Source of the DNA: Phaeotremella fagi
Lineage: Eukaryota > Basidiomycota > Tremellomycetes > Tremellales > Phaeotremellaceae
Length of the DNA: 64,000 nucleotides
Assembly (NCBI GenBank): GCA_001599715.1
Contig: BCHU01000003.1
Coordinates: forward strand, 1,240,001-1,304,000
Direction: 5' to 3'
The position numbers were made by a program, and so were the translations under genes. Of the stretch, positions 1-64,000 are shown piece after piece. Positions within the stretch are counted from its first letter, which is position 1. Each line of letters starts with the position of its first letter. The notes under the pieces were generated by a model, which had not been told where the DNA came from, made no database searches, and worked only from the letters and a program-made list of their open reading frames with translations.

Positions 1-1101
1 TTACCAGAAGGTGGTGTTAAACCATCTACAGTTGTCAAGGTCGATGCTCAAGATCTCGTCGCAAACTCATCCACAGCATCGACGATACCTCTCCAACGGT
101 TCACAGCTCCTCCATCGCAGATCGTTGAACCTGAAACGACAGAAGACTCCTCAGCTGCTCTTCCGACTGACGTCGATATGGCGGATCTGTCTCTTGGAGA
201 ACGTTTACTTGCTCTTCCAACAGGAGCCACGGAGTCAGGTAAAACAACGACGACAGAAGCTGTCACTGCAGGTTCTCTCACTCGTCTTCTCGTTCAAGCT
301 CTACACACTTCCGACCCTGCTCTTCTAACCTTATGTTTGACCCATCGTGATCCTATCCTCATACGGAATACAATCCGAAAAATGCCTGCACAGATGGCCT
401 TACCTTTGCTCAAAGCCTGTGTAGAACGTTTAGGTCAAGGGAAAGGAGCAAACAGGAAAGGTGGAGGTAGAGGTAGTGTTCAATCAGAACAACAGGGTAG
501 AGGTACTGTAGAGTGGGTCAAGGGTGTTTTGGTGGAGCGTGGGGCTGTACTCATGACCGTGAGTTTACATTGCGCATCTGTAAATCCAAACTGACATCCT
601 GCAGATCCCATCACTCCCACTCCATCTTGCAACACTCTCACATCTGCTTCAAACCAGACTTCAACTGAATCAACCACTTCTTTCGTTATCTGGTCGACTT
701 GACCTTGCATTGGCTCAGATCTCAATGAGACGTATAGCAGCTGAACAAGCTGCATTGGCTGGTAGCAAGATTGAGAAAAGTGAGGGTGGAAGATATGTTG
801 AGGGTGAAAGTGATGATGAAGAGAGTGACGTTCCTTTGGAAATTGGTAGTGATGATGGTGAGATTGAAGATATCGATATGAGAGGTGGTGAAGATGACGA
901 TGAGGAAGATGAAGAGGATGGGTGAGTTTTGTTCCTTCCGTTCCGTTCGTGGCTTTTTTTTCTTTCATCTGACAGTCTGGTATTAGTGATGACGATGACA
1001 GTGATGATAGTGATGATCCATTGGATTCTGGATCTGAGGATGATGACGAGGAGGATGGGGAAGAGAGTGAAGAAGATGAGGAAGAGGATGAATCTGATTG
1101 A
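1..1101 (+). CDS. UTP5: UTP5/WDR43-like U3 snoRNP subunit, 3' part
   Basis: Partial gene entering from the left edge; the frame is open from base 1. Exons are 1-558, 605-921 and 987-1101, joined by GT-AG introns (phases 0 and 2). The visible protein carries the helical Utp12 domain (segments reading LVQALHTSDPALL, LIRNTIRKMPAQMALPLL and ISMRRIAAEQAAL), followed by a long acidic Asp/Glu/Ser tail ending ...EDESD. Utp12-domain proteins are t-UTP/UtpA components of the nucleolar small-subunit processome that act in pre-18S rRNA processing and rDNA transcription. The short Utp12 plus acidic tail fits Utp5/WDR43 better than Utp12 or Utp13. The WD40 propeller expected upstream lies outside the window. 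Domain call is firm; the choice of Utp5 among relatives is inference. Confidence 0.8.
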
Positions 1102-1379
1102 GAATATGTATCTCAGTAGAATATTGCATGGCATTACATTTTCCAATACCAATATCCCGGAAAATCCAAATGATTGCACAATCCATCGGAAATAGGCGCT
1201 GGCTAAAAGTGATAGCGAGATCAAAAGATATGCAAGGTAAGGTATTTTCCAACTCAGCCGTTAGTAAATAGTTATTCTATTGCATGTTAAGAAACTTATC
1301 ACGTCTCTATTCATTAAAATCATTCACCTTCACACCTACTTTCAACTACTCTCAAACCCAATTACAACAAATAAGAAAA

Positions 1380-2740
1380 ATGTCAGTCTTCAATACCTCC
1401 CGGTAAGTCGATTCTCCTGTGTTCTCAGGAATTCCATAGACTGACATGTCAACAAAGTCTCGTTGGTAAAACAGGTAAATTAAATCTCTCTCACCTACCA
1501 ATCCAATGTCTCACTGACAATCAATCAAAGCTCTCATAACAGGAGCTTCAGCCGGTATCGGAGCCGCTACAGCTTTACTTTTCGCTAAAGCAGGAACTTC
1601 ATTGATCCTACTCGCCAGACGTGTTGATAATTTGACCTCAGTTAAAGCACAATGTGAAGCTGCTCATCAAGCTGGTGGATTCAAGGATGCTAGTGTTAAG
1701 ATCTTGGCTGTTGATATGACTAAACGAAGTGATCTTGATGGTGTACTTGGTCAGATTGGTGGTCAAACCGTTGATATGTGGGTACTGATCCTTCTTTTTT
1801 TCTTCCCTTTTCTGTATGATTCATTCTTTATTGACTTATTTTAGCTTGGTCAACAACGCCGGTATGGTTCGTGGTAGAGAACATGTTGGTGATATCGGTA
1901 GGTTTGAGTTTTTCATTTCTTTGACTTGAGTTTAACAACCCTTTTTTTAGACCCCGCCGACGTCGATATCATGATCCAAACCAACGTTGTTGGTCTCATC
2001 CATCTCACCCAAATCTTCGTCAAAGAATTCAAGAAACAAGGATCCGGTGTAGGTCGTTCTCTCTACTTCTATGACTACCACAACTAAATGCTCCAATAGC
2101 AAGTTATCAATCTTGGTTCGATCGCTGGTCGTGAAGCTTACGCTGGAGGTGGGTCCATCTTTTCTATGTTGATGAATGACGGATGTTGACGAATGATCAA
2201 GGTTCAATCTACTGTGCTACTAAACACGCCGTTTCTGCTTTCAACGGTGCATTGCTTCGTGAACTCGTAAACACTCCTATCAGAGTTTGTGAGATTCAAC
2301 CAGGTACGTGTGGTATTGGCTAAAGTATCATGAGGTGAAAATAACGATTAACGGTTCATCTAGGTATGGTCGAAACCGAATTCTCAATCATCAGATTCAG
2401 AGGTGATAAAGCCGCCGCCGACAGTGTTTACCAAGGAATGGATCCTTGTAAGTGAATCCCAATTTCATAAATTCTGACTGTTGTCTGACATCGTTTAGTA
2501 ACCGGGTAAGCTGCGTTTTCATACCAATAGACGACTTATTCGTATTGATACTGACATTAACAGTGACGATATCGCTGAGGAAATCGTTTGGGTCGCCTCC
2601 AGACCACCTCATGTCCAAATTGCTCAAGTTTGTGAGTACCTTCTTGATCGTGAGATATTTTCCCAGCTAATTTATATGTGATAGTGGTCTTCCCTGTTGC
2701 CCAAGCTTCTGCTGGTATCAGTTACAAACGCCCAGAATAA
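1380..2740 (+). CDS. NADP-dependent short-chain dehydrogenase (YMR226C/YdfG-like)
   Basis: Classical SDR oxidoreductase. Motifs in order are the cofactor glycine motif [12 protein letters not shown], the catalytic Ser in [11 protein letters not shown] and the YxxxK pair in YCATKHAV. The [16 protein letters not shown] stretch and the ending around GISYKRPE resemble the yeast YMR226C / bacterial YdfG group, NADP-dependent 3-hydroxy-acid (L-serine/allo-threonine) dehydrogenases; substrate is inferred from that resemblance. The gene is cut into about ten exons, including a 17-nt exon (1458-1474) and a 7-nt exon (2499-2505). Introns include 1403-1457, 1475-1530, 1778-1844, 1898-1950, 2149-2201 and 2304-2363. 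Start ATG at 1380 gives MSVFNTSR. No signal peptide or membrane segment, so cytosolic. Confidence 0.87.
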
Positions 2741-3201
2741 GCTTTTCGATGGAGATGAGCAGAAACAGAAAGGTGGACAGCAAATTGGTAGTTTGAATGC
2801 ATCAATCCGTCGGAAATGAGCATGAATATCAATCAATTCTGCACTCTCCTTTTCCAATAACCCAAGCATTTATGACGTTTTAACATCATCTAATTGAGTT
2901 GAAATCCAGTAGTCTTCGTGTCAGAATGACATACAGCCGATCAATCATTTTCCGAATAGTCACCAACTACATCAACGACATGTCACTATAATCCGACTTC
3001 TCCTTGCTAATCGATGCATTTGAAACTGTTAAACGTTACGTGCTTTTCCGCCATTGACCCGAGTTGCCCGATTCCCTGTGGTGTTGTGCTTATCTCTCGG
3101 CCTAAATAAGTCCAACTGCTTTGAATATCTCTTTGATTGATTCGATCAACTCTGCTTCATTCGAAGATCGTAACCCATGAGGACGTTATTACATTTTGAA
3201 G
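2741..3201. other. Intergenic, tandem genes (SDR to regulator)
   Basis: About 460 bases between two same-strand genes. It should hold the 3' UTR of the dehydrogenase and the promoter of the regulator. I see no ORF with coding character, no repeat and no RNA gene. Confidence 0.5.
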
Positions 3202-6188
3202 ATGCCTTCAAAACGTAGAGCACAAACTTTGATACCTGTGGACGATGTTCAACGATACAAAGTCGCTCGTTCTATACCTTCATGTGCTCGATGTCGATCA
3301 AGAAAAACTAGGTGTGACGGGAAACTTCCTGCTTGCTCTGCTTGTGAGAAAGCTAATGTCGAATGTTTGGGGTTCGACGCTATCAGTCAAACTAATGTTT
3401 CAAGGAAGTGAGTAACCTTACGTATTCCATTTAGAAAATGAAACTTAAACCTATTCCATCAGTTACCTCCACACCCTCGAGGAAGAGAATGCAAAACTTA
3501 AAGCTCAAATTGAGGCTTTGACCAAGAGTCAGACAGGTAGATCTCTTGGTGATGACGATGACAGTGGTCTACAATCTAGTCGATCGACCACACCATTTCC
3601 ACAATCATTCTGGCCATCGGTCAAATCACTTGCAGACGGAAGTGGACCACTAATAGCACTAGCTTCAGCTCATTTCGATCAAAAGACTCCAGGTGATAAA
3701 TCAAAGGCGACCGTTCCGACTTCCTTCCTCAACTTCAACGCAGCAGACGTCACTGTTGACACGACATCTCCCAGGATTATCATGGATAAACCTGATAATG
3801 TTTTTGGTTTCGCCGGTCGTGAACAAATGCTTTTGGCGACTCTCGATCAAACTCTCTTCAAGGGTACTAAGGTAGTCGTCGAGGCGACCTCATCTTCCAG
3901 CTCTACTATCCCATCAAAACCAAAAACTTCGCATGAGACTCATAGTCTACCTGTCCTGCCTGATCAAGATACTGTGGATCGCCTTATTGCAGCGTATAGT
4001 GATATGGTCGGAGTCGTCGCACCGATCATTCACATGCCCACCTTAGCTGATCAAATGACAAAAATCAGACAGAACAACAACGTTCAGCCCAGTGATATTT
4101 TCGTGGTTTTGATGGTGTTTGGTAAGTGTAGATTCGATTACATGGCGACTGATATTTCGTCAGCAATAAGTACAATGGCAATGTCAATCTCTGCTGCATC
4201 AGGAGATGGTTTACGACATCGTTCCACCATCTTCCACGAAGAAGCTATTAGACATCTAGACTCGACGTTTGAGGAATCTGAATACCGTGAGCTAAACCAA
4301 GGTCTATCAGTACTAAATCTCAGATCGACTGCAAGCTCATCTTCTTTTGGTTTGGTATTCCATAATCAATCCTGACAAGGGTTCGACAGAGGATCTCGTC
4401 AACGCAACAACTCAAACTTGTTTAGAATTTGGTTTTCACAAAGAATCAGCAGAAACGATGGCTAACCTGGACGCTTTGAAGCTTGATATGCGAAGAAGAC
4501 TCTTTTGGTGCACGTATGATTTAGATCGACTCTACTCTATATCAGCTAGAAAACAACCTGAAATTCCTCAAGACGAGATATCTGTACCTGTAAGATTCAT
4601 AACATGTTCTAACTGACATTTTTAGCTACCTTCGCCTGAACATGATCGTAATATTGGACCCGAGCAACGTCAATTCTTGTCTGGAGAAATATGCCCTCAA
4701 AAAGCCATTTTCTTACACACGATCAATTTACGTAAACTCCAGTCTGAAATCTATTCATTCACACATGAATCTTCTGAGATATCAAATCTCACTCCTTCAA
4801 GTCAATGGTACGAGAATTGCTTCGAACGACTGAAGCTGTGGCTCGCAACAGCTCCTGCTCCTCAAGGTTTCGTGTCGTCCGAAAGTTACAGAGTCATGTT
4901 CCATTGTCAGTTAAATTCTATTCCGGATAGAGAGAGATATACAAAATATGTGCTGATTTACATTTACAGACTCTTGCCTTTTACTCTTTGAACCCTCACC
5001 AAGACAATCTACACCTAGTAAAAGAGCGCTGGACGTTATGCTCGCGAGTTCCAGCTGTATGCTACGAATTTGTCGTAGAATGCAACTCAACAGTCGAATC
5101 ACCTCTTCGTGGATGGTCGTAAGTTTTGACTGATTGACTTCTTTAACAGATAACAGTCTCGATACTCTCTAATGGCCGGATTATCATTGTCTTTTGCATT
5201 ATTGAAACTCTGCGGTAGTGACGGTTATACAGATCAACTACTTGTCGAGCAGGCCATACAGGATATAAACATCTGTCAAACTATCTTGAAATCTCTTGCA
5301 TGTAAGTTACAAAGTATAACAGCAGCTTGGTATTGATCCGTTGACCAGCAAATCTACCACAAGCTCTTTCTTATCACAACATCATTCAGCAGGTCTTGAA
5401 GACAACTGTCGAAACACTTTCCAAAATGAACATCTATCGGGTTGCACCACCTCTGTCCAAGTCTTCGCCTTCAAATTTATCTAAAGGCAAGGAAGACTTC
5501 CAAGCGCAACCTCTCGATATCTCTTTGAATGGCCTCGACTCAGCCGATTTTGATTTCTCTCTCGTTCCAAATGCGTCGACTAGCCAATTACCTGATTCTT
5601 CTAACGCACTCCAAGACCAAACATCATTATATCTAGATCAATCTCAATTTTTCTCGCCGAGCGATGTCGGTATTGGTACAGATATGCCTACGATCCCTCC
5701 ATATCTATCATTCGACGACTCTGCTTGGAACAATAATAGTATATTCGAAGCTTTTTCAATGAAAGGTGTTACATTACCTCCTTGGTCGGGGGATATATTT
5801 AACACTGAACCTTGGTGGGAACAGCCAGATCTACAAGATGATTCAGGTCAACAAGTTATTGCTTCAACTTCAATGGTGCCTTTAGAGCGATTTGTGTCTG
5901 GAAGTTCAGATAACATTCCTGCTTTGGACGATGAACAACAAATGCTGTTGGAGCCCAACGTCACTTTGGAGAACTTGAACAATTGGGGGATCCTACCGGA
6001 CGTAAATGGTGCAGCATCTGTATCACAGAACAAGGATGCTGATAACGAGGCGATGATAACAGTACGTGCGACTGGTTGATTCTGCATACCTGACTCCGTT
6101 ACAGAATCCATCTCTCGATGAAGTCCGTTCGGATACAGAACCGAAAGACGAAATAGTTTCCTGGTTGAACAGCGTGCTGGGTGTTTAG
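3202..6188 (+). CDS. Zn2Cys6 fungal-specific transcription factor
   Basis: The N-terminus carries a Gal4-type binuclear zinc cluster with six cysteines (CARCRSRKTRC then CSACEKANVEC, about residues 27-54), followed by a leucine-rich coiled coil (YLHTLEEENAKLKAQIEAL) that would dimerise the protein. The middle holds the fungal_trans homology region; recognisable parts are GSTEDLVNATTQTCLEFGFH, RRRLFWCTYDLDR and FHYSCLLLFEPS. The C-terminal third is acidic and Ser/Asn-rich, as in activation domains. Exons are 3202-3407, 3463-4121, about 4164-4286, 4324 onward and five or more downstream, the last opening after the intron that begins at about 6062. The small 37-nt intron 4287-4323 removes an apparent stop. 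ATG 3202 is used because the upstream ATG at 3177 is in another frame. Target genes cannot be told from sequence. Confidence 0.87.
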
Positions 6189-6448
6189 TTTAGAGGAGAT
6201 AGGATTTCCCCGTCTTATTTAGAAGGAAATTCGTTAAATTCTTCCATTATCAATATGTTATCGTTGTCATTGTGTTATCGTACACTATCTTGCTTTGGGA
6301 GATAGGAGCATATTTCGATGAAAGGACTTGGCCGAGCTCTACGGGCCCACTGCCATTAACGGACTTTACCGAGCTGTAATGAGCGTTTGGTTTTTTGAAG
6401 TGATTTCTTTAACAAAAGATTGATTTTTATCCGTTCAAGTCAACGACA

Positions 6449-6966
6449 ATGTCAAAAGAGTACATCAGCAGCGACAAGTATCCATTGAGACCTATCAACT
6501 GTAGGTGCGACCCCGTTGAGGAGTACTGATGAGTCGTTTAGCACCAGCTGTCAAAGCTCTAGGTTTCGTCTACTGTTCCGGTCAAATTGGACAAGGTGAT
6601 ATCAAGACAGCAACAGTGAGCTTAAATACTTTGAATTGAGGCTGATAATGGTAGTTACAGTCTATGGGGAAATTGAAGGATGTTCTAAAATTGTCAGGAT
6701 CCAGTTTGGAGAATGTAGTGAAACTCAACATTTTCTTGAAGGATATGGACGATTTCGCGGCAATGAATGAAGTCATTGTTCCTGTACGTGTTGAAATACA
6801 GTTATGACTCCATAATCCTTGTTTCTAATCATCATCATAGCTTTTGCCAGAAGGACCTAAACCTGCTAGAACTTGTGTTCAAGTTGGAAGACTCCCCGGA
6901 CCTCCTGACACTCGTATTGAGATTGAAGCTGTTGCTATCGCAGAAACGGTTGCTCATAAACTTTGA
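6449..6966 (+). CDS. RidA/YjgF family reactive-imine deaminase (Mmf1/Hmf1-like)
   Basis: Four exons: 6449-6500, 6542-6615, 6661-6783 and 6841-6966, about 125 residues, the usual RidA length. Diagnostic C-terminal signature is PARTCVQVGRLP followed by RIEIEAVAI, containing the conserved arginine that binds the carboxylate of 2-aminoacrylate-type enamine/imine intermediates. YCSGQIGQGD and LENVVKLNIFLKDMDDF are also family-typical. RidA proteins hydrolyse reactive enamines released by PLP enzymes. No mitochondrial presequence is obvious, so the cytosolic Hmf1-like role is more likely than Mmf1. It sits tail to tail with a PLP aminotransferase gene; the pairing is suggestive but may be coincidence. 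Confidence 0.9.
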
Positions 6967-7155
6967 TTATGCCTTTCGAAAAGTAAAATTCATGCATTAG
7001 CCATTTATTTATATGCAGCTGCAAAGCACGATCTCCGCTGCGTTTTATCCAACTGAGCAACAGTTCATTGGATTTGGCAGCACTGCACTGCAACTGCCAC
7101 GAACTGTTGCAAATTATGCATGAGTTTCCTATCTAAAGGAGTAATCTTGGCTCTC

Positions 7156-9167
7156 CTAGGCTCTGAAGAAGTTCTAATACCATGTCAGTCCATGGCTTGT
7201 ACGCTTGACCTACTCTCACAGTGTCGCCTAGTGCTTGAGCGCCAGTTTGTAAAGTTTCAGGAGTACCAGCGAACTTTAAAGGTCAATACACAAAATCTTC
7301 CAGGGAATTCTTGTTTAACTCACACAAACTCGAAGATGATTAGTATCGATAGATCTATCTTGTCCTTCCTCTTCTACCACAAACAAGAATCCTGGCATCA
7401 CCAATAGTCTTCCTTCATTAATCAATTTATGATATAATTCGTCCATTAATTTCCTGGTATTGGTTTTCGTCGAATCGGTGGTCTTGAATCTTGGATGTTT
7501 ATCAATGTTTACTGTTACCCATTGATACATGGCGCCACCACATGGAGTCGTAGCAAGAAGATCCTGAGGACAGTATTTATAAAAGCAATCTAAGAAATAA
7601 TCCCGTTTCCTTTGGTATTCAAGTCGACATGCTATTGGTTTTAGCTTGGTAGATATTCTCCTCTTACCTAGTAGCCACCGCAAGAAACCCGCTACTCCCC
7701 AATTGTCCTCTGACAAATATGAAGTCAAAACAGCTTGAGACATGTTGTTGGTGACCTGAGTCGATATTTCTATTCTCATCTTCAGAAAATAGAAGCGGAC
7801 CATGTTGAAAACTTACGAGCTATTTTTATGAAAGTATCGAAAAAGACTGTGTTGCAACATAACCAACCCTTTCTGGTCAGTGGGAAACGATACGAGTACC
7901 CACCATTCTTAAACCTGGACCGAAACACTTCGATACTGAATCTATCCTGAAGACTCTTCCATCCACATCTCGAGAGTAGAAGCTGCGAACGCTGCCCGTG
8001 CTATCGAACACTTTGGTCACTGCTTCTACATCGTCGTCACTACCACGGGTTGGTGCCGGGGGAAGCCTCTGCCTTATGGAAGCCAACGTAGCTTCTCTCT
8101 GAGAAATATCGGGTTCGTAACTGGAGAATTGAAGATCTGAAATGGGATCAGCTTGAGTGGTTGTTGGGTCTCACGATAATACGGATCGTCCTCAATACTA
8201 CATGTTAGCTAGCTTTCTGTGACGACCTACTTACATGATGATATCGTGCTCTTGACATAGCTTGTAGATTGCCTGGTACCTCTCTTCTGGCATCATGGTA
8301 CCTGTTGGGTTCTTTAATTAGACAGAAGTCATGTTGACAACCCACATTTCCTACTGGGACCAAATACAGCAAATGAGGTTTCTTCCCTTGAGTCTTTGGA
8401 TCCCACTCTTTCAAAGTACGTTCAAATTCTTCTACTACGAGTCCATTGCCATCACTTTCAACAGGGTCCAATCTAGCTCCCCAAGACCTCATCAAATGAC
8501 AAGCGGTCCCATAACAGTATTTGTCAACAAGCACTCCATCTACTCCCTGTAGTCGGTCAGTACTGAACCATGATCTTCACCTACCGGCTCAACAAACATC
8601 CTCATGCATTTGGAAATGACTAGCGATCAGATTTATAGCTCTTTGTAGACTCACTATCGTTACTTCCAATTGACAAATATACTCTAGCATCACTATATGG
8701 TTTACCATGTAGTTGGAAGACTAACTTTTCCAAAGCCTGTATAAGCTCCACGAACCCATTGGTCACACCATACTGGAATATTTGTTGAAGACCAAGGGGG
8801 CCGGAAGGTAAGTCTTCCGTCCCTTTTCCATCCTTCTTCAGATTTACCGTTCTCGTTGGGCATTTGCCTTCAATCCAGTCTGTCAAATCACCATTGAGAG
8901 AACTGGGCTCGGGAATCGTGAACGACGCTTGGAGCATAGGGAACATTGATGCTATAGGGTCAGACCTATGCATGCTGGAGCTACGTACAATGAGGCAGTC
9001 CTGCTTGATGTTAGTTTCTACGTCTGTCTGGTCGACCAACACTCACCTCCTGACATGGGTATCGTTGGGAAGGTCGGAGTGAATTTGCCTATCACCTTCA
9101 TTGCACTGAGTGGCAAATTACGCATATGCGGCACCATATGGTGCGATAGATCTATACTGGGTTCCAT
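7156..9167 (-). CDS. ARO8: PLP-dependent aromatic/2-aminoadipate aminotransferase (Aro8-like)
   Basis: Class I/II aminotransferase split by 12 short introns. The N-terminus MEPSIDLSHHM and the following GGLPH motif are typical of the Aro8/Aro9/KAT-II group. Later motifs are VPVGNNPTGTMMP, EDDPYYHLQFSSYEP, the PLP-lysine segment DSVSKCFGPGLRMGW, YLSEDNWGVAGFLRWL, TPCGGAMYQW and a C-terminal NFFRA just before the stop. These enzymes transaminate aromatic amino acids, 2-aminoadipate or kynurenine with 2-oxoglutarate. Exon 1 is 9047-9167, exon 2 is only 12 nt (8989-9000), and the last intron (donor GTGAGAGTAGG) is needed to reach NFFRA. Isolated reading frames here look broken, but every junction can be restored by GT-AG introns, so I call it intact. 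Transcribed away from the permease gene. Confidence 0.87.
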
Positions 9168-9496
9168 CTTGTTGTATTGTTGCTGGTATGGTGTCTAGGA
9201 GGGAGTCCAAGCATGACGAGAATCAAAATATATACTTGCTGTTCCAAGCATTCCAACTTTCGAAACAACATACGATTCTGATTGGGTACGGACTTCACCG
9301 AGGGTATGTAACTCTCCCGATAGCACCGATCTACGTGATAAACGTTGACGGCATGCTCGGTATAGTCCTTCTCTGATTATCTTTATCATGTCGTTCAAAG
9401 CATATAAAGGTCAATCGTATTCGCAAGAGATGAAGAACAGATAATCCGTCTTACTTCTCATCATTCAAATCAAGTTTGATTTCCCAAACTGACAAG
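9168..9496. promoter_or_regulatory. Divergent promoter with GATA motifs, aminotransferase/permease
   Basis: A 329-base gap separates the two divergent start codons. Going left, a TATA-like element (AAAATATATA, 9226-9235) lies about 60 bases upstream of the aminotransferase ATG. Going right, CATATAAAGG (9401-9410) lies about 90 bases before the permease ATG. Two adjacent GATA cores on the minus strand (AGATAA and TGATAA, 9377-9388) and one on the plus strand (AGATAA, 9439-9444) match WGATAR sites of fungal nitrogen-regulatory GATA factors. Function is inferred from motif and context. Confidence 0.5.
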
Positions 9497-11635
9497 ATGA
9501 CTGCACCAAACGAAGATATCTTTCCAACACCCCAACAAAGTCTATCTTCAAGAATCGACGATGACGATGAGAAAAAAGATGTCGCTCGTGTGACTGATAT
9601 TGAGGCGATGGATTATGGACGACCTGCGCAAAGCAAAGAAATCGATCTTCGTCGACAATTGAAATCCAGACATGCATCCATGTTGGCTCTTGGTGGAGCC
9701 ATTGGAACAGGTTTAATTTTGAATTCCGGAAGTGGTCTCGTTCGAGGTGGTCCTGTTGGATTATTAATCGCTTTCGTGTATGTTGGTTCGCTTTGTTACT
9801 CGATGATGTGTGCTTTAGGAGAGATGTCAGCTTTTTTGCCTCATCAAAAAGGTTTTCCGGGTCATGGAACTAGATTCGTTTCTGAGGCTTGGGGTGGAAT
9901 GGCTGGGATCACTTACTATCTCAAGTGAGTTCGGTTCTTGGGGCATCGTCATAACGTGACTATGGTACTTAGAACTGACTCATCTCTAGATACCTTCTCT
10001 CAACTGCTACCTCTTGGACAGCAATGGCCACTATCTTGAATTATTGGGTACCAACAACTACCGTCAGCAATGGTGTTTGGATTGTTGTAGCACTTCTTAT
10101 CGCCTGCAGTATCCAATTTTTGCCTGTTCGATTCTTTGGTGAATTTGAAGTAAGTCTGGATATTGGTTGTATAATTAACTTTATTATAGTTCTATCTAGC
10201 CACTTTCAAAGTATTGACCTTGATTGGACTGATGATCATGATGTTAGTTGTGGATTTGGGAGGTGGTCCCAATCACGATCGTCTTGGATTCAGAGTAGGT
10301 GTAACCCATTTGAGTGGCTTCGTTTCTGACATTTTAAAGACTTGGAGAGACCTTCCTTTTGGTACATACATTGAGACAGGAAGCATGGGAAAGTTCCTGG
10401 GTTTCGTTTCAAGTTTAATCACTGCGGTCTATTCGTACACTGGTACCGAAATGAGTGAGTCTCGCCTACACTGGGGAACAGTCCTCTACTGACATCCTTC
10501 AGTCGGTATTGCTTTGGGAGAGATGAAAAACCCAAGTAGAAATGTTACCAGAGCCATTCGTGCTTGTTTCTACAGAATCGTATTTTTGTATTGCGGTGCT
10601 ATCTTCTTCATTGGTAAGCTTATCCCTTTTACTAAAACTAACCATCAAGGTCTCGTTGTTCCAGCAGATTCGACACTACTTTTGGCTGCCACTCAACACT
10701 CAGGCTCTGCAGCAGCCTCTCCATTCGTTGTAGCAGCCAACGTCGCTGGAATTCAAGTCTTACCACACATGTAGGTTTTAGATCAGCAAAGTCTCCAAAC
10801 CTTACTGACCTCTTACAGTATCAATGCTGCCGCGATTTTCTTCGTCGTCTCAGGTGCGAATTCTGACATCTACATCAACTCGAGAACGATGTATACTTTG
10901 GCAATGGTAAGTCATCATTTGCTGAAAGATTTAGCACATCGCTGACAGATTAAATAGGAAGGACGCATTCCCAAAGTTTTCGCTAGACTCAATCGATTTG
11001 GAACCCCTTATATCGCTCTCATCATCTCCTTGGCATTCGCTTGTTTGGCCTTTACAACAGTCAATTCATCTGCCTATACAACCTTCGGTTATTTCGTGTC
11101 TGCCGTAACGGTGAGTGCTTTCTTTGTCAGAGCCTATCGATTGGAAAGCACTTTGGCTGACTAAATGGATTAAAAAGCTGTTCAGTACTGCCGCATGGAT
11201 CTGTATTTTGTATGCGCACATTCGAATGATGTCCGCGATGAAAGCCCAAGGATTCCCTCGATCATCGTTACCCTACAGCTCTCATTTACAGCCATACCTC
11301 AGTTGGTGGGGTTTGATCGGAACCATTGTTGTCAGTTTGACAAAAGGTTTCGACACCATCGTGGGAGGCTTCAACGCTAAGAACTTTGTCGTTGCTTACA
11401 GTAAGCTCAATCCACTCAATCTCTGAACGGAACTGACAATGATGAAGTTGCCCTTCCTGTCTGCATATTGGCCTACATCTGGTACGGAGTCGTAGAAAAA
11501 TCATGGCTCATTTCACCATCAAAAGTTGACCTTGTTACTGGTTGTAGGCGAAAGGAAGATCTGGCGGAGGAAGAACCAGAAGCCCCTCGTCAAAAGGGCT
11601 TCCTTGGGTTCTGTAAACATTTCTGGCTTGACTAG
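9497..11635 (+). CDS. Amino-acid permease, yeast AAT/APC family
   Basis: Plasma-membrane amino-acid:proton symporter of the yeast AAT family (Gap1/Dip5/Hip1-like). After a hydrophilic N-tail of about 70 residues comes the first-helix signature LKSRHASMLALGGAIGTGL. Further family motifs are RFFGEFEFYLATFKV, GGGPNHDRLGF, YSYTGTEMIGIALGEMKNP, GANSDIYINSRTMYTLAMEGR and IPKVFARLNRFGTPY. About twelve hydrophobic segments are present and the tail is short and charged (KFLGFCKHFWLD-type ending). Introns interrupt at about 9925, 10150, 10453, 10771, 10905, 11110 and 11400. ATG 9497 is the first in frame. Substrate specificity cannot be read from the sequence. Probably nitrogen-regulated through the upstream GATA motifs. 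Confidence 0.9.
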
Positions 11636-11971
11636 AAATGCTTAGTGTTTGGAAGTCAAGCCGCCATGTTTAACGTTCACATTGATGGACCTGTTCTAGG
11701 TAGAACATTTTGTAGATTTCCGTTCCCCTTCATATATGAATCAAAGTTGCAGAAGAGGGAACAGAATTAATGGACGAGTACTGCTCACCAGCTTCTCTTG
11801 AAGTCTTCTGATAGAAGTTATCGGAATTCAAAATTGAGACTCAGTTTATCGAAACATCCTTTTACCAAAAAGCTATGAGGGTACTTATTCACTGTCTGCC
11901 GCGTTAACAGTTCTTTCTTCTTCTTCTTCTTCCAAAGTAATCTTTAACACCAATTTTCACCCTTAAATTTA
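11636..11971. other. Intergenic with (TTC)n microsatellite
   Basis: 336 bases downstream of the permease. A TTC trinucleotide repeat lies at about 11910-11932. No coding signal seen. Confidence 0.5.
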
Positions 11972-12535
11972 ATGAAGATGTCAACTAATAGTGTAAGCGA
12001 AACTATAAAAGGATGGGAAGGGGAACTTTTGGTATCAAAATGGAATGAAGACGACCGAACATTTTTTCTTGCCGGTTTCCGTATCTTGGGTGAACACACC
12101 AATGCTTGGAGCGATCCAACCGGTATGGAAGATATCATTTCAAGCACAAGGTTCTACGATATAAGCGAAAAGACATAGGATGGATTTGTCTTTCGTCTAT
12201 GTCCGTTGGAGAAGCAACTACCGCTTATGGGGGAAATCAGTAAAGACTGGCGAGCCGACGATATTCGTAGTGGTAATACTTACAACGAAACGAGACTCTC
12301 AACAGATAGGCCGATGTCAATCAGAATCCAAAATTTCACTTTCGTACCTTGGTACTCAGAGAAGACAATTCAATATCAACTAGAAAGTCAGACAGGAGTT
12401 TCTAGACGTCATGTCGAAACATCTAGTGAGATTCAGCACGAACTCGACAATGGTCCCGATGGTTCTTGCGGACGGTTCACTGGGGTTTTCTCGCTTGCCA
12501 CAGACAGTGGTGAGAACAAAGGTTCCGAAAGCTGA
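11972..12535 (+). pseudogene. Unrecognised ORF interrupted by in-frame TAG
   Basis: Starting at ATG 11972 (MKMSTNSVSETIKGWEGELL) a frame runs 68 codons to TAG at 12176-12178, then stays open in the same frame for about 118 codons (DGFVFRLCPLEKQL...) to a TGA at 12533-12535. A third frame continues downstream to about 12638. I could not find an intron of credible length that removes the TAG and preserves frame. Composition looks coding on both sides (balanced residues, scattered Trp and aromatics). It could be a decayed gene, a gene with an unusual splice, or chance. No family recognised. Confidence 0.4.
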
Positions 12536-12639
12536 AGATGAAGACTTCGAGATAGTGTATGGCTGGGGAGGGACGAGAGTGAAGGAAAGAATTGAGGAGA
12601 GCGACATATCGTGTATGATATTGGCAAATATATGTTAGA

Positions 12640-12912
12640 AGGTAGCTGAGGATGAATGCAAACTTGATGTCCAGCTGTGATTATGGCTTGTAGTATTTAC
12701 ACCAACCACTACACACTCTTGACAAATTCATATCTTGTCTTAGAGCCTACAGAAAATTTGTGTTCACAAAGGTGGCATTGCCAAAAACGACATAAGTTGT
12801 TTCGGATCCGAAAATGGAGGACAGCCGTTTCCTGGTGACGTCTGTTGTTCCAGTATAACATATAAATCTTGATTTTATCTTATCTTATCTACATCTGAGA
12901 CATCAAAAGGTC
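12640..12912. other. Intergenic upstream of coronin fusion
   Basis: About 270 bases. It contains an AT-rich run with repeated TATCT units near 12874-12891 just before the coronin-fusion ATG. No gene seen. Confidence 0.4.
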
Positions 12913-15900
12913 ATGCCCCTTCCATCTAGATTTGGGGCATCCAAGTATCGTAACGCGACGTTGTACACGCCGCCGAGGGAAGAATGGTTGAGAAATTCTT
13001 TACCCGCACCGACATCTTCAACTGGATCAAGTTCATTGTCGACTTTTAGTAGTGAGATCAAATCTAATCGTGAATGGATAGTTACTTGCACTGCAGGTGG
13101 TGATTTGAGTTATCGATCGCATGTTACTGGTGATGGTGTTGGTCTCGCCAAGGTTGGTGGGGGTGGTGGAGTTGGAGATTGGGATTTAGGTGTTGTTGAG
13201 AGTGGTCATTGGGAACTTGTTGTTGGTGGTTTAGATGGTGTTGTGAGTATATACTGACTACGTTGATTTGGCTGACTCTTTCTTAAGATAACTGTATATA
13301 CACTGCCAACTTTGTCATCTTCCCCAGCACCGCTGAAGGTACTTCAAACCATTCAAACTGGATCACCTGTCACCAATCTCTCCCTACATCCAACAACACC
13401 CTCAGTCCTCCTTGCGTCTAGCGTAGCATCTCCAGCTACGATCTACAACCTAATAGACTTGTCTGAGAAGCTTACCTTAGAAATACCGCCTGAACCCAAG
13501 GGATTGTGGTCATCCACTTGGTCCAACGATGGCACATTAGTCGGAGCAATCACCAAACGAGGAGCTTTGTATGTCTGGGAACCAAGAGTCTCAACAACAC
13601 ATATTGCAACTCGTCAACTCCCAATTCAACCACTTAAGCCAGCTCGATTATCTTTCATAGGATCGAATCGAATCTTCATAACCCATTTTTCAAAATCAAG
13701 AGACAGACAATATTCATTATTTGAATCTCCTAAAGTCTCAACCCAATTGTCTACAATTTTCACTCAATCGCTGGATCAAAACACATCGCCTCTAATTTCG
13801 ACCATTGATCATTCCAGGGAAATCATATACTTATCTGCTAGGGGTGATATGATCATTCGACAGATTGAATTAACAGGATCGTTAGGATTTCAAGAAACTG
13901 TTCATCCTCTTCAAACACCTCTTGTTACTTCTGGTTTGGTTTTGATCTATCCTTCGTTCTTGCGTGTCATGCTAGCAGAGATTGCTATTCTTTTGTTGGA
14001 AACTACTGATAAGGATGGAGAATGTCTGGTGCCTTTTGGAATTAGAGTACCTAGAAGACAATTGATTGATTATCATGATGACTTGTTCCCAGATTTCCGC
14101 GGTTCATGTGGGTTCAACATTGGTATTCTCACTGATGACGCGTAGCTACTGAGCAATCAGGTTCCGAATGGTTCTCTGGAAGTGATAAGGCACCTTTGCC
14201 ATTATCGTTGGATCCTGCACGAAGGGGTGCATGGGAGAAAGACTTGTCCTCTAGACCTGTAGGCAACAACTCGTCGGTCGAAAACCCTTCAGAAGCTCAA
14301 TCACCCCCAACTTCCGCCCTTGACCCGACAATAGCCTCTCCACCTGCTAAACCAACAATTGAAAAAGTGGCTCCAGCCATACCAACTCCGAAATCTGAAC
14401 CAGCGCTACCCTCACCTGCACCTGCACCTGTGGAGAGCAAATCATCATTGCCTGGTCCATCAGCAGCGATCTCACCTTCTACCGCACCCACAACTATTCT
14501 CATTGATCCAAGTCTTCCTCCACTACAGCAAGACGAAACTTATTCCAGTACAAGCTACAAGATCAGGATCGTTGGAGAGCATGTTATCTCGCAAGTGCAG
14601 AGACATAAGGAAGAAGACAGAAAGACACCTCTTTTTGTCGGTTTGCAAGGTCCCCAGGGATGTGGAAAGACTACTCTCTGTGATGCCTTGCTTGGATATC
14701 TCAGAGAGTCACCGAGAAATCTCAAAGTCGCGGTGCTTTCATTAGATGGTGAGTTGACTGATTATAGTGCATTTGAGCTTACTCCCTTCAGACCTATATC
14801 GTACACACTCTGGTCTTAAGGACTTGGCTAATAAACATCCAGACAATACCCTACTTTCTGGTCGTGGACCTCCGGGAACCCATGATGTAGAGTTGGCGTC
14901 TTCTGTCTTACATTCTGTGTCCTCGATCAATGAAGGAACATCTGTGGAACTGCCGATATTTGATAAAAGTCTATGCGGTGGTGAAGGTGATCGAAGTGAG
15001 AAGACTATCAAAGTTCAAGGTCCACTCGACGTCTTTATCTTGGAAGGATGGTCAATGGGATTCCCATCGTTATCACAATCAGAATTACAATCCGTTTACG
15101 ATCAAAAACCAAAATATTCTTCTAAACAACCTTTGAAATCGCTTTCCGAACTTAACGATTATTTGAAAGAGTTCTCTGAAGCTGTTTATAAATATTTCAA
15201 AACGATCATTCAAGTTCAACCCACATCTTATGAGAATGTTTTTGCATGGAGGACTGAACAGGAACATCACATGAAAGCTGGTAATGGTGGACGTGGAATG
15301 AGCGATGAACAAGTTCAAAAGTTTGTTGAGAGGTATATGCCTAGTTATGAGATATTTGCGGAGGGCGTTTGGAGGGACGACATGCCTTGGTCCGGTCGGG
15401 GTTTGCGGTTGTTCTTTGGGGAAGGTAGAGAGGTTCAGAAGATTGAACTTCCCAAGGGAATTGTGAAGACGGCTCAGAAGACTGAACCCACAAAAATCGA
15501 ACCTGCGTTGAAGGAGTTACCGCCAATGCCTACCCCACAAAGCGTAGAACCACGCTCTTCAACGATAACAGCACACAAACCATTCAACCCAAATTATTCT
15601 CGAAACTTCCTAGCGGGCAAATCACCATTGATCCCAACGTACGATGCCCTTCCTCCACTGGCCTCTTTACATCAAGATTCATCTATACTACGGATCAACT
15701 CCAAATTAGCGCTTTTTCTGATCCAGGGTACAGGTGGTAGATTATGTGTTCATCCTCTGAGCAAGAAAGGTAGGCTCAGTGTTGGAGGCGAAGGATATCT
15801 CAGTGGTGGAGTTGAGATTGTTGATTTTGATCTGGAGAATTTTATCGGTGAGAAAGGAAGTAGAGTCGCTGTAGCTGGGGAAGATGGTGTAATTCGTGTT

Positions 15901-17160
15901 TGGACGGTTCCAGATACTGGAGTTACTGGTGCAGGACCTGAACCAGAGTTGGTATTGAGAGGTACGTCACTTCGAGGGGAGGCGGGTAGACTGATGTGCT
16001 TTTAGGTAAATCTATTTCACGGATACACCAGATATCTTTCCATCCTACGGCAAAAGATCTTTTGGTCGCGGTAACCACTGATTTTGAGAAACCTTGTCTT
16101 CATTTCTTCGATCTTTCATCGGGTAACGAGGTCAAGGTGATAGAGATTGATGCTCCTGGTGTAAGTCCTGCCTCGATCACCATATCTTGACTAAGATCAA
16201 TCTTTCAGATTTTCAACCTTAGTTTCTCACCTCATGGGGATCGAGTTGCGATAGTGACAAAATCGAATACCATCATTGTCACAGATCCCAGAGGGTCTAA
16301 ATCCATTATAGGGAAAGCACATGATTCACCTAGATCATGTCAGTTAGCATGGATCGATGACTCTCACTTGGTCAGTGTCGGTTTCTCTAGAGGTTCGCAA
16401 AGGAAGATTCAACTCTACGAAATAACCGATTCAGAAATCAAGACGACAAGCACGAAAACGATAGACGTTTCACCGGCCGTCTTGTTCCCCATCTTTGATC
16501 CTGACACGTCAATCCTGTATATCTGGGGTAAAGGGGAACGTCAAATACAGGCTTTCTTGATCAATCTCTCGAATTCCTCGAATCCGATCGTGAAATTACC
16601 TAGCTTCACCACTGGAAATCCACAAGTTGGATTCTGTTTTTTCGATAAGTCTCTGGCCGACGTCAAGAAAGTTGAGATCATGAAAGGTCTACGATTGACT
16701 GCGAAAACTTTAGAAGAGGTTTCTTTCAGTATCCCAAGGAATAAGGTTGGTGTTATTATGGAATGCTTGATTAACGATTTTTCCGATTAGCCTGATTTCT
16801 TCCAAGATGATATCTACCTCCCGACGCTTGATGTTGGTCATCCCTCTACCACAGCTGAAAAATGGTTACAAGGCGATAACGCGCCTTTGAAGTTGATTGA
16901 TCTGCAACCGGAAGGGATGGTTAAACGTGAGTTAGATGATGATCTCAACAAGATTGCTTGTGCTGACTGTAGTTCTAGTTTCGGAAGCTCCTCAAACTGC
17001 GACTAAAGTCAAAACTAAATTCGTACCTGCTGCTAATATCATGACTGAGGAAGAAAAGAAGAGGAAGGAGATGGATGAGTTATTCCAGAAAGCCAAATTG
17101 GAGGATAGTAGTGATGAAGAAGAGAGTAAAGGATTGGATCCACCTGATGACGATTGGTAG
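12913..17160 (+). CDS. Coronin-7-like tandem coronin with embedded glycerate-kinase-like P-loop domain
   Basis: Eight exons (12913-13242, 13288-14107, 14161-14748, 14792-15961, 16006-16160, 16209-16745, 16791-16926, 16973-17160) give about 1307 residues. Residues 1-400 are a coronin repeat: N-terminal RFGASKYRNAT and the C-terminal hallmark VPRRQLIDYHDDLFPDFRG. Residues about 525-785 are a Tda10/D-glycerate-3-kinase-type P-loop kinase: Walker A GPQGCGKT (547-554), SLDDLYRTHSGL, SGRGPPGTHD, PIFDKSLCGGEGDRS and the ILEGWSMGF segment, all key motifs kept. Residues about 830-1230 are a second coronin repeat (DPDTSILYIWGKGERQ, PDFFQDDIYLPT). An acidic tail ends DPPDDDW, as in Arp2/3-binding tails. 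Kinase and second coronin lie in one uninterrupted exon (14792-15961), so the fusion is not a splicing guess. Expected role: actin or endomembrane trafficking; kinase substrate unknown. Confidence 0.87.
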
Positions 17161-17263
17161 AGATGAGTTAAAATTCGGATAGTTTGAGACGAAAGAAGGA
17201 AATCGGAAGACGTATCTAAGATTGAATTATGGTACATGATGAATAATACAGATGTGGTTATAT

Positions 17264-18032
17264 CTACGACTCATCCATTGCGTCCTCCTCTAATTCACCG
17301 AATCCACGTTGTCGTAATGTCTCAGCTACGGCAGCTTTGACATCGATATCATCTTCACGAACGAATTTGTCCTTCCTATATCGTTGGTCAGTAACTTGAC
17401 TGGAAAGGTAAGGAGGAATTGATACCAACTGTAAAGAGTTTTTATACGAATCCCCAACCGTCGTTAGGAGTTGACGTAGATTCGCTAATCCTCTCCGTAA
17501 ACATTCGACAGCAGATTGATTATCTGACCATGGAGTTAGTTGAGTTGAAATGACACCAAATTATAGAAGTCCGCTTACCATACATCTGTATTCTGAGATG
17601 GATTTTTGGTTCGGATGGATGGGGAGCACTGAATCGAGATATTAGAATAAAAAAATGATTCTTAGAGGGATGAAGTCTGACCTGTAACCGCAAAATTCAA
17701 CTTCAGGACTAAAAATCAAAGTCAGTCATCATAGTTCACGAATCATTTCAATTCATGATTTGACCCACTCTTTCATGATAATCCATCTTAATGCGTTACC
17801 GAGAGTATGATCTTCCTGCCATAACGCGAATGTACATGCTGAATAATCTGGTTCATGACCTGGTAACTGGATTTTTGGATCAGGACGTTAGGTATCGTAA
17901 ATTTTGATTTTGTTTTTCCAGTCGACTCACGATGACTACCTTCTCTGGAAGGATTGAAGTTGATACTGATTGTAATAGTGTACCTGCGTTATCTAATTTT
18001 GAGTGGAATGAATTCGAATTCTCTGCTGCCAT
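17264..18032 (-). CDS. RPC19: RNA polymerase I/III subunit AC19 (Rpc19)
   Basis: Small protein of the alpha/AC19 (RPAC2) family shared by Pol I and Pol III, where it pairs with AC40. Hallmarks are ACTFALWQEDHTLGNALRW, then IIMKDPEVEFCGYSAPHPSE, PKIHLRIQMYDNQSAVECL and RRGLANLRQLL. Six exons joined by GT-AG introns: exon 1 is 17931-18032, and the last exon starts at the AG of GGAAG and encodes DKFVREDDIDVKAAVAETLR before TAG at 17264-17266. ATG 18032 gives MAAENSNSFHSKLDNAG. The C-terminal extension after the core domain is acidic. Convergent with the coronin fusion (103-base gap). Confidence 0.92.
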
Positions 18033-19482
18033 TGTGGATGAGGATGTTTTTGTGGTATTGTATGTAAATCGACATCTCAACAGAAAAATAAACTACTCCC
18101 TTATTCCATCCCACCTTTAATTAATTAGCGGAGATCTCCTCATCTCCCTTATCCGACACGTGGTCTGCCGTCCCTCAGGACGTGGCGGCCATGGCCATAG
18201 TGGCTTTTTGTATTTTCTTCAAATTTCTTATTGTTCTTTCGTTCTGACATTCAAATTCATCTTTTGTTAACCTCAAGCTCCATCGGGTCGTACCTTAATC
18301 GAGAAAAAAGAACTTAGACAACGTCTCCACTCTCCTCCACAGGATCTAAATAAATTTGGGCTTACTTGACTTATTCTTTCATGTGATCGCTTCACCCGGT
18401 TACATCTAGATTTTGAACAAAAAAGAAAATATCAATAAACAGATCAAAGCTTAACTTTAAACAGTGATTCTTACCTTCTTACATTGTTGATGAGACGGGT
18501 TATCCGTGCTCTCTGTCCCCTCCTGAGCAGAGCTCCACTTTTATTGTTGTTGATAAGTGACCGAGATTTACGATCTTGCTGATATAGAACTATATCGGCA
18601 TGTGGAGAACAGGGTTCAACAAAAAGATGTCGGTCGACTTGCTTCATTATGTCATTGTCATCGTTTTTGACCTTTGAACCTGCTGATATTTTTAATGTGG
18701 AGAACAATGGTTCTTTTTCTGGAATAAACCGGGCGAACAATAGTGGAAATACACTAGCGGGAACACCCACGGTGATCGGTCTCTTGAGTTGTTTTTTCTT
18801 TGTTTTAAGAGAACAACGGACACCAAGAACAACGAACAACGTCGGTCTACCTCGATTTCGACTTTCATCTATTTGTTGTTTTTGTCCATGCTTAGAGATA
18901 TAGATATGGACTTCATTCATGAGATGAATATCAATTTCTTCTTTCTTCCTTGATACATTTTCTCATATACTAATAACAATATATTTCGAGGAAACGGTTA
19001 CGATTTACTGAACATTTAGTGTCTCAATAATCAATCTATGAGCCCACTTTAATCGACAAACCCTGATTCGACAAACCCGAAAACGAAGAATAAGGTAAGC
19101 TACAAACTTGACCTAATAAACATATCTTTACCCTTACTTACTGAATCGGCCAACCAAAACAGTCGTCAAGTAATCACTCATCGAGTGGATTTTTTGATCT
19201 CATCACACATTCCCTGGCACAATTTGTCTCAACTAGCCATCCTGAGGTCATCACTTACCTGTCGGCATAACGATATTTCTTTCGGATATAGAAAAGGTGA
19301 TTTCTAAAATAGAACCGAACTTCAGTATAAAGCAGCTGTAAGAAAAAAAGGTTGAAATCATAAACTTTGTTTTTCGGTGGCCTACTCAAAGTTCAATAGA
19401 AATTGGATACCTTGTAACTTACCGTTCATACGTTTACATTCACTTCAAATCAATTTTGGTTTCATCTTTCGATCAAAGGTCA
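18033..19482. other. Long divergent intergenic region
   Basis: About 1.45 kb between divergent RPC19 and the 19483 gene, the longest gene-free stretch here. It contains an E-box CACGTG (18157-18162) and a 10-bp palindrome GGCCATGGCC (18187-18196). A 149-codon minus-strand frame at 18471-18920 has no recognisable domain and is not called as a gene. Long 5' UTRs are plausible. Confidence 0.45.
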
Positions 19483-20410
19483 ATGAACGATTCAATTCAT
19501 CCTTCCAATTCAATTCAATCGAATTTCACCCCAACGTCGTCCACACCAACGAAGCGTGGCGAATCGAATAGACATAAGAACAAATCGAATCAAACATTAC
19601 GTTCGAAACGTTCATCCAACCTTGACGAAGAAGATATGAATGCAGGTTCAAGTGAAAGTGGTAGTGGTAGTGAATCTGGATCTGGATCAAGTGGGATGAT
19701 GGGAATTGTTAAATTAAGATTATCTTCCAAGGTATGTCGATCACCAAGAATAGTTGGTTGGTGGCGATTGACGCGTCGGTTGTTTTTTCAGTCTTCAAGT
19801 CCAAATCGTAAATTGAAATCCAAGAAGATAACAGGATCAAGTTCGTCCTCCTCTCGATCTATTACACCCACAGAAACTCCGTAAGTCAATTCCTGACCAG
19901 AAAAACGAATATCAGTCTTAACAAACAAATTAAAAACACAGAAAACCACGTCGTAAAACCACCTCCCATCGTAAAACCCAATCCCTCTCATCCCTCTCTT
20001 ACGGCTACGTCTTACTCCCCCAACCACCTCAATCGTATTCAACCCAAACGACTCCACAAACAAATTCCACTACTCAGATGATCAACCAAAATTTCTTACA
20101 GGCCGAGAACGAAGTTGGTGACGAGAACGTTGATCCGAATCTTCATCAACAGATTTATTGTCAGCCAACAACGACACCATCGACATTGTATTCGAAACAC
20201 CAACAACGTATGATCCTGGTCAATCCACTTATCGCTGCTCATTTGAAGAAAGGCGGTTCAATCAATATTCGTTCAGTTGATGGTGTCAAATCTTGGAAAG
20301 TCTATTTACCTACTCCAACCCCACCGACGAATATCTTTCAGACTCAACATCAAGGTTTGATGGGTGTCGAGCGATCGGATAGCGAGATGACAACTGGTAG
20401 TGTTGCTTGA
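19483..20410 (+). CDS. Hypothetical Ser/basic-rich protein
   Basis: Not recognised. Three exons; introns run from GTATGT (about 19732) to TTTTTTCAG (about 19793) and from GTAAGT (about 19881) to CACAG (about 19942), both restoring a single frame to TGA at 20408-20410. The N-terminal part is rich in Ser, Thr, Asn, Lys and Arg with a Glu/Ser/Gly patch (NAGSSESGSGSESGSG), hence disordered. The C-terminal part is more ordered and holds RMILVNPLIAAHLKKGGSIN and IRSVDGVKSWKVYLP, which may be a small fold. ATG 19483 is used; there is no earlier in-frame ATG. No signal peptide or membrane helix seen. Confidence 0.6.
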
Positions 20411-20659
20411 ACGAGTTTAATGGTTTTCTCTTCTTTTCTCGCTTTCTTGTTTAATCTTGATCGTTTTGTATTCTTGTAACCATATCGCTCTTTTCTTTTC
20501 TTTCCTTTTTCATTAGTAATTCCAAGCAAACAATCGTTTCTGTTAATTAGTTGAGTTTGAAGATCGCAGGTCGATATCGATGAACATTTGACTTCTGGTA
20601 TTAAGCATATATACATGCGATAACACTGCATTGAGATGCAAATCAATACATCGACAGTA

Positions 20660-22259
20660 TCATCTTTTAACAGGACCTCTTCTTTTGAGTTGAGGGAAGA
20701 CAACGGGAGCCTTTAGTGCAGCTCGTTTAGATTTTTGAGCCTCCGCTAGGGTGATACCCAACTTTTCACGTTCAGCCGGGGAGGGAACATCGACCGAGCA
20801 TCCTAGTGATTTGTAGATTCCTTGAATCCTACCCCGGTCATCAGTAAATCCAACTCACGATTATATGAAAAAAACCTACTTGACAGGAGTTAGACCTAAA
20901 TCTTTGGCTACTTTTCCAATATCGACTGTCCAACCGTCGATCATGAGATATAAACAACAGATCCAAGCTAACAATTTAACTTTCATCGCTTCGGTGACTG
21001 TGTATCTCTTTGCTGATCCGACTGCAGATATTGAAACTGGTTCTGCGAAACGTGTGATTAGACCGTTGATCACTTGAGGAGCTACACCAGGGAATTTCGA
21101 TGTGAGTTCTGATGATGGAGTTTTGGGTAGTCGAGATGCGAAATCGTTGAAGAGAAGAAGGGTTGATAGGTAGTAAAGAAGTTTACTAAGGTATTGTAAG
21201 CTAATTATTCTTTCGATCGTGATCTGTTGGCTGGCTTACAGGTTGGTTTTTCTAATTTCTTTGGGTCCAGAGACAGTCACACGAAGTTTATCTTCTATCC
21301 ATCGACTACGTCTCCAAGGGAGAGCACTACTTCGTCCCTTGTCATCCTTCGCTTTTGAGATATGAGAAATATCTATCGAAGCCCATTCCGTGAGCGGAAT
21401 CAAGGCTTCACGGGTATAAACCTGTGTAGGATCGTTGGTTTGCATATCTGGAACCGGGATGCTTTCAGAGGGGAGTGGTGGACCTGAAAACCATATCAGT
21501 CTAATCGTAATCCCGAACAGAAGACAATTTGAACTTACCCTCTAGAACATCTGTTAATTCTCCGATACTCTCCATCAAATGTCCCTTGACACCTTGCATA
21601 GCACTGACATCAACTCTATTCCTCTCCTCAGCTTTGATTTGAGATTTAGCTTTCCTAGTCCCGAAAGCTTCTCCTAGGTCGTTTCTCTTCGCTCGCCATT
21701 CAGATCGATCATTGGCTAAAGCTGCGGAAGCTACTGCACGAAGACGTTTAACCCTATGAGTTAAGAGATATAATGGGGCTGATGGGTGGATAGAGAGGGT
21801 TTTCGTCGATGGATCGTAGATAGCTGGTACGTATCTAAGTTACATAATTAGGAGTTGTTTTGGTGTATGCGACATGAGAGTATTTTTTTACTTACTGACA
21901 GTCGTTACCCTCAGCGATTCCATTGTTCCTATCACGATTGGTCGAAAAGAACTCGACATCCTCGGTCTCCCCAGCAATCAAAGTATGTTGATGAGTGATA
22001 TCCAAAGTCGATGACGGATCACGATGATAAATAGTGAACGGCGTATTCTTTGATGGTCTAACGGAAGGGAAATTGACTACAAAAGAGTGTGTAAGTGTCA
22101 GTTTGGAATGATAACCGCGATTTAAAGGAGATACTCACCAAAAGCTGGACCAAGTGATGAAGAGGATTCCCCAACGACTACTGCTACGTCTGATTCTTCT
22201 ACGGCCATGGATTTTCTCTTGTGAGATTTCTTAGTGGGTTCTTGTGATGAGGAGGCCAT
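20660..22259 (-). CDS. RPA49: RNA polymerase I subunit A49
   Basis: Pol I-specific A49 subunit, which forms the A49-A34.5 heterodimer (TFIIF/TFIIE-like) for Pol I initiation and elongation in the nucleolus. Recognisable family segments are VPAIYDPSTKTLSIHPSAPL, LLTHRVKRLRA, GEAFGTRKAKSQIKAEERN, PPLPSESIPVPD and the C-terminal winged-helix region (FPGVAPQVINGLITRF, LLAWICCLYLMIDG). Exons are joined by five or more GT-AG introns. Start ATG 22259 (MASSSQEPTKKSHKRK) begins with a basic stretch; the protein ends QLKRRGPVKR before TGA 20660-20662. Divergent from the resolvase gene, 298 bases apart. Confidence 0.9.
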
Positions 22260-22557
22260 TTTTGCTCTCCTTTTGCTGACTTTTCACTGATTTAAGAGAT
22301 GCAAGTCTGGAAGTTGTAATTCATTACCTCTCAAAAAGGTGACAAAAATGTTGAAATATTTATTTTCAGGAACATGAAATGATGATCACGTGATGTCCAA
22401 GTTGACTGTGGTTCAACAACAACAACTAGTACTACCAACTCTCAACTTTTCATTTTCTTCATTAATTCCAACTACTTTCTTGGACATATCTTGATCAATT
22501 TCTTGAGGTGAACACTGAATTATACAGTGAACCTACTCCTATCTTTAATACCCTAAA

Positions 22558-25414
22558 ATGGGTGTCCCGGGGTTGTGGGACGTAAGTTTATCATGGATCC
22601 AATACGGATGGCTGACCGTACTATCTCTTCTCAGCTCATTAGACCTGCAGCGACACGGACGTCTCTCTCAACCTTATCACACCAAGCTTTTAAATCTAAC
22701 AAAAACGGTAGAAGAGCTTTGATAATAGGTATCGACGCTGCGTAAGTTCCAAATATCTTTGGTCCAAGCTGATCGATAGGATTTGGATATTCCACGCTCA
22801 AATCCCCGTCCATGGAGAGAACCCGTTCTTGAGAACTATCTTCTATAAGATCACTGCATTGTTACAACAGCCCGTCCTACCTGTTTTTGTTTTTGGTAAT
22901 CCTCATCTCTTCCTTAATCAATCACAATGACTAACAAGTACGCTGCCCAACAGATGGACCGAACAAACCGTCGTTCAAACGTAATCAATCGATAGCTGGA
23001 CATTTTGGGACTGCCGATCACCGCTCTAAACAGTTTAAGGCTCTTCTTGATTGTTGTGGATTGGAATGGTGGAATGCGCCTGGTGAAGCTGAAGCTGAGT
23101 TGGCGGTTATGAATCGACAAGGTAAAATTGATGCTGTTTTGTCGGATGATGGGGATGCTTTGCTCTTCGGTGCTACATGTTTATTGAGGAAGTGAGTGAG
23201 CTCCACAAGTATAATTCCTCGTTTCAAGCTCATTCATATTTGTAGTAATTCACCGACCTTATCCGGTGCTCAGGCTTCAACTACAAATTCGAATTCAAAG
23301 ACGACTAAAACGGAACAAAGACCTTACGAGATGTATACCTCTTCTGCGATACGGGAACTATGGGCTACGAAAGAAGATACAAAGTTGGTGTCAGAGGATG
23401 ACGATAGAAGGGCGATGGCTTTGATAGCTTTATTAGCAGGTGGTGATTATGCTCCTGAAGGGATTCCAAATTTTGGTGAGCGTCTGTCCTTATTCCTCCC
23501 ATGAAAATCTCTCTAATGACAAGATTAGGCCCTACCATAGCCTTTGGACTTGCCAATGCAGGTCATGCAGATTTCCTCAAACTCTACCAAAACGATCCCG
23601 AGGCATTTGAAGACTCACTCACCAATGTTCATTCGGAAATGATCAACGAACTAAGGACAAACGGCTCGAAACAAATCGGACGTAAAAATCCAGATAGGGC
23701 AAATAAACTCGCATCCCGAACTCCATCGTCACTGTTCCCTGCAGAAGCTTTAAAGGGGTATCTCACACCTGCAACCTCACCATTGGACGATGAATCAAAA
23801 GGATGGCCAGGGTTTGATGGAGGTAGTGTCAACAGAAAGGGTATGGCTCGTGGAGGTGGAAGAGGTGATTTGGAGGGGATGGCTAGAGCTTGTGAAACTT
23901 ATTTCGAATGGGGGACTGTCGATTTGGTACTCAAGAAGTTCATGGGGGAGAGTGTTGGATTGTTTGGTGTTGAGATTCTTAATGAGTTGAGGAAGACGGT
24001 TTTGGAGAATGACCTTGCGTTGGGAAAGGGTCACATTGGACAGAAATCGATGCCATCTGGATCTGGTCGAATCACGTCTTTTTTCACACAATCACACCCC
24101 TCATCAAGTGGGACGAAAGGCGACAAAAGCAAAAGCACAACTCCTACTCATGTCATCAAAATTCATAGTTCAAGACCTGATCCAACGAATAACGATTTAA
24201 CGGAATATAGAATATCATTCAAACACGATCAATACGCCGAAAGATGTAAAGAAAGTATGACAGGTCATCGACCGAATCCCAAAGATCTACCGATAGAAAC
24301 GAGACAAGCGTTAGGTTTGGTTGAAAGAGCTACACCGGAAGATGAAGATGAAGTCACGCTCCCAACTTCCACTCAAACCACCACGAACTTCAAAACTGAA
24401 ATTCGAATATGGATTAATTCGGATTTCGTTCGAAAAGCTTGGCCAGATCTTGTAGATGAATTTGAAGATAGTCGGAAATCTAGACTTATGAAATCACCGA
24501 AAAAGAAGATAGCTGTCGGGAAGGGATTGGCTGTTGTTGCTGGTTCTCAGAAATCTAGGGTTAAAGGGAAAGGAAAGGTGGTGGAGAAGGATAATGGAAG
24601 TATTTTGTCTTTCGTTACTCGTCGTCCTGAGATTGTTGAGGAGGAGGAGGAGGAGGAGGAGGAGGAGGTTCAAGAGACGCTAGAACTTACACCGAGAACA
24701 CAACGACGAACTAAGGTGGTGAATAGTACTTCAGTTGTTGATCTCAGCTTATCACCTTCACCTGATCGGACGAGTAAAACGAAAAACGTCCACTCACATC
24801 CATCATCTTCACCACAACCTTCGTCGGAGAGTTCGAGATCACCGTCGAGATCTTCGAGTTCGGGAAGAGGATCGCCAATTCCAATAACGAACAAAGGTTC
24901 AAGACAAATCTCTCCCATCAAATCCAGTAGACCAGGTTTGGTTGCTCGTCAATCGTCTTCGGCTATCATTGGAAACGACAAAAAGAATGTAGATAAAGGT
25001 GGAAGACAGAATCCAATTGTCTTCGACTCGGATAGTGAACCTGAACCAGGAGCAGAATCGGGACCCAGTAAAAAATCAACCCAAAAAACTTTATCACCTT
25101 CACCCTCTCTATCATCAAACTCAATACTGAGTGAATCTTCAAAATCAAATTATTCAACTTCGTTCCCAACAGTATCAACCCAACCTAAATCAAATCCACG
25201 CAACACCAGATCAAAAACGAAGACCAAGACCAAAGAGTCGAAGATGGTTGAGGATGGTAAACAGAAACGTATTGGATTCCCTGTGATTTCCAAATCACAA
25301 TCACAGAAATACGTCGAACCGGAAGAGAAATTCGCGGTTTTGATGAAATCTACGGAGGAGGTTGATTATTTTGATTGTACGGGGACTGGGGTTTGGAAGG
25401 GGGAATATCGCTAG
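22558..25414 (+). CDS. YEN1: Rad2/XPG-family Holliday-junction resolvase (Yen1/GEN1-like)
   Basis: The N-terminus MGVPGLWDLIRPAA is the XPG-N start typical of Yen1/GEN1. Acidic active-site motifs follow: IIGIDAAIWIFHAQ, VFVFDGPNKPSFKRN, APGEAEAELAVMNR and AVLSDDGDALLFGA, then GGDYAPEGIPNFGPTIAFGLA (helix-2turn-helix region). These nucleases cut Holliday junctions and flaps late in the cell cycle. The C-terminal half is long, disordered and Ser/Pro-rich, with an uninterrupted Glu run encoded by a GAG microsatellite near 24638-24668, plus KKTLSPSPSLSS-type candidate CDK sites. In yeast this region carries cell-cycle control of Yen1; here that is inference. Exon 1 is 22558-22581; the last exon 23529-25414 is long. 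Confidence 0.87.
24638..24668 (+). repeat. (GAG)n microsatellite coding poly-Glu
   Basis: About ten GAG/GGA units inside the resolvase coding sequence, giving an uninterrupted run of glutamates. Likely length-polymorphic. Confidence 0.85.
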
Positions 25415-25670
25415 GTGATAGGTCTTGGTGTTTGAGTCTTGAGTAGTGTGTGGCTTCTTGCGGATTTTGTATTTGTTACTGTACTTTATTAGCATTCATT
25501 GGTCATTACTCATATATCTGTTCTTGTTCATATTGATGTAACTGGCATTTGTGTTTCGATGTTTGGATGCCGAATAAACCGGCCGAATTGAATCACCGAT
25601 CGTCAACGACGTTAATCTCGAACGACACCTCACAGACTTCATTTCTTTACCTCAATAAACATCAAACATA

Positions 25671-26781
25671 ATGTCACAAACAAATAGAACATTCAATGGC
25701 ACCAGATTGCTATTCCATACCCTCTCAGCAGGGATCATGATCAACGGCTTCATAGCCATCAGGAATATCCCAGTCATGGAAAAAATGACACCTCAAGTGA
25801 GTCGATCTCACCTGATTTACGTCGAGTTGATATTCACGAAAGATTGTTAGACTGGTGGTAAGTCGTTTTGATTGTCATGTCGCTGATTTATTAGGGATGT
25901 TACAGTATCTCACTATCCTCGGGTAAATACTTTTATCATCTTATCGATGGGAGATTCAACTTATTATTGGTTTTAGACTCATGATCTCAGCTGGTACTAT
26001 GGCCATCTCTGGGATTTGTGATGTTATACCATTGAATTGTGAGTTTGCGATGGATCATTGACTCAATAAATCTACTCTCTTGCTTTCTTCAATGACATAT
26101 GACGGTGCTCGTACTATTCGTCGCGAAAGATCATTTGTTGAGAGATGAAAACTGATTCCCATATTTAGTCATCAAAACGATCAAAAGGGTTTTATTGTTG
26201 ATAGCTTTACCGGTTGAAATCACGATTGCGTCGATTTATGTAAGTCATACTTCCAGATATGGTAGGATATGTTGGACATCATACACCAGTATTTTATCTA
26301 ATCGATCTTGAGCTAATCTCCTTAAACACACTTTAGTGGCCTATCATCCTCATCGCTCCTGCACTCATGATACCTCAAGGACCAAGTTCGACCAACGAAC
26401 CCACCTCCCAATCACCAGGTCTATTCTTTATTCCACTATGGATAGATCTCAGTTTACATGCCGCGCCAGCCGTAGCTCTATTCCTAGGCAAACCCACTCC
26501 CACTCGAAATGAAATAAACACTAATCATCTACAAAACAGATTTCTTCATCAACGAAAGAAAATACCTTCCACCTCTATCAAACAGATACAGTCTCTTCAT
26601 AGCGGCATTCTTCGGTGCAGCATATGTTGGTTGGGTAGAATACTGCGCAAAGAATAACAATGGGGTGTTCCCTTACCCTTTCCTCACTTTTTCTGGGGGT
26701 TGGACTAGAGGTTGCATATATACTGTAGCGATTGTTTTCGCTTGGGTCGTTTTTAGAGGTTTGAACGCTTTGCATTCGTAG
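25671..26781 (+). CDS. FAR-17a/AIG1-like integral membrane protein
   Basis: Multi-pass membrane protein of the AIG1/ADTRP family (threonine hydrolases of fatty-acid esters of hydroxy fatty acids in animals). The order of segments matches: GGMLQYLTILGLMI, SGICDVIPLN, RVLLLIALPVEITIASIYW, the conserved histidine in WIDLSLHAAPAV, AAYVGWVEYCAKNNNGVFPYPFL and a last hydrophobic helix ending RGLNALHS. Exon 1 is 25671-25796, exon 2 only 7 nt (25851-25857). The intron 26488-26539 begins with GC rather than GT; removing it restores LDFFINERKYLPPL. The intron from 26041 to about 26168 is long for this genome and could hide an exon. Enzyme activity is inferred from family only. Confidence 0.8.
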
Positions 26782-27192
26782 ATGAGATGAATAATGATTA
26801 GATGGTGACACGTTTTTGTAGGGCATAGGTGGTCTGTGGCAAGGAGGTGGTTTTGAGGCGTTTCAAGTTTGCAGATCATTCTTTTGATTTTCCGTGCGTG
26901 ATTTGACTGTTACTTTCGGATTTTGGGTGACTGGAACTTGAGGTAAGTAGACTCTATGGACTCAGGGTAGGACCTTATGCGATTAGAATGAAACGTTTTA
27001 GCAGGCGTTGCATGTCATTTCACAATCTACTCATATGATCGTCCTCGAGTAGACTTTGAAAGCGAAAGTGAATCTTGAGGAGGTCATGAAATGTTGGTTA
27101 CATATATATAGAAGCGTTTCTTCTGAGATGTAATCCAGTCAATCAAACAACTTTATCAACGAGATACAACACGAAAAAACCACTGATAAACA
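26782..27192. other. Intergenic; TATA-like element for next gene
   Basis: About 410 bases. CATATATATAGAAG at about 27101-27114 is a TATA-like element some 80-90 bases upstream of the ATG at 27193. Nothing else recognised. Confidence 0.45.
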
Positions 27193-27807
27193 ATGTTCAT
27201 TCCATCTCGTCCAGCTCCTTCACCACCTACCACTGCACCTTCATTACCACCAAATCATCCTTTTGCAACTTATTATATCCCGCCTGTACATCGGTTTGAT
27301 GAACATGGTTGGTCGACGGTTACGAGTACACCACCTTCATCACCATCAACCACTGCTCCAAACACACCAACGACTGAAAACAGATATAAATTGTCAACAC
27401 CACTCTCACCCTCACCCTCTCTCTCCCACTCCACAAACAAATCATTTCAATCTTCATTAGGTCATTATACAACCTCACAACCAATCCATCCTACCCACCA
27501 CCACGAGAAATATATCTCTTTACCAACCGACCTCGAAGTTCTCGATTCAAGATCCAACAAAACCCTGTTGAACGATATTGAATTCATCATCGGCAAGAAA
27601 TTGCATTTCCCTTTCTTGGTTGGTAAACGTAACCTTCATCTTGGTGATTCAAGTGGTAAAGTTCAAACAAAGGAGAAGAAGAAACTTAGGAAGGAACATA
27701 TTAGACATGTTTCTTGGGAGGAGGATTTCGCTTGGGAAGGAGTGGTTTTGGTTGATGATGATCGGAACAGGGGTGAGGGCAAGGGTAGGGAGGGGAATTG
27801 GATCTAA
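27193..27807 (+). CDS. Hypothetical Pro/Ser/Thr-rich protein
   Basis: Single-exon frame of 204 codons, not recognised. The first 100 residues are Pro/Ser/Thr-rich and disordered (APSPPTTAPSLPP, STPPSSPSTTAPNTP). The second half is denser (KYISLPTDLEVLDS, LLNDIEFIIGKKLHFPFLVG, HIRHVSWEEDFAWEGVVLVDDD) and could fold. No signal peptide. ATG 27193 lies after a TATA-like element and CAACTT-rich leader, supporting a real transcript. Confidence 0.6.
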   Translation: MFIPSRPAPSPPTTAPSLPPNHPFATYYIPPVHRFDEHGWSTVTSTPPSSPSTTAPNTPTTENRYKLSTPLSPSPSLSHSTNKSFQSSLGHYTTSQPIHPTHHHEKYISLPTDLEVLDSRSNKTLLNDIEFIIGKKLHFPFLVGKRNLHLGDSSGKVQTKEKKKLRKEHIRHVSWEEDFAWEGVVLVDDDRNRGEGKGREGNWI

Positions 27808-28092
27808 TGTTTGGCGGGTTTTGTAATCTTTGGTCTTGAAGATTGGATTGAGATGGGCTATGCATGTATAACATCTTCTTGTTGAACTGAGATGTATGCA
27901 TACCATAGAGAAGAGTAGCACTAGTTGTATAACCATCACGTTAAATCTCATTGGTTAGCTAAGTGCCACATTCCGGCGTTATGACTTTGTCACCTCAGTA
28001 ATCCGTTAGTTGCTATTCGTCTCCAATCCTACCATTAAACATCTTCAACATCTACAACTTCTCCACCCCATCACCTCCCCCTCTCCCTCACA

Positions 28093-30517
28093 ATGCTACG
28101 TCGTCTAGCCACTTCAAGATCTATCCACAGATCACTCGGCGGTCCATCAGGTAAGCCAAAATTTCCAGCACCGAAATCGTTAAAGTAACCTCGACACCCT
28201 CAGGCTCTCGACTCTTCTCATCCACTCGTCCTCGTCAAGCAGACATAACACTCACAGTCGACGGTAAAGAAGTTACAGTACCACAAGGAACCGCTTTGAT
28301 TCAAGCTTGTGAAGCTGCTGGAGCCAGCGTCCCTAGATTCTGTTACCATGATAGACTTGCTATTGCTGGAAACTGTAGAATGTGCTTAGTTGAGGTAAGT
28401 CATCAAGTGATGATCTTGACAACTGATGTATTCTTCAGGTCGAGAGATCACCAAAACCAGTCGCCTCATGTGCAATGCCCGCTATGCCAGGATCAAAAGT
28501 TTTCACCAACACACCAATAGTTCATAAAGCTCGTGAAGGAGTCATGGAATTTTTGTTAGCCAACCATCCATTAGATTGTCCGATTTGTGATCAAGGTGGT
28601 GAATGTGATTTACAAGATCAATCGATGAGATACGGATCAGATCGAACAAGATTCCATGAGATCACCGGTAAACGTGCCATTGAAAATAAGGATCTTGGAC
28701 CAATCGTCAAAACCTCAATGAACAGATGTATCCAATGTACACGTTGTGTTAGATTCGCTAACGACGTTGCTGGTGTTGAAGAATTCGGTACTTCAGGTCG
28801 TGGAAATGATCTTCAAATCGGAATGTACGTCGAGGCAACTATGGGATCAGAAATGTCAGGTAACATTATCGATCTATGTCCCGTCGGTGCTTTAACTTCA
28901 AAACCTTACGCTTTCCAAGCTAGACCTTGGGAATTGAAGAAAACAGAAAGTGTTGATGTTTTAGACGCGGTCGGTTCGAATATCAGAGTCGATTCTCGTG
29001 GTGTTCAGGTTATGAGAATTCAACCCAAAATCGCTGACGAGATTAATGAAGAATGGATCAACGATAAAACTCGTTACGCCTATGATGGTCTTAAATACCA
29101 ACGTCTTACTACACCATTGGTTAGAGAAGGTGATAAATTCGTTCCAGCAAGTTGGGAACAAGCTATGGAAACTATTCGTCACGGTTTACTCAACTCTGGT
29201 GCTAAAGGTGATGAAATCAAAGCTATCGCTGGTCACTTGGCCGATACCGAATCTTTAGTTGCCTTGAAGGACCTCGTCAATCGTTTAGGATCAGAAAACA
29301 CTTCATTGGACCAACCACTTGGTGATGCACCACCAGCTTCAGGGATAGATATCAGATCAAACTATCTTTTCAACACGGCAATAGAAAACGTCGAAGATGC
29401 TGATGCAGTTTTACTCATCGGTACCAACCCCAGACATGAAGCAGCAATTATCAACACTAGATTCAGGAAATCGTATCTTCAAAGAGGTGCGGAATTCGGT
29501 TTGATCGGTGAACAGTTCGATTCGACTTTCAAATACGATCATGTCGGTACTTCCTCCAAAGACGTTACGGAGTTCTTGAGTGGTAAAGGTAAAAGTGCAT
29601 TCGGTAAAATTTGGAAAGCTGCCAAGAAACCTTTGATAATCGTTGGTAGTGCTGTGTTGGAGACTGGAGAAGGTTCATCAGTTTTGAAAGCTGTTTCAAA
29701 ACATGTTCAGGACAATGCTTCTAAATTCTTGACAGAGGACTGGAACGGTTTCTCAGTTTTACAAAGGGTAAGTTGGTTCACTGCAACGAATGTCAAGTTA
29801 CTGACCTTCTCTAGGCGGCATCGAGAGCAGCAGCTTACGATCTAGGTTTCACCCCAACCGCCTCTTCATCCAAAACAACACCCAAATTCATTTACCTACT
29901 TAACGCCGATGAGATTGATCCTAAATCAATCCCTGAATCAGCTTTCGTAGTTTACCAAGGTCATCACGGTGATTTAGGTGCTCAATTCGCTGATGTCTGT
30001 TTACCTGGTTCGGCTTATACTGAAAAATCTGTTACTTGGATCAACACTGAGGGTAGAAGTCAATTGGGTAGAACGGCTGTTCCACCTCCAGGAGCTGCTA
30101 GGGAAGATTGGAAGATTATCAGGTAAGTCTCACTACCTCTCAACAAAGTATTCGATCAAAACTCATGAAATGTCGTTCAGAGCTTTATCAGAAATAATCG
30201 GAAATCCATTACCATACGATGACGTCCTAACGCTCCGCGACAGAATGTGGGACATCTCACCGACGTTAGTCAGATACGACGTTCTTGAACCCCCTTCAAA
30301 AGAAATCTTATCAACAGGTTTACAACAATTATCATCAGTCAAAACTTCATCACCATCCACGACGAATTTCAAGAAACCAATAGATGATTTCTATAGGACT
30401 GACCCGATCTCTAGAGCTTCGGTTACTATGGCTGCTTGTTCCAAGGCTTTCGTTAAGAAGGATTATCAGATTTCGGACGTTGATGAAGGGAAAGGTGCAC
30501 AGGCTAGTTATGCATAG
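28093..30517 (+). CDS. NDUFS1: NADH:ubiquinone oxidoreductase 75/78-kDa subunit, complex I
   Basis: Mitochondrial complex I NADH-module subunit carrying three iron-sulfur clusters. The N-terminus [17 protein letters not shown] is an arginine-rich presequence. The 2Fe-2S ferredoxin domain follows ([29 protein letters not shown]), then [20 protein letters not shown] and [21 protein letters not shown] plus [12 protein letters not shown] for the 4Fe-4S clusters, and a molybdopterin-oxidoreductase-like C-domain ([34 protein letters not shown]). Five exons: introns at about 28151-28203, 28395-28439, 29769-29816 and 30123-30180. Length and domain order are normal for NDUFS1/nuo78. TAG at 30515-30517. 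Confidence 0.95.
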
Positions 30518-30693
30518 GTTTGGGGGGTTGGGCTAGATAGGTATATAAGATGATCGTGTTGTTTGATTTTCTTTTCTTTTGGTCATGCAGCATATTCAAA
30601 AGACTTTTCTATGTTGCAATTCAAGCTCTTTAACCTAAATGCATTAAACAAACAGAACTAATATACTTAAATTCATACATGGGTATCGATTCA

Positions 30694-33600
30694 TTAATCT
30701 CTAGGTGAAGGTGTGGTATTACCATTACTCCCATTCCTTAAAAACCCAAATCTAGCCGAACTCTTCTTCATCATCACCGGTGTATTCAAACCGTTATCAT
30801 CTTCATCCCCAGTCCCAACCACGTTGTTGAGATCATTAAAACTGATTTCATCACCTTCATCATCGATCTGTTCGAAATTGAATAAATTCTCTTGACCACC
30901 ATTAAGATCGATGATCGATGATGTCGAAGGTAAATTCCTGTTATGGTTCGAGTTATCATTCTTAATGAAATGATTTTGACTGTGTAGATTCATCGTTCTA
31001 TCTTGTTCATCTGAGTTGATCTCGTTCTCGTTGAGGTTGAGGTTATCGTTAAAATTGTATTGATCGTTTGAACTCGTCATCGAATCTTCCGAGGTTAAAG
31101 TTTCTGAAGTGGAATATTGGTATTTATGGAAATTGGGTTTAGGTGGATGATCGAAAATATCTGATGAAGTTGAGAGATTGATGTTGTTATTACTGCTACT
31201 ATTGTATTGATGGTGAATGGGATTAGTTTCGTAAATTGGTGAAGTGATTGACGGGGTTCGATTATTGATTGCACGCTAATTAACGTTGGTTAGCTTTCAT
31301 CCCAATATGAATTGGATATCATTACTAACAGCCATGATAGCCCTGACTCTACGTTCACTAGCACTCTCCGAAGGATTCCTACCATGACCACCTCTAAAGG
31401 TCTTAACTCCAATCGGACTGGTAACCCCACCAGTCTCCATCCCATCATCAAAGAACTGATTCAAACTATGTAACGCACCAACCAAATCACCCATACTGGA
31501 GTTATCATTCATGTTGATCGACGTTGGTGAAGGCAAATCCAGCGAAACCGACGAAGCGTTCGCGTTGAATCCTCTGATATCAGTAAACTGAACCACTGAG
31601 AAATGAGCAGAGGCAGCTCGAGTTTCCACTGCACATGTGTTGAAGACGGCAGTAACGTTTTCCCTGGTGAGTCCAGATAATTCTTTGGTTTTCGGTACAC
31701 TCCAACCACTTTCTTCTATATTTCCAAATATCTCACCGGTACCAGAACCATTACTAGAACCTTGAGATTGATCCGTGAAATTCAAAGGTAGATCTAAAAC
31801 GTCCAAAGCTTGAGCTGAATGTTTGGTCGAAACCAATCTCAAAAGTGGTTGAAGAAGTTCATTCCCATGTGTTGAAAGTGGAATCCTAGCTTCGGGGAAT
31901 TGCAATATCAATTTCAACACCAACATACTTTTTTCCCTCATCCAATCGTGAGTATTAAGTACGAAACCGAGTAGTAAAGTAACGATATCCAAGGCATGGG
32001 TACCCATTGAATCTCTTAACAAAGACGCGGCTTGTCTGATGAAATCGTCTTTAGATCTGAAACGAACTTTGGCGAATGAAGTGAGTAACCTCGAGAAACT
32101 CGGGTTACCTTGTTGATCAGCTATCGCAGCCAGATCTTCCGCCATCGACGCAAGATCTTGATTTGGTTCCCCTAAATCAGTCGAATGAAGCATCCAAGGT
32201 AAAGCAGCTACGAAACCGTGTAAAAGTCGATCGGCAGGTGAATCGATTAAATCACCGAACGGTGAACTAGATAATCTTCTTATCAAATCGAAAGACATGA
32301 AAGCAGTTTTCGAAGATCGTAGACCAATAAGAAGAAGGGCTTGAAGGTGTGGTGGTGGACCCACCCAATCCGGTGGTCTGAACGTCAAAAGATGTTGAAC
32401 AACGTTTTGATCCGATAGATTCGTTTTATCAAGGACATGTGAGAGCAGTTCTATAACTTCTGTGAATTCAGACTCGAATGGTGTGGTCAGACAAGCGATT
32501 GAACACCAAAAGATTTGAGGGTAACTAGCTAAATCGACCGAAGTGAGATTCTGAATGATCGATCCAAAAGTTCGTAAAACCTCTTGATTGAACGATTGGA
32601 TCTCACGAGACGGCGAGGCGATAGTACTAGATAAGCGAGCAAGTGTGTCCGACAACATACGCGGTGAAACTCTTGGCATCAAAATTCTGAAAACTTGAAA
32701 CGACCGACAAGCGAAATGTCTGATTGGACATGAAGTGGCCCAAGTCAAAGCTAGTTCACCCCACTGTTGTCGTTGTCTAGGATGAAGTGGTAAGAGTATA
32801 CCTAAGATCTTCAAAACCAATGAAGTAAGTTTAGCAGGGGCCAAGAACGCAGCATCAGCTTCATCGTCGATTCTCCAGAACCCTGTCGATCGCAATCTAG
32901 CCAACGCAGTGATTTTCGATTCAGCGTTGAACCAAACGGCAGCAGCGTCTCCGGAAGGTACTTTTGTAGTATCCGATATCCAACAACGTAGAACCTGGAA
33001 TAAAATCGATTGAGCCTGATCCCGTAAACCCGATGAAGCGTGATCACAATGTACCAGAGCGACGTGAAGTAACGTAGGTAATCTAGTGGAAAGTTCGACA
33101 TCACCTAGACGATATGGTAAAAGTTGACCGGCAAGTAACAAAGCCAATTGACCAGTTGAATAGGTTTGCGATCTCGAACTGGTGATTAAAGAATCTAGAT
33201 TCGCTAAAGAAGACATTGGACTTGGTGGAACATCAGATTCAGGCATGGCAGCCATAGCAGACGGTTCGACGAAATTGCAGATTTCTTCAAACATGATTTC
33301 ACCTGATGGTGAGGATGCTAAACAAGCGATAACTTGTTGAGCGTGAATCACGAAATCAGGTGATTTCCTTTTACCACCTTGTTCAAACAAGAATTTGACT
33401 AATGCAGTTGTATTCCTTGATCCATCCGATCCAGCGAAACTGACCAGTATGTTCCCGATCTCATCTAAATGGTCATCACTGAACCTCATGACCAAATACA
33501 TGATGTTGGATAACGCTTGATGTTCAATACCCAACTCTTCAGGTGTGGAATCTGGATCCGAAGGTAATTCAACCTCCGCTAACCAGGGTGGTAGAACACA

Positions 33601-36600
33601 TAAGGTAGCTTGACGTCTTGGAGCTTCAAGTTGACTTAACCGAGTCGTACATTCCGCCAAAAAATCGAGAGCATGATCGGCATACAAAGGTGCAAGTATT
33701 CTTGACATTTCCATTTGAGCAGATCGATAGATGTTAGGCGCTGAACTGCCTATCGATGGAAGTAGAGCTGAACCAGAAAGTCGAGCGATTGGATCTACCT
33801 GTAACGAATTGGCTAGTTGGAAAGCTCGTTGACGAATATCAGGGATTTTATGACCAAGTTTCGATAAGGCCAAACAAGACACTTGTTCGGCTGGTAAGGT
33901 CAGAACACCCTCCATGAGAATATCCGCCACCACACCAAAGAAAGATGAATCCAATAAGAACTGTTCACCTTCTCCATAGGATTGATGTAGTACTTCATCA
34001 AGTAGTCGCACACAATTGTGGTTATACTTCAAAAGAGCATACAGCGCACGTCTATTTGTCAACAGAATTCTACACTCCATGACTCACCTAGCGGTATCAT
34101 GATGAGTCGACGAAGAGGATGAAAACATTCCTCTAATCCATCGAAGAACCGTAAGCGGTTCAACAACACTATCAGAATCCTGTTGAGCAGGTGAAGCTTC
34201 CGCATCACTAACCAAACGACCTTGCTAAGAACCCATCAGCACAAAAAGCAACATCAACCTACACAAAGTCCAGCCATAGCCTCAGCCGCAGCAGCCGACA
34301 ACAACTTCGTCTTTGCCTGCAAATCGTCAAGATACTGTGCTCTATCCTTTTCCCCCCTATAAGATTCATTCGCCGCTTGTAGTGTCTGTGATTCTCTAGC
34401 TTTGGCGATATCAGGTCTCCGACCGACATGACACCATTCATAACATAATTTAAAGATTGATCCTCGCATATCGTCACCGAGGAATCTATCACTTCCGTCA
34501 AGTCGACCCAAAGCGTTAGTCAAATTTTCAACAACATGACAAAAAGATCTTCGAAGTGATTGTAAATCGTAATCCTCTTTCACAGCTCTGTCCGACAACA
34601 AAGCCAAAGTGAGTTTAACGAATCCAATCATCGAAGATAGATTAGATGGAGATTTGGCTTCGAGGATTAATGGTGAAATCAATCGAAAAACGTGAGCGTG
34701 TGCAGTCCATAGTGCACCGTTTGAAGTCCTTCGAGAAGTGGGTGCTTTGGTACCATCAGCGAGTCGTCTGATGTTCGTCAAAAGAATTTCAGTCAATGGT
34801 CGAAGTGAGGATTGACGTATGGATCCTAAGGCGTAGACCGCAGCATCTCTGAATCGTACATCCTCCCAAGCAAGCAGAGCTGCTAGGTAAGTTAAAATCG
34901 TCGATGGCGTCTTGATAGTCTCAGGCGTGAGAATCACCGTTTCGTTGACGCGTTGAACAGGTGGACTCTGGGGAGCTGGCGGACTTGACGATAAAGTAAC
35001 ACATAAAACCGAAAAGTATGCTCGCCAATGTTCAGCGAGAACACCTGCGTCTGAGGTGGTTCTTGAAACAGGATTCATCCCCCTTCCAGTCGCTACCATG
35101 GCGACATGACCTTGTAATCTCATAACGGCAGAGGTTGTTATGGTTTTCAGCTCTTGCAGAGGTGCAGGTAATATATCCAATCGACCAACGAAGAAAGGCA
35201 GTAACGCCAACCATAAAGCTGAATCTTTCGGATGATCGCTCCCAGCGACTCTTGGTATTATCCTTGATTTATCTTTTGAATGTATATCCAATCGATGTTT
35301 ATCACTTGCGTTCAACCACGGTATCCGTTTGATCAATTCTAAATCACCCTCCGTAAGAGCACCTTCGTAAAGCTGAACGACACGAGTGAGAGCCTCTGAA
35401 TCCGCCGTGGCACGACTATAGCGGAAAGCTGCAGATGGTCTTCTGAGAGGTCCTTCCAAATCTCTAGCAGAAACAAGTATCGGACCAGCAAGTTTCCGAA
35501 GCGCAATACTTCCTGAACAGAGTAGGAACAACGCACAACCTTCAATCTTGTCGATGATTCCTGGTACGATCATTTGTGGTGAAGTTTCATCTGAATCTTT
35601 AGCTTCAACAGATGCCAGTCGCTGATGTCCAACCAAAGCTTGCAACATGTTTGACCACAATTTGACACATCTTTCAAACTGACTATCGAGAAGTCGAGAA
35701 CCGACAAAAGTGTCTCTAAAGACATGTCTTGTTTCGAAAATAAAACCTCGATATGATTCAATCAGAACCAAACAATGTTCAGAATTTTCTGCCAATCGTT
35801 CCATAGCTTGTCCAGCCGCCTCACACACCTTTGGATCAGCAGAGAAAGTAGCTCGACAAAGTATATTGGCGATCTGAGAAAAGTTGGCGCCGTTGTCTAG
35901 ACATCGGGGAAGAGAATCGATTAACGCCGTGAGTAGTGTCAGAATAGGTTCGTTTCGGGTAGAATAGCTGACGATAGTGTCACCATGTTTTTTGGTGATT
36001 TGCTCAGAACCTTCCAGAGCTGTACTCGAAGCATGGGCGGAAAGAGTGACACCATCGCTGGAAAGCAATAATAACCCAACAGTCCTGTCACAAGAAACCA
36101 TTAGTCTACCTATGATTGGTCCACAGGATTTGAGGAAAGAGGTAACATCGGTATTGATGTCCGCTGTGAGTGCAGCGCCGGAACTTTCGAATCCTTCTAG
36201 AGAGAATTTTGTGAAATCAGAATTTTGTGGCCAAATAGCTGGCTTTTCGAGCTCCAAAGTCCGTAGAGTAGCAAGGATAGCACGAACACTGACTGTCCCC
36301 TTGATAGGCAGGACAAGATCTCCAGGAGTTCCATCACCTCTAGAAGTGGAAGTATCTTTCAAAAACTCTAAAACAATCTCTTCACCATAATCGAATTGAC
36401 GGGTCATGACGTAGTAAAGAATAATGATGAACGGTTCAATCGGTATTTCGCCAGCGTAAAGTAAGCCAGAATGCGATGGGAAGAAATGTCGAATGAGACT
36501 TTCGAGACGTTTTCGAGTCGATGTTGACGATTCTGCACAGCGATTGAGATAGACCCATAGAAGTCGGATAAAGGAGTTTAGGGCGATGAAACGAAGATTT

Positions 36601-38819
36601 CGATCCTGTTTGTCAGATCTTAGACAGCAGCAGACTTACCTTCATTTTGGCTAGTATCGTATCCATACATCCTTGCCATTGCTCCATGAACACTTCTCTT
36701 GGTGATACTCCCAATGATATCACTACCAGTGGAAATGCGAGCGACCAGTATCGAGGTTTCGACGCCATCTGTAATGCTCTTTGCAAAATGATGGTCATCG
36801 CTTTCGACCACATAGGGTGATTCACTTCAGCCGTCGCAGTCTATGTAATGTGAGTTCGAGGCCTCAGATTGAGCGAAAGACTCACTTCAACAACCGGATG
36901 CAATAAACTGGTGAGTGTTTCTGTCCAGGCTAGTTTCAAACTCGTTCCGTGAGCGTTTGCGAAATGGGCAGCTAGGGCGTATAAGAACTCTGCCGACATT
37001 TCAAGTTCTTCTTCTGGATATACCTGAGTGTGAGTCACGTTTCAACTGATAACCTACTCGAAGTTTAAGGAATTTCATTCCCTTTAAAAGATGTTCCACT
37101 CTAGCCTCTGTATCTTTAGGTAATGGACCACTTGAAACATGTTTACTGAGTTCTCTGGTGAATCGATCGCTGACGGTAAGAAATCTGGTAATATTAGTAA
37201 CCAATATACGTTGATAGCTACCTTGTATTCGAAAGCTGGCCCAGAAGCTCCACCTGAAGTTGAGATACAGCTCTTTTGGGAGGATGTTGTGCGAGTTCCT
37301 CCAATCTCTCCGAGCGATACGCGTTAAACGCATTCTGTTCTAGGGTCATACCAATCTCTTCACCTAACGATTCCTTAGGTGTAAGTTTGACCAACTCGAT
37401 CAATGTCCTGTTCAAAACGTATTTTGCAGCAGACTAAAAGTTGGTGTGAACATCTGCAACACACATACTAACTTACAGATTTGCGCGCCCCTAAAACCGC
37501 TGCAGCTTCTTCCACTCTCATCTGGGTACCAAGATTTTGATTGATATGAGCTCGAACTTCTGATGCCCCGACGTTTTCAGATTGACTTCTGCTCCATGAT
37601 GCCAATAGATCTACCACTCGTCGAGCGTGACGTCTACCACAGTGTGCAAGTGAAGTGATGGCTGCATCAAATTGTGCATCGACGGATGCTCCTAATGTAG
37701 CAGAGAGAGAGGGTTGTTGGTTCTGACAGATCAGTTGATTGAACTTCTAAGTCACTCACCAGAGGTCTAGCGCAGATTCGAGCTATCTTTGCATTTGCAG
37801 CCTCCTTGAAGTCTCTAAACACCACTCGAAGAGCATCTTCCGCTGGTGTCCTCGACGAGCTCGCCTCATCCTCTGCACCGATACTACCATGTCTCATCCG
37901 ACTATATCCCAGGTTCATCCCAATGAAACTCCCACTATCACTACCCAGTCTACCAGCTCTAGATTGAGTAGATCTAGAGGGGATCTTCGGAAGGGCAGGA
38001 AGAGGATGATCATCCCCCATCTTGAAATTTGATGAACCTTGAGATGTAATCGACCGTCCTCCAGCTGATCGACTCGATGAATGCGTAGTAGCCACAGACT
38101 GTTTTCGATCGTTGTGATAGGCAGAAGGTGCAGGGGAAGACATTGAGGGAGTTTTCCCAGCAGTTCGAGTAGTTGAGAATGAAGGTCTTGAGGAACTGGG
38201 CGATGCTGGACTGCTCTCGAATCTTGAAAACGGATTTCGAAGTGCTGGATAACCTGGGGCGGCACTTTGACTGCGATCAAGTGATGGTACTGGGGGGATA
38301 GGAGGTGTGTTACTGTTGTTTGAAGATTTGAAAGCATTCTTCAAACTCGCTAGAGAACCTTTACGACCTGCCAAAAATCCACTTCCAGTTTGTGAGCTGA
38401 TGGAAGGATTCGCTAGGGATGACGAAGATCCATTACTGAATTTACCTATTCGACGATCATCGTACGGTGTTGATGAGACTGATCCAAATCCATGACCTGC
38501 AGGTGAAGAAGCTCCATTGGTATAGCTTATCGATGATTTGGGCAAAGTAGGTCGGTTCGTTGTACTGCTACTACCTTGTCGAGCAGGGAAAGAGAATTCT
38601 GAAGAAGTAGAAGGTTGCTGACGATGACTTTGGGAGGAAAAGTTGAGTTCCCTATCGGAAGATGAGATTTGCGAGGAAGTCCCGAAAGAATGCTTTGGGT
38701 AGGATGGGAGTGAGAAATCATCTTCATCATCTAGGTCTATAGGGTTGTCAGAGGGTTGGAGGTGATTGAGATTGATTTTGAGTAGAAGTGAACATACCTG
38801 GGATTACGATCTCTTCCAT
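30694..38819 (-). CDS. TAO3: Cell-morphogenesis protein Tao3/Pag1 (furry family)
   Basis: Very large HEAT/armadillo-like scaffold of the RAM pathway, which supports the NDR kinase Cbk1 with Mob2 in polarity and cell separation. About 8.1 kb and roughly 2400 residues, close to yeast Tao3 (2376). ATG 38819 begins MEEIVIPDLDDEDDF after a tiny first exon. A disordered Ser-rich N-region is followed by the MOR2-PAG1 N-terminal domain (VEEAAAVLGARKSAAKYVLN, RTLIELVKLTPKESLGEEIG) and the two large exons 34254-36407 and 31297-34080 with repeated helices (HDWMREKSMLVLKLILQFPE near the C-terminus). The intron after ERRVRAIMA (donor GTTAGT) joins the 3' exon, which ends in an Asn/Asp/Ser-rich tail to TAA 30694-30696. 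Divergent from HAS1. Confidence 0.9.
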
Positions 38820-39141
38820 TCTGTGAATGTTATATGGGTTATGTCCTTGGATGAGTCTCCTTCCATCTATAGCTATACTCTACTCTATGTGTCTACTCTC
38901 TACTGTACACTGTATGTGTTCCATCTATCTTGATGTCCTTGGGTTCGCGTTTTGAGTTTAACAATAGAGGTATGGAGCCCCATGTCATAATTCTTTATTA
39001 GTTCCCCTCTTAATCCTTCAGAGCTCCGATTTAATTTTTCACTTTTATTTCAATTTTATCCGATAAAGTTGATTTTTGTTGTTACGTCTGTAAATCTGAA
39101 ATTCGAGATATCTTCTTACACATTCACACATAAATCTCATA
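38820..39141. promoter_or_regulatory. Divergent promoter region TAO3/HAS1
   Basis: 322 bases between divergent start codons. CT-rich and AT-rich stretches are present, but I see no clear TATA box or known motif. Functional assignment is positional only. Confidence 0.4.
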
Positions 39142-41134
39142 ATGTCAACAATTAATCCACCAAGACCTGACGGGGTAAGACCTGCAAAGAAAAGAAAGAG
39201 ACCTTCAAAAGCTAGTTCAGATGCAGGTCCTTCAAAAGCCTCAAGAACAGCTCCAGAAGCAGACGACTTGTCCGAGAACGACGAAGCAGATGAAGTCGTT
39301 CAAGCCGATGCAAGTTCTTCCAAAATCACTCTCGACACTCCAACCATTCCTCTTCCTTCGAAGAGTAATGTCGAAACTGTAGTCAACTCTTCAGCACCGT
39401 TTGAAAGGGTTCCATTTTCGACTCTCAAATTATCTAATCCTACCATCAACGCTATTTCTCGTATGGGATTCGAAACCATGACTGAGGTTCAAGCCAGGAC
39501 TATCCCGCCTTTATTAGCTGGGAAGGATGTTTTAGGTGCTGCCAGAACTGGTTCTGGAAAAACTATGGCATTCTTGGTTCCAAGTGTGGAACTTTTGTCT
39601 ACTCTACGTTTTAAACCGGTCAATGGTAAGTGGTATTGACTTAATCTATTCAATTACTGACGACCAGCAGGTACTGGTGTTATTATCATCTCTCCAACGA
39701 GAGAACTGGCACTACAGATTTTCGGTGTTGCCAAGGAACTCATGCAAGGTCATTCGCAGACTTACGGTATCGTGATGGGAGGTGCCAACCGTAAGGCTGA
39801 GGCTGAGAAGTTGTCGAAAGGTGTCAATTTGATGGTGGCAACGCCAGGTAGATTGTTGGATCATCTGCAGGTGAGCTTTCAATGGACGGTGGAAGTCTGT
39901 TTAGCTGATCGTTCTCTCAGAACACCAAAGGATTCGTTTTCAAAAACATCAAAGCTCTTGTCATCGATGAGGCTGATAGGATTCTAGAAGTTGGTTTCGA
40001 GGAGGAAATGAAGCAGATTATCAAGATCTTACCATCCGGTGCGTACCCTAACACCTCTGTCCATTTTAATCCCAGCTAAAATTCCTTTTAGAAAATCGTC
40101 AATCCATGCTCTTCTCCGCGACCCAAACCACCAAAGTTACCGATCTCGCCAGGATATCTCTACGACCTGGACCTTTGTACATCAACGTCGATTCTACAAA
40201 AGAAAACTCAACTGTCGACATGTTAGAACAAGGATACGTCGTCTGCGAGTCAGATCAAAGATTCATGCTCCTTTTCACATTCTTGAAAAGAAATCTGAAA
40301 AAGAAGGTCATTGTGTTTTTCAGTAGTTGCAACTCTGTCAAATATCACGCTGAATTATTAAATTACATCGATGTTCCTGTTTTGGATCTTCATGTGAGCT
40401 TCCAACCTATCACAAATACTCAAGCTGACAACCACGTTACAGGGTAAACAAAAACAACAAAAACGAACCAACACATTTTTCGAATTCTGTAACGCCCCCA
40501 CCGGTATCCTGTTATGTACAGACGTCGCAGCGAGAGGATTAGATATTCCCAAAGTTGATTGGATCATTCAATTCGATCCACCAGATGATCCTCGTGATTA
40601 CATCCATCGAGTTGGAAGAACGGCCAGAGCAGGTAAAACGGGTAAATCCTTGTTATTCCTTTTACCGTCTGAACTTGGATTCCTACGTTTCTTGAAAGTC
40701 GCCAAAGTCCCTTTGAACGAATATCAATTCCCACAAAAGAAAGTTGCAGACGTGCAGAAACAGGTCAGTCGATTTTTGTAAATTCTCTAGGTCAAGTTGA
40801 CTGATCACGTCTACAGCTCGAAAACCTAATCAGTAAAAACCATTATCTAAACGAATCAGCCCGAGACGGCTATCGATCATATCTTCAAGCCTACGCTTCA
40901 TACTCCCTAAAAAAGATCTTCGACGTGAATAAACTTGATCTAGCTAAAGTTGGTAAAGCGTTTGGTTTCACTGTCCCACCGAAAGTCAACATTTCAATTG
41001 GAAGTGTTAAAGGTTCAAAGAAATCTGCTGGTAGTGATGAAGAGGTGGATAGTGATGATGGGGAGGTCGAAGGTAAACGGGCGTATTATAGGAAGAATCA
41101 TCAAGGACGGGGTAGAGTTAAGGGACGGGATTGA
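39142..41134 (+). CDS. HAS1: DEAD-box ATP-dependent RNA helicase Has1
   Basis: Nucleolar helicase used in both 40S and 60S biogenesis. A basic/acidic N-tail precedes the Q-motif region ([16 protein letters not shown]). Helicase motifs then follow: I ARTGSGKT, Ia PTRELA, Ib [70 protein letters not shown]. The C-terminal segment ([37 protein letters not shown]) is specific to Has1/DDX18. Six or so exons with introns near 39626, 39870, 40038, 40394 and 40764. Ends in a basic [23 protein letters not shown] tail. Convergent with the A-D array (159-base gap). Confidence 0.95.
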
Positions 41135-41293
41135 AATTCGGGACTCGTTTCTAGTGTACTATGAATCTTGCATTTCTGTGTTTAGCCAATGTTACATTTT
41201 GTTCTTCCTCCTCTTCCTTCCTACCTCTTTCTACACTTGCATGTAAATCATAAATATCAATCTCGAAATTAAGGAGTTGTTTATGGACTTTTC

Positions 41294-42136
41294 TTAAAAG
41301 AGCGAAGGTAAGACAATGGCTTTGACAGGTCGTTGACTATCTCTTAGACTTTTGGATCATATAACGAACTTACCTTAACTCTTTGAGGGATGCAAAATCG
41401 TCTGCCTCAGACCCATCTTTGATCCATTGATACCCAAATTCTTTGACTGCTTGGCTATGAAAGTATGTCAGTGTTGTTTCAAATTTTAACAGAATAAAGA
41501 ATTCAAAAAGAATGAAAAAAGAAAAAAAAAATGAACAACGAAAATGAAACTTTAGAACCAAAACGAGACGATGAAACATACAAAATTATTGAATTACGAA
41601 CTAGTTCTTCTTTCAACTCCTGCTTGAGTTCCGGGTTGAGTTCTTTGAGACTAGCCATCAAGGAGGCAGTTACCATTTCAGCCAAAGCCTCGGCTCCTCT
41701 TTGACTGTATATATCTGGGATTGATGGATCGTTTGCTCAGTAAGTGATGGAGGCCTGACACCAAGCCAATTTCGCGTTGAGCCAGGGTATATAAATTGCA
41801 CTGACGATTTCTGACCTTTTTTGAGTGTTGAAAGTTAATGTGTTGACAAGAACCTCGTAGATACCAACAGGAGCGAGCTCCATTTGATAAAGTTTGCTGA
41901 AGCCCCAATCTCTCCCTAAATAATCGCTTGGCCGTTCTAGACCATTACTTTGGAGTGTCTTGTAGATTGATTGAAGTGAGTTTAAGAAAAGATCTTGAGA
42001 TTTCAAGATCGATCTCTGTCAATCAAGTCAGTAAGAGATTTCTTCATTGTATTTAAAAACTTACTTGGGCTGATTCACTGAAGGAATCATAAGGTTCTGA
42101 TTGCTCACTTAATTGTGTGTCTAGGATAAAGCTCAT
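41294..42136 (-). pseudogene. Array paralogue A, in-frame stop
   Basis: Lowest member of a four-gene array. Exon 1 (42065-42136) encodes 24 codons ending YDSFSESAQ, followed by a phase-0 intron. Exon 2 resumes at RSILKSQDLFLNSLQSIYKTL and runs to AWCQASITY, where TGA (41737-41739) stands at the place of ATG in copy B. The same frame then continues with clear homology (ANDPSIPDIYSQRGAEALAE, then KELNPELKQELKEELVRNS). A phase-2 intron leads to SQAVKEFGYQWIKDGSEADDF, and a short last exon ends at TAA 41294-41296. Either a recent pseudogene or a product truncated to about 113 residues. Family not recognised; no signal peptide or membrane helix. Confidence 0.65.
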
Positions 42137-42555
42137 GTTAGAGAAAGTTGGGGATGAAGTTGTTGTGAGTGGCAAATGAGAGAATAGTAAAGAGAACAAG
42201 TCCTTGTGTGCTTTCTCAATATTGCATACATTACATATACATTTTTGAAGAGTCTTCTTTCCTGCTCCAAGCCAAAGAAAAGAAAGACATACATCATTTG
42301 TAGTGATCAGAATACTGGATGTCAAGGGTCATCTCCAGTTGTACATATAGACACAAACACTGGTGTGGCAGAACGACCATGAGAAAGAATGTGCGAGTAA
42401 ATTTAATCTATTTACAGTACATATCCTTGATTCTTCGACAGACAAACAGAAAGAGCAATAGGTGGTCGTATAACTAAAACAAATTCATAAACTCCCGTAC
42501 AATCAGCAACATCAAAATCAAGCCTTCAATTTCTGGACTCATTTCCCTAATTACC
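42137..42555. repeat. 5' flank of A, duplicated near B
   Basis: The first ~250 bases upstream of copy A resemble 43671-43925 upstream of copy B: shared blocks include AGTGGCAAAT, CTTCTTTCCTGCTCCAAGC and AAAGAAAGACATACATC. The part near B's 3' end (about 42400-42450, TACATATCCTTGATTCT, AGACAAAC) resembles the region 3' of C (about 44300-44352). No other gene seen. Confidence 0.6.
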
Positions 42556-43670
42556 TCACTCTTCTCGTTCATCTCCTCGTTCTTCAGTGCGGCGAGTCCA
42601 TGACCCTGGTACTTGACTGTCTGTCAGCTTGAAATCCATATAACAAACATACCTTAATCTCCAGAGGGATATAAAATCGTCTGCCACCGACCCGTCTTGT
42701 ATCCATTGACACCCAAACGATTTGACTGATTGGCTATAAAGGTTCGTCAACATTTCAAATCTTCCCAGAATGAAAGAGGGGGGATTGACATGGAAATTAA
42801 AAACTACAGAAACAGATAAAAGACGAAACATACAAAAGCTCTGAATTGCGAACTTCTTCGTCTTGATTGTCGGTCTTGAACTCGTCGAGAGTTCTCGTGA
42901 TGGATAAAGTGGCGATTTGACCCAACATTTCGGCTCCTTTTTGGCTGTATATATCTGTGAATGCAGGATCGTTTGCCATGTAAGTGATAGCCGACTGACA
43001 CCAAGCTTCTTTCGCTTTGAACTTGTCTTCTTCTGAGATTTTATTTTCGATATCTGACTCTTGATCTTCGATACCCCTTGCATGGAGGATGGCGAGCATA
43101 AGAGCGAGAGGAGCGACCTCCAAGTGTTTGGATTTGGTTAATCCCATATTGTTCTCAAGGAAGGGACTCTCCTTCTCTCGACCTTTACTTTGTAATGTCT
43201 CGTAGATTGATCGTAGTGAGTCTTGGAACTGCTTTTGAGATTTCAAAACTGATTCCTGTGAGTCATGTCAGCAAGAGGTGTTTTGATTTCCAATTGGTAT
43301 AAACACTTACTTGGGCTGATTCACTGAAGGAATCAAAAGGCTCTGGTTGCTCTGATGATTGCGCGTCTGGGATATTACTCGGAGAGAGATCGTTACCTGA
43401 CTCCTCATTACCACCTTCTAACTCCTCTCTCTCTTCTCCCGCGAATGATCCTCCGAACAACTGGGCCAAAAAGTTAGGATTGACAAAGATAACTCCTCCG
43501 CTTGTGAAGACACCTTCGCCTCCGCCGCCGGAGGAACCAGGACTGCAGAGCGTTTCAGAAGCATCTTACATTTCATAGAACTTTACTTACGTTGGAACTC
43601 GAGCTGATTCACTGCCGGAATCATGAGGTTCTGGTTGTTCTGTTGGTTGTGTGTTTTGGATATTACTCAT
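42556..43670 (-). CDS. Array paralogue B, with duplicated N-terminal module
   Basis: Unrecognised family, apparently intact. Exon 1 encodes MSNIQNTQPTEQPEPHDSGS and ends SESARVPT. Exon 2 adds a Gly-rich stretch (PGSSGGGEGVFTSGGV, then LAQLFGGSF), an acidic REELEGGNEESGND and a second near-copy of the opening module (SNIPDAQSSEQPEPFDSFSE). After a phase-0 intron comes the conserved core: ESVLKSQKQFQDSLRSIYET, EVAPLALMLAILHARGI, AKEAWCQSAITYMANDP and IYSQKGAEMLGQIATLSITR. A phase-2 intron precedes QSVKSFGCQWIQDGSVADDF; the last exon ends RRTEERGDEREE at TGA 42556-42558. Mostly helical, soluble and acidic by eye. Function unknown. Confidence 0.65.
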
Positions 43671-44376
43671 TTTGGAGGAAGTTGGGGAGGAAGTTGTCGG
43701 GAGTGGCAAATAAGACAATGTAAAGTCAAGAAGTCTTTGTGAGGTTTCTCAACACTGCATGTATCACATATATGTTTTCAGACAGCCTTCTTTCCTGCTC
43801 CAAGCTGAAAAAAGAAAGACATACATCCTTTGTAGTAGTCAGAATAATGGAAATCATGAGCCACTTTCAGTAGAGACACAAACAGGTGGCAGAATGACCA
43901 TTAAAAAGAATGTACGAGTACAGTACGACATGATCATTTCTGGTACCTCAAGTATTCTGAGAGGGTCTGTCGCCTTCGTATGACCTACGACGGTTGTACA
44001 TAATTCTGTGTGGTTGTAGTGCTTCATGCCAGAACGATGAAAGTAAGAAGTATCCATACGCAAACCAACAACTCGTAATACTCCTCCAATTCGTTCGATC
44101 ATGAAATTTGGGCTCAGAAATTGCAATGTGGCACACCTTTCATTCGCAACAATCTGTTGCTTGAAAAAACTACATCGATAAATCAGCGGAGGAACAAATC
44201 AGTGAAATTGGCAGTCCGACAAAAAGTCAGCTATGCTTTGCACATTCTTGTGGTTCATGTGATCACTCATTCATTCCTCTTCCGCATATTCAAAATTTGA
44301 TCTATGTACATATCCTTTTTTCTTTGATTCTCATCCCCCTCGAAAGACAAACGCTTGCGGTGGGTGGTGATACCCA
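43671..44376. other. Intergenic between B and C, partly duplicated
   Basis: About 700 bases. The B-proximal 250 bases are the duplicated promoter-like block also found upstream of A. The rest is AT-rich with short minus-strand frames lacking family resemblance, so I call no gene. Confidence 0.45.
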
Positions 44377-45226
44377 TCACTCTTCGTCTGTACCCAAATC
44401 TTCTATCTCTCGGTTGTGATCTGACTCCTCGTTATCACCTTCTAACTCCTCTCTCCCTCCTCCTATGTTGAATCCTCCCAACAACTGGGACAAAGAGCTG
44501 AAACCGAAAACGAGGACACCTCCGCTTCCGCCGCTGCAGCAATCACAACTGCAGAACGTTTCAGAAGCATGTCAACATTTCATTGTAATTTTACTTACGG
44601 TGGAGGTCTTTCGCTTTCGCTCTTGATCCATCGGCTTGCTTCACCTTTGATCGTTTCCCTTCAATATTTCAGGATTAATCAACCTCTCCGATACTACCAA
44701 ACTTACCGAAGCATTGAAAGCTCGCTCTCCTCTTCGTTCTCGGTGAGTGGCCCCAGCGTTCTTATTAACCTCGAAGAATAATCCTGCTCGAGTTCAGAAG
44801 CCTCATCTTCGTTGTACAAATGAACGTGATCTGTATCATTAGCTTGATGGAGAATCCTCGCCTTCATGTATACAGCTTTCGCCTCGTGATAGCTGGGTGC
44901 GGCTTCTGCCTGCGCAGCCGGATTTGATTGTATGAGCTCCTTGAGGTATTTTAGTGTATCAACGCCATCCTCTATTTCGGAGCATGTGAACAAAGCTTGA
45001 TCTTCTGAAAACTCTTCGATTTCTTCTTTTTCGATTCCTTGCTCAACGAGAATGCCGTAGATCTTCTTGACTGCAGTGTCGAAGGAAGCTTCGTACTCAC
45101 GAGAAGTCGCCTATGATGGATCAATATCGCCAAAAAGATAGAGGAAAGACTTACAAGGGCTTCGTCGCTATACCCACCGTTGGGTCTAATATCGGTAGCT
45201 CCGTCATCGAAGGGAGTTAGCTCCAT
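44377..45226 (-). CDS. Array paralogue C, with Gly-rich acidic C-terminal module
   Basis: Exon 1 (45155-45226) is again exactly 24 codons and ends GGYSDEAL before a phase-0 intron. Exon 2 begins ATSREYEASFDTAVKKIYGI, equivalent to ESVLKSQKQF... in B, and continues with YHEAKAVYMKARILHQAND, ending MLR at a phase-2 intron. Exon 3 reads ETIKGEASRWIKSESERPPP, the counterpart of QSVKSFGCQWIQDGS. The final exon is CDCCSGGSGGVLVFGFSS, LSQLLGGF, then REELEGDNEES and a stop at 44377-44379. That last module matches the middle of copy B, including the intron before it. Boundaries of exon 3 rest on phase and homology. Function unknown. Confidence 0.58.
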
Positions 45227-45813
45227 CGTTGTTCTTAGATACAGTAGTTTGAGAGGTTATACAGATAGTTCTGGGGAAATTGTTAAACAAGTTGTGATAA
45301 AATACTGTAAAAGTACTAAGTAAAAGGGAAAGAAAAAGTCTGAGAAATTCAACTCTGATATACCTCGAAATTCTTTTGCAAGACTTCGCTCGGACTTTGT
45401 AAAAGATGAAAGGTCATTGAGTGGAGCTTTCTTAAAGTGTTTTGTCGGCTTTTTTTCCTTTCTTTATCGTCGAATTTATGTCATTTTATTCGGCTGAAAG
45501 GCTTCTCAGAAGAGTTGTCTTCTCAAATGAAATAATTCTCTGAAGGAAGGAGAAGACTGAAAAGTATTTTTTGAACAAATGTGGCAGTTTGAGTTCTGTC
45601 AGTACTGTAGGTGGGTAATTACAATAAGAAAATGTAGAGACTGGAGAGGTCTCCAACGTCCGTAGAACCACACAGGTGGCATTTAAGATGTTGGAATAAG
45701 TAAATCAAAATCATGACATCTCCAATATATACAGCACTTCCAACTTTTCACCTCCCCAAAACTTTCATTCCCATTTCTCTGTTTTTTCCCTCATATATTC
45801 TCTCGCATAGATC
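45227..45813. other. Intergenic between C and D
   Basis: About 590 AT-rich bases, presumably the promoter of C and the 3' UTR of D. No ORF with coding character and no repeat recognised. Confidence 0.4.
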
Positions 45814-46562
45814 TCAATACCATGCTCCAGATCCAGGTCTCTTCCATTTCTCAGCCTCTCCTTTGACAGCAGACCTATAAAGAAAGTCAGAGAGTTCCAA
45901 GTCCGATAGCGTGTTCTGTTTCTCGTTCCTATAGTCAGAAGTAAATGAAAGACTTACAAGAGTGATGATTTTTCTGCAATAGCATCGAATGAACCAAGAT
46001 CATCAATATGGTCGAGATATTCGTCTACGATTTGTTTATCAATTCCATCCCAACCATAGCGTTTGCTCATATATTCTAAAGAGGAATCTTCTTCCTTAGC
46101 GTTTACGAAAAACAGAATTTTGGTTCTGACATAAGCGATTTCGGCTGTCTTATAGGCTTGATTGAGGTTGGAACAATCTGTGTCTTCGGTGGGGTGATTG
46201 ACGTGATTTCTGACCATTTGAAGCTGATGACGACCTTTTTCAATATCGTCTCTTGTAACCAAATCATGATGGAAAGTACACTCATCTTCAATAGTGTAAC
46301 CCATTATTGAAGCAACGATTGGATCCATTGCGGCGGAGTATTGCTCTTGAAGGTCGAAAACTGATTCCTAATGATTTTAGAGAAGTATTGTATGAGGACT
46401 CACCATGGCCTCTTCTGTATACCCCTCCGGCCAATTGAATTCTTCGCCTTCGTCTTCGTCGTCTTCTTCATGGCAATGGCACTCGAAGTTAAACAGGTCG
46501 CATAGCTCATCGAAAATGATATCCCGGCTGTGGGAGTCTCCGTCTGCAATCGAATGGGACAT
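45814..46562 (-). CDS. Array paralogue D, most divergent member
   Basis: Exon 1 starts MSHSIADGDSHSRDIIFDEL, carries a His/Cys/acidic patch (FECHCHEEDDEDEGEE) and ends WPEGYTEEAM at a phase-0 intron (donor GTGAGT), like the other members. Exon 2 opens ESVFDLQEQYSAAMDPIVAS, matching ESVLKSQKQFQDSLRSIY of B, and continues to NLNQAYKTAEIAYVRTKILF and YLDHIDDLGSFDAIAEKSSL before a phase-2 intron. The last exon SAVKGEAEKWKRPGSGAWY is the counterpart of the VK-x4-W exon of A-C and ends at TGA 45814-45816. Sequence identity is low, but intron phases and motif order support membership. Function unknown. Confidence 0.58.
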
Positions 46563-47034
46563 GTTGTCGTTGAAAATTTGAGTGGAATTTGATTGATGGG
46601 GGGAATGAAAAGAGAAAAGTAAAGTAATACATATTGATACTCGAACAATGCATTATAAACATAAATACTATTGCCTTCTCCAAAAGAAGACTTGCATCCA
46701 AGGCTGATTATCTGTTTGGTCTTCTCATGAATGTTCAGAAAATTCATATTGAGCTCAGAAGTCAGTCGATCGAAGGCGAAATTTTAACGTAACATGATTT
46801 ACAATAGGTTTTGTATAGGGTCGTACAAATACTGTTATCTGAGTATTCGTGTGCTGTAGCTTGTGCAACATGTTGATCTAGGATAGAAACTGTCAAGATA
46901 GAAATTTTTTAGAAATAGTATTTCAGCTTGGAGACCAAATCCTTTATTTAATGTTTGCTAAGAATATGACAGAATACATTAATGATTACTTCGCTATAAA
47001 TCTACGTAGATCTCAGACACAGTGTACGCTCATT
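46563..47034. other. Intergenic between D and YTH1
   Basis: About 470 AT-rich bases, upstream of D and downstream of YTH1. Nothing recognised. Confidence 0.4.
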
Positions 47035-48278
47035 TTACTCTTCCCTCTTCCGCCTTAATCCACCTCTATCACCAGGTTGAGCCTCGTTCGGACAAGCATT
47101 AGCGAAATGACCATGTTGATTACATCTCTAAAAAACGAAGAAATCGTCAGTAACCAGCAAGAAAACCACGTCAAACAGAAATTTCCGAACTTACGAAACA
47201 CAGAATAGAAGACAAATCCTTCTGCCAACCACCAGTTCTTGGTTTAACATCTTCATTCCCACCTCCACCAGCTCTGAAAGAAGTATTCTCCTCATTCCTT
47301 CGAGCGTTGACACTGAGATAACCACCACTTCTCCATCCAGATAAACTTCCTCCTTCCTGCCAAGCAGCGGTAGGTACAATGACAGCGTTTGGATCGTATT
47401 TGTATTCTCTCCATCTACCGTATCCAGCTGGAAGTTGAGGTGGAGGTCCGGCCTTTGTGGGATCTGGTGGTATGGGGTTGATATATGATTCGGGAGGTGG
47501 ACGTTTGGGTGAAGGACTATTTCGGTGTTAATTTTCTTACTAACGGATGTGAGATTACAGGACTTACTGAGCTAATTTACAATCTGGTCCATCTGGACAG
47601 AAACCTGCTAAGAACGCTCCACATGGTATCCTCCTGATGTGTCTTCTTGGACATTCTGGACCTAAACAAAAGACGTCAGTAACATATCTTCAAAGCCACG
47701 AAAAATGAAAAGCCAAATCGAAAACTCACCTAAACTACAAAAACCTCTATTATAATCTGGACATTCAACCCGTCTATCCCTAGGATGGAAATACAAACAC
47801 TCCCCACCCAATTCACATTTCCCCGTTTTAACAAACCAAATGCAGATAGGCATAGTTCTTAGATTGAAATCATGGGTGTATTCACAATTGTCACCGACTT
47901 TACACAAGTTCCTTAGATAATGTTTGCAGACTGTTGTTTTCTTTTCTCGTTCTCTTGGATGTGCTGGAAGTGGAGGTGGGGGTTTGAAATTAACTGGTGA
48001 GGGTTGGGTATGGCGGAGGGGACACAAAGAGGGACCTAGTGGACATCCTAGGGGTAGTAACGAGAGTCTACAGATTTGTTCGTCTGATAAAAGGGTTAGT
48101 GATGGGACCTTGGACAAGATGTAACACTCTGATACTCACCTGTATCTAATTTAAAATTCCTTTCCTTCTTTAAATAATCTTCAACATCGAGATTCACTTG
48201 ATGAAAATCAGGTCTAACGAAATCCGCCGCTCTACCTAAAACAGCAGAAGTTGATGCTGAAGCTGTAGCTGCTGCCAT
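47035..48278 (-). CDS. YTH1: mRNA 3'-end processing factor Yth1/CPSF30
   Basis: Cleavage and polyadenylation factor subunit that binds AAUAAA-type signals. The N-terminus (PDFHQVNLDVEDYLKKERNF) precedes five CCCH zinc fingers: one ending CPLGPSLCPLRH, then CKHYLRNLCKVGDNCEYTH, CIWFVKTGKCELGGECLYFH, CPDYNRGFCSLG..CPRRH and CGAFLAGFCPDGPDCKLAH. A C-terminal CCHC zinc knuckle (CFRCNQHGHFANAC) is present, as in animal CPSF4 and unlike budding-yeast Yth1. The knuckle is split by an intron. ATG 48278 begins MAAATASASTSAVLGRAADF; TAA is at 47035-47037. Five or so exons. Nuclear. Confidence 0.92.
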
Positions 48279-48573
48279 TTTTTTTGATGATCTCTATGAT
48301 GCTTTACAATTGTTCAGATCCCACAACTTCAATATATCTTTTTTGTTGTGATTTGTCTATACATAGATGTAAGAAATGGATGTTATAATCGGAAAGAATG
48401 ACAACTCAGCATCTCATATTTATCCTTTCTGGTGGTGAAGGAGATTTATTGCTGACTAAGCAAGATCAAGTGATGTGGCATTTTCTAGCATAAACGATGC
48501 AACAGACACGAGGTATATTTACAATGCAATTTACAATTGAGCAATACTATATCTATCTACAAGAAGCACGACT

Positions 48574-50426
48574 CTAAACTCGGTAAATTCGAATCAGACG
48601 TTGTCTATAGGTCACGTTAGCTGACAATAAGAAAATATGAAGCCGCAAACTTACTTTGTAACAATACGCGTTCGACAAAGGGGACACTCTTGACTCGTAG
48701 CCATGATCAAATCCGAACAATCTGTAAATTGATGGTCAGCTCCACCCTCTCCGCACAAGCAACATATAACTCACGAGCACACATAGCAAGATGACTATGA
48801 AATGAATGAAATCGTTAATAAAAGCCATAAATCGACCGTGGTTTCACTCACCCGCAATCTACCACTGCTAGGGTTGCCTCTTCGTCCTGACATACTACAC
48901 ACAATCCACGATCAACCTCAGGCATAGGTCCAGTAGGTACATTCCCACTAGATATCGGTGGTGTAGGAGGTTTGGTTGCAGTTTCTGAATCCCCATTCGG
49001 GGTAGGGGCGGAGGGCACAGGGTTCGGGTTCGTACTAGATTCGTATCGCTCTTCTTCTAACCTCTGTCTCTCCAGCCGTTTTCTCTCGTCTTGCACCAAT
49101 TCATCAACCCGACCTATTAATTCGTTCCTGAAAAAGGTCAGACGAGTTTTATTTCTATAACTCACTTCTCTAAGACCTGTTTAAAATCTACTCTGACATG
49201 ATTATCGAATAGTATCGCCTTCAACGTCCCTATACTGAGATTACTGAGATATGATTTCGGAAGACTGACGAGGGAAAGGATCGTTGGCACTGGTGGTGGA
49301 GGTGGACGGGCTACTGGAGACTGAGGTGCTGTGGTTTGTGGTCGTGGTTGGGGTTGAGGAGTCGGTCTAGGAGGAGGTGGTTGAGAATAAGCTTGAGGAG
49401 GTGGTCTATTTTGTGGAGGTGGGCGAGTTTGTGGAGGACGAGTCTGAGGGGGACGAGCTTGGGTATGGCTGCTTGATGCTCTTAAAGATGCAGAAGTAGG
49501 GGGATGAGGAGATGTAGAGCTAGGAGGTGGACGGAAGGTGGGGTATGCTTGCTGTCTCTGCGTAGAGTTATTTGGTGGTCGAGGGGTATTTGAGCCTGAC
49601 GATGAAGCGTTATCGGGGACTTGACCATGTTTGGGAACAGATTTCCTTCTGTAATAGCTCTGACGATTGTTTAGTAATGATATCAAGAAGGTGAACCCAC
49701 CTCTGCTTCTGGTGCCAAACAGCCTGTCAAAGGGTTCTTCGCTCTTACCACTGCCTGCACGAAATCTTCCTTCTCCTTAGGTCCTACACACTGTATATCG
49801 TAGGCTGCCAAATAATCCTTCAGACGTTTGATAGGTAAAGCTCGAAGCGATTGGAGAGGTGCTGCTGTGACTGAAATGATAATCAGACTATATTTGAATC
49901 AACGGTGTAGTGACACTTACTTTGTAGCATTTTCAGACAAGGTAAACAAACAGATTCGGGATCGTACCCATTCCCTCTAGCAGCACTGTCTGAAGGATCG
50001 TCCAATCCAACAGCAGCTCGAATCTCATCAGCGAAACTAGAAGCAGCTTGTCGAATTTCGTTCAACTCCCCGTTCGTATTTGAACCACGATTGTTGCGAT
50101 TTGTTCTGGATCTTCTAGGCATCAACGCTTGTCCATCAGAAAGACAGTTTGAACAATATTCGTAACCGCAATGACCACACGTATGAGCTCGTCTCCAAAG
50201 TGGATTGAATTGTTTGGCGCATTGACGACATGCTACATCAAGTCAGCGTTAGTATGAAGAGATAACTCTTTATGCATGGACACATACATGAAGATTCAAC
50301 TACAGGCGGGGGACCAGACACTGAGAATGTCGTCAGCAACAATAAATGGTAAATGATTTCCCAATGACCGGATTGTCTTGATCACTTACATATAGGCATC
50401 CCCAAAGGGAGAGTACCATTGTTCAT
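48574..50426 (-). CDS. FYVE-type zinc finger / RING E3 ubiquitin ligase
   Basis: The N-terminal FYVE-like zinc finger reads CRQCAKQFNPLWRRAHTCGHCGYEYCSNC and, after an Asn/Arg-rich insert, CLPCLKML. Two SAP-like helical motifs follow (LPIKRLKDYLAAYDIQCVGP and LSIGTLKAILFDNHVRVDF), separated by a long Pro/Gln-rich linker. The protein ends in a C3HC4 RING: CVVCQDEEATLAVVDCGHLAMC and CPLCRTRIVTKQRLIRIYRV. This FYVE-SAP-RING order resembles animal CARP/rififylin E3 ligases and yeast Pib1 (endosome/vacuole). The FYVE finger lacks a clear RRHHCR basic motif (RRAHTCG here), so lipid binding may be weak. ATG 50426; TAG 48574-48576; about eight exons. Confidence 0.8.
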
Positions 50427-50915
50427 ACCAACCTCAGCACTCTAAATGCTACAAATATCAATCTGTTCTTGAAATTTTCTGGATTGAATGTAAACAAAAA
50501 CGACGAGTCCAGCTTAGCAATCAATTGCGCTGGTCACTCGGATTTCGGTCAGCGGTACAGTTGGTTGGCCGATTAAAGGAAATTCTTTGAGTTTCTATGG
50601 ATATTCTACGATTTGTTATAAGTGTTTGTTGTTCGATGAATGTATTGTTGACAAGATAAGGATGTTATTCTTGAAAGAAGATGAATTAATGAAGTTGTGT
50701 TGACCAAAACAAAGGATAGGATGGATAGGATGTCATGGTTATATGGTAATCAATTGACCGGAATAACACCATCTAAACGTCACTTTGATTTCATACATTT
50801 TCAGTCTACTACAATTCAGCAGCATAAACCATGAACCATATTGACATGCATATAAGGAGATTCTCACGACTATAGCTACGACACTTTTGCTCCGTAGGCA
50901 GCGACTTCTTTCAAG
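50427..50915. promoter_or_regulatory. Divergent promoter region, FYVE-RING/VPS38
   Basis: 489 bases between divergent starts of two genes with plausible endosomal roles. AT-rich; no motif I can name. Functional assignment is positional only. Confidence 0.35.
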
Positions 50916-53900
50916 ATGGAGCAACACAGTCTTGATACGACCTTTAGTGGTCTTGACGAGGTGAGTAAACTCTACCGATATATCTAATTTACCATAGCCT
51001 CGAATACGTCAAATCACTGGGTAAGAATCCAATCTCTGTACATTAGAATCTGAAAATGACTTACTCACAATTAACAGAATACGAATCCACCAACTTACAC
51101 TTCCGCAATCACTTCAACTTGCCTCCAAACTCGTTCCAGATCAGACCCATTCTGAACCAATCATCACAATCCTAGGGGAGAGTTCACAACTTTCCTCATC
51201 ACCTACGCCCTCACATACTCATTTCAGACGAAGTAGTACAGCATCGAAGAACTCTTTACAATCTCCTCAGAGAGAACGACGAATATCGTATACTGGATAT
51301 GACGTTCCTTCAACTAGACAACGTTCCACTTCCACATCGACGTTATCCCCTTCATCACCTTTACTTTCCCCCTCCATCCATCAACCTCCAAGAGTGCGTT
51401 CATCTCGACCTAGGGCTCCAACGCTTGCTGGGGAAGCTATAGAACATGCTATGGCTCTTGGGAATAGTGGACATCTTCTCACTGAAGGAATAGATGAAGA
51501 TTCTCCGAATTCAAATGAGCAGGACAGGTCACGAAAGCCTTTAAGATGTTTTATCACTTTTATCGTACCGTCTAAGGATAATCTTCAGTCGGAAGACCGA
51601 GATTTAGAGAAACCTGAGCTGCACCCAGGAAATGGTGACGACGGTAACGTGCCATTCCCCAAACAAGGACAAACAAATGGTAATCCACCTACCCAAACAC
51701 TTCATCCACCTTCACGATCATCCTCTTCTGCGTCACTCAATCATTCTCACCTATCCCAACCCTCACCTATACGGAAAACAAGTCTCAAAAATAAACTTCG
51801 TCCATCAATTTCAACTTCTTCCTCACATTCCTCCCTCAATGAAAGCCTTAGTGTTCCAAACGGACGACCAAATGGAAACTTCTCGCGCTCACCATCTGAA
51901 GTCGGGTTAGGTATTAGAAATGGTATGAGACATTCTCAGAAAGGACGAAATCGGATTGAGGAGGATACGAGGACGAAACAAAACGGAAAAGGGGAACTCA
52001 AATCGGGAGAGCGTGTACCATTCTTTATTTCACCTATTCATCATCCATCGACGCATCCACGATTCTTGTCTCTGAGTCCAGAAACTGATTTCGGAGATTG
52101 GTTGAGTGTGGAGGACGGTGCTTCTCATTTAGTGGAGATTGAGGTGTGGGTTGAGGAAGTAATTTCGTCACAGGAGAATGAGGATAACGGACCACGGGAT
52201 AGCTTGCAATGGAAAAAACTGACAGGAGTCGGAGGGGTTGTTGATTTGAGAAAACTACGACGTCTACCTTCGAATGCTGAATTACAAGAGAATACCATTC
52301 AATTCTCTTTTTCCATTGATCCGAAATCGTTGTTCTACATCCCCGCAGTGAACTCCACGACGGACAAGAAAGAACCAGTCACAACAACAAATCGTGAATT
52401 GGTGAGCGGTGTTGTTGAACGAAGTCTGAGGGAGACTAGGATGAAGAAGGGAGTCGGAATAGGAGGATTGCATCAGTGAGTATCGATTATCTTGTTTGGG
52501 TTTCGTTCGAATTTTTATTTATGTCTAAAAGATTGGTCAATATACAATCTGTGATTGCAGACACCGAGAGAAACTTGAAACTTGTCCAAGCTAAAATCGA
52601 TAAACTTCTTCGTGATGACGTGGACCGTCGATGTTTGGTAAGCTGTCCTATTTCAATTTTGGATGTTGTCGATCTAACAAAACCAGCGGCGAGACCTGAA
52701 CCAACGCGAAGATCGAGTCAACTGGATTAACAATAAGGTTCATGAAGTCGAGAAAACCACTCGAGAAGGTTCGTAATCTTGTTGGGAATTTGAGCTGTCG
52801 TGTTGACTTCTTTTCAGGTCAAGCTCGGATCACGTTGCGTCAACAGGATTTGGAGAAGCGGAGAGATAATTTAAGCAAAGCTTTACAAAGTGACGAGTTG
52901 TTACGAGGTACAGTCATGGAGCTGGAGGAGCACATAATAGGAGTTGAGTAAGTGCTACACCACATCCATCTGGATCAGAACTAAAGTCGAACAGGGATGA
53001 ACGTCTGTCACTTCTTCCGATAATTCATCGACTCCGAGCCTTCCATGTCCAAACCTTAGATGCTCTATTCCCAATATCACCTCTCTCCCCCGCTTCTCTC
53101 CTTTTCTCAATTCTAGATGTCCCACTACCGATACCTTCAGGTCCCAAAGATCCAGCACCACCACTAACACTACCATCATCAGCAATTCCCGAGGAAGGTC
53201 GAATGAAAGTCGACAAGATTGACGAAAGATCTACAGCTACTGCTCTCGGTTATGTGGCTATTGTACTTCAGATTCTGGGTGGCTTGGTGGGTTGGGGAGG
53301 TGTAGGGGGTGTAGGTGGCGGTGGGAGCGGTGGGTTACCTTATCCTGTGACTTGTGTTGGGAGTAGGAGTCTTGTTAGAGACGTGGTTTCTGTTATGCAA
53401 GGTCCTAGATCGTGAGTAGAATGTTCATGCTTCAAACTGATATCCCACTAGCTTCCCTTTGTATGCTAAAGGCGTGGAACGATATCGATTTGAATATGCT
53501 GTTTTTCTTCTTAACAAAAACATTGAATTGGTAAGCTCCATAAATCTTACTAGAAGGCAACTGAACTTTGTCATTCTTAGTTGATGCAAGAATCAAATAT
53601 TCGCCTACTTGACATGAGGCATACACTGCCAAATCTCAAAAATCTCTTGTTAACTTTATCATCACCAATTCTCCCTTCTCCACCACAATCACCAGGCTAC
53701 AATTCAGGATCCAACACTTACGCCTACAATTCTCAAACCACCTCACGACAAACGTCAAGAGCATGGAGTAGAGCCATGACTCCAGTTCGAGGTGGATCCG
53801 TCAGTCTTACCTCACCCTCATCTTCAATCAGTAAAGATAGTCCGGCATCCGTTCGAGCCGGTAACTTCTCACCATCAAAAACAAATGTCGGAGGGATAGG

Positions 53901-54036
53901 GAGTCCCTCGATAGGGGGACACAAACGTCGGTCAATGTTGGCGAGACAGAGCTATTTGTCCACTGAAAACGGAGATGATGATGATGCGGGGTTCAGCGTT
54001 GATGCGGAAAGTGAGGTTGTGTCTGATCAGGAGTAA
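50916..54036 (+). CDS. VPS38: Vps38/UVRAG-like subunit of PI3-kinase complex II
   Basis: Subunit of the Vps34-Vps15-Vps30 class III PI3-kinase complex for endosomal sorting. Exon 1 (50916-50960) encodes MEQHSLDTTFSGLDE. A long Ser/Pro-rich N-region with C2-like parts (HLVEIEVWVEEVI) is followed by a coiled coil (DTERNLKLVQAKIDKLLRDD to DLEKRRDNLSKALQSDELLR) and the conserved BARA-like UVRAG/Atg14 C-domain: ATALGYVAIVLQILGGL, VTCVGSRSLVRD, FPLYAKGVERYRFEYAVFLL, NKNIELLMQES and RHTLPNLKNLLLTL. A Gly-rich insert (GWGGVGGVGGGGSGG) interrupts the domain. The C-tail is disordered and acidic (VDAESEVVSDQE). UVRAG fits better than Atg14, since no N-terminal Cys repeats are seen. Confidence 0.85.
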
Positions 54037-54160
54037 AGGGGGTTTAGACTATGCATTCCTTTGTTGGTATAATTTCTGGTTATAAAGGGATTCGATTTCT
54101 TCCTTGTTTACGCTAACTCTTTAATTATTGATATCTAACTACATACCACTAACAACTTGA

Positions 54161-56450
54161 ATGAATGATACAACCATGGAATCAGACTTAGAGAATAACG
54201 AAAAAAACACAGTACAAGAGTTTTTACACTCTGCAGAACCTCAGATCATTCTTCAAGATGATGATGTAGTCTCTGAAGAATCAGAGGGAATCTCTACGGC
54301 TCGACAGATAAGCGTAGCACTTTTGATAGCCTGTACATCTGCGTTCGCGGTAGGTCATACCATTCGACTCAAAACGACATGACTTATTAGGTCGACATCC
54401 TTAGACGGGGTCTAGTGATGGGACACTTGTTCTTGTTCCGACTATCGCGACTGATCTTCAAGTTCCAGTTTTGGGTGTGCAATGGGTAAGTTCCTAGAGT
54501 GGGATGTAGTTATGGACATGGTTCTAGGTTTCATCGGGGGCTTCATTGGCTTTTGTGAGTTGCTTCAGCCTATATTCCACTCCCGACTGGATTAATGGTT
54601 TCTAATTCCTTTATCCATAGGGATGGTCAGTTTTACTTCTTCCGAGCATTCAGCGAGAGAATTCTGATTATCAGATAAAGTGGTCTTCTAGTTTCTGGTC
54701 GTCTAGCCGATATCTTTGGTAGACGTTCATTATTTCTCGTTGGGGCCGCTATCAATTGTATAGCCTCGTTGATTTCAGGATTTGTTAAAGTGAGTTTGAT
54801 CTGGATGAACTTGACAACTGACAAACGAATCAATCAGATCAGACTTCTTTTGTTTCTCCTGAGAGGATTCTCTGGAATGGGAATGTCTATGATGATACCT
54901 GCCGCTTTTGGGATTTTAGGATCGACATTTCAAGAAGAACCAAGACGGACGGTCGCGTTTGCATTGTTCACCATGGGGTATCCAGTCGGGACGACGAGCC
55001 TAATCTTGATTGGTGGTGCTCTAGCGTTTCATTACCCGTTAGTCATGTATCAAAATCACAGAAGTATTTAACGTACATCGCTTACAGTAATAATGGATGG
55101 CAATATTTCTTCCTTCTTTTATCGGGTTTAGCTGGGTTCCTTGGCTTTGGCGGGTTCCTTCTCTTTCCTCGGGAAGCTACTTCAACCACCTCGATCAAGA
55201 GAATTGCTAAAATCGATTGGATCGGTGCTTTTATCTTTACCACCTCAATCATACTTTTCATCTTCTCTATTGTCCAGAGTGGACTGGTAGAAAAAGGCTG
55301 GAGAGAACCTTGTGAGTACAGTGAAATGAATCGGATGAATGAGCTTTCAGTGTTGATTAAATTGAAATTTCACAGATGTTCCAACTCTTCTCGTCGTTTC
55401 AATGATCCTTCTTGTCGTTTTTGGCAGATGGCAGTACCATCTAGAACATCATTCGCTCTCTGGTGTTCCTCCGATCATCAAAACTTCCCTGCTCAAACGT
55501 GGTAAATATCTAATGGCTTGGATCATCGTAGTGGCGTTCTGTATAAATAACGCGATACCTGTGCATTCTAAGTTTCCAAGAAAAATTATGTTTGTGCTGA
55601 CTAGTTGACTTAGGCTTGGTTGTTCACCAGCATGATTTGGTATCAAGATTATCAAGGGTTTGACGCTTTTCAGAGCGTCGTGCGCGTTGTAGAAGCGCCA
55701 ATCGTAGGTATTGTGGTAGCGGTTAGTCTGTTCATTTCCTTGGCTCATACTTTCGGCTGAACTTTTATCCCGCAGATATCTGTCATATACCTAGCCCCTC
55801 GATTTCGTGTGCCCGTAATAATCGCTGGCGGATGTGTTGCAACAGGGTACGTTTCCTTCATTCCTTGCTTCTCTGTTTGCATCGCATCTAATCTCACTGA
55901 AAGTGTGGCACAACTGCTTTACGCAGTACAACCAGATGGAGAAAATTATTGGTACATGGAATTTTGGGGTGATTTCTTGCATCCATTTGGGTCTGATCTG
56001 TAAGTGACATGAACTAATGAAAAGGCATTATCATTGACAGCTAGGTAGCACTGTTGGGGTTGGATCCATCATGGTCTCAAATCTCTTTCACGAGTCAGTG
56101 TCTCCTGTGTACCCCTCGAAATCAAGAAGGCTTACAAGATTTTCAGTGCCGACCAATCAGTAGCGGGTGCCCTCTTTCAAACTGCTTCACAACTAGGAGT
56201 AACCTCAGGTGTCTGTATAGCAAGTTTGATTCAGACTGAAGTTACCTATCATGCAGATGGGGACCTAGGCACAGGACTTCGTGCAGCATATTGGGGGACC
56301 TTCACTTTCTGTTTACTTGGTATGTACTTGTTCAGCTTTGAGCCGAATATTGAATTGACGATGAATCGTATTGCAGCTGCGTCAATCGCCGTCATCACCT
56401 TACATAGAGTGAAGCTCGCAAAAGATGTCTCTGAATTGCATGAAAACTGA
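54161..56450 (+). CDS. Major facilitator superfamily transporter, copy 1
   Basis: Multi-pass MFS permease, drug:H+ antiporter-like, in many short exons. Segments are ATGSSDGTLVLVPTIATDLQ, VQWVSSGASLAFGCGLL, SGRLADIFGRRSLFLVGAAI (the loop 2-3 motif), LRGFSGMGMSMMIPAAFGIL and DWIGAFIFTTSIIL. The C-terminal half has WYQDYQGFDAFQSVVRVVEA and ADQSVAGALFQTASQLGVTS. A 5-nt exon GGATG (54621-54625, followed by donor GTCAGT) is needed to keep frame through AFGCGLL. All junctions found are GT-AG, though one donor is GTGCAT. Ends KDVSELHEN at TGA 56448-56450. Substrate not deducible. Upstream member of a tandem pair. Confidence 0.85.
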
Positions 56451-56698
56451 TTGTGATGAGATAGTTAAGCGAACCATACTCTTAAGTTATGCACTTTATG
56501 CACCGGTTCGGCGTAATTGCAACGTTTTATAATCCATAGAGGGAATTTTTGTCCTTTGAAGGACAATTCATCCTTCCTTTTCTTCGGGCTTCCTTTGTGA
56601 AAAATGGGTTGATGTACTACCGTCCTTGTTGAACACTGCTTCCTTCTTTATAAACTTGAAATACATATCTTTCTTGAGAGTTATTCAACACCAATCCC

Positions 56699-59025
56699 AT
56701 GGGAGCGACAGACGAAAACAGACCAATGGATAGCTTGGAGGAGGAGAAGCCTCCAATCGATATCCAAGCCCCGCTCGAAACCCTTCTAGATATACCAAGC
56801 GATGTGATCGAGCAGCCCGAACCAATCACAACCTCGAACCTTGGTCAATTTGGGGTCTTGTTGGTATCGTTTGGAGCCGCGTACTTTGTAAGCTATTTCA
56901 TCTTAGCATTGAGAAGAGATAGTTGGGCTAATACTTTCCAGTATGCTGCAGCTGACGGAGTCCTAATTCTATTACCCAGCATCGGGGAAGATTTGATGTA
57001 GAAAGATATTGAAGCTCAATGGGTTCGTATCTTGAACATACTGTACTGTTCCAAGGCGTGGACATTTTGCTTATGACTTTCCAGATTGCGTCTGCCTATA
57101 ATCTGTCTGTGGTAAGGTTCCCTATAACATATTAATTACTTACTGTTTTAGGGATGGTCAGTGTGATATGCCTTTTGAAGATGTGTAGCTCTCTGACCAA
57201 ATTCTGACCTTTTCAGCGGAATGTTATTTTTCGGTCGAATGGCAGATTTGTACGGAAGGAAAAAGATGTATATGGCTGGAATGATGATGTACGCCGTGGC
57301 ATCATTGATCTCCGGATTTGTGAAGGTCAGTCTTTGAGCTGTTTCTACAATGATTACCTACTGATTTAGGAGAAAGGTGCAAGCTGTTTTGTACGTCCTA
57401 CGGGCGCTGTCAGGGCTAGGCCTGTCGATCGCTATGCCGGCAGCTTTTGGAATTCTGGGTTCAACATTCGCAAATAGTAGACGTAACATTGCTTTTACTA
57501 TCTGGGCTCTTGGTTTCCCCATCGGTTCTTCAACTGGCATGTTGATAGCTGGAGCTTTTGCAGATCTATCCAGGTAAATGAAGTTTTGATTTACCCAATA
57601 GTACGAAGCTTATTGGTTCCAACAATTCAGTAAAGGATGGCAATACTTCTTTCTTTTCAATGCTGGATTTGGATTCCTAATTGGAATCGCATCTGTTTTC
57701 TTCATTCCTACAGTAGTCGAAATCGAAACGCCAAGGGAAGACCGAATCGAAAGAATCGGTAACATCGATTGGATTGGCGCTTTCCTCTTTACTGCATCAT
57801 TGATTCTCTTCTTCTTTGCGATTACACAAAGCGGAATTACTTCGAGGGGATGGGCAGAACCTTGTGAGTTTTCATTCTATCCTCGAACACATTGCTCCCT
57901 CATTCAGCATCCATCAAAGTGGCTGAGATAATCTTAGATGTACCTGCTCTTTTAGGAGTTTCGATCATCATGATGGCTGGTTTTTGGAAGTGGCAGTATC
58001 GCTTGGAAGGATCGTCAGCGCAAACAGTACCTTTGATCAAGTTGTCGGTTTTGAGATATAAAGGCTATTTAGTGTTGAAGATACTTTTGGTCGCTTTCTG
58101 CGCATATACCTCGTTTCCTGTGAGGGATACTCGGACTTAGTGAATACTCACTAGATGATATTCTAGGCTTGGCTTTACTTATCGAACATACTTTATCAAG
58201 ATGTTTGGCAGTTGTCTCCTGTGCATAGCGCGGAGCAGTTGATTGCTGCAGCTTGTTGTGGGATGTTGGCTACGGTAAGTCGTTGGAATGGGCTTTCTTA
58301 CACTCGCAGACGATACTCCCTCTTCTGATACCACGATTAAGAGCTCCCCTTATTCTATGTCTGGCTTGTCTACTCACAAGGTACGATACACCTAACATGA
58401 TATGAGTTTGTCCAATGACGCTCCAGTGGCTTTTCAATTCTGATTCTGTCACAGTCTTTGCTCGATCGTTTTCGCTGTCATGCCTGACGATCACATTTAT
58501 TGGAAATTCTGTTTCTGGGGATCTCTGTTGAATCCATTTGGAGCAGATTAGTAAGGAATTCTCAAACTATCCCACTTCAACTGATGATTCCTACGTAGCA
58601 CTGTTACCGTCACCTCTATTCTAATTTCAAACCTTTTCGATGAGTGAGTTTGTCACTCCTGCAGTAACTGATAATCGAACGACAGAGCCGATCAATCTGT
58701 AGCAGGGGGGTTATACCAGACTGCAATGGCTTTAGCCTCTGCTGCAGGATTATGTATAACCAGTGTCATTGAAACAGAAGTTACAGCGAACAATGGAAGT
58801 CTCCTCAACGGCCTTCGGGCTGGTTACTGGTGTTTAGCTGCCTGGGCTTTACTTGGTGAGATGAAAAGCTTCCTACAGGATGATTTGTAACTGACTCCCG
58901 AGACGCTATATCTAGCGGCAATTCTATCAGTCTTGTTGCTCAGACGAATCAAACTTGCCAATAATGTGAAGGATGATTTGGAGGGACTATCGAACGGTGT
59001 GAACCAAACTGCCACAACTGGTTAG
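56699..59025 (+). pseudogene. Major facilitator superfamily transporter, copy 2, with nonsense codon
   Basis: Tandem paralogue of the preceding gene, 248 bases downstream, with the same order of segments: ADGVLILLPSIGEDL, AQWIASAYNLSVGCGML, FFGRMADLYGRKKM, LRALSGLGLSIAMPAAFGIL, NIDWIGAFLFTASLIL, DDHIYWKFCFWGSLLNPFGA and ADQSVAGGLYQTAMALASAA. It also has the 5-nt GGATG exon (57152-57156). After ...GEDLM the codon at 56999-57001 is TAG, aligned to the residues before QW in copy 1, and no intron I can find removes it. Everything downstream stays in frame to TAG 59023-59025. So either a very young pseudogene, a strain allele or a sequencing error. Confidence 0.7.
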
Positions 59026-59200
59026 GCTTTAACCGACGATCGTCGCCAATGCCATATTTCAGACGTTTAAACTTGTAGATATAGACCATTGCTTTCTATT
59101 CTATTACCTTTTAATCTTGAAAAATGTTATCATAGTAGACTCTACTTGAACTCATCAGTAATCAGACTCCTCAGAAAATAACGATTATCGCATTTCCGCT

Positions 59201-60089
59201 ATGTCCTCGCTCTCAGCAACAGGCAGTGTGAATGACGGTATGTTCTCGATCGTCTCTGAGATCTCATCGTGTTAGATACACTTGGCACCATGACCGATTC
59301 CTCATCGATGGAGGGTGACTCCAGTAAATCCACAACCACTCCCAGGATATCGCCAACATCTCCAAAACCTCGAATGCTGTTCAATCCAAATGCTCAGGCC
59401 GCTTCCTCGTCATCATCGAGTGCTAATCCCTTACCGGCATCAGCTGTTATGACCTTGGAGGATTATAAGAGATTAAATAGGGTGAGCATGAGATTAATCA
59501 GGCGATACCTGCTGTTTCGTCGTTCTGATCAGTTGATAGAGGACTCAAGAGTCGGGATTGATTAGTGGGATCGGTGGAGGAGGTCTTTTGAGTGAGTCAA
59601 TTTGAATGACTTGATCAGACTAATCGTTCTCAGCATACTTGATACGACAATATGCACCTAAAAGACCGTCGAAAAATGGTCTATTCTTGGTATTCATGCG
59701 TAAGCTACAAAGCAGTGTTTAGATATTAACATCATTCTTCAGTTTCTTCCACCTGCATCTCTTATTTCACCTCGCATACGCTCCTAGTCAGAGAATTAGC
59801 TAGTATACGAGCTCAAGCAGCGTTGAGAGCTCTACCTCAAGCCCCGAATGGTGGTGGTGTCATACTACCTGATACGTCTGCGACTGGTGATAAACCGTTA
59901 TCAGCTTTACATGCTGTTGAAAAGGAAAATGGTAAAGATGATGTGGTGGAAGAATTGAAATTGTTTGGAAAGAAGAAGAAGGAACGCCAACGGTGGACTA
60001 AGGGAAAGGGTTTGGAGGGCGAAGTGGAAGAGGAGGGAGAGATGAGAGATACTTGGTTCAGACCTGGAGTTCCTCGGAGAGATGGATAA
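59201..60089 (+). CDS. Small membrane-anchored protein of unknown function
   Basis: Not recognised. Exons start at ATG 59201 (MSSLSATGSVND) and are joined by introns at about 59238-59270, 59481-59549, 59592-59632 and 59700-59742. The N-terminal half is Ser/Thr/Pro-rich and disordered. It is followed by EDYKRLNRSGLISGIGGGLL and TYLIRQYAPKRPSKNGLFL, then VFMLSSTCISYFTSHTLL, which gives two moderately hydrophobic helices around a basic hinge. The tail is rich in Lys and Glu (LFGKKKKERQRWTKGKG). Two-helix hairpin and basic hinge suggest an organelle membrane protein; this is inference. Confidence 0.6.
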
Positions 60090-60464
60090 CGGGTTTTCTC
60101 ATAATCGAAAGCGTGGATCTGAACGATATTTGAAAGAGATCGAAGACATATGTTAGGTAGGTGTGCACTACCACCATCTTAACACCCTTCACGATCTGTG
60201 GATTGGCCAGAATTATGAGGACCGTTGCAGCAGGGAGATACTGTATCCATAATGCATACCCTATACGCAATTTTGAGATAAGGACAGTCATTTTTGATCC
60301 GCCAGCGTTGCTTCGCTCCATACGTAGCTGCTTCGCTACGGAACGCATCGCCACTCTGAAACACATCAACACACAGACTCTTTTTACAATCATTTCACAA
60401 TCTTACTTTCTACTCTCAACAATCTAATCTTATTCACAAACTCTTCTCATCCTAATCAACAACC
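60090..60464. other. Intergenic with short inverted repeat
   Basis: 375 bases. CGTAGCTGCTTCGCTACG at about 60323-60340 is a perfect 6-bp inverted repeat with a 6-base loop. Not followed by a T-run. No gene seen. Confidence 0.4.
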
Positions 60465-61481
60465 ATGACTAATCCAGGTGAAGTCGCTCAGATCGAAGGG
60501 CAAAGATCAATCCCTCCAGAAGTTCAAGCTTTGATAGCTTCTTTCATCATCAAACCCTCACCATCAATGATGCGAGTCTCAGAAACTTTCTTCGATGTTC
60601 TTATAAAGAAGATCTACAGAAAGGTCAACCTCGAATCAACATCCTCTACATCTGTGTTTTGGAGTAAAGGTCCTGTTTCGAGAGTGAGTTCATAAGAGGT
60701 ACTATGTTTGAAGATCACTGCTCATAAGCTCGGGTAGATTCAGAAACTTTTCTTATCGACTGTCGAGACACTTCGTATTGATTTATCATACCCTCCCTTC
60801 CGCCGCGGTCTTCCTTGTGCCTACATTCTACCTTTTCTCACCAATTTGAAAAACGTACAAATCGGTCAGACCACTTCTGGTTTTTCCACTAGATATTTCA
60901 GAGACATTTTTGCAGAGCTTCGTGCTCTCAAGATTGAAAACTTGATATTAGAAAAGTGGTTCGATGAATACAATTACCCTTTCATCATACGATGTCAACC
61001 TCGAAGAGTCATCGCACACATGCATTCTCCTTATAAAACCCAGGTCTTGTATCATATATTTTCTGACGAGGAAGATTGTGACACCGAAAATTTCAAGGAG
61101 GCATTTTGTATTCTTTCTGGTTGGGAAACGAGACTAAATCGTGAAGAGGTGTTCAGATTTCCTGCTTTGTTGCAAGCCATTCTTGATCTTGCGGTAGTCA
61201 ACGAAGGAGGACAAAATCCGGTCATGGTCACAATCGTTGGGGCAGCTATCGCTTCTACCGGTGATTCAAATCTTAATCAAGCGGCACAGAAAAAAACTCA
61301 GATCGAAATAATGGATTACTGTAAAAACACCGAAAATTGGTTAATTTCAATTGAAAGGTTTGGCTTGAACACTGAATATTATGACAGACGTACCAAGGCA
61401 TCCTTCGAAGATCATATCAGATTTTTGACGACTTATGAATGGGAAGAAATGAAAGAGAAGTTGGATATACAAGTTGTTTAG
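60465..61481 (+). CDS. F-box-like hypothetical protein
   Basis: Two exons with one phase-0 intron (about 60684-60738) that joins VFWSKGPVSR to IQKLFLSTVETLRIDLSY. The opening SIPPEVQALIASFI...MMRVSETFFDVLIKKIYRKV resembles the N-terminal F-box-like helices common in tremellomycete proteins, which would contact Skp1 in an SCF ligase. The rest has leucine-spaced stretches (ELRALKIENLILEKWFDEYN) but no repeat I can define, and ends EEMKEKLDIQVV. F-box assignment is weak, based on pattern only. ATG 60465; TAG at 61479-61481. Confidence 0.6.
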
Positions 61482-61808
61482 TTTGACTTTGATGGGGATC
61501 ATTCGAAACGAGTTGGTGATGGTTGAAAAGAAGAAGAGAAATTCCAATCTCAAGTATATACAGTAGCAACACTATGTAGTTGTAGGTAAAAGAGCCAAAC
61601 TAGGCTGTTGACCAGCTCTGCTCATCGTAAGTAGATAGTTTCAGTAATTTCCATTCATGAAAGTTTTTCGTTCTTCGATCCACTCTTGTATTGAACAAAC
61701 AATACCTTAAAATCGCCACACAGCCATCAACAACCTACAGTACGAGGTTGCGATTACAAGTACTGACTTGCTCCTCACTACCACTTTCATGTAGTTATTC
61801 GTTACAAA
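61482..61808. other. Intergenic, nothing recognised
   Basis: 327 bases between same-strand genes. No coding signal, repeat or RNA gene seen. Confidence 0.4.
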
Positions 61809-63235
61809 ATGATGTTTGGATACCCCCCAGTGAGACGTCAAACGTCTAAACCACCTCTCTCCCCTCTATCAATATCCTCAACACCGATGCAATCACCATT
61901 CGACGACGCCGGACCATCATCACCACGTACCCCGCAACATCAAATCTCACTTTCCAGAGTTGACGAAAGTCTCACATCGCCTCAGCAAGACGTCCATACA
62001 ACTGGAGGAAGTCGTGAACCACTAGTATCTAGAGATTATGCAGGTACGAGATACCCAATGGGGAAGAGTGAAGAGAAGGAGGAATTCTTACAGAGTGACG
62101 GTGGATCTTTCGTCATTCTTTCCAATGCACCTTCATCGCCGACTTTAGATGAGGTACCTGTCTTACAACCACCCCCGTTAACTCGAAAGGCAACAGCGAT
62201 ACCTCGATTGGTACCCCCTCAATCTGTACATGATGATTATCTATCTTCATACTTCAGTATCATCGATTCAGCACCCACAGAACCTAATTCACCTTTACGT
62301 CCCATCCCATTAGTTCGAGCGTCTTCAGCCCCAGGTGTCCCGGTCGCTGCGAATCCTCAAAAAGTGATATCAGACGAACCATCTCAACCTCCACCCACAG
62401 CTTCAACTGGTGTTAGCATGGAGGGTAAACCGATTTTTGAGATTTTCAATGCGGAGTTGACGAATGATGGGGACGCCATGGTGAAAGCTCTTAAAGGTCA
62501 TTTGGAGGGGGTGTTAAAAGCTCAGGAAGAAGTTGGGAGGATGCATTTGGCTTTGGAAGGTCTTGGGATTGATGATTCGAAAGGGGATGGGAAGGAGGAT
62601 ACTTTGAAATCTAGAGAGGAAGGTGTTGATCAAATTATGAAACGGGTGGGTTTTGTTTTCATGGCAAAGCTGATGAATAGCTCGATGCTCTTTCAGATAG
62701 ATTGAGAACTTATCATCATCTTGGTACACCCAAACTATCTTTTCCTAAATCGAATCATAATCCATCTGTATCACATCATAAGAGTGTCTCTGAGGATCCA
62801 GCTAATACTTTTGGACAAACTTATCATCCGAACACCATTTTCGCTAGTCCCAAGGTTATCACACCTGAACAAATGACTTCCATACCGAGATCACAAAGTT
62901 TTCTGCAGGGTCCATCGTTCTCACCTGGATTTGGTGATTTCTTACCAGGAGTTCCTAATCGATCGACTAAGGCTAATAATAATCAACAAGAAGTGGAGCG
63001 ACAGAAAACACATAATCTGTCCCCATTGAGTCTTGAGATGGATGCACGACGTGGTAGTTTACCTGGAGTTGCTACGGAATTATTATCGAAGGATCTTAGA
63101 TCCCAGGGATCCCAGATGTGGTTTGAAAGAGGTAATCGATTGGATGAGAACGGTTACGGCTCTGATACTGGTACTGCAAGAAGAGGTTTCACTCATAGTC
63201 CTATAGAGATGGCGGATCGTTCCAGACCTTGGTGA
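61809..63235 (+). CDS. Hypothetical Ser/Pro-rich protein with short coiled coil
   Basis: Not recognised. A long disordered Ser/Pro-rich N-region (SPLSISSTPMQSPFDDAGPS) precedes an ordered patch PIFEIFNAELTNDGDAMVKA and a helix likely to form a coiled coil (LKGHLEGVLKAQEEVGRMHL). One intron of about 45-50 nt near 62650-62698 is needed to continue into RLRTYHHLGTPKLSF; its donor is weak (GTTTTG or GTGTTG), so the junction is uncertain. The C-terminal part is again disordered (GDFLPGVPNRSTKANNN). TGA at 63233-63235. Convergent with the channel gene, 54-base gap. Confidence 0.6.
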
Positions 63236-63289
63236 TTGTATCTATTTTACATAGTTATACATTGTTGTATCTTGTTGTTATTAGATGTA

Positions 63290-64000
63290 TCATCCCACGT
63301 TGTCTTCGTCATCATCACCGAGTGAGAATTCCCTTCCAGCTTTCCCTTTGCCTCGATTATCAGGTGTCTTAGGTTCGGCATTTCTCGCCGTCCCATTCGT
63401 TTGCTGGAGTTCCAATGCAGACATGAGACGAGCTAACACGTCTCCCTGTTTATCTATCGTCTGTCGAAGTGAATCTATTTGTTCTAAAAGGACCTGAAAG
63501 GTCAGCTTTGACCAAGGAACGAAACTTACTAATTGATTTTTAGCTAATTTGATATTCGTCAAATCTCTTTCCTTCGACCCTTTAGGATCTGGTGCGAACC
63601 CATCTCCATCCCACATTCTTGGCGGTGCACTCCGTATAAGTTCTGGATTCGGTGAGCTAGCCGGTAGTCTTGGAGTTGTACCACCTCGATGGTTGGGATT
63701 CGAGGGGTAGGCGGTCGGTAGAAACGATGATGAGGCTTGAGCGTTTGGTGTTGGTTCATTGAGAAACGGTGTGTTTTGTTGTGATATCTCTTGACGGGAT
63801 AGCGGGGTCGGTACATGTGCTGGCGACATTACGTCTATTGATTCTCGAGCTGATCCGACTTGTGAACCCTACAAGTGTTAGATTACGACTAACAATCCAC
63901 CTACCTTATTATTCAGTTGACTGGTCATTGCATCAAATACAATAGCGAAATTTCGTCCAAGAACGAAACTTGGTAATGCGATCAATAGAAGACCGAACAT
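63290..64000 (-). CDS. Probable voltage-gated K+ channel, C-terminal part
   Basis: Partial gene running off the right edge. The first visible exon (63905-64000) reads FGLLLIALPSFVLGRNFAIV, matching the pore-lining S6 helix of Kv-type channels (the IALP-type motif), followed by FDAMTSQLNNK. Next exons, joined in frame through a phase-0 intron (63869-63904) and one near 63495-63528, encode a disordered cytoplasmic tail (SPAHVPTPLSRQEISQQ) and a coiled coil suited to tetramerisation (LLEQIDSLRQTIDKQGDVLA, RLMSALELQQ). Ends in an acidic DDDEDNVG at TGA 63290-63292. The selectivity filter lies outside the window, so the channel call rests on one helix. Confidence 0.5.

What the first reader, a model, noticed from the sequence alone, without database searches (positions are those of the whole stretch)
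12913..17160. Kinase domain embedded between two coronin repeats in one polypeptide
The sequence shows a coronin-7-like protein in which a complete Tda10/D-glycerate-3-kinase-type P-loop domain sits between the two coronin repeats. All diagnostic kinase motifs are retained (GPQGCGKT, SLDDLYRTH, GRGPPGTHD, DKSLCGGEGDR). The kinase and the second coronin share a single uninterrupted 1170-nt exon, so the link does not depend on my splicing. Established: coronin-7 proteins act at actin/trans-Golgi, and Tda10-like kinases are separate proteins in budding yeast. Inference: a metabolite kinase may be physically coupled to actin regulation, or its ATP switch may regulate coronin. I do not know whether this architecture has been described.
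Basis: partly seen in the sequence, partly recalled or inferred. Interest (0 to 1): 0.85.

Follow-up and report, generated by a model that had tools for sequence, protein, structure and literature searches.

The report
Tandem coronin carrying a glycerate kinase
A yeast-like fungus encodes an actin-regulating type of protein with a complete sugar-acid kinase built into its middle; the fusion is real and conserved in relatives, but this arrangement was already described in related fungi in 2011.

Summary
One + strand gene (12913-17160, eight exons, about 1312 aa) encodes coronin 1, linker, kinase, linker, coronin 2 and an acidic ...DDDW tail. The kinase is a class III (plant/fungal) D-glycerate 3-kinase of Tda10/GLYK type (PDB 6ckg, E=1.3e-64). 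Homologues repeat both joins: 32 of 62 have all three parts, and 24 further proteins join kinase to coronin 2.

The architecture is not new: Eckert et al. 2011 (PMC3203266) described it in Filobasidiella/Cryptococcus class-3 coronins, with a short coronin-dUTPase fusion that this genome also has.

Added here: fused kinases form one clade, spanning Tremellales and Trichosporonales, with apparent losses (Vanrija albida). A same-phase intron is shared with a stand-alone paralogue. The P-loop is identical in 33 of 33 fused kinases, and the kinase is as conserved as coronin 2. AlphaFold2 of a relative gives ordered domains on disordered linkers (pTM 0.48), favouring a tethered active enzyme over an allosteric switch. 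The only dUTPase detected in this genome is the coronin-fused one. No expression or activity data were available.

The parts
12913..14246 (+). Coronin domain 1 (residues 1-417), exons 1-2 and start of exon 3
   Evidence: Coronin-1A 2aq5 E=7.3e-23 by sequence; gene model
14247..14555 (+). Linker 1 (residues 418-520), 103 aa, 77% P/A/S/T/E/K/Q/G
   Evidence: Mean pairwise identity 0.233 among 33 fused proteins against 0.626 for the kinase; length 74-160 aa over 33 rows; matching stretch predicted disordered in P0030
14556..15450 (+). Class III D-glycerate 3-kinase (Tda10/GLYK) domain, residues 521-804, interrupted by intron 14749-14791
   Evidence: 6ckg E=1.3e-64, 7xpc E=2e-40, 1odf E=1.2e-39
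14649..14672 (+). P-loop GPQGCGKT (residues 552-559)
   Evidence: Identical in 33 of 33 fused kinases
14749..14791 (+). Intron 3, phase 1, inside SLD|D; shared in position and phase with the stand-alone paralogue on contig C6
14860..14886 (+). GRGPPGTHD motif (residues 608-616)
   Evidence: GRGPPGTHD in 32 of 33 fused kinases, GRGLPGTHD in 1; the motif's DNA pattern matches at 2 places in the genome
14962..14994 (+). DKSLCGGEGDR motif (residues 642-652)
   Evidence: K, S, second G and GDR 33 of 33; D 32, L 30, C 27, first G 23, E 30 of 33
14792..15961 (+). Exon 4, 1170 nt, joins the C-terminal part of the kinase to the start of coronin 2 without an intron
   Evidence: 24 database proteins with the same join, 22 of 24 ending their match at coronin-2 position 131-136, near the window's exon end at 130
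15451..15570 (+). Linker 2 (residues 805-844), 40 aa here, 38-131 aa over 33 rows
   Evidence: Mean pairwise identity 0.201; lengths; matching stretch disordered in P0030 model
15571..16925 (+). Coronin domain 2 (residues 845-1250), exons 4-7
   Evidence: Coronin-1C 7sty E=1.9e-45; Pfam WD40_4 E=4.9e-26, best stretch 1195-1237
16926..17160 (+). C-terminal tail ending ...GLDPPDDDW; position and acidic end of the CA (Arp2/3-binding) region of class-3 coronins
   Evidence: Sequence; tail mean pairwise identity 0.685; CA region at class-3 coronin C termini from PMC3203266 section 8

Best explanation
This is the class-3 (coronin-7 type) tandem coronin of a Tremellales-like fungus. It carries a probably active D-glycerate 3-kinase domain (D-glycerate + ATP -> 3-phosphoglycerate + ADP), tethered between its two propellers by long flexible linkers. 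The kinase came from a duplicated fungal GLYK/Tda10 gene, intron included, that inserted into the linker of the coronin gene, most simply once, before Tremellales and Trichosporonales separated. The protein most likely works as a bifunctional tether: the coronin domains and acidic tail place it on actin/Arp2/3 or Golgi-type membranes, and the kinase works there as an ordinary enzyme. Shown here: one open gene, domain identities, motif conservation, single kinase clade, shared intron, linker divergence, predicted domain-plus-linker structure of a relative. Inferred: enzymatic activity, substrate, actin binding, location and any benefit of coupling.
For: Exons bridge both joints. 32 of 62 homologues have coronin, kinase and coronin in this order, with 2 more truncated ones. 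Kinase closest to solved GLYK/Tda10 structures by sequence; the model of relative P0030 matches murine coronin-1 (target TM 0.89) and 6ckg (target TM 0.92) by fold. P-loop identical in 33 of 33; mean pairwise identity kinase 0.626, coronin 2 0.626, coronin 1 0.569, linkers 0.233 and 0.201. Fused kinases plus a partial Tremella protein form one group, SH-aLRT 97. Same-phase intron in the SLD|D motif of the stand-alone paralogue. Disordered linkers and pTM 0.48 in P0030. Prior report of the same fusion. Glycerate-specific, 3-PG-forming activity of yeast and Arabidopsis members (passage).
Against: No transcript, protein or assay data were available here; Eckert et al. [quoted passage not shown] The kinase is missing in relatives that fall among the fused ones (P0032 and P0038 Vanrija type, P0037 Cutaneotrichosporon sp. 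HIS471) and in P0036, so the coupling is dispensable in some lineages. That coronin tree needs at least 3 changes of state on its firm branches, so one gain is the simplest reading rather than shown. The kinase tree is a quick one on selected rows with some long branches. Substrate identity rests on family membership. P0030, not the window protein, was modelled.
Confidence: 0.8

Rival explanations
1. Passive passenger (overlaps with the best explanation: same anatomy and active enzyme, but no benefit from the link). A neutral fusion kept because both parts are needed and cannot easily be separated.
For: Kinase-free tandem coronins fall among fused ones. Some lineages keep stand-alone kinases too; Kwoniella sp. 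DSM 27419 has both (P0016 fused, P0077 stand-alone).
Against: The fusion is found across two orders with a strongly conserved kinase, although a stand-alone GLYK paralogue is also present in this genome.
Confidence: 0.3
2. Regulated switch: ATP or glycerate binding in the kinase changes the arrangement of the two propellers and so controls actin binding, or actin binding controls the kinase.
For: The kinase sits between the two propellers rather than at an end; the P-loop is identical in 33 of 33.
Against: Linkers are variable in length (74-160 and 38-131 aa) and poorly conserved, and disordered in the P0030 model, whose pTM of 0.48 gives no defined domain arrangement. Relatives without the kinase keep both coronin domains.
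Confidence: 0.12
3. Pseudoenzyme: the kinase fold serves only as a binding module.
For: Substrate and activity are untested for any fused member in what I read.
Against: P-loop, S.DD, the EGW and the W, R, Q and E of WR..QE are kept in 33 of 33; GRG.PGTHD in 33 of 33 apart from one P; D.. and E of DKS...GEGDR vary in 1 and 3 of 33.
Confidence: 0.08
4. Gene-model artefact: two or three neighbouring genes read as one.
For: No RNA evidence for this genome; splice candidates were picked by eye and frame.
Against: Exons bridge both joints; 32 of 62 homologues and 24 further proteins repeat the joins; long bridging exons were noted independently for Filobasidiella.
Confidence: 0.03

Closest known systems
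Class-3 coronins of Filobasidiella/Cryptococcus with a D-glycerate 3-kinase (Eckert et al. 2011, PMC3203266)
   Same: Same domain order: coronin, D-glycerate 3-kinase, coronin, C-terminal CA region; stand-alone GLYK elsewhere in the genome; long bridging exons
   Different: The stand-alone paralogue here groups with Naganishia proteins (SH-aLRT 92, not a firm branch) rather than with the C. neoformans type 6ckg
Coronin-7 (CRN7) of animals
   Same: Tandem coronin domains (PMC4855144 abstract; homologues)
   Different: No kinase match in the named animal homologues returned (P0046, P0051, P0052, P0055-P0059)
Class III glycerate kinase / Tda10 / GLYK (PDB 6ckg, 7xpc, 1odf)
   Same: Whole kinase domain and motifs; E=1.3e-64 to 6ckg
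   Different: Those are stand-alone chains of 290-337 residues
Short coronin-dUTPase fusion of Tremellomycetes (Eckert et al. 2011)
   Same: Also present in this genome (C11): a separate enzyme-coronin fusion
   Different: C-terminal dUTPase on a short coronin; here it is the only dUTPase detected, whereas the paper reports a further dUTPase in Filobasidiella

Membership tests
Class-3 (tandem) coronin | Two coronin domains in tandem | tested here: met
   Both halves match solved coronins by sequence, E=7.3e-23 and 1.9e-45
Class-3 (tandem) coronin | C-terminal CA region, no coiled coil | tested here: inconclusive
   Acidic end ...DDDW seen and conserved; no C-region profile or coiled-coil prediction was run
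Class-3 (tandem) coronin | Binds F-actin / Arp2/3 | not testable with these tools
   No assay
Class III D-glycerate 3-kinase (GLYK/Tda10) | Sequence and fold of the family | tested here: met
   Sequence of the window domain. Fold: model of the relative P0030 only. No Pfam family reaches its cut-off for the window domain; PF00485 PRK scores 13.5 against 22
Class III D-glycerate 3-kinase (GLYK/Tda10) | P-loop and family motifs intact | tested here: met
   33 of 33 fused kinases keep GPQGCGKT; other motifs as listed
Class III D-glycerate 3-kinase (GLYK/Tda10) | Phosphorylates D-glycerate to 3-phosphoglycerate | not testable with these tools
   Activity reported for yeast and Arabidopsis members (passage in PMC2063504), for no fused one in what I read
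Kinase-bearing class-3 coronin of Filobasidiella/Cryptococcus (Eckert 2011) | D-glycerate 3-kinase between the two coronin domains | tested here: met
   Same order, and in one kinase group with the Cryptococcus proteins P0014 and P0018

The most novel reading that the evidence does not exclude
In this fungal lineage coronins are general actin-docked enzyme carriers. Both coronin genes identified here carry a metabolic enzyme, the cell's only detected dUTPase is a coronin fusion, and the actin/Arp2/3 state may place or control glycerate and dUTP metabolism.
Probability: 0.15. Interest if true: 0.75.

Novelty: new member of a known kind. Interest (0 to 1): 0.35.

Why it matters
The fusion has been in print since 2011, and its authors wrote that its advantage needs experimental evaluation. 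In ten library searches (listings of open-licence papers, most hits not opened) I saw no later paper that takes it up. The present data narrow the question: one kinase clade, presence across two orders, conserved catalytic motifs, divergent linkers, and natural kinase-free relatives for comparison. A genome whose only detected dUTPase is coronin-fused gives a second handle, since dUTPase is generally needed for life (recalled).

Tried and rejected
Pfam scans for the kinase gave no model above its cut-off, so family lists show these proteins as WD40 proteins; the kinase was placed by sequence against PDB. NCBIfam gave only sub-threshold P-loop kinase families for the two kinases. A PF08953 search of the genome found nothing, and its control genomes gave nothing either, so it says nothing. 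Separate genes: rejected because homologues repeat both joins. Retroposed kinase: disfavoured because the SLD|D intron is shared in position and phase with the stand-alone gene. Fusion limited to Cryptococcus: rejected. P0037 as clean evidence of loss: weakened, because it keeps the stretch just before the kinase (P0028 residues 1-485 are 78.8% identical to P0037 1-491), so it is a recent deletion or an annotation error. Two weak matches of the kinase on contig C1 (E=0.8 and 1.45) were not taken as family members. Trees used selections: 79 rows (33 fused, 44 of 156 stand-alone proteins, the C6 paralogue, 6ckg; the 24 kinase-coronin-2 proteins and 2 truncated ones left out), 44 rows (33 fused, 11 of 25 kinase-free coronins). 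Both trees drew long-branch or outgroup warnings. Homologue lists show the best 120 of 884 and of 912; one search scored a capped set of 7979 candidates.

Full report
What is there. The region 12913-17160 (+) reads as one gene of eight exons with GT-AG introns of 38-48 nt and a protein of 1312 residues. Among the splice candidates that I listed, 12 in-frame models of 1305-1314 aa are possible; they differ at three splice sites, none in the kinase. The P-loop lies in exon 3 with the end of coronin 1. Together the two exons bridge both joints.

Domain identity. Coronin 1 and coronin 2 match solved coronins (E=7.3e-23; E=1.9e-45). The middle matches D-glycerate 3-kinase 6ckg (E=1.3e-64), GLYK 7xpc (2e-40) and yeast YGR205w 1odf (1.2e-39) (names of 1odf and 6ckg). 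No Pfam family reaches its cut-off for the kinase. The protein ends in ...GLDPPDDDW, where class-3 coronins carry the CA region (PMC3203266 section 8).

Relatives. Of 62 homologues returned for the whole protein (a capped 7979 candidates were scored), 32 have coronin 1, kinase and coronin 2 in this order (some of these metagenome proteins are incomplete at an end); 2 are truncated with kinase and coronin; 25 are coronins without a kinase match; 2 match coronin 2 only; 1 matched none of the three parts. Named fused sources include Cryptococcus, Kwoniella, Naematelia, Kockovaella and Cutaneotrichosporon and a Tremellales isolate. The taxonomy puts Kwoniella, Kockovaella and Naematelia in Tremellales and Cutaneotrichosporon and Vanrija in Trichosporonales. 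Searches with the stand-alone paralogue and with the kinase alone (best 120 listed of 884 and of 912) added 180 proteins: 156 kinase only and 24 kinase plus start of coronin 2. Of these 24, 22 end their match at coronin-2 position 131-136, close to the window's exon end at 130, as single-exon reading frames from intron-blind gene finding would (inference).

Constraint. Over the window protein and the 32 homologues with all three parts, mean pairwise identity is 0.626 for the kinase, 0.626 for coronin 2, 0.569 for coronin 1, and 0.233 and 0.201 for the two linkers. GPQGCGKT is identical in 33 of 33. In SLDDLY the S, both D and the Y are kept in 33 of 33. GRGPPGTHD is kept in 32 of 33, with one P to L. 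In DKSLCGGEGDR, K, S, the second G and GDR are 33 of 33, the first D 32, L 30, C 27, the first G 23 and E 30 of 33. This fits a working enzyme; it does not prove activity.

Origin. In the genome (22.6 Mb, 24 contigs) I found two members of the kinase family: the fused one and a stand-alone gene on contig C6 (the GRG...GTHD pattern matches at exactly these two places). Both have a phase-1 intron inside SLD|D, so the kinase came by gene duplication with its intron rather than by retroposition. In a quick kinase tree of 79 selected rows the 33 fused kinases and a partial Tremella mesenterica protein form one group (SH-aLRT 97). Nearest outside it are unnamed metagenome proteins, Kwoniella sp. DSM 27419 P0077 and Vanrija humicola P0194 (SH-aLRT 97 for the whole set of 40). 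The C. neoformans enzyme 6ckg is distant, and the C6 paralogue groups with Naganishia at 92. Some end branches are long and the outgroup was not one side of a branch. A tree of the coronin parts (44 rows) places kinase-free proteins among the fused ones: Vanrija albida P0032 with P0038, and Cutaneotrichosporon sp. HIS471 P0037. P0036 is unresolved; Mrakia P0039, of the order Cystofilobasidiales, lies outside. That tree needs 4 changes of state (3 forced by firm branches) and carries long-branch warnings. With the single kinase clade, the simplest reading is one gain before Tremellales and Trichosporonales split, then losses. P0037 keeps the lead-in sequence of the kinase and may be an annotation error.

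Structure. A relative short enough to be modelled (P0030, 1182 aa, from a metagenome, incomplete at the C-terminal end) was folded with 69 aligned sequences: mean pLDDT 83.5, pTM 0.48, stretches 307-410 and 719-784 on either side of the kinase under pLDDT 50. Foldseek's first solved matches are coronin-1 (2aq5, target TM 0.89) and, as the first kinase, 6ckg (rank 8, target TM 0.92). The low pTM and disordered linkers speak for a tether; they do not exclude contacts in the cell.

Prior knowledge. Eckert et al. 2011 (PMC3203266; [quoted passage not shown] They also report a short coronin-dUTPase fusion in Tremellomycetes. My ten library searches (open-licence papers, listings) showed no later treatment by title or abstract start; most hits were not opened. 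PMC2063504 (passages) gives the activity of the yeast and Arabidopsis family members; PMC10970406 (passages) names plant and yeast members as class III; PMC4855144 (abstract and outline) gives the Golgi/actin role of mammalian coronin 7.

The second fusion. In this genome the C-terminal part of a short coronin splices in frame into a complete dUTPase on contig C11 (dUTPase E=1.6e-46 and WD40_4 E=1.4e-15 in one frame). The upstream exons of that coronin were seen only as reading frames and weak tblastn matches; the full model was not built. It was the only dUTPase found by family, by protein and by motif. These searches are six-frame and intron-blind, so a divergent second copy is not excluded. 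Eckert et al. report an additional dUTPase in Filobasidiella, so this genome may differ.

Verdict. The best mechanism is a tethered, active glycerate kinase on a tandem coronin (0.8 for that description; the passive-passenger rival overlaps with it, so the odds do not add up to one). An allosteric link is possible but unsupported.

Noticed in passing
G000 contig C11:86173-87463 (L010 4173-5463): A short coronin whose C-terminal part splices in frame into a complete dUTPase; the only dUTPase detected in the genome, whereas the 2011 paper reports an additional one in Filobasidiella.
   Followed up: partly
G000 contig C6:1159251-1160253 (L003 1314-2316): Stand-alone GLYK/Tda10 paralogue of 306 aa that shares the SLD|D intron with the fused kinase and groups with Naganishia proteins rather than with the C. 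neoformans enzyme 6ckg.
   Followed up: yes
P0037 (Cutaneotrichosporon sp. HIS471), residues 449-491: Tandem coronin without the kinase that keeps the sequence found just before the kinase in Cutaneotrichosporon oleaginosum P0028: recent deletion, alternative form or annotation error.
   Followed up: partly
P0077 and P0016 (Kwoniella sp. DSM 27419): One species has both a fused kinase and a stand-alone kinase close to the fused clade; possibly a trace of the donor gene.
   Followed up: partly
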